DNA from: Acidobacteriota bacterium
GTDB taxonomy: Bacteria > Acidobacteriota > Terriglobia > Bryobacterales > Bryobacteraceae
Length of the DNA stretch: 52,622 nucleotides
Direction: 5' to 3'
NCBI GenBank assembly: GCA_016871015.1
Contig: VFZX01000008.1
Coordinates: 1 to 52,622 of the forward strand
The notes beneath the pieces are model-generated. The model searched no databases. It had not been told where the DNA came from and saw only the letters and a program-made list of their open reading frames with translations. The position numbers and the translations under genes are program-made. Numbering within the stretch: position 1 is the first letter of the stretch; each line of letters begins with the position of its first letter. Positions 1 through 52,622 of this stretch are shown here, in pieces.

Positions 1-55
1 CCTCGGTCGAAAACCGCTCCTCGAACTCCTGGATGGTTCGCGGGTAGTCCTCCAC
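1..55 (-). mobile_element. IS1595-family transposase, N-terminal fragment cut by the window edge
   Basis: Reading leftwards from a GTG at 55, the frame gives VEDYPRTIQEFEERFSTE and runs off the window. An in-frame TAG lies four codons upstream, so the GTG is the only canonical start. The P-x-T-x-x-E-F-x-x-x-F-x-T-E pattern is how many IS1595-type transposases begin, just before the zinc-binding segment that recognises the element ends. Only 18 residues are visible, so the assignment is from pattern memory. The sequence reading away from the gene includes GGGTATCCCC (complement of 91-100), which could be the element terminus, but no second end or target duplication can be tested here. Confidence 0.5.
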
Positions 56-172
56 AGTCCAAATCTACAGGTTGGGGTCGGCTGAGTCAAGGGGATACCC
101 AGTAGTTTGGATATTACGTCTTCTTGATTAGGCGTGTGGTATCGTAAAGGCATCTTAATCTAAGGAGACTCC

Positions 173-961
173 ATGCGGCGCGCTTCCGGCATCCTGTTGG
201 TCCTGCTGTTGGTGTGTGGAACCGCTCTGCTTGCCCAACGCGGACGCCGCTCCTTCTTCGACGAAGAGGACAACCCGGCGCCAACGCCGGCCGACGCTGG
301 AGAGAAGACCGAGTACCAGTTCGCGCGGCTGCGTTATGGCGGCTACCGCGGGTACTACCGGGGCGGAAGCTGGGCCACCGACTATCCCAAAGCGGACCGC
401 CAGTTCGTCCAAGGCGTCCGGCGGCTGACACGCCTGCACACGCGTAGCGTCGAGCAGGTGGTCGATATCGATTCCGACGAGCTGTTCAACTACCCGTGGA
501 TCTACGCGACCGAAGTCGGCCACTGGGACCTCGACGAGCGCCAGGCCCGGCGCATGCGCGAGTACCTGGACCGCGGCGGCTTCATGATGACCGACGACTT
601 CCATGGAACCTATGAGTGGGACGCGTTCCTGCAGGGCATCCAAAAGGTGTTCCCGGACAAGACCATCGTTGACCTCGAGGACGGTGACCCGATCTTCCAC
701 GTCATCTACGATCTCAAGGAGCGGCCCCAGGTCCCTGGGATCCAGATGTTCTACAGCGGCCGCCACTACGAGAAGGACGGCGTCGAGCCGCGCTGGCGGG
801 CCATTTTCGACGACAAGCACCGCGTGGTGGTCGCCATCTGCCACAACATGGATCTCGGCGACGCCTGGGAATGGGCCGACCTGCCACAATACCCGGAGAA
901 CCTGGCTTCCGTGGCATACCGGATCGGGGTAAACTACATCGTTTATTCGATGACACACTAG
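173..961 (+). CDS. DUF4159 domain secreted protein
   Basis: 262 residues with a signal peptide at about 1-21 (MRR, then a Leu/Val-rich core ending LLAQ). The rest resembles DUF4159, a family of flavodoxin- or glutamine-amidotransferase-like folds usually found beside MoxR/BatA/von Willebrand operons. The block around residues 125-175, with FMMTDDFHGTYEWD and FHVIYDL, is the typical core. The start is fixed by AAGGAGA a few bases upstream of ATG 173. It is the first gene of a tightly packed operon; the next start is 11 bp beyond its stop. The function of the family is not established. A role in the cell envelope is inferred from the signal peptide and neighbours. Confidence 0.8.
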   Translation: MRRASGILLVLLLVCGTALLAQRGRRSFFDEEDNPAPTPADAGEKTEYQFARLRYGGYRGYYRGGSWATDYPKADRQFVQGVRRLTRLHTRSVEQVVDIDSDELFNYPWIYATEVGHWDLDERQARRMREYLDRGGFMMTDDFHGTYEWDAFLQGIQKVFPDKTIVDLEDGDPIFHVIYDLKERPQVPGIQMFYSGRHYEKDGVEPRWRAIFDDKHRVVVAICHNMDLGDAWEWADLPQYPENLASVAYRIGVNYIVYSMTH

Positions 962-972
962 GTGGGGGCCCT

Positions 973-3237
973 GTGTTCGAATTCCTATTCCAATATCCGC
1001 GTACCGTTTTCTCCAAGGGCGAAATCGTTCTCCTGGCCGGATGGCCGAAGTGGCTCCTGGCCGCGTTGATCGTGGCGGGTGCGGCCGGGCTGGCGTGGCT
1101 GATCCGCGCCCGGCTGCGCGACGCCGCAGAGACCGTGCGATCCGGGTGGCGTCCCGTGGTGCTGTGGGTGCTGCAGTCGACCATGCTCGCCGTGGTCCTC
1201 ACGCTGCTGTGGCAGCCTGCCTTGCTCGTTTCGACGCTCAAGCCGCAACAGAACGTGGTGGCAGTGCTCGTCGACGACTCCACCAGCATGGCGATTGCCG
1301 ACGAAGGCGGCACGCGGTTCGACCGGGCCAAGGCGACGCTCGACGGCGGAGTCCTCGCCGGGCTGCAGAAGAAGTTCCAGACGCGGATCTACCGCGTCAG
1401 CGACACGATCGAACGGATCCAGAAGGTGGACGGGCTGACGCCCAAGACCAGCGCCACGCATATCGCCGAAGGCATGAAGCGCGTGGTGGCCGAGGCCTCA
1501 GGCCTGCCGTTGGGCGCCATTGTCCTGCTGTCGGACGGTGCCGACAACGCGGGCGGCGTCGATCTCGAGACGATCACAGCATTGCGCAACAGGCGCGTCC
1601 CGGTCCACACGGTCGGATATGGCAAGGAACATCCCGACCGCGACCTCGAAGTCGTGGATGTCCAAATTCCGGTGAAGGCACTGGCGGACTCAAAGCTCGC
1701 CGCACGCGTTAACTTCACCCAGCGCGGGATGACGGGACGCCGGATGAAGCTCGTGCTGCGCGAAGGCGGCAAGGTGCTGGCATCGCGCGACATCACGATC
1801 GGCGGTGAAGGTGTGCGGCTCCAGGAGAACCTGGTATTCAGCGCGGGAAACGCGGGTGCCAAAGCCCTGCAGGCCGGATTCGAGCCGGCGCAGGACGAGC
1901 AGAACCTCAAGAACAACCAGACCGCCCGGCTGCTCAACGTCGAGAACCGCAAGCCGCGCGTCCTTTACATTGAGGGCGAGCCGCGCTGGGAGTACAAGTT
2001 CATCCGCCGCGCGCTCGAAGAGGACAAGAACGTCACGGTGGTGTCGATGCTGCGGACGACCCAGAACAAGATCCTGCGCCAGGGAGTCGGCAACGCGAAG
2101 GAGCTTGAAGAGGGCTTCCCCGACACGGTCGAGGAGTTGATGGACTACCAGGGCGTCGTGATCGGCACGGTCGAGGCCGGCTACTTCAGCACCAAGCAGA
2201 TCGAGCTGCTCAAAGTCTTCGTCGACCGGCGTGGCGGCGGGCTGCTCTGGCTCGGCGGCCGGACCGGATTGGCCGACGGGGGCTGGGGCAAGTCGGCTCT
2301 CGCCGAATTGATGCCCACGGTGCTCCCCGACCGCCGTGGAACCTTCGTGCGTGAGCCCGCCAATGTCGAGCTGACACCGATGGGCGCGCAGAGCCTGATC
2401 ACACGGCTCGAAGAGGATCCAGGCAAGAACGCCGAGCGCTGGAAGAAGCTGCCCTACCTGGCGGATTACCAGGATCCCGGAACTCCCAAGCCGGGCGCCG
2501 CGGTGCTCGCCACGTTTAATCCAGGCGGCAAGGGAGCGCAACCGCTGCTGGTGGTCCAGAACTACGGCCGGGGACGAACCGCCATCTTCGCCACTGGCGG
2601 ATCCTGGCGCTGGCAGATGCTGCAAGACAAGTCGGACCAGTCGCACGAGATGTTCTGGGCGCAGCTCCTGAGGTGGATCGTGGGCGACACACCGGGACGG
2701 CTGCTGGCTTCGACTCCCAAGCCGATGCTGCTCGACGACGGACAGGTGAAGCTGTCGGTGGATGTGCGCGACAAGAACTACCTGCCCGCGTCCGACGCGC
2801 GCGTAGAGGCGAAAATCCTTGGACCCGAAGCATCCGGCGCAATCGTTGAAATGCAGCCCGATCCAGTGAATCCTGGAGTCTTCCACGCCGAGTGGACTGC
2901 CGAAAAGCCGGGGTCCTACATTGCCGAGATCACGGCCAAGCGGGGCGAAGAGGAAGTGGGGCGCGACGCTGTTGCGTTCCAGCGGCAGGACGGAGTGGCG
3001 GAGAACTTCCAGACGGGCCAGAACGTCGAACTGCTGACCCGGCTTGCTGAGCAGACCGGCGGACGCTACTGGAAGCCGTCGGAGGCTTCGAAGCTTCCCG
3101 AAGAGATCACCTATTCCGACGCCGGGATCAGTATTCGCGAAACGCGCGACCTTTGGAACATGCCTGCCGTGTTCCTATTAATACTGGCGCTGCGCGGAAG
3201 CGAATGGCTGCTGCGCCGGCGATGGGGTATCGTCTAG
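973..3237 (+). CDS. Membrane protein with von Willebrand A and GATase-like domains
   Basis: 754 residues from GTG 973, preceded by a G-rich stretch. An in-frame ATG at 871 would lie deep inside the DUF4159 gene and is rejected. Two N-terminal membrane segments (about 20-43 and 58-85) are followed by a von Willebrand A domain whose metal-binding site begins DDSTSM near residue 101. A class I glutamine-amidotransferase-like domain follows (PRVLYIEGEPRWEYK near 328), then a C-terminal part with one last membrane helix at about 728-745. This is the usual layout of large periplasmic partners of MoxR/BatA systems. GATase-like domains of this type normally lack amidotransferase activity and may bind ligands; that is family knowledge, not shown here. 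The stop is 2 bp before the next start. Confidence 0.8.
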   Translation: MFEFLFQYPRTVFSKGEIVLLAGWPKWLLAALIVAGAAGLAWLIRARLRDAAETVRSGWRPVVLWVLQSTMLAVVLTLLWQPALLVSTLKPQQNVVAVLVDDSTSMAIADEGGTRFDRAKATLDGGVLAGLQKKFQTRIYRVSDTIERIQKVDGLTPKTSATHIAEGMKRVVAEASGLPLGAIVLLSDGADNAGGVDLETITALRNRRVPVHTVGYGKEHPDRDLEVVDVQIPVKALADSKLAARVNFTQRGMTGRRMKLVLREGGKVLASRDITIGGEGVRLQENLVFSAGNAGAKALQAGFEPAQDEQNLKNNQTARLLNVENRKPRVLYIEGEPRWEYKFIRRALEEDKNVTVVSMLRTTQNKILRQGVGNAKELEEGFPDTVEELMDYQGVVIGTVEAGYFSTKQIELLKVFVDRRGGGLLWLGGRTGLADGGWGKSALAELMPTVLPDRRGTFVREPANVELTPMGAQSLITRLEEDPGKNAERWKKLPYLADYQDPGTPKPGAAVLATFNPGGKGAQPLLVVQNYGRGRTAIFATGGSWRWQMLQDKSDQSHEMFWAQLLRWIVGDTPGRLLASTPKPMLLDDGQVKLSVDVRDKNYLPASDARVEAKILGPEASGAIVEMQPDPVNPGVFHAEWTAEKPGSYIAEITAKRGEEEVGRDAVAFQRQDGVAENFQTGQNVELLTRLAEQTGGRYWKPSEASKLPEEITYSDAGISIRETRDLWNMPAVFLLILALRGSEWLLRRRWGIV

Positions 3238-3239
3238 AC

Positions 3240-4172
3240 ATGGGCCGATTGAAGAACACGGTTGCGCTCGCGTTGCTGCCCGCGCTGGCCCAGGGTGCCG
3301 CGCACTTCGTCACCGTCGCCGGACTCGGCGGCGAGGCCGAGTACGAGCAGCGGTTCACATCCCTGGCCAAGGAGGCCGACAAGATCCTGCGGGGATCCGG
3401 CGGCGACAACCGGATCCATACGTTGTCCGGCCCGGATGCAACCCGAGAGAAGCTTTCGGGCGCGTTGGCGGCGGTCGCCAAGGAAGCCAAGCCGGACGAT
3501 CAATTCGCGCTGCTGCTGATCGGCCACGGGAGCTTTGACGGGTCCGACTACAAGTTCAATCTGAAGGGACCCGACGTCACGGCCATCGAGCTGGCCGCGA
3601 TGTGCGACCGGATCCAGGCCGGCAAGCAACTGGTGGTGAACGCCACCAGCGCCTCGGGCGGATCGCTGCACGCGCTGCAGCGGGCCAACCGGGCGGTGAT
3701 CACGGCCACCAAGTCCGGCACCGAGAAGAACGCCACCGTGTTCGCGCGCTACTGGGTGGAGGCGCTTCGCGATCCGAATGCCGACACGGACAAGAACGAG
3801 GCGATCTCGGCGCTCGAAGCCTACCGCTTCGCGGACCAGAAGACCACCAACTTCTACGAGACCGCCAAACGCCTGGCCACCGAGCATCCGATGCTCGAAG
3901 ACACCGGGAACGGCGAGGCAACCCGCACTCCAGGCAAGGATAACGACCAGGGAATGCTGGCAGCGCGGATCGCGGTGGTCCGGATCGGGGCCGCGCAGAA
4001 GGCCGCGGCGGATCCGGCCAAACGCGAACTGCTCGCAAAGAAGGAAGCACTGGAAGTCGAGATCGACGCGCTCAAGCGCGACAAAGCAGCGATGCCCACG
4101 GCTGAGTACCGGAAGAAGCTCGCGTCGCTGCTGCTGGGCCTGGCAAAGCTCCAGGAGGAGATCGACAAGTAG
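3240..4172 (+). CDS. Secreted caspase-fold (C13/C14-like) protein lacking the catalytic cysteine
   Basis: 310 residues from ATG 3240, two bases after the previous stop; a signal peptide covers about 1-20. The N-terminal domain has the clan CD layout: a hydrophobic strand then GHG (residues 95-97) in FALLLIGHGSFDG, and a second strand LVVNATSASGGS (131-142) where the catalytic Cys normally sits. Here that position has Ser/Ala, and the only Cys in the whole protein, C122, is elsewhere. A DPNADTDKNEAIS stretch resembles the acidic loop seen in caspase-like proteins. The C-terminus is a Lys/Glu/Ala-rich probable coiled coil. It is therefore either an inactive pseudo-protease or a Ser variant. Its place between a vWA protein and a TPR metallopeptidase suggests a scaffold or sensor role in the envelope operon; this is inference. 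Confidence 0.7.
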   Translation: MGRLKNTVALALLPALAQGAAHFVTVAGLGGEAEYEQRFTSLAKEADKILRGSGGDNRIHTLSGPDATREKLSGALAAVAKEAKPDDQFALLLIGHGSFDGSDYKFNLKGPDVTAIELAAMCDRIQAGKQLVVNATSASGGSLHALQRANRAVITATKSGTEKNATVFARYWVEALRDPNADTDKNEAISALEAYRFADQKTTNFYETAKRLATEHPMLEDTGNGEATRTPGKDNDQGMLAARIAVVRIGAAQKAAADPAKRELLAKKEALEVEIDALKRDKAAMPTAEYRKKLASLLLGLAKLQEEIDK

Positions 4173-6368
4173 GTGCGCCTGTTCTTCGCAGTCCTCATCA
4201 CCGCGGCGGGGCTGGCCGCGAATCCGGACCAGTGCCGGTCGCTCGAAAAGCACGGCAAGAAGCCCGAGGCGCGGGCCTGCTTTCTGCAGCTCACGCGGTC
4301 CGGGGATCCCTTCATGCGCGCCGAGGGCCACTACGGGCTGCGGGCCTACAAGGCCGCGAACGATCAGTTCCGGCTGGCGGTGCAGCAGCAGCCAAAGAAC
4401 CCGGATATCCGCGTGCGGTGGGGACGGATGCTCGTCGAGCCGTTCAACCGCAACACCAAGGACGCGGCGGACCTTTTCTCGGAAGCACTGGAGATCAAGA
4501 AGGACCACGCCGGAGCGCTGATGGGATTGGCGCTGGCCGCCTCGGGGTCGTTTGAAGCCAAAGCCGAAGAGCTTGCCCGCAAGGCGCTCGAGGCCGATCC
4601 GAAGAACATCGAGGCGCACGAGCTGATCGCCAGCATGGCGCTAGAGGACAGCAACACGAAGAAGGCGGTCGAGGAGGCTGACGCGGCGATCAAGATCAGC
4701 CCGGAGGCGCTCGACGCGCTGGCAATCCGCGCCGCCGTCGAGATCATCGCGGACCGGCCCGCCGAGGAATGGCTCAAGCGCATCTACCAGGTAAACCCCG
4801 GCTACGGCGAGGCGCATCTCCTGATCGGGCACCACCTGGTGCTCAACCGCCGCTACGACGAGGCGATCGCGCATTTCCGGCAGGCGATCAAGCTGGATCC
4901 CGAGAACCTGCACGCGCAGTCGCAGCTCGGCATCCAGTTAATGCGAACCGGCCAGGATCAAGAGGCGCTGCGCCTGCTCAACGACGCGCATGACCGCGGG
5001 TTCCGGGAAGCGTCGACGACGAACTCGCTCAAGCTCCTCGACAGCCTCAGGAACTTCCTCACCTTCAAAACCGACACGACGGTTGTGAAGCTGCACAAGA
5101 AGGAGGCTGCCCTGCTCCGTGTGTACATGGAAGAGGAGCTGCGCAAGTGCATACGGACGTTCGAGAAGAAGTACAAGATGAAGCTCCCGCGTCCGGTCCA
5201 GTTGGAGGTCTACCCGGATCACGAGGATTTCGCGGTACGCACGATGGGAATGCCCGGCGTCGGGATCCTGGGCGTCACCTTCGGTGACGTGGTGGCAATG
5301 GACTCGCCGTCCGGCCGCCCGCCGGGGAGCTTCCATTGGGCGTCGACGCTGTGGCACGAGATGAGCCACGTGTTTGTCCTGGTGGCGACCAAGCACCGGG
5401 TTCCGCGCTGGTTCACCGAGGGACTGGCAGTTCACGAGGAGACGGCTACGAATCCTGAGTGGGGCGACCGCCTGACTCCGAGCATCCTCGCGGCCCTACG
5501 CGACAAAAAGCTGCTGCCGGTAGCGGAACTGGACCGCGGGTTCATCCGGCCGAAATATGAAGCGCAGGTGGTGGTGTCCTACTTCCAGGCTGGCAAGATC
5601 TGCGACTACATCAACGAGAAGTGGGGCTACGACACACTGCTGGCTATGATGCACTCGTTCGGTGCGCGCAAGACGACGCCCGAGGTGATCGAGCTGCACC
5701 TGAAGCTCAAGCCGGAGGAGTTCGACAAGCAGTTCCTGGCCTGGCTCGACGGCCACACGAAAAAGACCGTCGACGGATTCGGCGACTGGACCAAGAAGAT
5801 CAAGCAGGCGACTCAACTCAAGCGCGAGAACAAGCTCGACGAGGCGGTGAAGCTGGCGGTTGAGGCGCGGGACCTGTATCCGGACTACATCGAGGCCGCC
5901 AACGCCTACGAACTGCTCGCCGACGCCTATGAGGCTAAGAAGGACAAGAAGTCGGCGGCGGCCGAGCTGCTCAAGTACGCCAAAATGGGCGGGCGCGATC
6001 CAAAAGCGCTCAAGCGGCTGTCGCAAATGCAAGAGGAGCTGGGCGACCCGCGCGGGGCGGCTGCAACACTGGCGCGGATCAACTATGTCTATCCCGTGAA
6101 CGACGAGCCGCTTCACCGCCGCTTCGGCGACCTGTTGTTCAACCTCAAGGACTACTCCGGCGCGTTGCGTGAGTACAGCGCGGTGCTGGCCATGAGCCCG
6201 CTCGACCGGGCATCCGCGCACCACAACGTCGCCCGGACCCATCTCGCCATGGGGGACCGCGCCAAGGCTGAAGATTCCCTGCTCGAAGCGCTGGAGGCGG
6301 CCCCGAACTACCGCCCCGCGCAGAAACTCCTGTTGGAGCTTGAAGCTCAAAAGAAAGAGAAACCCTAG
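4173..6368 (+). CDS. TPR protein with peptidase MA-like gluzincin domain
   Basis: 731 residues from GTG 4173, which directly abuts the previous stop. AGGAGGAG at about 4152-4159 in the upstream gene is a strong ribosome site, so the pair is translationally coupled. A short hydrophobic N-terminus suggests export. Tetratricopeptide repeats fill roughly residues 20-290. A zinc-peptidase domain follows with HEMSH near 394-398 and the third ligand Glu in WFTEGLAVHEE about 20 residues later, the HExxH...E arrangement of the peptidase MA (gluzincin) family. More TPR-like helices fill about 540-725. TPRs bind protein partners, so the enzyme probably acts in a complex with the adjacent vWA or caspase-like proteins. 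The substrate is unknown. Confidence 0.8.
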   Translation: MRLFFAVLITAAGLAANPDQCRSLEKHGKKPEARACFLQLTRSGDPFMRAEGHYGLRAYKAANDQFRLAVQQQPKNPDIRVRWGRMLVEPFNRNTKDAADLFSEALEIKKDHAGALMGLALAASGSFEAKAEELARKALEADPKNIEAHELIASMALEDSNTKKAVEEADAAIKISPEALDALAIRAAVEIIADRPAEEWLKRIYQVNPGYGEAHLLIGHHLVLNRRYDEAIAHFRQAIKLDPENLHAQSQLGIQLMRTGQDQEALRLLNDAHDRGFREASTTNSLKLLDSLRNFLTFKTDTTVVKLHKKEAALLRVYMEEELRKCIRTFEKKYKMKLPRPVQLEVYPDHEDFAVRTMGMPGVGILGVTFGDVVAMDSPSGRPPGSFHWASTLWHEMSHVFVLVATKHRVPRWFTEGLAVHEETATNPEWGDRLTPSILAALRDKKLLPVAELDRGFIRPKYEAQVVVSYFQAGKICDYINEKWGYDTLLAMMHSFGARKTTPEVIELHLKLKPEEFDKQFLAWLDGHTKKTVDGFGDWTKKIKQATQLKRENKLDEAVKLAVEARDLYPDYIEAANAYELLADAYEAKKDKKSAAAELLKYAKMGGRDPKALKRLSQMQEELGDPRGAAATLARINYVYPVNDEPLHRRFGDLLFNLKDYSGALREYSAVLAMSPLDRASAHHNVARTHLAMGDRAKAEDSLLEALEAAPNYRPAQKLLLELEAQKKEKP

Positions 6369-6371
6369 TAC

Positions 6372-7400
6372 ATGCCTTCGACTTTAGGCGATACCACACT
6401 CGATTCCACTGAACTCCGCACACGCATCGAGCGCTTCCAGGCAGCGCAGGAACGGATCCTCGAACAGGTCCGCCGCGTGATCGTGGGCCAGGACGAAGTG
6501 ATCGAGCAGATCATGATCGCTCTGTGGGTGGGCGGACATTGCCTCATTACCGGACTTCCCGGAACAGCAAAGACCCTGATGGTCCGCACGATCGCCCAGA
6601 CCCTGGGCCTCGAGTTCAAGAGAATCCAGTTCACGCCCGACCTGATGCCGTCCGACATCACCGGCACCGACATCATCGAAGAGGATCCAACCACGGGACA
6701 CCGGCGCTGGACCTTCGTCCCCGGTCCGGTATTCGGCAACGTACTGCTGGCGGACGAAGTCAACCGCACGCCGCCCAAAACGCAGTCGGCGCTGCTTGAG
6801 GCGATGCAGGAGCGCTCCTGCACGGTCCGCGGGAACATCTACAAGCTGCCGAACCCGTTCTTCGTTCTGGCGACGCAGAACCCGATCGAGCTCGAAGGCA
6901 CCTACCCGCTGCCTGAAGCCCAGCTCGACCGGTTCCTGTTCAACACCGTGCTTGACTACCTTTCGGCAGACGAGGAAGTGAATGTCCTCGGTCTCACCAC
7001 GACCACGCACGAAGCCAAGGTGGAGGTTGTGACCAGCGCCGAGGAGATCCTGAGCTTCCAGCAACTGGTCCGCATGGTGCCGATCGCGGAGCCGGTCGCC
7101 CGCCACGCCGTGGACATCGTTCGGGCCACGCGCTCGTCGCTTCCCGGAGCGCCGGCGGTCATCAAGAAGTACGTGAACTACGGCGGCAGTGTCCGGGCCG
7201 CGCAGTTCCTCGCTCTGGCGGCCAAGGCGCGCGCGCTCGCCCGGCACCGCTACCATGTGTCCTACGAGGATGTCCGCGCTCTAGCGGTTCCAGTGCTGCG
7301 CCACCGCGTGCTGCTCAACTTCCAGGCGGAATCGGAGAAGATGAGCTCCGACGACCTGCTGAAGAAGCTGCTCGACGAAATGCCGCCGCCGAAGGGCTAA
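6372..7400 (+). CDS. MoxR-family AAA+ ATPase
   Basis: 342 residues, a full-length MoxR protein. Walker A reads GLPGTAKT near residues 60-67, Walker B NVLLADEVNR near 125, and the family motifs LLEAMQER and ATQNPIELEGTYPLPEAQLDRF follow, with the lid domain from about 250. MoxR ATPases act as cytoplasmic chaperones that load or remodel complexes of von Willebrand domain proteins. The immediate 3' neighbours (DUF58 and BatA-like) are the standard partners. It starts 3 bp after the TPR-peptidase stop and ends 4 bp before DUF58. Identity as MoxR is secure; the client complex is inferred. Confidence 0.95.
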   Translation: MPSTLGDTTLDSTELRTRIERFQAAQERILEQVRRVIVGQDEVIEQIMIALWVGGHCLITGLPGTAKTLMVRTIAQTLGLEFKRIQFTPDLMPSDITGTDIIEEDPTTGHRRWTFVPGPVFGNVLLADEVNRTPPKTQSALLEAMQERSCTVRGNIYKLPNPFFVLATQNPIELEGTYPLPEAQLDRFLFNTVLDYLSADEEVNVLGLTTTTHEAKVEVVTSAEEILSFQQLVRMVPIAEPVARHAVDIVRATRSSLPGAPAVIKKYVNYGGSVRAAQFLALAAKARALARHRYHVSYEDVRALAVPVLRHRVLLNFQAESEKMSSDDLLKKLLDEMPPPKG

Positions 7401-7404
7401 CCGG

Positions 7405-8292
7405 GTGCTGCAGCGCTTTCTCGACCCGCTTGTGCTAGCCCAGGTCGCGAGGCTCGACCTGATTGCGAAAACCGTGGTGGACGGCTTTGTCGCCGGACTG
7501 CACAGATCCCCCGACTTCGGATTCTCGCAGGAGTTCGCCGAGTACCGCTCTTACACGCCGGGCGACGACCTGCGCCACGTCGACTGGAGCGTCTATGCGC
7601 GCTCCGAGCGCTTGTACCTCAAGCGCTACCGGGGGGAGACGAACTCCCAGTTGAGCGTCCTCGTTGACGCGTCGAATTCGATGAGTTTCGCTTCAGGCAA
7701 GCTCAGCAAGATCGACTACGCCCGTTTCGCCGCAGCGTCATTGTTCTATCTGGCCAACGCACAACGCGACGCCGCCGGTCTGGTCGTGTTTGATGACGAA
7801 GTGCGGAACTACGTGCCTCCATCCACGCGCCAGGGCCAGTTCCACCGCCTGCTCCACGGAATCGAGCAAGCCGAGCCCCGCCTGCGGACCAACTATTCCA
7901 AGCCATTCCAGCACCTGATGGAGTTCCTGCGGCGGCGCGGCGTGGTGGTGGTCTTCTCGGACTTTTACGAGGAGCCGGAAACCGTGATCCGGTCGATCGA
8001 ACCGTTGCGGTTCCGCGGCAATGACGTCGTGCTGTTCCATGTGCTCGATCCGCGCGAGCTCGACCCGAAGATCAAGGATCCGGTGATCCTGGTGGATCTC
8101 GAGACCCAGGACAGCCTCGAGGTCACGCCCGACTACGCGCAGCGCGAGTACCGGTCAAAGATCACGGCCCACTGCGAGGCGTTGCGCCAGAAGGCCAAAG
8201 GGGCTGGGATGGACTATTACCTGATGGCGACCGACAAGCCCCTGGATGGGGCGCTGCACGAATATCTCAGCATCCGGTTGGGGAGGCTCTAG
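7405..8292 (+). CDS. DUF58 domain protein (MoxR partner, vWA-like)
   Basis: 295 residues from GTG 7405. The DUF58 signature GDDLRHVDWSVYARSERLY is present at about residues 52-70. A von Willebrand-like strand with LSVLVDASNSMSF follows near 83-95, giving a D-x-S-x-S metal site. No transmembrane helix is seen, so it is probably cytoplasmic. DUF58 proteins are nearly always encoded just after a MoxR ATPase, as here, and are thought to be its substrate or adaptor. The gene is 4 bp behind moxR and 3 bp before the BatA-like gene. Confidence 0.93.
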   Translation: MLQRFLDPLVLAQVARLDLIAKTVVDGFVAGLHRSPDFGFSQEFAEYRSYTPGDDLRHVDWSVYARSERLYLKRYRGETNSQLSVLVDASNSMSFASGKLSKIDYARFAAASLFYLANAQRDAAGLVVFDDEVRNYVPPSTRQGQFHRLLHGIEQAEPRLRTNYSKPFQHLMEFLRRRGVVVVFSDFYEEPETVIRSIEPLRFRGNDVVLFHVLDPRELDPKIKDPVILVDLETQDSLEVTPDYAQREYRSKITAHCEALRQKAKGAGMDYYLMATDKPLDGALHEYLSIRLGRL

Positions 8293-8295
8293 CGC

Positions 8296-10308
8296 GTGGG
8301 TCTGCTTTCCCCGTGGTTCCTTGGCGGTCTCCTGGCCGTGGGACTGCCCATCTACCTCCACCTGCTGCGGCAGCACAAGAGTACGCCGCTGCCCTTCGCC
8401 TCCCTCATGTTCTTCGAGAAGCGGACGCAGAGCTCGATCAAACACCGGCGGTTGCGTTACCTGCTGCTGCTCGCGCTCCGGATCGCACTGGTTGCCCTGC
8501 TGGCGCTGGCCTTCGCGAATCCGTTCATCAACCGGCAGGCGGGAGCCGACGCCGGATCGAGGAGGATTCTGGCGGTGGTCGATGAGTCTTTCAGCATGCG
8601 TGCGGGCAACCGGCTGGCCGATGCCAAGCGCGAGGCGCTGGCGCTGATCGATTCGCGGCGGCCTGCCGATCGGATGCAAGTGGGCGCTCTGGGGTCGAAT
8701 CTGCGGATGCTGACCGAGTCCATCCAGGATCCGGGTGAGCTGAAAGCGGCCGCCGGGAGCATCAAGGGATCGGATTCGCAGGCATCGTATGGTGAGTTGA
8801 CCCGCGCCCTGCGTTCGCTCGCGCAGGCATCGCCCGAGCCACTTGAGGTGCACCTCTACACCGACGCGCAAAAGTCCGCGCTTCCATCAAACTTCAGCGA
8901 CCTCCAGTTGCCGGGATCGGTGAAATTAATGGTCCATGCGGTAGCTGGGGAGAAACCAACTCCCAACTGGACCGTCCAAACAGTCACGGCGCCCTCTTCC
9001 GTGTGGGACACCAAAAAAGTCCGGATCCAGGCCACCGTCGCCGGCTTCGACACCCCGGCGGCGAAGCGCACGGTCACGCTCAACGTCAACGGACGCGCGG
9101 CGGCCAACAAGTCCGTGGATGTGCCGGCGAACGGCCGGGCGGCCGCTGAGTTCACGGGACTCGACATCCCCTACGGCGCGGCGAGGTGCGAGATCCGGAT
9201 CGACAGCGCGGATGCGTTCCCGCAAGACGACCGGTCGTTGTTCGCCGTTGAGCGGTCCGACCCGCGGCGCGTGCTGTTCCTGCACGAGGCGCGCGATACC
9301 AAGTCGCCGCTGTTTTTCCGGTCGGCGCTGGCGGCGTCGGCAGAATCGGGCTTCGCGCTTGAGGCGATGCCGGTGGAGCAGGCCGCGAATCTGACGCCGT
9401 CGAACTATGCGTTTACGGTGCTGTCGGATGTGATGGGCGTTCCGCCGCAGCTTGAGGAATCGCTCGCCAAGTACGTGCGGGCCGGCGGCGCGGTGTGGAT
9501 CGCGGCGGGCCCGAATCTCGCGCGGCGCCAGTCGGTCCCGCTGTTCGGCGAAGCGGTGAATGAGGGCAAATACTTCTCGCGCGCGGGAGCGATGTTCTCC
9601 ACCGTGGGCCAGATGGATGCGACGCATCCGTCGGTGTTCCGGGCTGCCCGCTGGGAGGGCGTGAAGTTCTACTACGTGGTGGACGTGAAGCCAGGACAGT
9701 CCCGGGTGGCCGGGCGGTTGAGCGACTCCACGCCTCTGCTCATGGAGAAGCGGATCGGCGAGGGCCGCGTGCTGGTGTTCACGTCGACGTTTGACAACCT
9801 GGGCAACGACTTTCCCCGCACGCCGCTGTTCGTGCCTTTTGTGGAACAGACTTCACGCTATCTGTCGGGCATCGAGGAGCGCGCCCCGTCGGTTCTCGTG
9901 GGTGCGTTCGTCGACTTGCGCACGGCCCGCGAGAGGTCGGTATCGGTGGACGTGATTGATCCCGACGGCCAACATCCGCTCTCGCTTGCCGAGTCCACTT
10001 CGGCGCAGAACTACCAGTTGCCGCGCGAAGGCTACTTCGAGGTGCGGCGGGCCAATGGCCGGCATGAGTTGATCGCTGCGAATCCGGACCGCCGCGAATC
10101 GGATCTGGCGCCTGTCCCCAAAGAGAATCTCGACCTGTGGACGGGCAGTTCTTCGGGCGCCGCGGGAGGCAATAGCGGAGGGCGCGCGGCTGAAGAGCGG
10201 AAACCGTGGCCGCTTTGGTGGTACTTTATGTTTTTCCTGTTGCTGTCCGCGGTGGCCGAGTCGGTCCTCGCGGCCAAGTATTTAGGTGTACAAAGGGAAG
10301 AGGGATAG
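8296..10308 (+). CDS. BatA-like membrane protein with vWA domain
   Basis: 670 residues from GTG 8296. The N-terminus is the BatA/aerotolerance-regulator region: a first helix (LSPWFLGGLLAVGLPIYLH), then HKSTPLPFASLMFFEKR, then a second helix near residues 55-75. A vWA-type strand (ILAVVDESFSM) carries D-x-S-x-S near 95-101. The middle holds immunoglobulin-like and GATase-like sequence. One membrane helix closes the protein at about 640-662 (WWYFMFFLLLSAVAESVLA), after a Gly/Ser-rich linker. It belongs to the MoxR/DUF58 complex and would present a large periplasmic part. It is separated from the DUF4175 gene by 14 bp holding that gene's ribosome site. Confidence 0.85.
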   Translation: MGLLSPWFLGGLLAVGLPIYLHLLRQHKSTPLPFASLMFFEKRTQSSIKHRRLRYLLLLALRIALVALLALAFANPFINRQAGADAGSRRILAVVDESFSMRAGNRLADAKREALALIDSRRPADRMQVGALGSNLRMLTESIQDPGELKAAAGSIKGSDSQASYGELTRALRSLAQASPEPLEVHLYTDAQKSALPSNFSDLQLPGSVKLMVHAVAGEKPTPNWTVQTVTAPSSVWDTKKVRIQATVAGFDTPAAKRTVTLNVNGRAAANKSVDVPANGRAAAEFTGLDIPYGAARCEIRIDSADAFPQDDRSLFAVERSDPRRVLFLHEARDTKSPLFFRSALAASAESGFALEAMPVEQAANLTPSNYAFTVLSDVMGVPPQLEESLAKYVRAGGAVWIAAGPNLARRQSVPLFGEAVNEGKYFSRAGAMFSTVGQMDATHPSVFRAARWEGVKFYYVVDVKPGQSRVAGRLSDSTPLLMEKRIGEGRVLVFTSTFDNLGNDFPRTPLFVPFVEQTSRYLSGIEERAPSVLVGAFVDLRTARERSVSVDVIDPDGQHPLSLAESTSAQNYQLPREGYFEVRRANGRHELIAANPDRRESDLAPVPKENLDLWTGSSSGAAGGNSGGRAAEERKPWPLWWYFMFFLLLSAVAESVLAAKYLGVQREEG

Positions 10309-10322
10309 TAGAAGGAGGCTCA

Positions 10323-13300
10323 ATGAACGCGTTGGACCAACTGAACGCCTATATCGCCCGCCTGGAGCGGCAACTGAAAATCGGCGCCGCCGCGCGCGGA
10401 GCCGCGATCCTGCTCTTTGCGGCGCTGGCGGCCACCGTGATTCTGGTGATGATCACCAATGCGTTCGCCTTCTCCGACGGCTCGATGACGCTCGCGCGCG
10501 TGGCCCTGTGGCTGACCCTGTTTGGGACCATCGCGCTGGCGATCTGGCTTCCCTTGCGGCGGCTGACCCGCAAAGTTGCGGCGGCGCGGGGCGAGCAGAC
10601 TTTCCCGCAGTTCGAGGAACGGCTGTTGACAGTCGCGCACCGGGCGGAAGCGGCGCCCGCGGATCCGTTCGTGCATCTCCTGGCGGCGGACACGCTTGAA
10701 GTAGCGCGGAGTGCCGAGCCCGCGCAGGTGTATCCGTGGGGACGCGTGGCCGGAGCGGCGGCGGCGGGCGGCGGTGCATTGATGGTCCTGCTGTGGCTGA
10801 TCACCGCGGGTCCGGGATTCTGGGGCCATGGAGCTTCCCTGCTCTGGGCAGGTCCGTCAAAGGCGGGAGTCCAGCCGTTCTATGAAGTGAAAGTCCAGCC
10901 GGGCGATGCGGCGGTACGGCGCAAGGGCGACCAGTTGATCACGGCGGAAGTGGTGGGCATGACACCGGAAAAGGTGACCCTGTGGGCGCGCTATCATTCG
11001 GCGACCAAGTGGGAGACGGTGCGGATGCAGCCGCGGATGAACGGCACGGGGTTCGAGTTCCTGTTCGCGGGCCTGCCGGAGAGCGTCGAGTATTTCGCGG
11101 AGGCCAACGGCGTCCAGTCCAAGCACTACAATCTGCGTGCGGTGGATTTGCCGGGCGTCAAGAAGATCCGCGTGACGTACAACTATCCGGGGTGGATGGG
11201 ATCCAAGCCGGTGGTGGATGAGAAGGGCGGCGACCTGCGCGCGGTGGAAGGCTCCGAGGCACTGCTCGAAATCGAGATGGACCGTCCGCTCGAGAACGGG
11301 CGGCTCATGGTGGATGGCAAGGAGACTCCGCTCACCAAGGGCTCAGGCAACGTGGTCACCGGGAAGATCCGGATCGAGAAGGACGGGCTCTACCATATCG
11401 CCGGGGCTGACAACGGGCAGATTGTGCGGCTGAGCGACGACTACTTTATCGAGGCGCGCAAAGAGAATCCGCCGACGCTGAAGATCAGCAAGCCGGGCCG
11501 CGACTATAAGGCGAGTCCGATTGAAGAAGTGTCGATCGCGGTGTCGGCCGAGGATGACTTCGGACTGCACGAGGTCAACCTGCACTACTCGGTGAATGGC
11601 GGTGAGGAAAAGACCGTACCGCTGCTCAAGCAGCGTGGCGTGATGGATGTCAACGCGTCGCATGTGCTGGCACTTGAGGACTACAACATGGCGCCGGGCG
11701 ACCTGGTGAGCTTCTACGCGACCGCCAAGGACGCGCGGACCCAGATCCGGACCGACATGTTCTTCATTGAGGCGCAGCCATTTGAGAAGGAGTACCGGCA
11801 ATCGCAACAGTCCGGTGGCGGCGGTGGAGGCGGTGGAGGAGAGGAGGACCAGAACCAGATCTCGCGGCGGCAAAAGGAGATCATTTCGGCAACCTGGAAC
11901 CAGCAGCGCGACAGGCGGGCATCGGCGGCCGAGACTGGAGAAGCGGCGCGGTTTTTGTCCGAGGTCCAGGCCAAGCTCCGCGACCAGGCCAAATCGCTTG
12001 CCAAGCGCATGCAGGCGCGCGAGCTGTCGCAGCAGAATGCGCAGTTCATGAGCTTCACCAAGGAGATGAACACGGCGGCGGAGGCGATGGACAAGGCGGC
12101 GGGTGAGCTTAAGGAACGTAAGTGGAAGGAAGCGATGCCGCATGAGCAGAAAGCGCTCCAGCACCTGTTGCGCGCCGAAGCGACGTTCCGGGATATCCAG
12201 GTGGCGTTCGGACAGCGCGGAGGCGGCGGTGGTGGAGGCGGCGGTGCGGCGCGCGACCTCGAGAATCTGTTCGACCTCGAGCTCGATACAGAGAAAAACC
12301 AGTACGAGACCGGTCAGCAACAGCAGTCGGCGCAGGAACAGAAGAACCGCGAAGTGGATGAGGCGCTGCAGAAGCTCGAACAGCTCGCGCGCCGGCAGCA
12401 GGAACTCGCCCAACAACAGCGCAACGGACAGCAGACGGCGCAGCAGAAGTGGCAGCAGGAGATGTTGCGGCGCGAGGCCGAGCAGCTCAAGCGGCAGATG
12501 GAGCAGATGCAGCGCGGTCAGCAGGGACAGCAGTCCCAGCAGGCGCAACAGGGACAGCAAGGACAGCAAGGACAGCAGGGGCAGCAAGGCCAGCAAGGGC
12601 AGCAAGGGCAGCAAGGGCAGCAAGGCCAGCAAGGGCAGCAGGGGCAGCAAGGACAGCAGGGGCAACAGGGACAGCAGTCCGCCCAAAACGGCATGCAGCG
12701 CGGGGCGATGGATCCGCGAGTCCAGCAGGCCATCGAGCGGCTGCGCCAGGCGACCGAAGACATGCGCCAGTCCGAGAGCCAGAAGGCCGCGGAGAGGATG
12801 CAGGAAGCCCAGCGGGCGTTGCGCGGGTTGCGCGGCGAGCAGACCACCGATCGCATGAACCGCGTGGCCGAGGATGCCAACCGGCTGGCCGACAAGCAGC
12901 AGGATCTTTCCCGCCAGCTCCGGCAAATGTACGGCAATCAGAACGGACCCCAGCCCTCGCGGGAGCAGCAACAGCAGGTGGCGGCTGATCGCGACAAGAT
13001 GGTCGAGGAGCTGAAGAAGCTAGAGCGCGAGATGCAGGATGCGATCCGCGATCTGCAGTCGACCAACCGCACGGCGTCGTCCAAGCTCCGCGAGGCGCTT
13101 GGTGAGATGCAGCAGAGCGAAGTCGGGCTGCGCATGAAGTACAGCGCGGAAGCGATCCGGCGCGGGTACGGGCAATACGCGTGGATGCGCGAAGCTCCGG
13201 TCACGCAGGCGATGGAGCGGATGCGCGAGCAGGTCAAGGAAGCCCAAGCCGCGGCCGGCGGCAAAGAAGGCCAGACCGGGCAGAAGCCCGGGGACCAGGG

Positions 13301-14111
13301 CCTCGAAAGCGCGTTGAACCGCGTCGAGCGGCTCCGCCAGCAGATGGAAGCGCTCACGCGCGCACGCCAGGGCCAGCGTGGACAGCAGGGGCAAGGGCAG
13401 CAGCAAGGGCAAGGCCAGCAGGGACAGGGACAGGACCGGCAGTCCGCGCAACTCGGCCGCGATGGCCAGGGCCAGCAGGGACAACAAGGCCAGCAAGGGC
13501 AAGGACAGCAGCAAGGCCAAGGACAGCAGGGTCAGCAAGGACAGCAGGGACAGCAGGGCCAGGGTCAACAACAGGGCCAAGGACAGCAAGGCGGGCAGCA
13601 GCAGGGTGGCCAGCAGGCTGGCGGGCGCGGCGGGAATGGCGGCGACCGCGGATTCCAGGACACCCGTGGCGGCGGTGAGCGCGGCTGGAACGACGGCTAC
13701 ACCGCGATGAACCGCGGAGGCTTCCGCCCCGATCCCGGACAGGCGCCTGCTCCCGGAGTGCTCGGCGGCCGGCTCGATACCGAAGAGCGGCTTCTCCGCG
13801 AGGGTGCACGGGATCTGTCGCAGCTCCGCCAGTCGCTGAGTGAGAATCCTGAGGTCAACCGCGAAGTCGCTGACTTGATCCGCGAGATGCAACAATTGGA
13901 TCCGTCGCGGTTCCCCGGAAATCCCGAAATGGTCGAGCGGCTGCGGAATCAGGTGTTAAGCCGCCTGGAGCAGCTCGAGCTGCAGCTTCGCCGCAAGGTG
14001 GAGGAACAGGGCGCTGGCCCGGTCCGGGCGGAGTCGTCGGTTCCGGTGCCGAGCGGCTACCAGGAGTCGGTCGCGGAGTATTTCCGCCGGCTCAGCCGTG
14101 GTGGAAAATAG
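10323..14111 (+). CDS. DUF4175 family membrane protein with Gly-Gln-Gln repeat tracts
   Basis: 1262 residues. AAGGAGG just upstream of ATG 10323 decides the start; the in-frame extension to 10206 overlaps the BatA-like gene and is rejected. Three membrane helices lie at about 20-52, 58-80 and 142-165. A beta-rich region with Ig-like sequence follows to about residue 490. From there on the protein is helical and Gln-rich: a Gly9 run near 498-506, another near 634-642, a regular GQQ tract at 732-785, and a second Gly/Gln tract at about 1017-1100. DUF4175 proteins accompany MoxR/BatA operons in several phyla; function unknown. Members have a long C-terminal coiled-coil region, but the repeat purity here is striking. 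The tracts may be length-variable. Confidence 0.85.
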   Translation: MNALDQLNAYIARLERQLKIGAAARGAAILLFAALAATVILVMITNAFAFSDGSMTLARVALWLTLFGTIALAIWLPLRRLTRKVAAARGEQTFPQFEERLLTVAHRAEAAPADPFVHLLAADTLEVARSAEPAQVYPWGRVAGAAAAGGGALMVLLWLITAGPGFWGHGASLLWAGPSKAGVQPFYEVKVQPGDAAVRRKGDQLITAEVVGMTPEKVTLWARYHSATKWETVRMQPRMNGTGFEFLFAGLPESVEYFAEANGVQSKHYNLRAVDLPGVKKIRVTYNYPGWMGSKPVVDEKGGDLRAVEGSEALLEIEMDRPLENGRLMVDGKETPLTKGSGNVVTGKIRIEKDGLYHIAGADNGQIVRLSDDYFIEARKENPPTLKISKPGRDYKASPIEEVSIAVSAEDDFGLHEVNLHYSVNGGEEKTVPLLKQRGVMDVNASHVLALEDYNMAPGDLVSFYATAKDARTQIRTDMFFIEAQPFEKEYRQSQQSGGGGGGGGGEEDQNQISRRQKEIISATWNQQRDRRASAAETGEAARFLSEVQAKLRDQAKSLAKRMQARELSQQNAQFMSFTKEMNTAAEAMDKAAGELKERKWKEAMPHEQKALQHLLRAEATFRDIQVAFGQRGGGGGGGGGAARDLENLFDLELDTEKNQYETGQQQQSAQEQKNREVDEALQKLEQLARRQQELAQQQRNGQQTAQQKWQQEMLRREAEQLKRQMEQMQRGQQGQQSQQAQQGQQGQQGQQGQQGQQGQQGQQGQQGQQGQQGQQGQQGQQGQQSAQNGMQRGAMDPRVQQAIERLRQATEDMRQSESQKAAERMQEAQRALRGLRGEQTTDRMNRVAEDANRLADKQQDLSRQLRQMYGNQNGPQPSREQQQQVAADRDKMVEELKKLEREMQDAIRDLQSTNRTASSKLREALGEMQQSEVGLRMKYSAEAIRRGYGQYAWMREAPVTQAMERMREQVKEAQAAAGGKEGQTGQKPGDQGLESALNRVERLRQQMEALTRARQGQRGQQGQGQQQGQGQQGQGQDRQSAQLGRDGQGQQGQQGQQGQGQQQGQGQQGQQGQQGQQGQGQQQGQGQQGGQQQGGQQAGGRGGNGGDRGFQDTRGGGERGWNDGYTAMNRGGFRPDPGQAPAPGVLGGRLDTEERLLREGARDLSQLRQSLSENPEVNREVADLIREMQQLDPSRFPGNPEMVERLRNQVLSRLEQLELQLRRKVEEQGAGPVRAESSVPVPSGYQESVAEYFRRLSRGGK
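12516..12677 (+). repeat. In-frame 9-bp tandem repeat (GQQ)18 in the DUF4175 gene
   Basis: Eighteen consecutive 9-bp units of the form GGN-CAR-CAR encode xQQ triplets, fifteen or more being GQQ. The units differ mainly at third positions (GGA/GGG/GGC, CAG/CAA), so the array is partly diversified rather than freshly amplified. Slippage would change protein length by whole triplets without a frameshift. Confidence 0.95.
13371..13620 (+). repeat. Second Gly/Gln-rich repeat tract in the DUF4175 gene
   Basis: This tract of about 83 codons mixes GQ, GQQ and GQQQ units, interrupted once near the middle by DRQSAQLGRDG. It is less regular than the tract at 12516-12677 but uses the same codon set, so both may have grown by the same slippage process. 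Confidence 0.85.
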
Positions 14112-14115
14112 AAGA

Positions 14116-14418
14116 GTGAACCTGAACAGTCTTCGTGGGTACGCCGTCCGGAACCGGGTGCGGGTGAGCTTTCCGGTCGCGGGCGGGTTGATCTGTCTGG
14201 TCAACGAGCATGGCGTCGCCAAGGTGGCAGGGCTGAACGCGCCACCGCAGTTCAACCTGGAATCCGAGCTCAGCCAGGCCGACTCGTTTGCGCTCGAAGC
14301 CGTCACCGGACCGAAAGAGAAGCCGCAAAAGACCGCAATTTCGCGATCCGATCTTATGGCGAAACTTGCGGCTGCCGGCGGCGGTCAGACCGCCGGCCAG
14401 GATGAGCACGAAGACTAA
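14116..14418 (+). CDS. Small protein of unknown function at the end of the MoxR operon
   Basis: 100 residues if started at GTG 14116, four bases after the DUF4175 stop. An alternative GTG at 14098 overlaps that gene by 14 bp and adds six residues. The first half is compact and beta-prone (VRVSFPVAGGLICLVNE); the second half is Ala/Lys/Gly-rich and ends in an acidic tail (GQDEHED). No signal peptide or domain is recognised. Position ties it either to the MoxR operon upstream or to hfq 61 bp downstream; the promoter-like sequence before hfq favours the former. Confidence 0.65.
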   Translation: MNLNSLRGYAVRNRVRVSFPVAGGLICLVNEHGVAKVAGLNAPPQFNLESELSQADSFALEAVTGPKEKPQKTAISRSDLMAKLAAAGGGQTAGQDEHED

Positions 14419-14425
14419 TCCGTTG

Positions 14426-14459
14426 TAGAATCAGGAGTGCGGCAATGCTGAGGCCGCAC
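14426..14459 (+). promoter_or_regulatory. Probable hfq promoter and 5' stem-loop
   Basis: TAGAAT at 14426-14431 matches five of six bases of a sigma-70 -10 box; the -35 is weak (TGAGCA at 14403-14408, 17 bp spacing). The predicted start near 14438 coincides with a perfect 7-bp stem GTGCGGC/GCCGCAC at 14437-14443 and 14453-14459 with a 9-nt loop. The mRNA would thus begin with a hairpin, ending 20 nt before the hfq ATG. No U-run follows, so it is not an intrinsic terminator. Stabilisation of the transcript or control by Hfq itself is inference. Confidence 0.5.
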
Positions 14460-14479
14460 GGGGCGAAAGAGGGAAACAA

Positions 14480-14773
14480 ATGGAAAGAGCAGCCCAAAAC
14501 ATACAAGAATCCTTTTTGAACAGCGCCCGCAAGGAGCGCATATTCCTGACGATCTACCTGATGAGCGGGGTCAAGCTGTCGGGCAGAATTAAGAGTTTTG
14601 ACAAGTACTCGGTGATCCTGGAATCAAACAACCAGGAGCAGTTAATTTTCAAACACGCCATCTCGACAGTCGTGGTTTCACGGCCCCTCCACACAGGCCA
14701 CGGGCAGGCTGCCGGAGCGGGCGTTGGCGGCTCCCATCCGGGGATGCCAGCGCACGATGCGGTTGAAGGTTGA
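14480..14773 (+). CDS. hfq: RNA chaperone Hfq
   Basis: 97 residues. The Sm core covers about 8-69: Sm1 with [20 protein letters not shown], and the Sm2 signature [10 protein letters not shown] with KHA at 58-60 at the hexamer interface. Hfq pairs small RNAs with mRNAs in the cytoplasm. The C-terminal tail (70-97) is short, disordered-looking and rich in Gly and His ([11 protein letters not shown]). The start is supported by a GAGGG-type site about 10 nt upstream. The stop overlaps the hflX start by four bases, a translational coupling that reproduces the hfq-hflX order of proteobacteria. Confidence 0.97.
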
Positions 14774-16071
14774 GTCCGCGCGAGAAGGCCATCCTAGTCG
14801 GGGTCGACCTGTGGCGCGAGCCGGGACGATCCACCGCCTCCGAGCCTCCCCTCGCCATTGATTCAGCCGAAGTGTCTCTTGAGGAACTCAGCGTTCTGGC
14901 CGAAAGCGCCGGAGCAGAAGTGGTCTCCTCCACTCTGCAGCGTCGCGACGCGGCTGAAGCGGCAACACTCATCGGCTCCGGCAAAGTGAAGGATCTGGCG
15001 GAGGAGGCCGGCGCCTATCAAGCCGACGTTATCATTTTCGACCGGGATCTGACGCCGACGCAGCTCCGCAACCTGGAGCGCGCGCTGCCGTGCAAAGTCC
15101 TCGACCGGACCCAATTGATCCTCGACATCTTTGCCCGCCGTGCCCGGACCCGCGAGGGACAGCTTCAGGTCGAGCTCGCACAGTTGAACTACATGCTGCC
15201 GCGGCTCACTGGGCGCGGAGCGTCGATGTCGCGGCTGGGAGGCGGGATCGGCACACGCGGACCCGGCGAGACGCAGCTTGAAACCGACCGCCGGCGCATC
15301 AGCCGCCGGATCAAACGGATCGAGGAGCAGTTGGAGAACGTCCGCTCGCACCGGTCCGTTCAGCGGCGTCAACGCCAGGCGGTGCCGCTGGCAACGGTCG
15401 CCTTGGCCGGATATACGAACGCGGGCAAGTCGACGCTGTTCAACCGGTTGACGTCGGCTGGAGTGCTGGCCGACGCGCGCATGTTTGCGACGCTCGATCC
15501 GACGGTGCGGCACGTGGTGCTGCCCTCCCACCGGCGGGCGTTGTTGTCCGACACGGTGGGATTCATCTCGAACCTCCCGACGGCGCTTGTCAAGGCTTTC
15601 CGCGCGACGCTTGAGGAAGTCACCGAAGCGGCATTGATCCTGCACTTGGCCGATGCCTCCTCAGCGGAGGCGGCCCGCCAGACGGCGCACGTCAACCAGG
15701 TGCTCCAGGAGATTGGGGCGGCTTCGACTCCACAGATTCTCGTCCTCACCAAGACCGACAAGCTCGCACCCGACGCGGATCTGGCCTCGCTCGCCAACCG
15801 GATCCTCGGGACCCACCAGACACCCTGGGTGGGGGTGTCCGCGCTTCACGGCGGCAACCTGGCCCAGCTCCTGGAACGGATCGATCAACTCCTCCCGGTC
15901 GACCGGATCAGTACGGCCCGATTCCGCTTCCCCCTGGACGCAGGGTCCAGCCGGCATCTGCTGCACGAGTACGCCAAAGTTCTGGAGGAGCGCTGGAACG
16001 AAGATGGTTGCGAGGTGCTGGCTGAGGTTCCGGCATCGGTTCTGGAGCGGCTGCGCGAACACCTGCTATAG
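14770..16071 (+). CDS. hflX: GTPase HflX
   Basis: 433 residues. The N-terminal HflX domain (about 25-180) includes the Gly-rich [20 protein letters not shown] stretch. The GTPase domain has G1 GYTNAGKS near 217-224, G3 DTVGF near 260 and G4 TKTD near 327. HflX binds ribosomes, splits stalled 70S particles and associates with 50S subunits. TTG 14770 is used as start, overlapping the hfq stop as TTGA; AAGG lies very close upstream, so translation probably depends on hfq termination. The next gene, pgsA, starts 17 bp downstream. Confidence 0.95.
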
Positions 16072-16719
16072 TGGGCAATAGCGCGCGGATGAACCTACCT
16101 AACCTTCTGACAATTCTGCGCATATTTTTCGTGCCGTTGCTCGTCGCGGCGCTGGTGCAGGAGAGTCTGCGGCTCGAGGTTCGCGGCCTGGTTGTCACCA
16201 ATGACATGCTGGCGCTGGCGATTTTCCTGGCAGCGGCGGCGACAGACCTGCTCGACGGCTATCTTGCCCGCCGTTGGGGGCAGATCACGACGGTGGGCAC
16301 CCTGCTCGACCCGATCGCCGACAAGCTGCTGGTATCAGCCGCGCTGATCTCGCTCGTCCAGGTACACCTGATGCCGGGCTGGATGGCGATCCTCATCATC
16401 GGACGGGAGTTCGCGATTTCGGGCCTGCGCAGTATCGCCGCATCGGCCGGCTACACGATTGCGGCCAGCGACCTCGGGAAGACCAAGATGGTGGCGCAGG
16501 TGGCCGCCATCACGCTGACAATGCTCAGCAAGGAAATGGTGAGCCTGCGCCCGACCGCGCATCTGGCCATGTGGACCGTAGTGTTCTTCAGCATTCTTTC
16601 AGCGGCAATGTACTTCCGCAAGTTCTGGCGCAAGGTCGACGTCCGCATCAAGCAGCGGCGCCGCAAGGAACTGCTGGTCACCGCCCGGCGGAAACGGAAG
16701 CTCGCCGCCGTGATGGCGG

Positions 16720-18267
<1,548 letters not shown>

Positions 18268-18284
18268 GAGTGGGATCTTCGAGT

Positions 18285-18893
18285 TTACCGCACGGGCAGG
18301 TGTTCCACCACCAACGCGGCGATGTGCGCGGCAAGCCGCGGAACGGCTGCCGGCCGCGCCAGCTCGTGTCCCGCGCCAGGCACGATCTCGATCCGGGCGG
18401 TCAGCGGCACGTGCTCCATCATTTCCTCAGGGCTGCCGAAGGGATCGCGGTCCCCGTGGATGAACAGGGCGGGAGTCAGGAGCGAAGAGAAGTGGGCGGT
18501 GCGAAGCTGGTCCGGCTTTCCCGGCGGATGGAGCGGATAGGACATCAGCAGGAGGCCGTCGGCGGCACCGGGGTCCTCGGCCGCAAGCATGGTTGTCTGG
18601 CGCCCGCCGTAGGAGTGTCCGCCGAGCAGCACCGGAGCCCCGGCGGCGAGCTCCCGCAGTTCCCGGGCGAGGGCGGCGATGCCCTGGCGGTCGCGCGCGG
18701 CATCGGCTGGCCGCGGCGGACCCTTGGCGCCCGACTCGCGGAACGGCAGGTCATACCGCAGAACTCCGATGGACGCGGCCGCCAGAGCGTCGCCCAGTGC
18801 CCGCAGGAGAGCCGTGTCGCAGTTGCTTCCGGCGCCGTGTGTAAGTCCGATCCAGGCGCGTGCGGCACCCATCGGCTGGTGCGTGTGCCTCAT
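18285..18893 (-). CDS. Alpha/beta hydrolase (dienelactone hydrolase / Tex30-like)
   Basis: 202 residues. An oxyanion-hole strand LTHGAGSN comes early, the nucleophile elbow is GGHSYGGRQ near residue 94, the acid is in [11 protein letters not shown], and the His in GAGHEL. All are in the order of an alpha/beta hydrolase. Size and the GAGSN start resemble KANL3/Tex30-type or dienelactone-type hydrolases; the substrate cannot be told. It overlaps the upstream cupin fusion by four bases (ATGA type), so the two are co-translated. Malate synthase lies 17 bp downstream on the same strand. Confidence 0.8.
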
Positions 18894-19678
18894 GCGGCCG
18901 CGCCCCGGACTATTGACAGGAACTCGGGGTAATCGCGGATGTAGTCGGCGGGATCGTACTCGGCGGAGGCCAGCACCAACAGCACCGCACCAGGTGAGTA
19001 CTTGTATTGGACACCCCAGACCAGGGGCGGCAGATGGAGTCCGATGGAGGGATGATCCAGGGCGAACTCTTCACGGGCCGTGCCGTCGTCAGCAACAATG
19101 CTGCAGGAGCCACGCACGCAGATCATGAACTGGTGCAGGGTCCGGTGCGCGTGTTCGCCCCGGATCTGCTGCGAGGCGACGTCAAAAACCATGAAGTAGC
19201 GCTTTACTTCAAACGGCACGTGCCGACCAGCCTCGCCAAAAGTGAGCGGTCCGCGCAGGTCCTGGACCACCGGCATGCGATGCAGTGTCACTCCCCGGAC
19301 CAGTGTCTGCGTCACTCCGGCTTCGGACGGCGGGGCGTGGATCGGCGTCAGGGGCGTAGCCGTGATCCCGACGTAGCCGGAGATTTGCGCTGGATTCCCG
19401 GCAACGACAGTCTCCTCGGGGACGTTCATGGTGACGACGCTGCCCGGCGATACCACCGCTCCGCGGCCCACTTTCACGCCCTCACAGACGGTCGAGTTCG
19501 GACCAACGCGAACTCCCTCGCCCAGCACTGCTCCGCGCATCACGGCGGAACCAGATCCAAGCTCGACCCGGCAGCCAAGCACCGCACCGGCTTGAACCAT
19601 GGCGAATGGACCGATGCGGGAGCCCTCGCCAAGATCCTGGCTCTCGATCACTGCCGACGGATGAGCGGTAGAACCCAC
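18890..19678 (-). CDS. Fusion of hexapeptide acyltransferase-like domain and FdtA/WxcM-like cupin
   Basis: 262 residues. Residues 1-104 are a left-handed beta-helix built from hexapeptide repeats (SRIGPF, AVLGCRVELGSG, VSPGSVVT, ending VVAGNPAQISGYVG), as in sugar N-acyltransferases. Residues about 125-262 are a cupin of the FdtA/QdtA/WxcM type (VKRYFMVFDV, RGEHAHRTLHQF, VWGVQYKYSPGAVLLVLAS). Such cupins isomerise dTDP-4-keto-6-deoxyglucose to a 3-keto sugar that later receives an amino and an acyl group, so the fusion would join two non-consecutive steps. No aminotransferase or rml genes are nearby, so the pathway in this organism is inferred only. Confidence 0.8.
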   Translation of the reverse strand: MGSTAHPSAVIESQDLGEGSRIGPFAMVQAGAVLGCRVELGSGSAVMRGAVLGEGVRVGPNSTVCEGVKVGRGAVVSPGSVVTMNVPEETVVAGNPAQISGYVGITATPLTPIHAPPSEAGVTQTLVRGVTLHRMPVVQDLRGPLTFGEAGRHVPFEVKRYFMVFDVASQQIRGEHAHRTLHQFMICVRGSCSIVADDGTAREEFALDHPSIGLHLPPLVWGVQYKYSPGAVLLVLASAEYDPADYIRDYPEFLSIVRGAAA

Positions 19679-19692
19679 TCGTCAATTATCAG

Positions 19693-20760
19693 CTACCGGA
19701 ATGGGATTTCGCGAGTCCCCCCGTCGAGATTCATGATGCGGATGGTCTTTGGAGGAGCAGGCGGAGGTGGAACAGGTGCCGCTGCCGGGGAGCCCGCAGG
19801 AGCCGCTGCCCGGGTCCCGGGCTCTTTGCCACCCATGCGGACCTGGACCTTGTCCAACATGGCGAGGAATTCGGGCTCGGTGTAGTTCAGGCTCACGATG
19901 ACATCGGAGTCGTGCAACTCGACCGCGGTCCGCTTGAGCATGTCCGCGGCGTCGGGATCCTTGTCCCCGCCCAGCGCCGCCAACTGCAGCATGGCGTTGA
20001 GCGCGGAGGCCATCTGGGATGCCGCCTCGGAGTCCTTGTTGTGAAAGCCGAACGCCACTTGCAGGCCTTTCTGGAACGAAACTCCGCCCTCAAAGCCTTC
20101 GATCGCCTCAAACATCTTCGCTGGACCGGGCAGTTCGGTACCGCTGGCGATGCCGCCCGGAGACACCTCGGATGCCAGCCAGAAGTCATAGAGAGCGTCG
20201 AGTTCGGCGGCGCGCGATACCAGCGGCGTGCGCAGCGCGGACGAATCAGCCACCTCGCGATGGTCCATCGCCAGCCGCACCGAAGGGCCATCGCCCAGCA
20301 GCATTATGTTCTGGCTCACCAGGGCTGCCACTATGTCACCGCTTGCGCCTTTGCGGAAGATTTCGGCTCCTTTGTAGGAGACGCGGGACGCACCTTTCTT
20401 TAGGAAGTCCCGTCGCATGGCCGCCATGTCGAACCGCCCCTGCATCGCCATCACCCCGGGCGGCTGCGCGGCCTTCTTCCCTTTTGAACCATCGCCGGGA
20501 GAGGAGAGCAGCACGCGGTCGATGTTCGGGAAGAAGCCCATCCCCTGGTCCGCGGCAATCTTCTTCACGCCGATGCGGTCCATCTCTTTTTGCAGGCGCT
20601 GCCCGGCTGGGGATCTCCAAATGCGCGTCAGATCCAGGCCCACCAGCACTTTCGCCTTGGGATGGACATATTTCCAGAACGACGGGACCGGCGCCATGGC
20701 GCTTTCGGCGCCTTGAGCCAACCCCGTGATGATCAGTGCGGCAAGCAAAATCCGGTGCAT
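19693..20760 (-). CDS. Secreted protein of unknown function with Pro/Ala-rich tail
   Basis: 355 residues with a signal peptide at about 1-21 (MHRILLAALIITGLAQGAES). The body has no recognised catalytic motif; it alternates amphipathic helices and strands and contains short motifs such as VLVGLDLTRIWRSPAGQ and LLSSPGDGSKG. A low-complexity linker (TRAAAPAGSPAAAPVPPPPA) precedes a short conserved-looking end. It starts on ATG 20760 without a visible Shine-Dalgarno. The sequence just upstream forms a 6-bp hairpin (20770-20784). Probably periplasmic or surface; function not known. Confidence 0.75.
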   Translation of the reverse strand: MHRILLAALIITGLAQGAESAMAPVPSFWKYVHPKAKVLVGLDLTRIWRSPAGQRLQKEMDRIGVKKIAADQGMGFFPNIDRVLLSSPGDGSKGKKAAQPPGVMAMQGRFDMAAMRRDFLKKGASRVSYKGAEIFRKGASGDIVAALVSQNIMLLGDGPSVRLAMDHREVADSSALRTPLVSRAAELDALYDFWLASEVSPGGIASGTELPGPAKMFEAIEGFEGGVSFQKGLQVAFGFHNKDSEAASQMASALNAMLQLAALGGDKDPDAADMLKRTAVELHDSDVIVSLNYTEPEFLAMLDKVQVRMGGKEPGTRAAAPAGSPAAAPVPPPPAPPKTIRIMNLDGGTREIPFR

Positions 20761-20769
20761 AGGAGGTTC

Positions 20770-20784
20770 GGGCGGGATCCGCCC
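20770..20784 (-). other. Short perfect hairpin in the leader of the 20760 gene
   Basis: GGGCGG-GAT-CCGCCC forms a 6-bp stem with a 3-nt loop, 9 nt before the ATG at 20760 on the - strand. It occupies the place where a ribosome site would be. The flanks have no T-run, so it is not a standard terminator of the TonB receptor gene 84 bp upstream. A role in limiting translation is speculative. Confidence 0.35.
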
Positions 20785-20867
20785 TCGCGCCCAGATTAAC
20801 AGTCCTGCGCCGGTACAGCTATCGGCCGAACACCTTAGGGCTGCAAGCCAATTGGGGGAGACGGCGC

Positions 20868-23800
20868 TCAGAAATCAAAACGCAGCGCGAGCTGGATAAT
20901 CCGTGCATCCTGCGCCGACTGCAGGCGTCCGAACGCGGGAGATGCCAGACTGTTCACCGGATTCCCAAAGTTCGTGTTGTTCCACAGGTTGAAGATCTCG
21001 GAGCGGAACTCGAACCGTCCACTCTCGCCCGGCAAACGGAAGCGGCGGTTCACGGCCAGGTCCGTTTGCGTGAAGCCCGGTCCGACGAGCAGGTTTCGCC
21101 CGCTGTTCCCGTATGTTCCGGTAGCGGGCACGGCGAACGCGCCGAGGTTGAAGTACCGCGCCACCTTCTCGCCGGTGGACCGGCCCGGATCGAGCCGTCC
21201 CTCGCCCACCACGTCCATGCGCTGTGTCCCGGCGCCCGAAAGCGCCACGTCGCGGCCCGAAATCACGGAGAACGGCAGTCCGCTCGAGACACGGAACTTG
21301 CCGCTGAGCTGCCAGTTCCTCAAGATAAGGCTGAGCGCGCCTTTGTTGGCGATGAAGGGCAGGTCCCACACGCCGTTCAATGAGAAGATATGCTTCTGCT
21401 GGAAGTCCGACAAGCCGCGCTCGCCGTTCTTGTAGTTGAACAGATCGTTGACGCCCGCTCCATCGTCGGTGGTCGAGCCGGACCTCTCGTCGATGGACTT
21501 CGAGAACGTGTAGGCCATCTGCAGTGTGTAGCCCGCCGCGAAGCGCTTGTTGAGCGCCATCTGCAAGGAGTGGTACTGGGAGCTCGTATCCGCCGTGACG
21601 TTGTTGATCGCGGCAAAGCGGGGATACAAGCGCCGCTGCTGGAGATTCGCGGCGGTGGCGCCCGGACCGAAGGGCGCGTAGTTGACCGGGCGCGACGCAC
21701 TCAGCTTGCGCCCACTCGATCCGACGTAACCGGCCTGGCCCAGCCACGAGCCGCCGAACTGGTGCTGCACGTTCAGGTTGTACTGCTGCACGTAGCCATC
21801 GCGATTATCCGGATCGACGGCATTGGCGCCGAACGGCACGACCGGAAAGTCGCCGTCGGGCCGGAACTGGAACGGGAACGGATTCACGGTGCCAGCGAAG
21901 GGATCCCGCAAGCTCGCCGGGTTGGTGACGCTCACCAGCAGCCGCCACGGCAGGGTGGTATTGCCCTTGGCGATGTCGAGCGCGGGAGAGGGAGTGATGA
22001 AGACGCCCCACGCGCCGCGGATCGCCGTCCGGCCGTCGCCCTTGAGGTCGTAGGCAAAGCCGATGCGCGGCAGGAGATTGTTGGCATCCATGCGGACAAT
22101 GCTGGCGGTCACGCCGGGATCCCCGGGCACCAGCAGTCCGGTGGGCGCCTTCGGAAACCGGACCGACTGCACACCCGCCCGGAACGTCGTCGCCTTGCCG
22201 TGCACTTGCACGAACGGCACGTAGAGTTCGTAGCGCAGGCCGAGGTTCACCGTCAGCCTGCGGCTCAGCTTCATGTCTTCCTGAATGAACGCGTGGTATT
22301 GCTCGGAATCGGAGACGTCCTCGAGCAGGCTCTGCTGGTTGTAGGCGAACGGACGCCCAATCAGCAGGTCAGCCACCGCGTCGCGGCTGAACCGGCCATC
22401 GAAATTCCAGTCGCCGGTCCAATTCTGGACCCGCGTGACGTGGGCCACGTTGCGCGTCTCGAATCCCACGCTGAGCGCGTGCCGGCCGGTGTTCCAAGCA
22501 AGACGGTCCGTGAACTGCCAGGTAGTCTCGGGCTCGGCGAAATAGGTTAGCGGCGAGCTGTTGAAGCGGCCGGTCACCACAATGCGCGGCGCCATCGGAA
22601 GCGGCCCGTCCTGGATCACGTTCAAGCCAAAGTCCCGCGCGGTGCGGTTCAGCGGCGACACGACGGTGGAGTTGTCGATCCGGAAGATGGACAGCGACGC
22701 GTCATTGAGCAGGCGCGGACTGAACACGTGCGTATGGTTCAGCGCGCCGCTGCTCATCGTGGTCTGGCGTTGGCCGGCGAGCTTGAAGCTGTCCGTTCCC
22801 TCGTTTTTCAGCTCATCACGGTTGCGCAGCCAACGGAGGCTCACCCTGTCCGCGGTGCTGAAGATGTGATCCCCCTTGAGGATCACCTGATTTCCGGTGG
22901 TGGGCGTCGGCCGGAACTCGACGAAGCTCCCGTCGGGGCGGTTCGGCCGCGGGAGATACTCGTTCACGTAGGCCACCGCGGCGGGATCGATCCGGCTCGC
23001 GGGGATCCGGTTGCCGGGGAATACCGCGTTGGCCAACGGATCCAGCACCTGGACGCGCGAGGTGGAGAAGTCCCCCTGCAACTCGCCGGCGCCGGGGGCG
23101 AAAAACGTGCGCAGCGCGGACTGGGGACGGATCCGCAGCCCCTGGTAGGATCCGAACACGAAGGTCCGGTTGCGGCCGTTGTAGCCGGGCAGGAGCACCG
23201 GTCCGCCGAGACTGCCACCGAACTGATTCTGGCGCAGCGTGGGGATTCCGGCGGCGAAGAAGTTCCGGGCGTTGAGCTTGTCGTTGCGGAAGAACTCGAA
23301 GAGGCTGCCATGCAGATCGTTCGTGCCGGACTTGGTCACGCCCAGGAAGATGCCGCCCCAGCCGCGCCCGTACTCGGCGCTGTAGGTGTTGGTCAGCACC
23401 CGGAACTCCTGGATGGCGTCCGGATTCGGATAGTTGACGCCGCGGTTGTACATCGCCTGAACCATCGAGGTTCCGTCGAGCATCATGTTGTTGCCCGCCT
23501 GGCGGCTGCCGGATACGGATATCACCGGGCCTGTGCGTGCGTTCGGGTTGGTCGCCGAAAAGCTGCCCGCGCCCACTCCGGGAAGGAGTTGCGCAAGCTC
23601 GAGCAGGTTGCGGCCATTGAGCGGCAGCGACTCCAGGCGTTGGCGGTCGACGGTGGCGCCGACGGTGCTGGATTGCGTGTCGACGGCCAGCGCACCGGCC
23701 TGCACGGTCACGGTCTCGGTGGCCGAGCCGACCTGGAGCGTCACGTCGACGCGCGCGTTCTCGCCAATCCGGACGGTGATGCCGGATTGGGCGAAGGTCC

Positions 23801-24047
23801 GGAATCCGGTTACGGCGATGGTGATTTTGTATTCACCAGGCTGAAGGGACGGGAACAGGTACTGCCCGGAGCCGCTGGTGAGCGCGCTTCGAATGAATCC
23901 GGTTCCAAGGTTTTGTGCTTCAATAGCCTTTCCCGCGATCGCGCCGCCGCTCGAGTCCGAGACGTGGCCGAAGATCGAGCCACCGGTTTGGCCGTTCAAG
24001 GAATTGCAGACCGCGGCCATTAGGATCGCGGGCGAGATGCAACGCAT
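20868..24047 (-). CDS. TonB-dependent receptor with N-terminal carboxypeptidase regulatory domain
   Basis: 1059 residues. A signal peptide covers about 1-19, followed by a carboxypeptidase-regulatory-like Ig domain at about 22-105 (GEYKITIAVTGFRTFAQSG). A plug domain with LPLNGRNLLELAQLLPGVG starts near 140, and a large beta-barrel ends in the aromatic terminus QLALRFDF needed for outer-membrane insertion. This is the Oar-like class greatly expanded in Acidobacteriota, assumed to import large ligands such as oligosaccharides. GGAGGT sits 5 nt before ATG 24047. TAGAAT at 24069-24064 is a likely -10 box. It is divergent from an MFS transporter and sulfatase with only 27 bp between starts, so its ligand may be a sulfated sugar. 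Confidence 0.93.
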   Translation of the reverse strand: MRCISPAILMAAVCNSLNGQTGGSIFGHVSDSSGGAIAGKAIEAQNLGTGFIRSALTSGSGQYLFPSLQPGEYKITIAVTGFRTFAQSGITVRIGENARVDVTLQVGSATETVTVQAGALAVDTQSSTVGATVDRQRLESLPLNGRNLLELAQLLPGVGAGSFSATNPNARTGPVISVSGSRQAGNNMMLDGTSMVQAMYNRGVNYPNPDAIQEFRVLTNTYSAEYGRGWGGIFLGVTKSGTNDLHGSLFEFFRNDKLNARNFFAAGIPTLRQNQFGGSLGGPVLLPGYNGRNRTFVFGSYQGLRIRPQSALRTFFAPGAGELQGDFSTSRVQVLDPLANAVFPGNRIPASRIDPAAVAYVNEYLPRPNRPDGSFVEFRPTPTTGNQVILKGDHIFSTADRVSLRWLRNRDELKNEGTDSFKLAGQRQTTMSSGALNHTHVFSPRLLNDASLSIFRIDNSTVVSPLNRTARDFGLNVIQDGPLPMAPRIVVTGRFNSSPLTYFAEPETTWQFTDRLAWNTGRHALSVGFETRNVAHVTRVQNWTGDWNFDGRFSRDAVADLLIGRPFAYNQQSLLEDVSDSEQYHAFIQEDMKLSRRLTVNLGLRYELYVPFVQVHGKATTFRAGVQSVRFPKAPTGLLVPGDPGVTASIVRMDANNLLPRIGFAYDLKGDGRTAIRGAWGVFITPSPALDIAKGNTTLPWRLLVSVTNPASLRDPFAGTVNPFPFQFRPDGDFPVVPFGANAVDPDNRDGYVQQYNLNVQHQFGGSWLGQAGYVGSSGRKLSASRPVNYAPFGPGATAANLQQRRLYPRFAAINNVTADTSSQYHSLQMALNKRFAAGYTLQMAYTFSKSIDERSGSTTDDGAGVNDLFNYKNGERGLSDFQQKHIFSLNGVWDLPFIANKGALSLILRNWQLSGKFRVSSGLPFSVISGRDVALSGAGTQRMDVVGEGRLDPGRSTGEKVARYFNLGAFAVPATGTYGNSGRNLLVGPGFTQTDLAVNRRFRLPGESGRFEFRSEIFNLWNNTNFGNPVNSLASPAFGRLQSAQDARIIQLALRFDF

Positions 24048-24063
24048 GACACCTCCCGCGTGG

Positions 24064-24069
24064 ATTCTA
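24064..24069 (-). promoter_or_regulatory. Candidate -10 box of the TonB receptor gene
   Basis: On the - strand this reads TAGAAT (5/6 of TATAAT), 16 nt before the ATG at 24047, so the transcript would begin near 24057, at the ribosome site. No good -35 is seen at 16-18 bp. It lies in the 27-bp divergent gap, so the rest of the promoter falls inside the MFS gene. Confidence 0.35.
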
Positions 24070-24074
24070 TCACG

Positions 24075-25277
24075 ATGACGTTATCAGCATCGCGCTGGTG
24101 GATTGCCGGACTGCTGTTCGCCTCAACCACGATCAACTACCTCGACCGGCAGACTCTGTCGGTGCTGGCGCCGTCGCTCAAGACCGAGTTTCAATGGTCC
24201 AATACGCAATTCGCGCTGATCGTGATGGCGTTCCGCGCGGCCTACGCTGTGGGACAGACGCTCAGCGGCCGGATGCTCGACCGCCTGGGCACGCGGCTGG
24301 GGCTGATGCTGTCGGTGGGATTCTATTCGTTCGCGGCGATGGCGACGAGTCTCGCGCAGGGGCTGGTGAGCTTCGCGGCCTTGCGATTCCTGCTCGGACT
24401 TGGCGAATCGGGCAACTGGCCGGGCGCGGCGAAAGCGGTGGCGCGGTGGTTCCCTGCTCGCGAGCGTGGACTTGCGGTGGCCATCTACGACAGCGGATCC
24501 GCGATTGGCGCGGCAGTCGCTCCGGCCCTGGTGCTCGCGCTGGCGGCAAGCACGGGATCGTGGCGGCTGGTGTTCGTCATCATCGGCGCGCTGGGCTTGC
24601 TGTGGATGCTCGTCTGGTGGAGGTCCTATCCGGCGGAAGCTCCGCCACCCGTGGAGCCGGTTTCCGGCGGACCGAAGCCACAAATGAACGAACTTCTGCG
24701 CCAGCGGCGCACGTGGGGCCTGATCCTCGGCCGGTCCCTCACCGATCCGGTGTGGTTCTTCATTTCGGACTGGTTCGCGGTGTTCCTGGTCTCGCGTGGA
24801 TTCCGCCTGGAGGACTCCGTGGCCGGATTCTGGGTCCCATTCCTCGCCGCCGACTTCGGCAATTTCTTCGGCGGCTGGCTGTCCGGACGGCTGATCCGCG
24901 CCGGATGGTCCGTGACAGGGTCAAGACTCGCGATCATCGTGGCGGGCAGCATCGGCATGACCGCGCTGATCCCGGCGGCGTATGCGGCCGGACTCGGGCT
25001 GCTGGTCTCCCTGTTCGCCGTCGCGACGTTCTCCTATGCGGCGCTGTCGACCATGTACCTGACGCTTCCCGGCGATCTGTACCCGGACCACTCGGTCGCC
25101 ACCGTCAGCGGACTCACGGGGACCGGGGCGGGCATCGGAACGATCCTGTCGACGCTCGTGATCGGCATCGTGGCCGACCGCTATTCGTTTGTCCCGATCC
25201 TGACCGCGGCCAGTTTCATTCCGCTGGCGGGTGTGGTCCTCACGCTTTGGCTGCTCCGAAAGCCGCGGGAGCTATGA
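24075..25277 (+). CDS. MFS transporter, anion:cation symporter (hexuronate ExuT-like)
   Basis: 400 residues from ATG 24075; a GTG at 24060 would run into the receptor's ribosome site. Twelve membrane helices are visible. The first one ends TINYLDRQTLSVLAP, the hallmark of the hexuronate/anion symporter branch. The loop GRMLDRLGTRLG is the MFS A-motif, and GLGESGNWPGAAKAVARWF is highly typical of ExuT-like proteins. It probably imports a uronate or acidic sugar. It overlaps the sulfatase start as ATGA, so transport and desulfation are co-expressed. Divergence from the TonB receptor makes a three-gene uptake set. Confidence 0.9.
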   Translation: MTLSASRWWIAGLLFASTTINYLDRQTLSVLAPSLKTEFQWSNTQFALIVMAFRAAYAVGQTLSGRMLDRLGTRLGLMLSVGFYSFAAMATSLAQGLVSFAALRFLLGLGESGNWPGAAKAVARWFPARERGLAVAIYDSGSAIGAAVAPALVLALAASTGSWRLVFVIIGALGLLWMLVWWRSYPAEAPPPVEPVSGGPKPQMNELLRQRRTWGLILGRSLTDPVWFFISDWFAVFLVSRGFRLEDSVAGFWVPFLAADFGNFFGGWLSGRLIRAGWSVTGSRLAIIVAGSIGMTALIPAAYAAGLGLLVSLFAVATFSYAALSTMYLTLPGDLYPDHSVATVSGLTGTGAGIGTILSTLVIGIVADRYSFVPILTAASFIPLAGVVLTLWLLRKPREL

Positions 25278-26656
25278 TGAACAGGATGCGCCTCACACGC
25301 CGCCAGATCCTTGCCGCCCCTCTGCTGCCCGCCATGGCTCAGAATTCGCAGCGCCCCAACGTGATCCTGACGATGACTGACGACCAGGGCTGGGGCGACA
25401 CCGGCTACAACGGGCATCCAGTGCTGAAGACACCGAACCTTGACGCGATGGCAGCCGCCGGGATCCGGTTCGACCGCTTCTATGCCGCCTATCCGGTCTG
25501 CTCTCCCACTCGCGCGAGCGTCATGACCGGTCGCCATCCGATGCGCTACCGGTGCTACTCGTGGGGTTATGATCTGCCGCTGCGCGAGGTGACGATCGCC
25601 GAGGTACTGAAGGGCGCCGGTTACGCCACGGGACACTTCGGAAAGTGGCATCTGGGCGGGATCCCGTTCGCCGCCGGACGCACCAACCGCGGGAACATGC
25701 CCGAAGACGGCAAGCCGGTTGGCGAGTTCACCCGCAGTCCGCACGACCAGGGATTCGACGAGTGGTTCTCGCACGGCAACTGGTTCGACCTGGACCCGGA
25801 CAAGCTCTTCCACAATGGCAAGCAGGCGGGCCAGCTCCAGGGCGACACCTCCGATATCGTCATGGACCGGGCCATCGGGTGGATCCGGAAGCATGCCAAG
25901 CAGCCGTTCCTCGCTGTGATCTGGTTCCCGTCGCCGCACGGGCCGCACAAAGCGCTGGCGAAGGATCGCGCACCGTATGAGGACAAGCCAGGCGATCCCG
26001 ATTTCCACGGCGAGATGGCAGGCGTCGACCGCAATATCGGCAAGCTGCGGGCTGAGCTGCGGGCACTCGGGATCCACGAGAACACGATGCTGTGGTTCAA
26101 CAGCGACAACGGCGCGATTGCGGAGGGCTCGGCGGGTCCGATGTCGGGCGGCAAGGGGAATCTGATGGAGGGCGGGATCCGCGTGCCGGGGATCCTGGAG
26201 TGGCCGGCGCGAATTTCGAAGCCGTTCGCGACATCGGTGCCGGCGGGTACGGTGGACATCTTCCCGACGGTGATGGACATGCTTGGGGTGAAGGCGAAGC
26301 CGGCGGGGCCGCTGGATGGCATCAGCTTGCGGGGGTTGATTGAGGGGAAGATGAAGCAGCGTCCCCAGCCGCTCGTGTTTGAGTTCCGCAACGCGCAGGG
26401 TGAGCCTACCATGGCCGCGGTGGTCGACAACGAGTACAAGTTTTACCGGGGACGGAGGTTCACCAAGAATCAGGTTGACAAGACGTCGGCCGTAAAGGAC
26501 TCGCTGTTCCACCTGGCATCCGATGTGGCGGAGAAGACTGATGTTGCGGCCGCGAAGCCGCAGGTGCTGCAACGGCTGGTCCGGCACTATGAGACGTGGC
26601 GCGCGTCGGTTGAGAAGGACATGGCGGCGTATCCGGCCGGGGAACCGGCGCGATGA
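25274..26656 (+). CDS. Sulfatase (arylsulfatase type, exported)
   Basis: 460 residues from ATG 25274, overlapping the MFS stop by four bases. A signal with RRQIL near the start ends AMAQ. Metal ligands are D36-D37 in TMTDDQGWGDTG. The formylglycine signature CSPTRASVMTGR starts at C76, and SDNGA is the C-terminal metal motif. The Cys form needs conversion by formylglycine-generating enzyme or AtsB; neither is in the window. It removes sulfate from sulfated sugars or aromatics in the periplasm. The upstream MFS gene and TonB receptor suggest a sulfated glycan. Its stop overlaps the following small ORF. Confidence 0.95.
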   Translation: MMNRMRLTRRQILAAPLLPAMAQNSQRPNVILTMTDDQGWGDTGYNGHPVLKTPNLDAMAAAGIRFDRFYAAYPVCSPTRASVMTGRHPMRYRCYSWGYDLPLREVTIAEVLKGAGYATGHFGKWHLGGIPFAAGRTNRGNMPEDGKPVGEFTRSPHDQGFDEWFSHGNWFDLDPDKLFHNGKQAGQLQGDTSDIVMDRAIGWIRKHAKQPFLAVIWFPSPHGPHKALAKDRAPYEDKPGDPDFHGEMAGVDRNIGKLRAELRALGIHENTMLWFNSDNGAIAEGSAGPMSGGKGNLMEGGIRVPGILEWPARISKPFATSVPAGTVDIFPTVMDMLGVKAKPAGPLDGISLRGLIEGKMKQRPQPLVFEFRNAQGEPTMAAVVDNEYKFYRGRRFTKNQVDKTSAVKDSLFHLASDVAEKTDVAAAKPQVLQRLVRHYETWRASVEKDMAAYPAGEPAR

Positions 26657-26865
26657 GAGTCGGGGAAGAAACTGCTGGGTACGTGGCCCTGTACCGGTCC
26701 GCGTTTGAGCGGTACGGAGTACAGGCGCTGTGGAGCGTCCGGATGCTGGACGATCCAACCCCGGCGGACGCGCCTTCGGTGGCGCGGTCCTTCCGCATCG
26801 AAGGGGATCTTGGGGCGCGGGTTCTGGCTGAGCAGATTGAACGGGTTTGCCGTGCCGCTGTCTGA
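26653..26865 (+). CDS. Small ORF ahead of two ruined nucleotidyltransferase genes
   Basis: 70 residues from ATG 26653, overlapping the sulfatase stop (ATGA). It is intact: helical, acidic and basic residues mixed, with FERYGVQALWSVRMLDDPTP and ARVLAEQIERVCRAA. It overlaps the GTG start of the nucleotidyltransferase remnant by 14 bp, the usual arrangement of a small partner gene with an AbiEii-type toxin. No domain is recognised. I infer it was the first gene of a two- or three-gene cassette; with the partners destroyed it may be neutral now. Confidence 0.55.
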   Translation: MRVGEETAGYVALYRSAFERYGVQALWSVRMLDDPTPADAPSVARSFRIEGDLGARVLAEQIERVCRAAV

Positions 26866-27115
26866 GATTCAATCAGCGATCTTGGGTCTGCTCGCTGCCC
26901 GGCGGTATCTTTCAGGACCGCGCAGAGCGTGTCGCCCTGGCCGCGAGTAGCGACGCGAGGCTTTCGTTCTTCGAATGCCAAGAGAGAAGGTAGGGCTGCT
27001 GTTCCTTCAAGGCCACCGGGTGGTTCAACCGGATCCCGCCCAACAGCGCGGGCACTGGCCGTCGAGCGGGGAGATCACGTCCGCGATGCTGGAGCGGATC
27101 CCGAGCCAGAGGTAG
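26852..27115 (+). pseudogene. Remnant of a nucleotidyltransferase (AbiEii-like) gene
   Basis: Three pieces of one gene survive. GTG 26852 opens VPLSEIQSAILGLLAARR in frame 2. From 26904 another frame gives FQDRAERVALAASSDARL, which fits the region after the Asp pair of such enzymes. ATG 26975 begins REKVGLLFLQGHRVVQPDP and runs to a natural-looking end at 27115, again in frame 2. The active-site segment and several hundred bases of the body are missing, and the frame shifts. Each piece matches what I remember of AbiEii/AbiGii-type nucleotidyltransferases in Acidobacteriota; no search was run. Confidence 0.6.
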
Positions 27116-27120
27116 CCTCA

Positions 27121-27622
27121 TTCAGCCCGGCTTCAGATGTGCTCCGCCGGCTCGCCAGGCACCGCGTTGAGGGCTGGGCTCTCACGGGAGGACTGGCAAT
27201 CGAGATCCATCTTGTGCTCGCAGGGGCAGGCCCTCAACGGCGTGCGCTGAACGACATCGATTTCGTCGCGGAGGAGTTCGCCGACATACCGGAAACGCTC
27301 GCCGGGGAGTCCTCGGTCCGTCACATTCACCCCGGAGAGGTTCCGGGCCGCACGAACGCGCAGTTCGTAGATGCCGCGGCCAAGCTGCGCATCGATGTCT
27401 TCGAGCCAACGGCGCGAGCAACGCCGGTGACCTTGCCCGAGGGTAAGTTCAAGGTGCTGGCCGTCGAGCCGTCTGCTTCATGAAGTCATTCCGAGGCGTC
27501 CCGAACTTCTGACCGTTCATGACTACTCGAAGGACGCCGCTGAAGGATGCGGACGGTGCGTGCCCTCAGTGGCCTTTCCGCTCGCGGACCGGGCCACGAT
27601 TTTTTCGATTTTGGGTTATTGA
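27121..27622 (+). pseudogene. Remnant of a second nucleotidyltransferase-like gene
   Basis: The first part is open from GTG 27139 to 27483: EGWALTGGLAIEIHL, then RALNDIDFVAE (a GG...D-x-D nucleotidyltransferase core), then FVDAAAKLRIDVFEP. The sequence then breaks. From 27482 in another frame it reads EVIPRRPELLTVHDYSKDAA, a Cys pair CGRC, and AFPLADRATIFSILGY to a TGA at 27620-27622. That looks like the family's C-terminal end. The middle (about 100 residues by expectation) has been deleted. Both ends remaining in order argues for decay in place. Confidence 0.6.
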
Positions 27623-27690
27623 CGAGCCCGGAGTCCGGCCCCGCCGGTGCTACACTCGTGGTCAAGGAGCACAACTCCCCCAGTCTGGAC

Positions 27691-28560
27691 ATGGCACAGT
27701 CGACTTTATTAGCGCCCCCCACTCCCGTTGTGATCGATGAGGAGACTGAACGTGCGATCGACCGGCTGATCACCAAGACGGATGACCCTGTGGACGACCT
27801 TCATAGCGAACGGCAGTCGACCTTGTTGAAGAGTCCGCTGCACTGCTCCTGGAGCCTTCCTGCGTTGCCCGAAAGCCCAGAGCTCAAACGCCGGTTCTGG
27901 ACGGGCGTCAACGTCGGACTGTTCGAGACCCCGTATCTTCCGCCGCTAATTCCGGACTTCGCTCTGGCCGCCGACGTCTCAGCGCCGAGGCGGCGGAACT
28001 CGGCCTACTTCTTCTGGGACCACGGCAAGATGCCAGATCTTGTTGTCGAGATCGTCTCGAACAAGATCGGCGGGGAACTGGGGCGAAAGAAGCAAAAATA
28101 TGCCCGGTGGGGAATCCGCTTCTACATCGTGTGGGATCCGTTCCTCGAACTGGGCAGCGAGCGCATCCAGTTTTTCGTGCTGGTGAACGGCCGCTACCGC
28201 AAGAGCCCCGACCGTTTCATCCCCGAACTCAATCTCGGGTTCACGATTTGGCGTGGAGAATGGGAAGGCGTGGCCGATGACTATCTGCGGTGGTGCGACC
28301 GCGATGGCAACCTGCTGCCGACCTCCAACGAAGAGGCCACCGCCAACGCGCGCCGGGCCGACCAAGAGCGCCGCCGGGCTGAGGAAGAGCGCCGCCGGGC
28401 TGACCAGGAACGCCTGAGGGCACAGGAAGAAAAGCGGCGGGCCGAGGAAGAAGCCCTCCGCGCGGAACTCGAGGGCCGGCGCGCCGACCAGGCCGAAGCC
28501 AAGCTGATCCGGCTTCGTGAGAAGCTCCGTCTTCTGGGCCTTGACCCCGAAGCTGATTAA
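27691..28560 (+). CDS. Uma2-family (DUF820) endonuclease with coiled-coil tail
   Basis: 289 residues from ATG 27691; an in-frame extension upstream runs through the decayed gene and is not used. The restriction-like PD-(D/E)xK fold is seen at about residues 90-165: LIPDFALAADV, then MPDLVVEIVSNK, then GRKKQKYARWGIRFYIVWD, which supplies the Asp, Glu-x-x-Ser and Lys positions. Residues about 215-285 are a charged repeat of Ala-Asp/Glu-Gln-Glu-Arg-Arg units, a probable coiled coil. Uma2 proteins are common in multicopy families of unknown role. It sits at the end of an accessory patch. Confidence 0.82.
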   Translation: MAQSTLLAPPTPVVIDEETERAIDRLITKTDDPVDDLHSERQSTLLKSPLHCSWSLPALPESPELKRRFWTGVNVGLFETPYLPPLIPDFALAADVSAPRRRNSAYFFWDHGKMPDLVVEIVSNKIGGELGRKKQKYARWGIRFYIVWDPFLELGSERIQFFVLVNGRYRKSPDRFIPELNLGFTIWRGEWEGVADDYLRWCDRDGNLLPTSNEEATANARRADQERRRAEEERRRADQERLRAQEEKRRAEEEALRAELEGRRADQAEAKLIRLREKLRLLGLDPEAD

Positions 28561-28613
28561 TCATCGACAGCGTCATCACCTCTCCTCCTCCGTCAGATTT
28601 GAGACCCCTCCAC

Positions 28614-30479
28614 ATGAAATTCCTGTTGCTCTTCCTGGCGCCTCTGCTACTCCCAGCTCAAGCCGCCGTGACCGGCGAGAACCGCATCTGGCACAAGATC
28701 ACGCTGACGTTCACCGGGCCCGAGTCCTCTGAAACCGCCGCGGAGAACCCATTCACGGACTACCGGCTGGACGTGGCGTTCACCCATCGATCGGGAGGGC
28801 GGACCTACCGGGTGCCGGGCTATTTCGCCGCAGACGGCAACGCGGCCCAAACCTCCTCCGCCGCCGGAAACAAGTGGCGGGTCCACTTCGCGCCGGACAG
28901 GACCGGCGAATGGACGTACCGGGCATCAATGGTCAAGGGTCCGCGCGTGGCGGTGGAGGCCAATGCAAACGGGACACCGGTGGCGGGTGTCGACGGCGTG
29001 ACGGGCACGCTCAGGATAGCCGCCACGAACAAGCGGGCACCGGACTTTCGCGCCAAGGGCCGCCTGCAGTATGTGGGTGAGCACTTCCTCCGCTTCGCCG
29101 GCAACAACGAGTACTTCCTCAAGGCCGGCGCCGATTCTCCGGAAACCCTGCTCGCCTACGAGGACTTCGATGGCACTACGACGCGCAAGATTCCTCTCAA
29201 GAAATACGCGCCGCATCTCCGCGACTGGCGGCCGGGGGATCCAACGTGGAAGGACGGCAAAGGAAAAGGCTTGATCGGCGCGGTCAACTACCTGGCCGCC
29301 AAGGGCATGAACGTCATGTCGTTCCTCACGTTCAACACCGGCGGTGACGGTGACAATGTCTGGCCCCATGTCTCTCCGGACGACAAGCTGCGCATGGATG
29401 TCTCGAAGCTCGACCAATGGCAGATCGTCTTCGACCACGCCCAGGCCAAGGGGATCTACCTCCACTTCAAGCTGCAGGAGCAGGAGAATGACGACAATCG
29501 CGAAGTGGTTGGCGGGGGCGGGACCGCAGGGGGTCCGGCGGTGGCGGTCCGCAACGTTCCAGCCGCGATGGACGAAGGCCGGCTGGGGCCGGAGCGCAAG
29601 CTTTACCTGCGGGAACTGATCGCCCGGTTCGGCTACGCGCTGGCGCTCAACTGGAACATGGGCGAGGAGAATACCCAGTCGCCAGAAGAGCAGCGCGACA
29701 TGGCGAAGTTCATCAAGGACACGGATCCGTATCAGCACCACCTGGTGGTTCACACGTTTCCGCAGTGGCAGGACCGGGTGTACTCCAAGCTGACGGGCGA
29801 GCAGTCGGTGTTAAGCGGCGCCTCGCTGCAAATGATGTGGGACCAGGTGCATCAGCGCACGCTCCAATGGCGCCGTGCTTCCGCGCAAGCCGGGCGCCGA
29901 TGGATCGTGGCCAATGACGAACAGGGATCGGCCCAACACGGCGTGCCGCCCGACGACGGATACCAGGGCTTCGCTGGCAAGGACCGCCAGGGGCGTGCGA
30001 TCCACAACATGCACGACATCCGGAAGCGCACGCTCTGGGGAAACCTGATGGCGGGTGGGGCCGGCGTCGAGTACTACTTCGGATACCAGTTGGCGGAGAA
30101 CGACCTTGTGGCCGAGGACTTCCGCAGCCGCGACAAGAGCTGGGACTACTGCCGCATTGCCCTCGAGTTTTTCCGCGAACACCGCGTTCCTTTCTGGGAG
30201 ATGGAGCCCGCCGACGCACTGGCCGGAAACACAGATGAAGCCAATGGGAAATTTGTGCTGGCCAAGAAGGGCGTGCTGTATCTGGTCTATCTTCCCGGCG
30301 GTGGCGTCACCCAGCTTGACCTCTCCGGTGCGCCGGGGACGTTTTCGGTTCGATGGCTCAATCCGCGAACCGGAGGTCCGTTGATGAAGGGGAGCGTCGC
30401 CAGCGTGAGAGGCGGCGGCAGCGTGGATCTCGGCGCGCCTCCCGGACCCGAGGACTGGCTAGCTGTTCTCCGCCGTTGA
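28614..30479 (+). CDS. Secreted DUF5060 / collagen-binding-domain putative glycosidase
   Basis: 621 residues from ATG 28614 (MKFLLLFLAPLLLPAQAA signal peptide). Residues about 20-100 are a DUF5060 Ig-like domain (WHKITLTFTGPES, then FAPDRTGEWTYRAS). About 145-530 is a TIM-barrel-like region with LALNWNMGEEN near 345 and a Trp-rich substrate surface. About 550-620 is a putative collagen-binding type C-terminal domain (LVYLPGGGVTQLDLSG, RWLNPRTGG). Proteins of this layout are usually annotated as putative glycosidases; the polymer is not known. No Shine-Dalgarno is obvious. The DUF1553 gene follows 10 bp later. Confidence 0.82.
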   Translation: MKFLLLFLAPLLLPAQAAVTGENRIWHKITLTFTGPESSETAAENPFTDYRLDVAFTHRSGGRTYRVPGYFAADGNAAQTSSAAGNKWRVHFAPDRTGEWTYRASMVKGPRVAVEANANGTPVAGVDGVTGTLRIAATNKRAPDFRAKGRLQYVGEHFLRFAGNNEYFLKAGADSPETLLAYEDFDGTTTRKIPLKKYAPHLRDWRPGDPTWKDGKGKGLIGAVNYLAAKGMNVMSFLTFNTGGDGDNVWPHVSPDDKLRMDVSKLDQWQIVFDHAQAKGIYLHFKLQEQENDDNREVVGGGGTAGGPAVAVRNVPAAMDEGRLGPERKLYLRELIARFGYALALNWNMGEENTQSPEEQRDMAKFIKDTDPYQHHLVVHTFPQWQDRVYSKLTGEQSVLSGASLQMMWDQVHQRTLQWRRASAQAGRRWIVANDEQGSAQHGVPPDDGYQGFAGKDRQGRAIHNMHDIRKRTLWGNLMAGGAGVEYYFGYQLAENDLVAEDFRSRDKSWDYCRIALEFFREHRVPFWEMEPADALAGNTDEANGKFVLAKKGVLYLVYLPGGGVTQLDLSGAPGTFSVRWLNPRTGGPLMKGSVASVRGGGSVDLGAPPGPEDWLAVLRR

Positions 30480-30489
30480 GCTACATCCT

Positions 30490-33426
30490 ATGTTCCGCCC
30501 CGCCCTCCTCAGCATCCCTTTTATCGCGCTCGCCGCGCCGGTCGAGTTCCAGAAGGAGATCCGGCCCGTGCTGTCAGGCACTTGCTTCCAATGCCACGGC
30601 CCCGATCCCAACACGCGAATGGCGGGGCTGCGGCTGGACATCCGCGAAGAAGCCCTGGCGGCACGCAAGACCGGCGCTGCGATCGTTCCGGGAAAGCCGG
30701 AGCAGAGCACGCTCTACCAGCGTCTGGTCCACACGAGCGCGTCGTTGCGGATGCCGCCCGCACACAGCCACAAGACGGTTACTGAGTCCCAGAAATCAAC
30801 CATCCGGCGCTGGATCGAAGAAGGCGCCGTGTGGAAGGAGCACTGGTCCTTCGCACCGCCGCGGCGGGCGGACCCGCCACAAGTGAGGGCGGCGAAGTGG
30901 ATCCGGAATCCGCTGGACCGCTTTGTCCTGGCCCGATTGGAAGCCGCGGGACTCGCTCCAGCTCCTGAAGCGGACCGCCGCACGCTCATCCGCCGGGTCG
31001 CGCTCGACACGACCGGACTTCCGCCCACACCCGCCGAGACCGAGCAATTCCTGCGGGACAAGAGTCCCGCGGCTTATGAATCGATGGTCGGCCGCTACCT
31101 CGCCTCGGACCGCTGGGGCGAGCATCGCGGGCGGTTCTGGCTCGACGCCGCACGATACGGTGACACGCACGGGATCCATGTCGACAACTATCGCGAGATG
31201 TGGCCCTATCGTGACTGGGTGATTCAGGCGTTCAACCGCAATCTGCCCTTCGACCGGTTCACGATCGAACAGATCGCAGGGGACCTGCTTCCCAACCGGA
31301 CACTCGACCAGCAGATCGCCACCGGATTCCACCGCTGCAATGTCACGACCAATGAAGCCGGGGTGATCGTCGAGGAGATCGAGGCGATGTATGCCAAGGA
31401 CCGCGTCGAGACCACCGCCACGGTCTGGCTGGGACTCACGCTCGGCTGCGCGTCCTGCCACGACCACAAGTTCGATCCGCTGTCGCAGCGCGATTTCTAT
31501 TCAATGGCCGCGTTCTTCCGCAACACCGGACAGGACGCGATGGACGGCAATGTCCCCGACACGCCGCCGGTGGTCGTGGTGCCGCGTGCTGAGGATCGCG
31601 AGCGGTGGTCCGCGATCAACGCGCAGGAACAGCGGGCCCGCGAGCGGATGACCGCGGCGGCCGCCAAAGCCGAACCCAGCACGAGGGCGGGCGACGCGCC
31701 GCTCACCGGACAGATCTTCGCGCACACCACCAAGGCTGAGTTTGAGAGGGATAAATCTCTGGATCTGCCTCCCGTCGAGCTCGACGCGGCAAAGCCGTTC
31801 AGCCTGGCGGTGACGTTCTACTTCCCGAAAGGTGAAGAAGGCTTCGTGGTGGCGTCGCAATCGGATCCGGCGGACAAGAACCGCGGATGGCATCTCGAAA
31901 TCGGCGCGCGCGTGGTGAATTTCCGTCTGGTGGGGGACGACGCCAAGCAGATCACCATCCGCGCCGGACACATGGAGCAGCTTGTTCCGGGCTCCTCAAA
32001 CCATGTCGCGGTGTCTTATGACGGATCGCGCGAGCAGGCCGGGCTCGCTCTGTACGTGAACGGGAAAGCGCCGCCAAACCAGGGCGCGGGCGATCAGAAC
32101 ACGCAACTGCCCGGACGGATCTCCGTGAGCGCGCCCCTGCGGCTGGGCCGCAATCTGCCCGGCGGATCGATTTCTGATTTCCGGATTTTCGCCGCACCGA
32201 TGACCGCCGACCAGGCCCGGCTCACGCGCCTGTGGCCGGACCGCGCCCAGAATCCGGAAGCGCTGCGCCTCTATTCCCAGATCCACCACGATGCGGACTA
32301 CCGGCAAGCAAGCGAGGAACTGGCCGCGCTCAACCAGGAACGGCGCGCGATCCGCAAGCGCGGCGCGATCACGCACGTAATGAATGAGCGCATGGATCAG
32401 AGCCCATTTGCGCACATCCTCTACCGCGGCGCCTATGATCAGAAGCGAGACCGCGTTGAGCCGTTGACACCGGCGGTGCTGCCTCCCATGTCGAGCAGGC
32501 TCCCCAAGAACCGGCTGGGACTCGCCCAGTGGCTCATGGATCCGGCCAATCCGCTCACCGCACGCGTTACCGTCAACCGGTTCTGGCAGGAGCTGTTCGG
32601 GACGGGCCTGGTAAGGTCGGCTGAGGACTTCGGATCGCAGGGCATTCCGCCCGCCAACCAGGCGCTGCTCGATTGGCTGGCCGTCGAGTTCCGCGAGTCC
32701 GGCTGGGACGTGAAGAAGCTGTTCGAGCTGATGCTCACCTCGGCCACCTACCGGCAGGCGGCAACCGCGACTCCGGCGAAACTTGAAAAAGACCCGCTCA
32801 ATGAAATGTTGTCGCGTGGACCGCGGTTCCGTATGGACGGTGAGATGCTGCGCGACCAGGCGCTGGCGGCCAGTGGATTGTTGACTCTGGACATCGGCGG
32901 TCCAAGCGTGAAGCCGCTTCAGCCGGAAGGGATTTGGGAAGCGGTTGCGATGCTCGGCAGTAACACGCGGTTCTACAGAGCAGACGAGGGCGCGAAGCTG
33001 TACCGCCGGAGTCTGTATACGTTCTGGAAGCGGTCTGCGCCACCGTCGTCGATGGAGATCTTCAACGCGCCGACACGCGAAGCCTGCACCGTGCGCAGAG
33101 AGCGGACCAACACGCCTCTACAGGCGCTGGTGACGATGAATGATGTCCAGTTCGTCGAGGCGGCGCGGATGCTGGCCAAGCGTGCGGCCCAGGCCGCGGC
33201 ATCGGAGCCGGCACAACTCAACTACATCGCCGGACAAGTGCTGGCGCGGCCATTCGACGCGAAGGAGATGCGCGTGGCGCTTGAGGCGCTCAACGGTTAC
33301 CGCGGCTACTACGAGTCGAACCCGGGAGAGGCGGCGAAGCTTGCGGGGCCGGGCCAGGCGAGGCTGGCGGCACTCACCATGGCCGCGAATCAAATTTTGA
33401 ACCTCGACGAAGCGCTCACAAAGTAG
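30490..33426 (+). CDS. PSD1/PSCyt1-type protein (cytochrome, DUF1549, LamG, DUF1553)
   Basis: 978 residues with a short signal peptide. The N-terminal PSCyt1 domain has a haem-binding CFQCH at 32-36. The DUF1549 domain follows at about 145-345, with a second CxxCH (CASCHDHKFDP) near 319-325. A LamG-like sugar-binding jelly roll lies at about 425-575, and DUF1553 fills about 665-935. Such proteins are abundant in Planctomycetes, Verrucomicrobia and Acidobacteriota beside sulfatases and glycosidases and are always paired with DUF1501 proteins, as here. Their reaction is unproven; a haem-dependent oxidation of polysaccharide is a common guess. Confidence 0.92.
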   Translation: MFRPALLSIPFIALAAPVEFQKEIRPVLSGTCFQCHGPDPNTRMAGLRLDIREEALAARKTGAAIVPGKPEQSTLYQRLVHTSASLRMPPAHSHKTVTESQKSTIRRWIEEGAVWKEHWSFAPPRRADPPQVRAAKWIRNPLDRFVLARLEAAGLAPAPEADRRTLIRRVALDTTGLPPTPAETEQFLRDKSPAAYESMVGRYLASDRWGEHRGRFWLDAARYGDTHGIHVDNYREMWPYRDWVIQAFNRNLPFDRFTIEQIAGDLLPNRTLDQQIATGFHRCNVTTNEAGVIVEEIEAMYAKDRVETTATVWLGLTLGCASCHDHKFDPLSQRDFYSMAAFFRNTGQDAMDGNVPDTPPVVVVPRAEDRERWSAINAQEQRARERMTAAAAKAEPSTRAGDAPLTGQIFAHTTKAEFERDKSLDLPPVELDAAKPFSLAVTFYFPKGEEGFVVASQSDPADKNRGWHLEIGARVVNFRLVGDDAKQITIRAGHMEQLVPGSSNHVAVSYDGSREQAGLALYVNGKAPPNQGAGDQNTQLPGRISVSAPLRLGRNLPGGSISDFRIFAAPMTADQARLTRLWPDRAQNPEALRLYSQIHHDADYRQASEELAALNQERRAIRKRGAITHVMNERMDQSPFAHILYRGAYDQKRDRVEPLTPAVLPPMSSRLPKNRLGLAQWLMDPANPLTARVTVNRFWQELFGTGLVRSAEDFGSQGIPPANQALLDWLAVEFRESGWDVKKLFELMLTSATYRQAATATPAKLEKDPLNEMLSRGPRFRMDGEMLRDQALAASGLLTLDIGGPSVKPLQPEGIWEAVAMLGSNTRFYRADEGAKLYRRSLYTFWKRSAPPSSMEIFNAPTREACTVRRERTNTPLQALVTMNDVQFVEAARMLAKRAAQAAASEPAQLNYIAGQVLARPFDAKEMRVALEALNGYRGYYESNPGEAAKLAGPGQARLAALTMAANQILNLDEALTK

Positions 33427-33438
33427 GAGAATAGGCAA

Positions 33439-34887
33439 ATGGATCCGCTGCGGGAATCGATTCTCACTGAGACGCGCCGGCAATTCTTCGGCCGTGGCAC
33501 CCGGGGACTGGGCGTGGCAGCGCTCGCGTCGCTGATGCCGCGCGAAGGTTGCGCGGCCACCGCCGGACTGCCCAGCCTGCCGCATTTCAAGCCCACCGCC
33601 AAGCGCGCCATCTATCTCCACATGGTTGGGGCTCCGCCGCAGATCGATCTCCTCGATTACAAGCCGGGCATGAAGGACTGGTTCGACAAGGACCTGCCCG
33701 ACTCCATCCGCCGCGGACAGCGCCTCACCACGATGACCTCGGGGCAAAGCCGCTTTCCGATCGCACCGTCGGTCTTCAAGTTCCACCAACACGGACAGAG
33801 CGGCGCCTGGATCTCAGAGCTGCTTCCGCACCTCGGCAAGATGGCGGACGAGGTGGCCATCATCCGCTCGATGAATACCGAGGCGATCAATCACGAGCCG
33901 GCGATCACGTTCATCCAGACGGGATTCATGATCGCGGGAAAGCCGTGCCTCGGCTCCTGGGTCGCTTATGGACTCGGGTCGATGAACCAGGACCTGCCTA
34001 CGTTCGTCGTGATGAACGCGACGCACTCGCACCCGCGGGCCAACGTGCAAGCGATCTCCGCGCGGCTGTGGAGTTCCGGGTTCCTCTCGGGCGAGTACTC
34101 GGGTGTGGCGCTGCGGTCGGGCATCGATCCGGTGCTCTACATCAACAATCCGGACGGGGTCCCTACGCCGATGCGGCGGCGGATGCTCGACGCGGTGAGT
34201 GAGCTCAACCGGATCCAGCATCAGAAGACCGGGGATCCTGAGACGCTGACACGGATCGAGCAGTACGAGATGGCGTTCCGGATGCAGGCTTCGGTTCCCG
34301 AGTTGACGGATCTTTCCAAGGAGCCCGAGAGCGTCTACAAGCTGTACGGAGAGGACGCACGCAAGCCGGGAACGCTTGCCAACCGGTGCCTGATGGCACG
34401 GCGTCTGGTGGAGCGCGGCGTCCGGTTCGTGCAGGTGTATCAGCGGGGATGGGATGTTCATGGAGCGCTGCCGGAGGTCCTGCCCAGCCAGTGCAAGGAC
34501 GCCGATCAGGCCACCTGGGGACTGGTCCAGGATCTCAAGCAGCGCGGCCTGCTCGACGAGACACTGGTGATCTGGGGCGGTGAGTTCGGCCGTACGATCT
34601 ACTCACAGGGCAAGCTGACGCCAACCGACTACGGGCGCGATCATCATCCGCGCTGCTTCAGCCTGTGGCTCGCCGGCGGCGGGATCAAGGGCGGCGTGGT
34701 GCATGGGGAGACGGACGAGTTCTCCTACAACATCGTCAAGGATCCGGTGCACGTGCGCGACCTGCAGGCGACCATCATGCATTGCTTTGGCGTCGACCAC
34801 GAACGGTTCACCTTCCGCTACCAGGGGCTCGACCAGCGGCTCACCGGGGTCGAGAAAGCCGCGCCGGTTAAGGCTATCCTTGCGTGA
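33439..34887 (+). CDS. DUF1501 protein with Tat-like signal
   Basis: 482 residues from ATG 33439, with AGGAGA about 8 nt upstream. The start carries [19 protein letters not shown] at about 11-29, a twin-arginine-type signal. The rest matches DUF1501, an alkaline-phosphatase/sulfatase-like superfamily member: [16 protein letters not shown], then [20 protein letters not shown] and [10 protein letters not shown] are diagnostic. It is 12 bp behind DUF1553 and surely co-transcribed. The function is unknown but linked to the same polymer-degrading programme. The 3' end overlaps the convergent glycosidase gene by 14 bp. Confidence 0.92.
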
Positions 34888-35953
34888 TCCGCCTGGCGAG
34901 ATTGAAGAATCCCTTCTTGCGTTCCGTGTTGATGCCCCATTGGACGGGCACGGCCTGGTAGCCGTCGCGGTAGTTGTTCTCGCCGATGTCGAGCAGGCCC
35001 CATGAGGCGTAGCTCTTGATCGCGGAGAGCATGTTGTTCGACGGCTTGTCGAAATCGAAGTGGTCGTCCTCGTTGAACAGCACGGGCATCGGCCGGTAGC
35101 TCTTGCTGGCGCGGGTCCGCTCGACCATCGTGGTGATGAAAGCTGGATCCTTAACGCCGTTGCCGTGGAGCAGCACGTAGTCCGACACGGCGATCAGATG
35201 ATCGGGCGGAATGGTGCGTCCGTTGAAGCTGGTGCCGGTGAGGAACTCCTTCTCGCGCCGGAACGACTTGCGCGCGACGTCGAAGAGTTCGGCGATGCGG
35301 TCCGGCTTGAGGAGCGGCTGGTCGTATTTGGCGTTGTTGCACTCGTTGGCGATTTCGAGCAAGACGTTGCGGTATCCGTTGCGCGACAGCCAGCCGACGC
35401 CCTCACGCACCGCGCGCCGGACCGCTTCGTCGTTCTCGAAGTACTGATCCTGGCCGAAATAGAACAGGCAAACCATGGGGACCATCCCGAGGCGGTCGGC
35501 CGCATCAAGGATCCGCTTCAGCCGCGCCATGTAGGCAGGCTTCAGCGAGCCATCAGGACGGTAGGCGTTGTTCTTCCACGGTTGATCGCGCCGGTAGCCT
35601 TGCGGATTTCCGCCCTGGAGGCAGATGTCGAAGCAGAGCACTCCGTGCCGTTTCCATTCGGGCATCGCGGCGATGAACTCGCGGGTGTTGCGCTCCGGAT
35701 CCCACTTGCCGGTGTCCGGATACTTCCACAGCGGGACAGTCTCCGGATTCTCGTCGTCGAAGATCCCCTGCACCATGCGCGTGTTCATCAGCAAGCCTTC
35801 GATCTTGTGGCTCTCCCAGGTCCGGCCGGGATAGGTCGGCTTGCCGTTCAACAGGAACTGATCGCCGCGAATGCTGATCGTGGTTCGCGACTGTGCTCTG
35901 GCAGCCTGGACCAGCACCGGCGCCGCCAGAAATTCCCGCCTGCGGATGCGCAT
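34874..35953 (-). CDS. Putative secreted clan-A-like glycoside hydrolase
   Basis: 359 residues from ATG 35953 ([20 protein letters not shown], a twin-arginine-like signal). A start at 36019 would add 22 residues and cover the promoter gap. A TIM barrel is suggested by alternating strands. The acid/base Glu is likely in [11 protein letters not shown], the nucleophile Glu in [10 protein letters not shown], spaced as in cellulase-like clan A enzymes. The family number and substrate cannot be given. TATAGT lies 7 nt before the ATG with no Shine-Dalgarno. It is divergent from the sialidase-like gene. Confidence 0.75.
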
Positions 35954-35999
35954 CTCCGGAACTATAACACGGCGCGCGTTTGGCATAATTAAGGGTTCC
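35954..35999. promoter_or_regulatory. Compact divergent promoter region between glycosidase and sialidase-like genes
   Basis: Within 46 bp there are two -10-like hexamers. TATAGT reads leftwards (35966-35961), 7 nt before ATG 35953. CATAAT reads rightwards (35984-35989), 10 nt before ATG 36000. Both match five of six consensus bases and both predict transcripts starting at or within a few bases of the ATG. Neither has a good -35 at 17 bp and neither gene has a Shine-Dalgarno. Confidence 0.4.
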
Positions 36000-37136
36000 A
36001 TGACACGGCGTTCCCTCATGCTCTCGGCTGCATTCGGTGGCGCGGTGCGCGCCGCACGCGTGGAATCGGTCGAGGTGATTTCAAAGCAGCCGCGGAGCTA
36101 TCACGCCTGGGCCACCATGGCCCGGCGCGCGAATGGCGAGCTGGTGGCCTCCTACTCCGGTGGCCGCGAGGGCCACATCTGTCCCTTTGGCCGCGTGGAG
36201 CTGATCCGCTCACAGGACAGTGGGCGAACCTGGAGCTGGCCGACGGTCCTGATGGACACACCGATCGACGACCGCGATTCCGGGATCCTGGAAACCGCCC
36301 GTGGCTCGCTATTGGTGACGACGTTCACTTCAATCAAGTACGAGGAAGTGATGGCGGCGGCCAAAGGCTGGGAAACGGACCGCATGGAACGCTGGCAGGC
36401 TGTCCAGCGCGCAAGCACGCAGGCCGAGCGCCAGTCCCTGCGCGCGGCCTGGATGCTGCGATCGGTTGGCGGCGGACACTCGTGGAGCCCGCCGTACCTG
36501 GTTCCCGTCACGAGCCCGCACGGTCCCATCAAGTTAAGTGATGGACGGCTGCTGTACCCGGGACGTGAGTATCCGGAAATTGAAGGGAAGGTCCCACGGA
36601 TCGGTGTGTGTGAGTCCAAAGACGATGGCTTAACGTGGCAGTGGCTGGCGCAGATCCCCACCCGGCCCGGCGACTCCGCGGTGCACTACCATGAGCTGCA
36701 CGGCGTGGAAGCCGCGCCGGGTAAGCTCATCGTGCACTTGCGAAATCACAATCCGGCGAACGAACGCGAGACGCTCCAGTCGGAGTCCAACGACGGCGGC
36801 CGCACATGGACCGCGCCACGGCCCATCGGTGTGTGGGGGTTGCCGAGCCACCTGATCCGCTTGCGCGACGGGCGGCTGCTGATGAGCTACGGCTACCGGC
36901 GTCCACCGCAGGGCAATCACGCGCGGATCAGCGAGGATCAGGGCAAAACCTGGTCCCAGCCAATCGTGCTGTCCGATGACGGTACGGGCGACATCGGCTA
37001 TCCGTCCACAGTGGAGCTTCCGGATGGAACGTTGCTCACGTTGTGGTATGAATCCAAGCGTTCGGGAACCGTCGCGGTGAAGCTTCCCGATCCTCCGTTT
37101 TCCGTCCTCCGGCTGGCCCGCTGGCGGATTTCCTGA
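36000..37136 (+). CDS. Sialidase-like (BNR/Asp-box) exported protein
   Basis: 378 residues from ATG 36000 with a TRRSLML Tat-like start. Four Asp boxes S-x-D-x-G-x-T-W are clear: SQDSGRTWSW, SKDDGLTWQW, SNDGGRTWTA and SEDQGKTWSQ, marking a six-bladed propeller of the exo-alpha-sialidase superfamily. The RIP-like motif and the arginine triad of true sialidases were not identified, so the substrate may not be sialic acid. It is the first of a pair with the YdcF gene 9 bp downstream. Confidence 0.85.
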   Translation: MTRRSLMLSAAFGGAVRAARVESVEVISKQPRSYHAWATMARRANGELVASYSGGREGHICPFGRVELIRSQDSGRTWSWPTVLMDTPIDDRDSGILETARGSLLVTTFTSIKYEEVMAAAKGWETDRMERWQAVQRASTQAERQSLRAAWMLRSVGGGHSWSPPYLVPVTSPHGPIKLSDGRLLYPGREYPEIEGKVPRIGVCESKDDGLTWQWLAQIPTRPGDSAVHYHELHGVEAAPGKLIVHLRNHNPANERETLQSESNDGGRTWTAPRPIGVWGLPSHLIRLRDGRLLMSYGYRRPPQGNHARISEDQGKTWSQPIVLSDDGTGDIGYPSTVELPDGTLLTLWYESKRSGTVAVKLPDPPFSVLRLARWRIS

Positions 37137-37145
37137 GGGAGGACT

Positions 37146-37916
37146 GTGTTCTACCTGTCGAAACTCGCGGGGATTTTTCTGGATCCAGGCAACTACGTGA
37201 TGCCGGCCATGATCACGGCGGTGATTCTCCTCGGCCGCCGCCCTCGCGTCAACCGTTGGCTGCTGTGGTTCTTCCGCCTCGGCGTCCTGGGTTGCACGCT
37301 GGTCTGGCTGACGCCGCTGCCGGACGTCCTCACGGAGAAGCTCGAGAAAATGATTCCGAACCCTGCCCTGCCCGCCCACGCCGACGGGATCATCGTGCTG
37401 GGCGGCTGGCAGGATATGGATCAGGTCCGCAAGCATGGCGGAATCCAGATGAACGGCAGCGCGGAGCGGTTCTTCGGCGCACTTGCACTCGCCCACCGGT
37501 ATCCGGCGGCACGGCTCGTGTTCACTGGCGGGAGTGCGCATCCGCTGTATCCGAACGAGTCAGAGGCAGCAATGACGGAAGCGGCGCTCCGGGCGCTTAA
37601 CTTTCCAATGGAGCGCGCCGTGTTCGAGCGAAAGGCGCGGGACACCTATGAGAACGCGGTCTACAGCCGCGACCTGGTCCAGCCCAAACCGTCCGAGACC
37701 TGGATCCTTCTGACGAACGCGTCGCATATTCCGCGCGCGATGGCCTGCTTCCGCCGCGTGGGATGGACCGTGATCCCGCACGGCGTCGACTTCCAGACGC
37801 ATGGCCGACCGTGGTTCAGCTTCTTCACGTTCATTCCCCAGATGGACAAGACCACCTGGGCGCTGCACGAATGGTTCGGGTTGCTCGGCTACTGGCTGGC
37901 GGGGAGGCTTGCTTGA
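37146..37916 (+). CDS. YdcF/ElyC family (DUF218) membrane protein
   Basis: 256 residues from GTG 37146, with GGGAGGA about 6 nt upstream. Two N-terminal helices (about 12-30 and 38-55) precede the DUF218 domain with ADGIIVLGG, ARLVFTGGSA, and TYENAVYSRDL. Family members such as ElyC affect envelope polysaccharide and peptidoglycan assembly; the enzymatic activity is unproven. Adjacent to a sialidase-like gene, it may share its promoter. Confidence 0.88.
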   Translation: MFYLSKLAGIFLDPGNYVMPAMITAVILLGRRPRVNRWLLWFFRLGVLGCTLVWLTPLPDVLTEKLEKMIPNPALPAHADGIIVLGGWQDMDQVRKHGGIQMNGSAERFFGALALAHRYPAARLVFTGGSAHPLYPNESEAAMTEAALRALNFPMERAVFERKARDTYENAVYSRDLVQPKPSETWILLTNASHIPRAMACFRRVGWTVIPHGVDFQTHGRPWFSFFTFIPQMDKTTWALHEWFGLLGYWLAGRLA

Positions 37917-37957
37917 TTCAGATGTCGAGGTTCATCCGGCGGACACAGAAGACATCG

Positions 37958-37963
37958 TAAAAT
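37958..37963 (+). promoter_or_regulatory. Candidate -10 box with leaderless start for the second MFS gene
   Basis: TAAAAT (5/6) is followed by six bases and then TTG 37970. The TAA inside it is also an in-frame stop, so no start can lie upstream in this frame. No -35 and no Shine-Dalgarno are evident. Confidence 0.35.
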
Positions 37964-37969
37964 ACACGG

Positions 37970-39169
37970 TTGTCCACTCCATCGGCCGGCACTCATCCAC
38001 CGCTGCTCTCCGGCCGGATTGCGCTCACTGTTTTCTTCCTCACCGGACTGCTGATGGCCTTCCCCGGCGCGATCCTGCCGTCGTGGGGACACCATCTTGA
38101 TTTCAATTTTGTCGAGGCAGGCCGGTACTTCCTGTTCACCGCAATCGGCCTGGTAAGCTCGTTTCCGCTTGCGCGCCTGGTGTTTCCGCGTTTCGATGTC
38201 CGGCGGCTGCTGATCGCCGGATGCGTGGCGGCGGCGCTCGGGATGTTGGGGCTGTCGTTCGCCGCCCCGCCTGTTGCCTGGTATTGGCGGGCGGCCGGGG
38301 TCTTCGCCGTGGGGCTCGGAGCGGGTATGCTCAACTCGGGCGCGTTTCAGGCGTTGTCGCCGATCTATGAACGGGATCCGGCGGCGACGGTCAATATGGC
38401 GGGCGCGCTGTTCGGATTCGGATGCTTCGTGATGGCGATGCTCGCCTCAGGCGCGATTTTCGTCTACACGCCGCGCAGCACACTGCTTCTGCTCGCGGTG
38501 ATTCCCGCGTTCGCGGCCGGACTCTACTGGCGCGCGCAACTGCCGGATCCGGTGCAGCACACACCGCATCCGGTCTCGGGCGTGTGGGAGGAACTGCGTA
38601 GCCCTGGTCCGGTGCTGTTCAGCCTGCTGCTGTTCCTGCAGTTCGGCAACGAGTGGTCAGTGGCTGGATGGCTGGCCGTGTTCCTGGTCCACCGGGTGGG
38701 AATCAGCGCCGAGTCGGCGCTCGAGATGCTGGCGGTATTCTGGCTAGCGCTGACCCTGGGCAGGATCGCAGCGCAGGCGCTGCTGCCCCGCGTGCGGCAC
38801 ACGGCGATGCTTTTGGCGAGCGCGATGGCGGCGCTGTTCGGAACGCTGATCCTGGCGTTCACCAACAACCGCTCGGGCGCCTGGGCGGGATTACTGCTGG
38901 TCGGGCTGGGTTTCGCCGCGATCTATCCGCTGGTGGTCGAACGGATCGGGCACCGGTTTCCCGACTACCATCCGGGCTACTACAACGGACTGCTGTCGTT
39001 CGGGATCACCGGCGGACTCGTGGTCCCGTGGGCGCTCGGATACATGGCCAAGTGGTGGGGAGTCCAGACCGTGATGGTCGCCCCGTTCATCGGGACGATT
39101 CTGGTCCTCGTGGTGATCCTGCTGCTGTGGCTTGAAGCACGCCTCTCGAGCGCTTCCCCGCCCCGCTGA
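37970..39169 (+). CDS. MFS transporter
   Basis: 399 residues from TTG 37970. This is the first usable start after an in-frame TAA at 37958; the next Met (at 38053) would lose half of the first helix. Twelve membrane helices alternate with short loops. The A-motif region is degenerate (SFPLARLVFPRFDVRRLL). It resembles fucose/glucose-type sugar permeases (FucP-like) in having AMGGxL-like features replaced by NSGAFQALSP and GALFGFGCF, but the substrate cannot be assigned. Located between glycan enzymes and an S55 protease. Confidence 0.8.
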   Translation: MSTPSAGTHPPLLSGRIALTVFFLTGLLMAFPGAILPSWGHHLDFNFVEAGRYFLFTAIGLVSSFPLARLVFPRFDVRRLLIAGCVAAALGMLGLSFAAPPVAWYWRAAGVFAVGLGAGMLNSGAFQALSPIYERDPAATVNMAGALFGFGCFVMAMLASGAIFVYTPRSTLLLLAVIPAFAAGLYWRAQLPDPVQHTPHPVSGVWEELRSPGPVLFSLLLFLQFGNEWSVAGWLAVFLVHRVGISAESALEMLAVFWLALTLGRIAAQALLPRVRHTAMLLASAMAALFGTLILAFTNNRSGAWAGLLLVGLGFAAIYPLVVERIGHRFPDYHPGYYNGLLSFGITGGLVVPWALGYMAKWWGVQTVMVAPFIGTILVLVVILLLWLEARLSSASPPR

Positions 39170-39177
39170 CCCTCGTC

Positions 39178-39183
39178 TAAACT
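39178..39183 (+). promoter_or_regulatory. Candidate -10 box of the S55 protease gene
   Basis: TAAACT lies six bases before ATG 39190, in the 20-bp gap after the MFS gene. The spacing would give a leaderless mRNA. A GAGG at 39185-39188 directly touches the ATG and is too close to serve as a ribosome site. Weak match, no -35. Confidence 0.3.
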
Positions 39184-39189
39184 TGAGGT

Positions 39190-40926
39190 ATGATCGCACG
39201 GACGCTCGGTGTGTTGAGCCTCGCCCTGGGTGCGTGCGCGCAGACCGCCCTGATGCCGCTCAGCGAGGTCCGTGCCGGGATGAAGGGCACCGGTAAGACA
39301 GTCTTTTCGGGGACCCGGATCGAGGAGTTCCAGGTCGAGGTTCTGGGCGTTCTCGAAAACACCGGACCGAAGCAGTCGATCATCTTGGGGCGGCTCTCCG
39401 GAGGTCCGCTGGCGCACTCGGGAGTGCTGCAGGGCATGAGCGGAAGTCCGGTGTATGTGAACGGACGGCTGATCGGCGCTGTCGCAACCGCGTTCGCATT
39501 TTCAAAAGATCCGATCGCGGGAATCCGTCCGATTGAAGAGATGCTGCGCCGCCCTCCGCCGGAGCCCAGGCGAGCGTGGAGCGGAGGCACGGTGGATTTG
39601 GCGGCGCAGCTTCCCGCGGCGGCTGAGTATTCGGCCGGGGGATCGCGCATGGTCGACATCGCGACTCCGCTGTCGATGAGCGGATTCACTGCGGGCACGG
39701 TGCGCCACTTCGCCGCTGAGCTGCGAAAGCTGGGGCTTGAGCCGATGCAGGGCGCCTCGGGAGGAGGCCGGACGGGCGCGGCGCCCGGCGATCCAAGGAT
39801 GCTCGTGCCCGGCTCGATGATCAGTGTGCAGCTCGTTACCGGCGACCTTTCCGTGGGCGCGGATGGTACCGTGACCCACGTCGGCCAAGGCAAGGTCTAC
39901 GCCTTCGGACACCGGTTCCTCGGGGTGGGTGCGGTGGAAATGCCCTTTGCGCGGTCGGAGGTGCTGACGCTGCTGCCCAACGTCAACACGTCGTTCAAGA
40001 TCGCGTCATCACGGGAGTGGATGGGCGCGATCACGCATGACCACAATGCCGCCGTAGCCGGAGCCGTGGGACGGCGTGCGCCGATGATTCCGGTCTCGAT
40101 CACCGTCAACGGGGATCAGAGAGCGCGCTACGAGATGCAGGTGGTGCGCGACAGCCTGCTGGCACCGTTCCTGCTGCAGATGGCCACTTACTCGGCGATC
40201 GATGGCACCGAGCGGACCGCGGGGGCATCGACAATCACGGCCAAGGGAGTCATTGAATTCCAGGGCGCTGCACCGGTGCGGATCGACACGATCTATTCGG
40301 CGGACAACGGAGCGCCGCTGCTGGCGTCACTATCCGGTGCACTGCCGTTGAGCTACGCGATGCAGTCCGGATTCCCGGAGTTGGCCGTACGCCGGGTGCA
40401 ACTGGACCTCTCCGCATCGGAAGAGAAACGGGCCTACCAGGTAGGTGACGTGTGGCCGTCGCGCGGGCGCGTACGGCCCGGCGAAACAGTGCGGATTCAC
40501 GTGTCGCTGAACGGACCGCGCGGCCAGGTGGTCAAGCGCGAAGCCGATTGGACCGTGCCAGTGGGGCTGGCCGAGGGTCCGTTGAACTTCACCGTGTCCG
40601 ATGCGATGATCACCAATCTGGTCGAGCACCAGCATGAGCTGCTTCAGCCGCCGGCGTCGTTTGCGCAGGCACGGGAGCTGCTCGATACGCTGATCCCCAA
40701 CAACGTGGTCTCGGTCCGAGTGTGGCGCGCGGCGCCCGTGTTTCAGGCGCAAGGGAAGCTGCTGCCGGCTCCGCCTCCGTCGGTGGCGAACATCCTGAAG
40801 CGCAGCAATTCAGCGGCAGCCGGGGTGCCCGCGGCGTGGGGGGTAAAGCTGGGCGAGGTCCGGTTCCGGCTGGACGGGGGAGTGGTGAGCGGATCGAAGT
40901 CGGTGCAGGTGGAAGTAAAGGACTAG
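39190..40926 (+). CDS. SpoIVB-like peptidase S55 domain protein, exported
   Basis: 578 residues with a signal peptide (about 1-18, ending ACAQ, possibly a lipoprotein-type Cys at 16). Residues about 20-125 carry the S55 core: VRAGMKGTGKTVFSG, then HSGVLQGMSGSPVYVNGRLI with GMSGSP at 82-87, the serine-nucleophile region, and IAGIRPIEEML. SpoIVB is a signalling protease in spore formers. Homologues in Acidobacteriota, which do not sporulate, have no assigned role. The long remainder (130-578) has beta-rich periplasmic character. A chaperone or envelope-signalling protease is plausible. Confidence 0.8.
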   Translation: MIARTLGVLSLALGACAQTALMPLSEVRAGMKGTGKTVFSGTRIEEFQVEVLGVLENTGPKQSIILGRLSGGPLAHSGVLQGMSGSPVYVNGRLIGAVATAFAFSKDPIAGIRPIEEMLRRPPPEPRRAWSGGTVDLAAQLPAAAEYSAGGSRMVDIATPLSMSGFTAGTVRHFAAELRKLGLEPMQGASGGGRTGAAPGDPRMLVPGSMISVQLVTGDLSVGADGTVTHVGQGKVYAFGHRFLGVGAVEMPFARSEVLTLLPNVNTSFKIASSREWMGAITHDHNAAVAGAVGRRAPMIPVSITVNGDQRARYEMQVVRDSLLAPFLLQMATYSAIDGTERTAGASTITAKGVIEFQGAAPVRIDTIYSADNGAPLLASLSGALPLSYAMQSGFPELAVRRVQLDLSASEEKRAYQVGDVWPSRGRVRPGETVRIHVSLNGPRGQVVKREADWTVPVGLAEGPLNFTVSDAMITNLVEHQHELLQPPASFAQARELLDTLIPNNVVSVRVWRAAPVFQAQGKLLPAPPPSVANILKRSNSAAAGVPAAWGVKLGEVRFRLDGGVVSGSKSVQVEVKD

Positions 40927-40958
40927 CGGTTCTGGCACAGCATACCCGCCGCATTCGT

Positions 40959-41765
40959 GTGACACTTGCCTACGATGGCACGGAGTATCACGGATGGCAG
41001 GTCCAGCCCGGGCTCGCGACGATCCAGGGTGTGCTCGAGGGCGTGCTTGGACAGATCGAAGGGGCGCCCGTGCATGTCACCGGGTCCGGCCGGACCGACG
41101 CGGGCGTCCACGCGCTGGCCCAGACAGCCGCGTTCGACCTCGCCAATCCGATCCCCGTGGACAACTTGCGCCGGGCGGTCAACCGCCTGCTTCCCCACGG
41201 CATTCGCGTGCTCGCCGCGGCCGAGGCGGCGCCGGACTTCCACCCGCGGCACCATGCGGTGTCGAAGACCTACGAGTACCGGATCTTTCGCGGCGAAGTC
41301 TGCCTCCCTTTCGAGCGGCGTTACGTGCATCACTATCCGTATCCGCTGGACACCCCGCGGATGCGGGACGTCGCGGCCCTCTTCGAAGGCGCGCACGACT
41401 TCAGCGCGTTCGCCTCCTCCGACGAGCGCGATGCGTTGGGGCACTCCAAGGTCCGGACCGTGTTTTCGTCCGTGATCGAGGAGGCGGGAGAGCGGCTCAT
41501 CTACCGGGTGCGGGGATCCGGATTCCTCAAGCACATGGTCCGCAATATCGTGGGAACGTTGATCGAGGCGGGAAAGGGAAACGCCGGCGAGACGGCCATC
41601 CGCGAGTTCCTCCAGCCGGGGTGCACGCGAAAGGCGGGGCCGCGGGCGTCGGCCAGCGGGCTATTTCTGGTGTCCGTTGCCTACGCCGTTGGTGAAGCTA
41701 ACGCCGCACCCGGCCCGGCATCAAGCCCACTTGAGGAATTCCCGCGCCACCCGCGCCACGGGTGA
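40959..41765 (+). CDS. truA: tRNA pseudouridine synthase A
   Basis: 268 residues from GTG 40959 (TLAYDGTEYHGWQ). The preceding codons RRIR also look family-like but no canonical start is available between the upstream stop region and this GTG, so the true N-terminus is uncertain by a few residues. The catalytic Asp is in GSGRTDAGVHA; later motifs RYVHHYPYPLD, DFSAFASSDE and FLKHMVRNIVGTLIE are diagnostic. TruA modifies U38-U40 of the tRNA anticodon arm. The Ala/Pro-rich tail overlaps the convergent exbD gene by 68 bp. Confidence 0.95.
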   Translation: MTLAYDGTEYHGWQVQPGLATIQGVLEGVLGQIEGAPVHVTGSGRTDAGVHALAQTAAFDLANPIPVDNLRRAVNRLLPHGIRVLAAAEAAPDFHPRHHAVSKTYEYRIFRGEVCLPFERRYVHHYPYPLDTPRMRDVAALFEGAHDFSAFASSDERDALGHSKVRTVFSSVIEEAGERLIYRVRGSGFLKHMVRNIVGTLIEAGKGNAGETAIREFLQPGCTRKAGPRASASGLFLVSVAYAVGEANAAPGPASSPLEEFPRHPRHG

Positions 41766-42120
41766 TATCGATCACCCGGGCGACTTCGTGGAATTCGAGT
41801 TGCGAGTCCGCTTGGATGAACACGGGACTCTGTGGCCGCGCATGGAATTCGGTCATCAGGCGCTGCTGGAGTTCGTCGACCGCCACTGGCCGGGTGTTGA
41901 CCTCCACCAGGCCGTTGCCCCTGACGTCGATGACCAAAGTGCCGGGTGTGGGGTCGGAAAGGGCTCCAGGGGGTGATGGTTGCGGGGCGTTGGTGGGCAG
42001 GCCCACGGACTGGACCGGCGTAATCACCATGAAGAGGATGAGCAGCACGAGAAGCACGTCGATCATGGGAGTCAGGTTGATCTCGGCGCGGGTGCCGGAT
42101 CCGCCAAGGTTCATTGCCAC
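41698..42120 (-). CDS. exbD: ExbD/TolR biopolymer transport protein
   Basis: 140 residues. One N-terminal helix follows the motif EINLTPMIDVLLVLLILFMV, where the Asp is the proton-conducting residue, and the periplasmic part ends LMPGRVRR. GTG 42120 gives a MAMN start as seen in related proteins; ATG 42114 is the alternative. ExbD works with ExbB and TonB to energise outer-membrane receptors, such as the large one in this window. No exbB or tonB lies next to it, so it is an orphan copy or part of a TolR-like set elsewhere. It overlaps truA by 68 bp. Confidence 0.92.
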   Translation of the reverse strand: MAMNLGGSGTRAEINLTPMIDVLLVLLILFMVITPVQSVGLPTNAPQPSPPGALSDPTPGTLVIDVRGNGLVEVNTRPVAVDELQQRLMTEFHARPQSPVFIQADSQLEFHEVARVIDITRGAGGAGIPQVGLMPGRVRR

Positions 42121-42162
42121 GGGGGTGTAGACAACGGGGCTGCCGCGGAAGTTCCCCGCCGT

Positions 42163-42168
42163 TATACC
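42163..42168 (+). promoter_or_regulatory. Candidate -10 box of the small secreted protein gene
   Basis: TATACC (4/6) lies 8 nt before ATG 42177, inside the 56-bp gap divergent from exbD. No Shine-Dalgarno is present, so the transcript may be leaderless. Confidence 0.3.
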
Positions 42169-42176
42169 ATGTCGTT

Positions 42177-42491
42177 ATGAAGCGACTCGTCCTTCTCACC
42201 TCACTGTTCACCCTCACCGCCGCCGCTGAGACCTGGAGCGGCGCCATCGTCGACGTCATGTGCAAGGGCCGCGACCTGGCCAGCCACACCCGCCAATGCA
42301 ATATCGATTGCGCGAAAGGCGGCTATGGACTCGTGCTCGCCGACGGCAAGTTCATGAAGTTCAATGAACGCGGCAACGCACGTGCCCTCACTCTGCTCAA
42401 GTCGTCGACCAAGGAGAAGGACATCAAAGCCAAGGTCACCGGCACGCTCGACGGCGAGGTCATCCGGGTGGAGAAGATCGAGCTTCAGTAA
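42177..42491 (+). CDS. Small secreted protein of unknown function
   Basis: 104 residues from ATG 42177; signal peptide about 1-18 (KRLVLLTSLFTLTAAA). The mature part has three Cys (in VDVMCKG and TRQCNIDCAKGG) and a beta-strand pattern, with a Lys-rich segment then TGTLDGEVIRVEKIEL at the end. The Cys arrangement may bind metal or form a disulfide. The family is unnamed to my knowledge. Its 3' end overlaps the convergent 42460-42915 gene by 32 bp. Confidence 0.75.
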   Translation: MKRLVLLTSLFTLTAAAETWSGAIVDVMCKGRDLASHTRQCNIDCAKGGYGLVLADGKFMKFNERGNARALTLLKSSTKEKDIKAKVTGTLDGEVIRVEKIELQ

Positions 42492-42915
42492 TCCGCGCCG
42501 CCCGCAGGCGCGCCCACACCTCAAATACCGGCGGATTCTCCAGCCACACGAGCATCCACCGCACCATTTCTTCGCGCTGCGCCTTCACCTCCGGGTCCTG
42601 GCCTCGCGCCGCCGCAAGCTTGGCATGATCCTTCGCTTCGATCACCAGCCTCCGGACCTCACGCGGACGCGCAGTGTACTCTCCCGCCAGGGCCACCAGC
42701 GTCCGCTCAAGGCCCTCAAAGCTGTCCACCCGCACGCCCTCAACCATCGGGGCGAGCTTCCAACCGGACTTCCGCAGCAGCTCCCGCAAATACCGCGGCG
42801 ACACCGGCGCGAGTAGTTCCGCGAGAGCATCCCGCAGCCGCTCGTCAACTACGGCCGGGTTGCGTTCTTCCAGTGCTTGCCGGAGCTGGCTTCGCCTGGT
42901 TGGTGCTCGCGCCAT
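42460..42915 (-). CDS. Hypothetical protein overlapping mltG
   Basis: 151 residues from ATG 42915, with GGAG about 9 nt upstream. The protein is helical and charged, with RRSQLRQALEERNPAVVDER, SPRYLRELLRKSGW, and a Trp/Leu-rich end (RWMLVWLENPPVFEVWARL). No domain is recognised and no signal peptide is present. The first 71 bp lie inside the 3' end of mltG in another frame, a long overlap for co-directional genes, so it is probably coupled to mltG translation. Confidence 0.65.
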   Translation of the reverse strand: MARAPTRRSQLRQALEERNPAVVDERLRDALAELLAPVSPRYLRELLRKSGWKLAPMVEGVRVDSFEGLERTLVALAGEYTARPREVRRLVIEAKDHAKLAAARGQDPEVKAQREEMVRWMLVWLENPPVFEVWARLRAARITEARSSPPG

Positions 42916-43876
42916 TCCGGTACTCCGCGACCGCCCGCTCGTGCTCGGATAAGGTTGCCGAGAAATTGTGTTCCCTGGCCGCACCGGGCTTGGCCACAAA
43001 GTACAGAAAGTTGGACGGAGGGGGAGCCAGCGCCGCTTCGATCGCTGCCTTCCCCGGACTCGCAATCGGACCCGGAGGCAACCCCGCATGCCGGTACGTA
43101 TTATAGGGATGCGCGTGATCAAGGTCCGACCGGTAGATCTTGCCCCGCCAACGGCCGTCGAGCATCGCGGCGTAGATCGTCGTCGGATCACACTGGAGCG
43201 GCATCGCCCGGTTCAGCCGGTTGCGGAACACCGATGCGACCAGCGGCCGCTCGTGCGCGGCGCCGGTTTCCTTCTCGACCAGCGACGCAAGAGTGACAGC
43301 TTCGTGTGGGCGCGGGGACCCAGTTGGAGCCACCTGCTTCCATACCGCGCGGAACTGCTCCGTCATCATACGGCAAAGCTGATCCGCGGTGGTCTGCTTC
43401 GTCACGCGGTAGGTCGACGGGAACAGGTATCCCTCGAGGTTCTTCGCCGCCGGATCGAGGTCGCGGACGAGCGACGAATCCGACGCGGCTTTGAGGAACT
43501 CGGAGGCCCGGAACAAGCCCGATTCCTCGGCGATGCGCGCAACGTCGAAGATGTTCGATCCTTCCGGAACCTGAAGGCGGTGATAATGCACATCGCCCCG
43601 CACCAGCCGGTCGAACACTTCAATCGCGCTGGCCGCCTTCTCAAACCGGTATTCGCCCGCCTTCAGCACTGCCGACGGCCGGATCGCGCGGGCCAACAGA
43701 AACAGATACTGGCTGCGCACCACACCTTGCTCCTCGAGCGTGCGGGCGATCACGCGGGTTGGTGTTCCAAGACCGATCTCGACGGTCCGCGAACCGGAGA
43801 ATCCGGCATGCGGCGATGCCGCCAGCCAGGCCGCGCCGCCTGCCGCTGCCAATCCGGCCAAAATCAGTTTCCGCAC
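42845..43876 (-). CDS. mltG: Endolytic murein transglycosylase MltG
   Basis: 343 residues. One N-terminal membrane anchor (about 4-22) is followed by the YceG domain. LVRGDVHYHRLQVPEGSNIF is the LysM-like part, the catalytic Glu is in TLASLVEKETG, and YNTYRHAGLPPGPIASPG is the C-terminal signature. It cleaves nascent glycan strands and sets peptidoglycan chain length in the inner membrane. The C-terminal tail (NQAKPAPASTGRTQPGRS) is an Ala/Pro extension that coincides with the overlap. The start overlaps ruvX by 13 bp, reproducing the frequent ruvX-mltG neighbourhood. Confidence 0.95.
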   Translation of the reverse strand: MRKLILAGLAAAGGAAWLAASPHAGFSGSRTVEIGLGTPTRVIARTLEEQGVVRSQYLFLLARAIRPSAVLKAGEYRFEKAASAIEVFDRLVRGDVHYHRLQVPEGSNIFDVARIAEESGLFRASEFLKAASDSSLVRDLDPAAKNLEGYLFPSTYRVTKQTTADQLCRMMTEQFRAVWKQVAPTGSPRPHEAVTLASLVEKETGAAHERPLVASVFRNRLNRAMPLQCDPTTIYAAMLDGRWRGKIYRSDLDHAHPYNTYRHAGLPPGPIASPGKAAIEAALAPPPSNFLYFVAKPGAAREHNFSATLSEHERAVAEYRNGASTNQAKPAPASTGRTQPGRS

Positions 43877-44289
43877 AGGCTCATCCGCTCTAGGTAGCTC
43901 TCCAGTAGCAGCACCGCTGCGAGCTTATCGACGGCGCGTGCCCGCTTTTCGATACTGATGCCGCTCTCCTTCAGCACGCGGTTCGCCTCAACCGTAGTCA
44001 GGCGTTCATCCCAGTACTCGCAGGGAACTCCGGTGAAGCTGCTCAGCCGGTCACCGAACTCACGGACATAGCCCGCCTGCCGGCTCTCGCGTCCGCTCAT
44101 ATGCAGCGGATGGCCCAGCAGCAAGAGCGACACGCCGCGTTCCTGGGCCAACTGCCGCAACGCGGCGAGATCTTGGCGGATTGTGGTCCGCTGCAGCGTG
44201 GGGAGTCCTTGCGCGGTGATACCCAACTCGTCGCTGACTGCGAGTCCGATGCGTTTCTTGCCGACGTCAAGTGCGAGGATTCGTGACAC
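43864..44289 (-). CDS. ruvX: Holliday junction resolvase-like RuvX/YqgF
   Basis: 141 residues, RNase H fold. The first acidic residue is in LALDVGKKRIGLAVSD (D8), the second acidic region in LLLLGHPLHMSGRES, and the last in YWDERLTTVEANRVL. YqgF proteins act in 16S rRNA 5' processing and were proposed to be Holliday junction resolvases. It overlaps mltG by 13 bp and starts 31 bp from the divergent PhoD gene. Confidence 0.93.
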   Translation of the reverse strand: MSRILALDVGKKRIGLAVSDELGITAQGLPTLQRTTIRQDLAALRQLAQERGVSLLLLGHPLHMSGRESRQAGYVREFGDRLSSFTGVPCEYWDERLTTVEANRVLKESGISIEKRARAVDKLAAVLLLESYLERMSLCGN

Positions 44290-44308
44290 GGAGCCCTAAG
44301 GCGGATCG

Positions 44309-44314
44309 TAGCAT
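44309..44314 (+). promoter_or_regulatory. Candidate -10 box of the PhoD-like gene
   Basis: TAGCAT lies six bases before ATG 44321 (and four before a GTG at 44318) in the 31-bp gap divergent from ruvX. There is no ribosome site, consistent with a leaderless mRNA. Confidence 0.3.
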
Positions 44315-44320
44315 AGAGTG

Positions 44321-45838
44321 ATGAGCTCTCCACTCTCGCGCCGCGGCTTCATCGCCGGACTCGCGCCCGGCTTAGTCCGCGCCGCCCGTCCGCGGATGGA
44401 GCAAGGTGTCCAGATGGGTGACGTGATCCGCGGCCAGGCAGTCGTGTGGTCGCGCGCGGACCGGCCGTCGCGGTTGGTCGTCGACTGGTCCACTACGGAG
44501 TCCATGGCGAACGCGCGAACCGTGCGGGGCGGGCTCGCGACAGCTCAATCCGGATTCACCGCCCGCGTGAATCTCAGCGGGCTGCCCGCGGGACAGACCG
44601 TGTTCTACCGCGCCAGGTTCGCCGAGGGCCGTGACGAGTCCGAGCCAGCGGCTGGCAGCTTCCGGACTCCAGGTGGGAATAGCCAGGACGTGCGCTTCCT
44701 GTGGTCGGGCGACACCGCTGGGCAGGGTTACGGGATCAACCCGGACTGGGGCGGCATGCGGATCTACGAATCGATGCGCCGGCGTGAGCCGGACTTCTTT
44801 CTTCATTCCGGCGACACGATCTATGCCGACGGACCGATTCCCCCCGAAGTGAAGCTGCGCGACGGCACCGTCTGGCGCAATGTCACCACCGAGGCCAAGA
44901 GCCGCCAGGCTGAAACGCTCGACGATTTCCGCGGCGCCTATCTCTACAACCTGATGGACGAGAACGTGCGGCGGTTCAACGCTCAGGTCCCGCAGGTGTG
45001 GCAGTGGGATGATCACGAGGTCACCAATAACTGGTCGCCGTCGAAGGACCTGTCGCGCTACCAGGAGAAGGACATCATGCGGCTTGCCGCCCGGGGACGC
45101 CAGGCGTTCCTCGAATTCGCGCCGATGCGGATCTCGAAGTCCAGCCGGGACCGGATTTACCGCCACATCCCGTACGGTCCGCTGCTGGACCTGTTCGTCG
45201 TCGACATGCGGTCCTACCGCGGAGCCAACACCCACAACCGGCAGGAAGTGCAGAGCCCGGAGACTGTGTTCCTCGGGCGTCCGCAACTGGATTGGCTGCG
45301 GAGAGGCCTCGATCGCTCGAAAGCCCTATGGAAGGTGGTCGCCGCCGACATGCCGCTCGGCCTGTTGGTTGGTGACGGGAAGGACTCCCAAGGCCGCCCG
45401 GTGTGGGAGAACTGCGCCAATGGTGATGGACCAGCGCTCGGGCGGGAACTGGAAGTTGCCTCACTGCTGTCCGGGCTCCGCCGCAGCCGGGTCCGGAACG
45501 TCGTCTGGCTCACGGCGGACGTCCACTACACGGCTGCCCATTACTACGATCCGGGCAAGGCTCAACATCCGGATTTTGATGGATTCTGGGAGTTCGTTTC
45601 GGGTCCACTCAACGCCGGGACGTTCGGACCCGCGCAGCTCGACAACACGTTCGGACCACGCGTCGTGTTCGCGAAAGCGCCGCCAAAAGGGCTATCAAAC
45701 CTGCCGCCCTCGGCAGGACTGCAGTTCTTCGGTGAGGTGAGGATTGAGGCGCGGTCGCGCGCGATGGTGGCCACATTGCGCGATCTCGCGGGTGAAGCCT
45801 TGTTCGAGCAGCGCATCGAGTATACTGGAGGCGTTTAG
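44321..45838 (+). CDS. PhoD-like alkaline phosphatase/phosphodiesterase, Tat-exported
   Basis: 505 residues from ATG 44321; the start SRRGFIAGLAPGLVRAARP is a twin-arginine signal. An N-terminal Fn3-like domain (about 30-115) is followed by the PhoD metallophosphatase domain: WSGDTAGQG, FFLHSGDTIYADG, WDDHEVTNNW, and VVWLTADVHYTAAHYY provide metal ligands. PhoD enzymes release phosphate from diesters in the periplasm using Ca and Fe. Part of this gene (from 45122) was copied into the decayed duplication at 46954-47060. Confidence 0.93.
   Translation: MSSPLSRRGFIAGLAPGLVRAARPRMEQGVQMGDVIRGQAVVWSRADRPSRLVVDWSTTESMANARTVRGGLATAQSGFTARVNLSGLPAGQTVFYRARFAEGRDESEPAAGSFRTPGGNSQDVRFLWSGDTAGQGYGINPDWGGMRIYESMRRREPDFFLHSGDTIYADGPIPPEVKLRDGTVWRNVTTEAKSRQAETLDDFRGAYLYNLMDENVRRFNAQVPQVWQWDDHEVTNNWSPSKDLSRYQEKDIMRLAARGRQAFLEFAPMRISKSSRDRIYRHIPYGPLLDLFVVDMRSYRGANTHNRQEVQSPETVFLGRPQLDWLRRGLDRSKALWKVVAADMPLGLLVGDGKDSQGRPVWENCANGDGPALGRELEVASLLSGLRRSRVRNVVWLTADVHYTAAHYYDPGKAQHPDFDGFWEFVSGPLNAGTFGPAQLDNTFGPRVVFAKAPPKGLSNLPPSAGLQFFGEVRIEARSRAMVATLRDLAGEALFEQRIEYTGGV
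45821..45826 (+). promoter_or_regulatory. Candidate -10 box upstream of the Rpn-like gene
   Basis: TATACT (5/6) occurs at the very end of the PhoD gene. TTGTTC 15 bp upstream is a poor -35. If used, the leader of the next gene would be about 85 nt and would carry AGGAGG just before GTG 45918. Confidence 0.25.
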
Positions 45839-45917
45839 GAACTCAAAAACACGCCGGTGCGGTGCTGTCCGTCCGGCGCATCGTGATGACGCCGTCCTCA
45901 CGCGGAGAGGAGGCGGC

Positions 45918-46841
45918 GTGCCATTCAGGAGCAAACCCCCAAAGAGACTTTTCGAGAAGGACCACGGATTCAAGTCCATGGCGGACCGCGACCCCGAAGG
46001 CGTGGCCCGCGAGTTTGGTGGAATCGGGTGGGATGAACCGATCGAGGTGAAAGTCCATTCGCGCTCCATCTCGCTGCGGTATGAGCTGGACCAACTCATC
46101 GAAGTGACACTGAGGTCCGTACCCGAGCTCCTGCATTTCGAGGCGGAGAGCAATTTCGGGACGCCAGACGCGGACGAGGCTCTCCAGAGGTCGGTGGCGA
46201 CCGGACTCTTCTACGGCATCAAGGTCAGGCCAATTCTGGTGCTCTACGACCCGAGGCGTCCGGCCCATTCGTTCAGATCAATTCGCGTGGTCGACCTGGG
46301 TAATATCAAGATCGTTGTGAAGTTTGACGTCCGGCGGATCTGGGAGATGAATCCGGAGGAGATCCTGAAGCGGAAGCGGATCCACATGCTGCCCGCGGTG
46401 ACGGCGATGAAATCGACGCCCGTCCAGATCCGCGAGGCATCTCTCTTGATGGAATCGGTCCAGCCGCTGGCTGAACGGCGAAGGCTGTTCCAGGAAGCCA
46501 TGACGTTCGCGACGGTATTGTACAATGAAGTCGAAATCGAGCAACTGCTCGGAAGGGAGTACACCAATATGCTGCCCCCGATGGAAGTGGTCAGGAGAAC
46601 GCCGATCGGCCAAAGGATCGAGGAGATCGGCAAGTTCGAAGGTAAGCAGGAGGGCCGCCAGGAGGGCCGCCAACAGGCGCTCCGCGAATCGCTCCTGAAG
46701 GTGATCGCGCACCGTTTTCCGGACCTCGAAGTGAGCGCTTCCGCGTTGCCCAGCGACGATGAAGCTCTGGGCGCGCTGATGAACCTTGCCTTGTCAGCAC
46801 CCGGTCCCGGCGAGCTGCTCGCGGCGATCAGAGCGGACTGA
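45918..46841 (+). CDS. Rpn/YhgA-like PD-(D/E)xK nuclease family protein
   Basis: 307 residues from GTG 45918, supported by AGGAGG six bases upstream; the frame is open further but lacks a ribosome site. The nuclease-like core includes IEVKVHSRSISLRYELDQLI, ELLHFEAESNFGTP (acidic catalytic-type strand) and LVLYDPRRPAHSF. The C-terminal third has GKQEGRQEGRQQALRESLLK, the repeat-like linker found in many Rpn/DUF4351 proteins, then a helical end. Such proteins are mobile, multicopy and linked to recombination. A damaged second copy lies at 47061-47398. Confidence 0.72.
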   Translation: MPFRSKPPKRLFEKDHGFKSMADRDPEGVAREFGGIGWDEPIEVKVHSRSISLRYELDQLIEVTLRSVPELLHFEAESNFGTPDADEALQRSVATGLFYGIKVRPILVLYDPRRPAHSFRSIRVVDLGNIKIVVKFDVRRIWEMNPEEILKRKRIHMLPAVTAMKSTPVQIREASLLMESVQPLAERRRLFQEAMTFATVLYNEVEIEQLLGREYTNMLPPMEVVRRTPIGQRIEEIGKFEGKQEGRQEGRQQALRESLLKVIAHRFPDLEVSASALPSDDEALGALMNLALSAPGPGELLAAIRAD

Positions 46842-46842
46842 C

Positions 46843-46960
46843 CCTCTCCCGCGCGTCTTTCCACTCCTCGTACCAAGCCATCTGGATCGCTTCCAGCTTG
46901 GCCTCATTCGGCTTCGCGGGATCGTCGTCGAAGTCCTCAAGCTCCGTCACCTGCCGGTGC
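46843..46960 (-). pseudogene. Truncated duplicate of iscX (3' part only)
   Basis: On the - strand this encodes TELEDFDDDPAKPNEAKLEA and then IQMAWYEEWKDA, nearly identical to the end of the intact iscX at 47401-47619. The 5' half is absent: homology stops at CCGGTGC (46954-46960), where PhoD sequence begins. The stop codon has been lost (CTA on the + strand became CTC), so the frame reads on. Confidence 0.85.
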
Positions 46961-47060
46961 GGATCTCGAAGTCCGGCCGGGGCCGGATTTACCGCCACAT
47001 CCCGTATGGTCCGCTGCTGGACCTGTTCGTCGTCAGAGCCCGAGACTGCGTTCCTCGGGC
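46954..47060 (+). pseudogene. Internal fragment of the PhoD gene copied into the duplication
   Basis: It matches 45122-45278 almost base for base, from CCG(A/G)TGCGGATCTCG to TTCCTCGGGC, but lacks 45203-45251 (49 bp) and one further base. The left edge is fused to iscX sequence at a shared CCG-N-TGC; the right edge jumps to the Rpn-like gene, a 1.1-kb internal loss. No coding value remains. Confidence 0.85.
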
Positions 47061-47398
47061 AGTGACGGCGATGAAATCGACGGCCGTACAGATCCGCGAC
47101 GCATCTGGTGGAATCGGTCCCGCCACCGGCCGAGACGTTCGCGGCGGTATTCTGCAATGACGTCGAAATCGTCAACTGCCCGGAAGGGAGTACACCAATA
47201 TGCTGCCCCCGATGGAAGTGGTCCGGAGAACGCCGATCGGCCAGAGGATCGAGGAGATCGGCAAGTTCGAAGGTAAGCAGGTGATCGCCCACCGCTTTCC
47301 GGACCTCGAAGTGAGCGCTTCCGCGTTGCCCAGCGACGAACCTTGCCTTGTCAGCGTCCGGTCCCGGCGAGCTGCTCGCCGCGATCAGAGCGGACTGA
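47061..47398 (+). pseudogene. Decayed second copy of the Rpn-like gene (3' part)
   Basis: It matches 46398-46841 with several deletions: about 30 bp before ACGTTCGCG, 51 bp at the GKQEGRQEGRQ linker, and about 20 bp near the end. Point changes are few, and long blocks such as the one encoding NMLPPMEVVRRTPIGQRIEE are almost unchanged. It ends in the same TGA context three bases before the intact iscX stop. Confidence 0.85.
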
Positions 47399-47400
47399 CG

Positions 47401-47619
47401 CTACTCCTGCGCGTCTTTCCACTCCTCGTACCAAGCCATCTGGATCGCTTCCAGCTTGGCCTCATTCGACTTCGCGGGATCATCGTCGAAATCCTCAAGC
47501 TCGGTCACCCACCGGTGCAGGTCCGTGAATCGCACCGTCAGCGGATCCACGTCCGGATGTTTCTCAAACAGCGCGATTCCGATATCTTCGAAATGACTCC
47601 AGGAAAGTGCGGCGGGCAT
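47401..47619 (-). CDS. iscX: Fe-S assembly protein IscX
   Basis: 72 residues. The signature is clear: WSHFEDIGIALFEKHPDVDP, then TVRFTDLHRWVTELEDFDDD, as in Escherichia coli IscX. IscX binds IscS and iron and tunes the rate of cluster assembly. Its ATG overlaps the hscA stop by one base (TAATG), completing the operon. The acidic patch FDDDP is intact. Its 3' part is duplicated at 46843-46960. Confidence 0.93.
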   Translation of the reverse strand: MPAALSWSHFEDIGIALFEKHPDVDPLTVRFTDLHRWVTELEDFDDDPAKSNEAKLEAIQMAWYEEWKDAQE

Positions 47620-49463
47620 TAGATCTTTGTTCCTTTCAATGCATTACTAACCGCGGCGTTCATCATCGACTCGGCCAGCGCCATCGTGGACTGATTCAAC
47701 TCCCCGATCTTGGCCTGGATCAGGTGATGATCGCTTCCATGATAGACCAGCAGGAGCTCGTTCACGCCTCGCGAAATCCCGGCCCGGTCCTCATCGGACA
47801 GATCCCAATAGGCGTCGTTGTTCTTGGCCTTCTCCACCGCCGCAAGCATCGTGTCCGCCTCGACACGCGCCTCGCGGACCTGGCGCTCCTGGAAGTCCTC
47901 CTCCGCCTTCTCAATTGACTCGAGGATCATGCTCTCCACCTGCCCGTCGTTCAGGCCATAAGACGGCTTCACGTCCATCGACTGTTCCTTGCCAGTCCTC
48001 AGCTCCTTGGCGCTGACGTTGAGAATGCCGTTGGCGTCGATCAGGAACTTCACTTCAATGCGCGCGAACCCGGCAGGCGCGGGATCGATCCCCTTCAAGT
48101 CGAACCGTGCAAGCGAACGGCAATCGCGCACCAGCTCCCGCTCGCCCTGGATCACGTGGATCAGCACGTTGGTCTGGCCGTCGACTCCGGTGGTGAAGTT
48201 CTCTGTTGCCGATGCCGGAATGGCCGAGTTCCGGTGGATGAGTTTCGACACCAGCCCGCCCATCGTTTCGATCCCGAGCGACAAAGGCGTAACATCGAGC
48301 AGCAACTGGTCCTCGACCTCACCGGAGAGCACTCCCGCCTGAACGGCGGCGCCCAGCGCGACCACCTGGTCAGGGTCGAGTTCGGTGTGCGGACGCGCCC
48401 GGAACAGCCGCGCCACCGCGTCGCGCACCAGCGGGATGCGCGTGGATCCGCCGACCAGCACCACCTCATCGATCTGTTCTGGCGTCACTCCGGCATCAGC
48501 CAGACACTGGCGGCAAGGCTGCAGTGTGCGGTCGACCACCGGCGTGATCAGCCGGTTGAACACGTCGCGCGGCAGTTCCCGCTCGTACCGCCGCCCTCCG
48601 TATTCGAACCGGATGTGGGTCACCGGGACAAAGGAGAGCGCATGCTTGGCCTCGATCACGGCGCGCCGCAGCAATTGGATCGCTTCCTGGTTGCCCTCGA
48701 TCCCGGCCCTCCACTCGGAGGCGATATCTTCCATCGCGACCTTCAGGAGCAGGTTGTCGATGTCGTCCCCGCCCAGGTGCGTGTCGCCGCCCGTGGCAAG
48801 CACCTCGAACAAACCGTCGTGCAGCCGCAGGATCGAGATATCGAACGTCCCGCCACCCAGATCATACACCGCCACGACACCCTGCTTCCGCTTGTCCAGA
48901 CCATAGGCCAGCGCGGCCGCGGTGGGCTCGTTCACCAACCGCAGGACTTCCAAACCCGCAATCCGTCCGGCGTCCTTGGTCGCCTGCCGCTGGGCGTCGT
49001 TGAAGTAGGCCGGCACGGTGATGACCGCCTGCGTGACCTCTTCGTTCAGCGCGGCCTCAGCGTTCATCTTCAACTGCCGCAGGATCAGGGCAGAGATTTC
49101 GGGCGGGGTTCGTACCTGTCCACCCGCGTGAATCTGGACTACGCCGGTTCCGGTTACGCGATAGGGCAGCAGCGGCAGTTCGGCCTCGATGTCGCCGACT
49201 CCCTTCCCCATCAGCCGCTTGACGGAAAACACCGTAGCCAACGGATGCAGCGGCAGCGCGCGCCGCGCCGTGTTGCCGACCAGCGGTTCTCCCTCAGGGG
49301 GGAAACACACGAACGAAGGCACGAGCGGATCGCCATCGGGCCCCGGAATCACTTCTGGCTTGCCGCCGCTCAAATAGGCCACGAGTGAATTCGTGGTGCC
49401 GAGGTCGATGCCCACGATGCGCTTGGGCTTGGAATCGCTAAAGTCGATCTGAAAGGTCTGCAT
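47619..49463 (-). CDS. hscA: Fe-S cluster assembly chaperone HscA
   Basis: 614 residues, an Hsp70 with the ATPase domain opening VGIDLGTTNSLVAYLSGGKP and continuing NEPTAAALAYGLDKRK and VYDLGGGTFDISIL. The substrate domain follows from about 390 (LLLDVTPLSLGIETMGG). It receives IscU from HscB and promotes cluster release. The length and the absence of a long disordered tail fit HscA rather than DnaK. It lies 3 bp behind hscB and overlaps iscX. Confidence 0.95.
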   Translation of the reverse strand: MQTFQIDFSDSKPKRIVGIDLGTTNSLVAYLSGGKPEVIPGPDGDPLVPSFVCFPPEGEPLVGNTARRALPLHPLATVFSVKRLMGKGVGDIEAELPLLPYRVTGTGVVQIHAGGQVRTPPEISALILRQLKMNAEAALNEEVTQAVITVPAYFNDAQRQATKDAGRIAGLEVLRLVNEPTAAALAYGLDKRKQGVVAVYDLGGGTFDISILRLHDGLFEVLATGGDTHLGGDDIDNLLLKVAMEDIASEWRAGIEGNQEAIQLLRRAVIEAKHALSFVPVTHIRFEYGGRRYERELPRDVFNRLITPVVDRTLQPCRQCLADAGVTPEQIDEVVLVGGSTRIPLVRDAVARLFRARPHTELDPDQVVALGAAVQAGVLSGEVEDQLLLDVTPLSLGIETMGGLVSKLIHRNSAIPASATENFTTGVDGQTNVLIHVIQGERELVRDCRSLARFDLKGIDPAPAGFARIEVKFLIDANGILNVSAKELRTGKEQSMDVKPSYGLNDGQVESMILESIEKAEEDFQERQVREARVEADTMLAAVEKAKNNDAYWDLSDEDRAGISRGVNELLLVYHGSDHHLIQAKIGELNQSTMALAESMMNAAVSNALKGTKI

Positions 49464-49466
49464 GGC

Positions 49467-50069
49467 TTACTGGAGTGCCTGGTTGACGTCGCGCACCAGA
49501 TTGGTAATGTACTTCCGCCGGTTCAGCACGCCGCGGATCCGCGCGAGCTCTGCCCTGTCCCCCGATTCGTCCCACCGCGCAAAAAGACCCGCCAACTCCG
49601 AGTCGGCGCCATTCAGCATCGACTGGAAGTGGGACCGTGCGGTCTCAAGCGCCGGTCTGGCCGAGGCGTCGCCCGAGCGCATTTCCTCAAGTGCCAGGTT
49701 CAGCTCGAACACCTCCTCGAGCAGCTCCGGAGGTACATCCTTGGTGCGCTGGCCTGGCATGGCGAATCCCTCAGCGGTGAGCACATACTCGGCGCGCTCC
49801 ACCGGATCCCTCAGCACGCGCAGGCCGTCGTTGAGGATCGAGGAGGCTTCCAACGCCAAGGCTTGCTCGCGTGCGCTCCGCCTCGTGAAACGGTCCGGAT
49901 GAAGCTGGCGGCTCAAGGCGTAGTACCGCCGCTGCAACTCCGCGGAATCGATCGCCAGCTTCCGGGGGAACCCATAGAACTCAAAGTAACCCGAGGGAGG
50001 TGGCTGAAGGGCCTTGCAGCCGCCACAGAACAGGGCATCCGCAGGCAAGCCGCACTGCCAGCAAGTCAC
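49467..50069 (-). CDS. hscB: Co-chaperone HscB with N-terminal tetracysteine zinc finger
   Basis: 200 residues. A CxxC-N8-CxxC finger (C3, C6, C15, C18) precedes the J domain, whose HPD is at 57-59, then the C-terminal helical domain that binds IscU. Classical proteobacterial HscB lacks the finger; the eukaryotic homologue HSC20 has one. It stimulates HscA ATPase and delivers IscU. The start overlaps the iscA stop by four bases (ATGA). Confidence 0.93.
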   Translation of the reverse strand: MTCWQCGLPADALFCGGCKALQPPPSGYFEFYGFPRKLAIDSAELQRRYYALSRQLHPDRFTRRSAREQALALEASSILNDGLRVLRDPVERAEYVLTAEGFAMPGQRTKDVPPELLEEVFELNLALEEMRSGDASARPALETARSHFQSMLNGADSELAGLFARWDESGDRAELARIRGVLNRRKYITNLVRDVNQALQ

Positions 50070-50413
50070 GCCGAGAAGGACGTCCCACAGCCGCAGGACC
50101 GCTTGGCATGCGGATTGTCGAACGCGAATCCCGAGTACATCAGCGACTCCTTGTAGTCGAGCGTCATCCCGTTCAGAAACACCATGCTCTTGGGATCCAC
50201 AAATACCTGGACTCCGTCGAACTCGAACACCTGATCCGCCGGCCTCGCTTTACGGTCGAACTTGAACTGGTAGCTGAGACCAGAGCATCCGCCGCCGAGG
50301 ACGCCCAGGCGCAGCCCACCCTCCGTCACGCCCTCACGGGCGAACGCCGCCTTGATCTTGGCCACGGCCTTCGGCGTGACGCCGATCGCACCGGTCATGC
50401 TTACGGCCGCCAT
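50066..50413 (-). CDS. iscA: Iron-sulfur carrier IscA
   Basis: 115 residues from ATG 50413, one base after the iscU stop. The three cluster-binding Cys are present: C43 in GGCSGLSYQF and C107/C109 in CGCG. It is an A-type carrier that passes Fe-S clusters to apo-targets. A longer frame from 50437 overlaps iscU and has no better ribosome site. In the conserved order between iscU and hscB. Confidence 0.95.
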   Translation of the reverse strand: MAAVSMTGAIGVTPKAVAKIKAAFAREGVTEGGLRLGVLGGGCSGLSYQFKFDRKARPADQVFEFDGVQVFVDPKSMVFLNGMTLDYKESLMYSGFAFDNPHAKRSCGCGTSFSA

Positions 50414-50414
50414 G

Positions 50415-50843
50415 TCAGCCTGCCACGGTCTCCGCAACGGCGGGCGTTACAGCGGCGCCGCCCGCCTGCTTCGCCTTGTAGTCGTTGATCGCCGCCTTGA
50501 TCGCGTCCTCGGCTAGAACCGAGCAATGGATCTTTACCGGCGGCAGGCTCAACTCGGTCACGATGTCGGTGTTCTTGATGCGCAGCGCCTCATCGACCGT
50601 CCTGCCTTTCAGCCACTCGGTGGCGAGCGAGGACGATGCGATCGCCGATCCGCAGCCAAACGTCTTGAACTTCGCTTCCTCAATGATGCCGGTCGACTCA
50701 TTCACCCGGACCTGAAGCTTCATCACGTCGCCGCACTCGGGTGCACCAACGATCCCGGTACCAACGTGGCGCGAACCCTTGTCCAGCGAGCCAACGTTGC
50801 GCGGGTTGTTGTAGTGGTCGAGAACCTTGTCTGAATAAGCCAT
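50415..50843 (-). CDS. iscU: Fe-S scaffold protein IscU
   Basis: 142 residues from ATG 50843 with AAGGAGA upstream; the frame extends to 50876 into iscS but this is not needed. Ligands C37, D39, C64, H106 and C107 are all present, and LPPVK at 100-104 is the HscA recognition motif. The C-terminus has an Ala/Val-rich extension of about 15 residues (QAGGAAVTPAVAETVAG) beyond the usual end. Scaffold for cluster assembly with IscS. Confidence 0.96.
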   Translation of the reverse strand: MAYSDKVLDHYNNPRNVGSLDKGSRHVGTGIVGAPECGDVMKLQVRVNESTGIIEEAKFKTFGCGSAIASSSLATEWLKGRTVDEALRIKNTDIVTELSLPPVKIHCSVLAEDAIKAAINDYKAKQAGGAAVTPAVAETVAG

Positions 50844-50860
50844 TTGTGTCTCCTTTAGGA

Positions 50861-52075
50861 CTAATGCGCGGTCCACTGGACCTTGGATAAATCGATCCCC
50901 TCTTTGACCATTTCGTAAAGCGGGGAAAGCTCACGGAGCTTCTTTACAACTTGAATCACTTTGGCGGCCACATAGTCGACATCCGCCTCGGTGTTGAAAC
51001 GTCCGATGCCGAACCGGATCGAGGAGTGGGCGATGTCGTCGCCCGCGCCGAGCGCCTTGAGCACGTAGCTTGGCTCAAGCGTCGCGGAAGTGCATGCCGA
51101 ACCGGACGACACTGCCACGTCGTTGATCCCCATCAGAAGAGACTCACCCTCGACGTAGGCAAAGCTGATGTTGAGGTTGTTCGGCAGCCGCCGTTCCATC
51201 GTGCCATTGATGAATACCTCGTCGAGTTCAGCCAGCAACCGGTCCTTCAGTTTGTCCCGAAGATAGGCAGACCGCTTGGACTCCTCAGGCATCTCTTTTT
51301 GCGCGATCTCGCATGCCGACCCCAGCCCCACGATGCCCGGAACGTTCAGCGTGCCGGATCTCATGCCGCGCTCGTGCCCGCCGCCGTCCATTTGGGCGGT
51401 AAGCTGCACGCGCGGACCTTTGCGCCGCACATACAAAGCACCGATCCCCTTGGGCCCGTACATTTTGTGCGCGCTCATCGACAACAGGTCGATGTTGTCG
51501 GCGATCACGTTGACCGGCACCTTGCCCGCCGCCTGCGCCGCGTCGGAGTGGAACAAGACCCCGCGCTCCTTGCAGATCTTGCCGATTTCGGCAACCGGCT
51601 GCACCACGCCGATCTCGTTGTTGGCGTACATGATGCTGACCAGGATGGTCTTGTCGGTAATCGCCTCGCGGAGCATGTCCAGGTCGACCAGGCCATCCTG
51701 CATCACAGGTAAAAACGTAATCCGGAATCCTTGTTTTTCGAGCCTTTTCGCGGTGTCCAGCACGCACTTGTGTTCGGTGGCCGCCGTGATGATGTGGTTG
51801 CCGCGCTCGGCATACATCTCCGCAACGCCCTTAAGAGCCAGGTTGTTGGATTCAGTCGCGCCGCTGGTGATCACGATTTCCTTCGAGTTGGCCCCGATCA
51901 GGCTCGCCACCTGCTTGCGCGCTTTCTCGACAGCTTCTTCGGCTTGCCAGCCGAACGCGTGGTTCCGGCTGGAAGCGTTTCCAAACTGGTCTTTGAAATA
52001 CGGCAACATGGCGTCAAGCACGCGCGGATCCACCGGGGTGGTCGCATGATTGTCCATGTAGATCGGCATTGGCAT
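50861..52075 (-). CDS. iscS: Cysteine desulfurase IscS
   Basis: 404 residues. PLP Lys is K204 in [10 protein letters not shown], the mobile sulfur-carrying Cys is C328 in [15 protein letters not shown], and H102 in ATEHK is near the cofactor. The end KVQWTAH resembles the IscU-binding tail of Escherichia coli IscS. GAGGAA precedes ATG 52075. It supplies persulfide sulfur for Fe-S clusters and tRNA thiolation. It follows iscR by 13 bp. Confidence 0.97.
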
Positions 52076-52088
52076 GGGTAGTATTCCT

Positions 52089-52547
52089 CTAAACGGTGAG
52101 CTGGACCGGCCAAACGCTCTGCCCCCTCATGGGCATGGGGCGCGAATCAGCCGTCAGGTCGGAAATGCTGATATTGTCAAGCAGCCGCAGGATGCCTTCG
52201 TGGACCTTGCGGAGCGGCTCCTTGACGATGCAGGTGTCGAGTTGCTCGCACTCCGCATCGCCATGAAAACATGAAGCGAGAAAAACCGGACCGTCAATGG
52301 CCCGCACCACCTCAAGCGCGGAAATCATCCGCGGATCCCGGCCCAGCCGGTAGCCGCCCTTGGTCCCCTGTTCTGAGGCCAGGTAGCCTGTTTTGCACAG
52401 CGTCTGCAGGACCTTGGAAAGCAGTGGCAGGGGGATCCGGTACGATTCCGCGATTTCCTTGGCCGTCGCACCCTGCCGGCGGGGCTCCGCCGCGAGGTGG
52501 ACGAGGGCGATCAAGGCGTAATCGGACTTTTTCGTCAACTTTAGCAT
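52089..52547 (-). CDS. iscR: Rrf2-family Fe-S regulator IscR
   Basis: 152 residues from ATG 52547 ([19 protein letters not shown], the standard Rrf2 start). A winged helix covers about 1-70, with the recognition region [20 protein letters not shown]. Three Cys in the loop, C93, C100 and C106, can hold a [2Fe-2S] cluster; the first spacing is one residue longer than in Escherichia coli IscR. It is expected to repress this operon when its cluster is loaded. A 20-residue upstream extension is open but would cover the promoter. Confidence 0.93.
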
Positions 52548-52556
52548 CGGGATCGT

Positions 52557-52607
52557 GGACTGAAACGGTCCAACATCCACTCTACCACTCCCCAGATGCG
52601 TGTGCAA
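52557..52607 (-). promoter_or_regulatory. Probable promoter of the isc operon with a small inverted repeat
   Basis: On the - strand TTGCAC (52607-52602) and TAGAGT (52584-52579) are spaced by exactly 17 bp, a fair sigma-70 promoter. The predicted start is near 52572. GGAC-N7-GTCC at 52557-52571 follows at once and could be part of an operator for IscR. The arms are only 4 bp, so the operator claim is weak. Confidence 0.45.
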
Positions 52608-52622
52608 CCCCCAACGATTCAG

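Follow-up and report, generated by a model that had tools for sequence, protein, structure and literature searches.

A putative C13-like pseudo-peptidase with an invariant histidine, conserved in a MoxR-VWA operon of Acidobacteriota

Described pseudo-peptidases and MoxR-VWA systems

Bat, or aerotolerance, operons group genes for MoxR, DUF58 and BatA proteins. Pseudo-peptidases of clan CD that lack the catalytic cysteine are likewise known. According to a survey of bacterial orthocaspases, 858 of 9,994 are pseudo-orthocaspases, with the dyads YS, YA, FS, YN, HA and QC, and the bacterial pseudo-peptidases with serine for cysteine come mainly from cyanobacteria and alphaproteobacteria; the word ‘Acidobacteria’ is absent from that main text (PMC6426788). 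Deletion of a pseudo-orthocaspase of Synechocystis is reported to increase tolerance of oxidative stress (PMC7889975). For SERA5, in which serine takes the place of cysteine, a non-enzymatic role has been reported (PMC4671257), and metacaspase 4 of Trypanosoma brucei (TbMCA-4) is reported to be inactive yet functional as a pseudopeptidase (PMC6657590). Furthermore, inactive caspase domains are reported to be frequent in MoxR-vWA conflict systems, which are ternary and defined by a VMAP, iSTAND, FtsH or beta-propeller third component (PMC7159879).

Here, we analysed a window of 52,622 nucleotides, that is, the whole stretch of acidobacterial DNA under study, in which a gene of a tightly packed operon encodes a protein that keeps the clan CD histidine and lacks the cysteine. 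Its family resembles the pseudo-orthocaspases in combining a prokaryotic caspase fold with a substituted dyad, in which the substitution is often Cys to Ser; however, the commonest reported change among the latter is His to Tyr together with Cys to Ser, whereas here the histidine is invariant (PMC6426788). Besides, pseudo-orthocaspases belong to the C14 p20 group, whereas the acidobacterial family appears nearer to C13. TbMCA-4 shares the substitution of catalytic residues (PMC6657590), but it is a metacaspase of a eukaryotic parasite and not a bacterial operon protein. The likeness to legumain and other C13 peptidases extends to the predicted fold, the HG-type histidine motif and the nucleophile column at a strand end; by contrast, all 142 family members lack the catalytic cysteine, and the C13 model does not match the window protein. 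Coupling of MoxR with vWA proteins recalls the conflict systems (PMC7159879), but MoxR is accompanied here by DUF58 and BatA proteins, and the pseudo-peptidase is encoded on its own, with its own signal-peptide-like start; Pfam scans covering all seven genes of the operon plus the following open reading frame named no VMAP, iSTAND, FtsH or beta-propeller component, though Pfam may not have a model for each of these. The window has MoxR, DUF58 and BatA in the order of the Bat operons, with additional upstream genes for DUF4159, VWA/GATase1-like, pseudo-peptidase and TPR-metallopeptidase proteins.

In the open literature that we searched, with most subscription journals lying outside it, we found no description of this histidine-retaining family or of its operon, and no mention of DUF4159. 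What is notable in the present case is the invariant histidine, the wide spread in the phylum and the conserved MoxR-VWA operon. Our analysis suggests that an old enzyme turned into the binding part of a cell-envelope machine. We assign a probability of roughly 0.6 to the whole of this reading, namely, that in a MoxR-VWA system of the envelope a conserved C13-like pseudo-peptidase acts as the module for binding or scaffolding, and regard its pseudo-enzyme part, taken alone, as quite probable. With this family, the conversion of an enzyme fold into a structural part can be put to the test, and it gives an entry point to this type of MoxR-VWA operon.

Predicted fold and the place of the catalytic cysteine

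The features of the pseudo-peptidase gene are as follows.

3240-4172, forward strand: legumain-like pseudo-peptidase gene, 310 amino acids, ATG to TAG
3522-3530, forward strand: GHG at residues 95-97, just after strand 88-95; H96 is the histidine of clan CD
3603-3605, forward strand: C122, the sole cysteine, in helix 115-123
3633-3665, forward strand: VVNATSASGGS, residues 132-142, with S137 at the probable place of the catalytic cysteine (alignments, column counts)
3783-3818, forward strand: loop of EF-hand type (D182-x-D184-x-N186-x3-S190-x2-E193) that runs into helix 191-208

Read by eye, residues 1-20 form a signal-peptide-like segment with a basic start, a hydrophobic run and an A-rich end. 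The AlphaFold2 model, built from 55 sequences, has a mean pLDDT of 94.1 and a pTM of 0.90, and residues 1-20 are the only ten-residue blocks with pLDDT below 90. In a Foldseek search against the PDB, the best match was legumain 4n6o (E 3.9e-8), and VIA-align superimposed 197 residues on legumain 4nol_A (Z 20.9, rmsd 2.5), with metacaspase 4 next at Z 19.6 and lower values for GPI transamidase and MALT1. The predicted fold is that of clan CD (legumain/caspase type), with legumain closest; the caspase-like fold proposed in the first-pass annotation is thus borne out by the structure prediction and placed nearer to legumain. The C-terminal helices 259-280 and 287-309 lie mostly beyond the range matched to known folds.

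Taken alone, the window protein matches no C13, C14 or caspase model of Pfam or NCBIfam, and C13 is not found at E values up to 1, while a profile search against PDB sequences gave nine matches up to E 10, several of them chance ones to judge by their names (for example, ACE2). Among 55 members from the window's class, Pfam C13 (PF01650) matches 18 with E no higher than 1 (best 1.8e-8), C14 matches seven (best E 0.0011), legumain ranking first by fold, and caspase_w_EACC1 matches 20; the curated C13 cut-off is exceeded in two of 61 genomes, both times at the place of the orthologue. The 8.66-Mb genome from which the window derives contains one match to the pseudo-peptidase. A separate caspase_w_EACC1-type match in the same genome (L177, G000:C57:21-473) has E 2.9e-17, below the curated cut-off.

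In clan CD, the histidine and the cysteine are usually placed just after core strands of this kind. Indeed, the GHG motif, with the H96 codon at 3525-3527, directly follows strand 88-95, matching the HG motif at a core-strand end that is expected of the clan, whereas S137 (codon AGC, 3648-3650) comes just after the following core strand (129-136), where the clan would be expected to have its cysteine. Alignment by hhalign of the family profile with 17 Cys-bearing acidobacterial caspase domains gave a probability of 99.6 and put S137 opposite the cysteine with no gap nearby; these domains, drawn from 30 scanned loci, had been picked for the pattern of both His and Cys and hence were selected for having the cysteine. 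The register is the same in alignments with a Pseudomonas C13 peptidase (38.9 bits) and with metacaspase 4, where the cysteine is mutated to alanine in the entry used, whereas GSU0716 sets A138 rather than S137 at the cysteine, with a one-residue insert before SG. By three of the four alignments examined, S137 would occupy the place of the catalytic cysteine.

The first-pass annotation, which had reported a GHG kept at 95-97, a strand reading VVNATSASGGS without a nucleophile cysteine, and C122 as the only cysteine, upstream of that motif, was correct in these respects, but its numbering of the serines as S138 and S142 has to be amended: they are S137, S139 and S142, and residue 138 is alanine. 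C122 was also considered as a displaced nucleophile and rejected: the model has it in helix 115-123, and only six of the 55 class members have cysteine there, against 45 with leucine. Column 138 contains a cysteine in 14 of the 142 members of the phylum set (TSCSG and the like; for example, L014, L018, L034, L035, L036 and L050).

The pattern D-x-[DN]-x-[DNS]-x3-[STD]-x2-E is present at residues 182-193 in 141 of 142 members, and a nearly identical one in at least six of the 17 Cys-bearing caspases, a lower bound because the caspase sequences used ended 100 residues after the cysteine; this EF-hand-like loop is perhaps calcium-stabilised. The model of a member with glutamate at 137 (L136; pLDDT 90.9) superimposes on metacaspase 4 at Z 20.7 and on legumain at Z 20.6, so that the fold is predicted to stand without a nucleophile at this position.

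Distribution, gene neighbourhood and a proposed role

A pseudo-peptidase match is found in 54 of 61 genomes, the window's own included, and is full-length without inner stops in 53 of these, the match in G008 being in two pieces. Among relatives that carry a name, the closest lie on MAG contigs of acidobacteria, several of them labelled Bryobacterales or Terriglobia; the phylum and class of the window are accordingly taken as Acidobacteriota and Terriglobia. Across the phylum, 99 of 297 sampled genomes have a match at E up to 1e-3: 85 at E 3e-62 or better, one C-terminal fragment (G216) and 13 weak matches that may be ordinary caspases; 85 of 297 is a lower bound because at most seven candidates per genome were scored. 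Outside these genomes, 42 stretches with the pattern on viral contigs included no relative, and plasmid records yielded two, the Pseudomonas C13 peptidase and a copy on a Gemmatimonadota plasmid (Gemmatirosa), where the relative lies amid VWA/GATase1-like, TPR-metallopeptidase, DUF4159, MoxR and DUF58 matches. The Gemmatirosa copy apparently occupies two reading frames (L181 5819-5980, then from 5989), through either a frameshift or a sequencing error.

Conservation was counted in two sets. That of the window's class comprises 55 distinct members of 58 loci, the window's own copy included, and the phylum set comprises 142 distinct members of 148 loci, after removal of a fragment (L148) and the copies L031, L032, L042, L059 and L065; left out beforehand were the loci of G008, G046, G052 and G055 in the search of 61 genomes and those of G149, G168, G177, G186, G228 and G281 in the search of 297. 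Alignment A2, with L136 as its first row, gathered the 24 rows picked for having no glycine at 140 (mostly F); on the tree, 22 of them form one clade, whereas the other two, L088 and L144, belong to the main family. The operon was recounted with a second clade of 22 members and a main family of 120. All members of the second clade (for example, L136, L127, L131, L103 and L139) come from outside the window's class.

Within the window, the pseudo-peptidase is the third of seven genes that follow one another in the same orientation, separated by 11, 2, 0, 3, 4 and 3 bases. Its neighbours, in order, are as follows.

173-961, forward strand: DUF4159 protein, the first gene of the cluster seen in the window (PF13709, 3.8e-48)
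973-3237, forward strand: membrane protein of VWA/GATase1_like domain composition (PF07090, 5.7e-9; VWA, 4.8e-4)
4173-6368, forward strand: TPR protein with Peptidase_MA_2 and a gluzincin-type HEMSH motif (Pfam)
6372-7400, forward strand: MoxR-type AAA+ ATPase (PF07726, 9.6e-61)
7405-8292, forward strand: DUF58/VWA protein (PF01882, 5.8e-47)
8296-10308, forward strand: BatA-type double-anchor VWA protein (PF07584, 8.1e-15; TIGR02226, 3e-18)

The VWA/GATase1-like gene, whose start was chosen by eye, ends two bases before the pseudo-peptidase ATG, and the GTG of the TPR-metallopeptidase, which also has a signal-peptide-like start, abuts the pseudo-peptidase stop codon. The MoxR protein scores 203.9 bits with AAA_3 and far lower, 45.2 bits, with bpMoxR; its only match among models of defence systems is a weak one to mad8, and the pseudo-peptidase matches none of those models. 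Scans for promoters and terminators returned no more than shuffled sequences did, and a tRNA scan found none.

Neighbours were counted at loci with sufficient room, on the same strand and by tblastn at E up to 1e-6. By this measure, the VWA/GATase1-like gene precedes the pseudo-peptidase at 132 of 137 loci, namely, at 115/115 of the main family (61/61 in the window's class and 54/54 elsewhere) and 17/22 of the second clade. MoxR lies downstream in all main-family loci counted (50/50; 21/21 in the window's class and 29/29 elsewhere) and in none of 20 from the second clade. Downstream counts for the TPR-metallopeptidase are 60/60 in the window's class, 37/52 at the other main-family loci and 0/22 in the second clade; it separates the pseudo-peptidase from the MoxR side in 97 of 112 main-family loci, and in 14 of the 15 others MoxR follows closely instead. 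HExxH occurs in every one of the 50 metallopeptidase loci that extend 2600 bases or more downstream, by a loose pattern for which chance matches are possible; a stricter pattern finds it in 90 of 105, the 15 misses being loci with less than about 1.75 kb downstream. In five second-clade loci (L102, L121, L129, L133 and L143), a match resembling the TPR-metallopeptidase replaces the VWA/GATase1-like gene upstream.

We propose that the pseudo-peptidase would be exported and work outside the inner membrane, where it would not hydrolyse peptides; rather, the old active-site groove, shaped by H96 and perhaps by a calcium-stabilised loop too, would bind a peptide or protein segment. It would act as a recognition or scaffold subunit beside the membrane VWA/GATase1-like protein, its most constant partner, in a machine presumably powered from the cytoplasm by the MoxR ATPase and its DUF58 partner. 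This machine would probably serve to mature a protein complex of the envelope or to control its quality. In the window's class, its likely catalytic member is the TPR-metallopeptidase, whose gene follows directly downstream. Gene neighbourhood does not prove contact between the products.

Alternatively, the pseudo-peptidase could be a dedicated substrate adaptor of the adjoining TPR-metallopeptidase. The zero-base spacing of the two genes, their adjacency throughout the window's class and the upstream metallopeptidase-like match in the five second-clade loci devoid of the VWA/GATase1-like gene are all in favour of such a partnership. However, the metallopeptidase cannot be an obligatory partner because it went undetected downstream in 15 of the 52 other main-family loci and in all 22 of the second clade, and the constancy of the VWA/GATase1-like gene in the main family, together with its presence at 17 of 22 second-clade loci, also counts against this option, to which we give limited credence.

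Variation at position 137 and the fate of the active site

Within the window's class, H96, D100 and G140 are each present in 55 of 55 members, S139 in 54 and S137 in 53, with alanine in the other two; a further count for the class found serine at 137 in 61 of 63. Throughout the phylum set, G95, H96, G110, D112, E193 and E215 are invariant (142/142). Position 137, by contrast, is occupied by serine in 123 members, glutamate in five, alanine and threonine in four each, asparagine in three, proline in two, glycine in one and cysteine in none, and all 19 members without serine keep H96. Glutamate and glycine are confined to the second clade (Glu 5, Ala 2, Gly 1), whereas the 11 main-family exceptions are threonine (4), asparagine (3), alanine (2) and proline (2). 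On an IQ-TREE phylogeny made without column 137 (a quick search with some long branches and a midpoint root), this position changed between serine and other residues at least 12 times, eight of these changes being forced by starred branches. The operon is retained in an alanine lineage (L037, L038).

Judged from these sequences, serine at 137 is preferred without being essential, and residues unable to act as a nucleophile are tolerated there. The first-pass annotation had left two readings of the missing cysteine, replacement by serine or conversion into a non-enzymatic binding module; since position 137 changed at least 12 times and H96 never, the evidence favours the binding module. The selection on the site that the annotation had deduced from the retained histidine finds support in conservation of H96, S139 and G140 beyond what chance would give, while NATSASGGS, for which it had raised the question of invariance among homologues, proved variable, with T-S-x-S-G as the conserved core in the window's class. 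The predominance of serine at 137 fits selection for a hydroxyl at this position and counts against the binding-module reading.

One alternative takes up the contrast between the variable position 137 and its invariant surroundings. The site might have been reused to carry out another reaction or to bind another ligand. The working groups would then be H96 and either the invariant acids D112 and E215 or a metal, and S137 would only line the pocket; the strict conservation of G95, H96, G110, D112, E193 and E215 would be expected in that case, but D112, E193 and E215 may equally be structural, and such reuse seems rather unlikely.

We also consider it unlikely that S137 is a working nucleophile, which would make this protein of legumain fold a Ser-His hydrolase or transacylase, in the window's class at least. 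The high frequency of serine at 137, together with the invariant histidine, speaks for this possibility, as does the register of T-S-x-S-G with the DACxSG-type loop of the enzymes. Furthermore, AGY codons, which would be expected from one-step descent from TGY, encode serine 137 in 107 of 123 rows, compared with 976 of 2537 serine codons across the family; yet serine codons at 139 lean towards AGY in the same way (120/138), which leaves the codon argument for descent from cysteine weak. Against a serine nucleophile stand, above all, the repeated changes to or from proline, glutamate, alanine, glycine and asparagine, among others, with the histidine always kept, and the precedents of serine for cysteine in SERA5 (PMC4671257) and TbMCA-4 (PMC6657590), both reported to be inactive. 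In a family of serine peptidases, the nucleophile should be conserved throughout, whereas 19 of 142 members lack serine here, a pattern still compatible with activity in some lineages. A bolder version is distinctly improbable: in the window's class, with its nearly fixed serine, S137 and H96 would form a working pair, a cysteine peptidase having given rise to a serine protease, ligase or acyltransferase, and the repeated losses elsewhere would mark pure-scaffold lineages; if true, the phylum would hold the whole path from a cysteine enzyme through a serine enzyme to a pseudo-enzyme. Finally, a decaying gene or a sequencing artefact, to which the missing cysteine and the two relatives in pieces (G008 and Gemmatirosa) might point, is rejected on the intact frames in 53 of 54 matched genomes, dN/dS ratios of 0.09-0.35 in the six pairs computed, and the conservation of the operon.

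Two minor observations concern other genes of the window. By eye, the DUF4159 (173-961) and GATase1_like (973-3237) proteins also seem to lack a cysteine at the elbow position, where we take the nucleophile to be expected; several enzyme folds encoded in this operon may be without a nucleophile. Downstream of the cluster, tandem repeats with CAG-rich units of 9-33 bases occur at 12502-12677 and 13467-13592, inside a DUF4175-like open reading frame (10206-14111).
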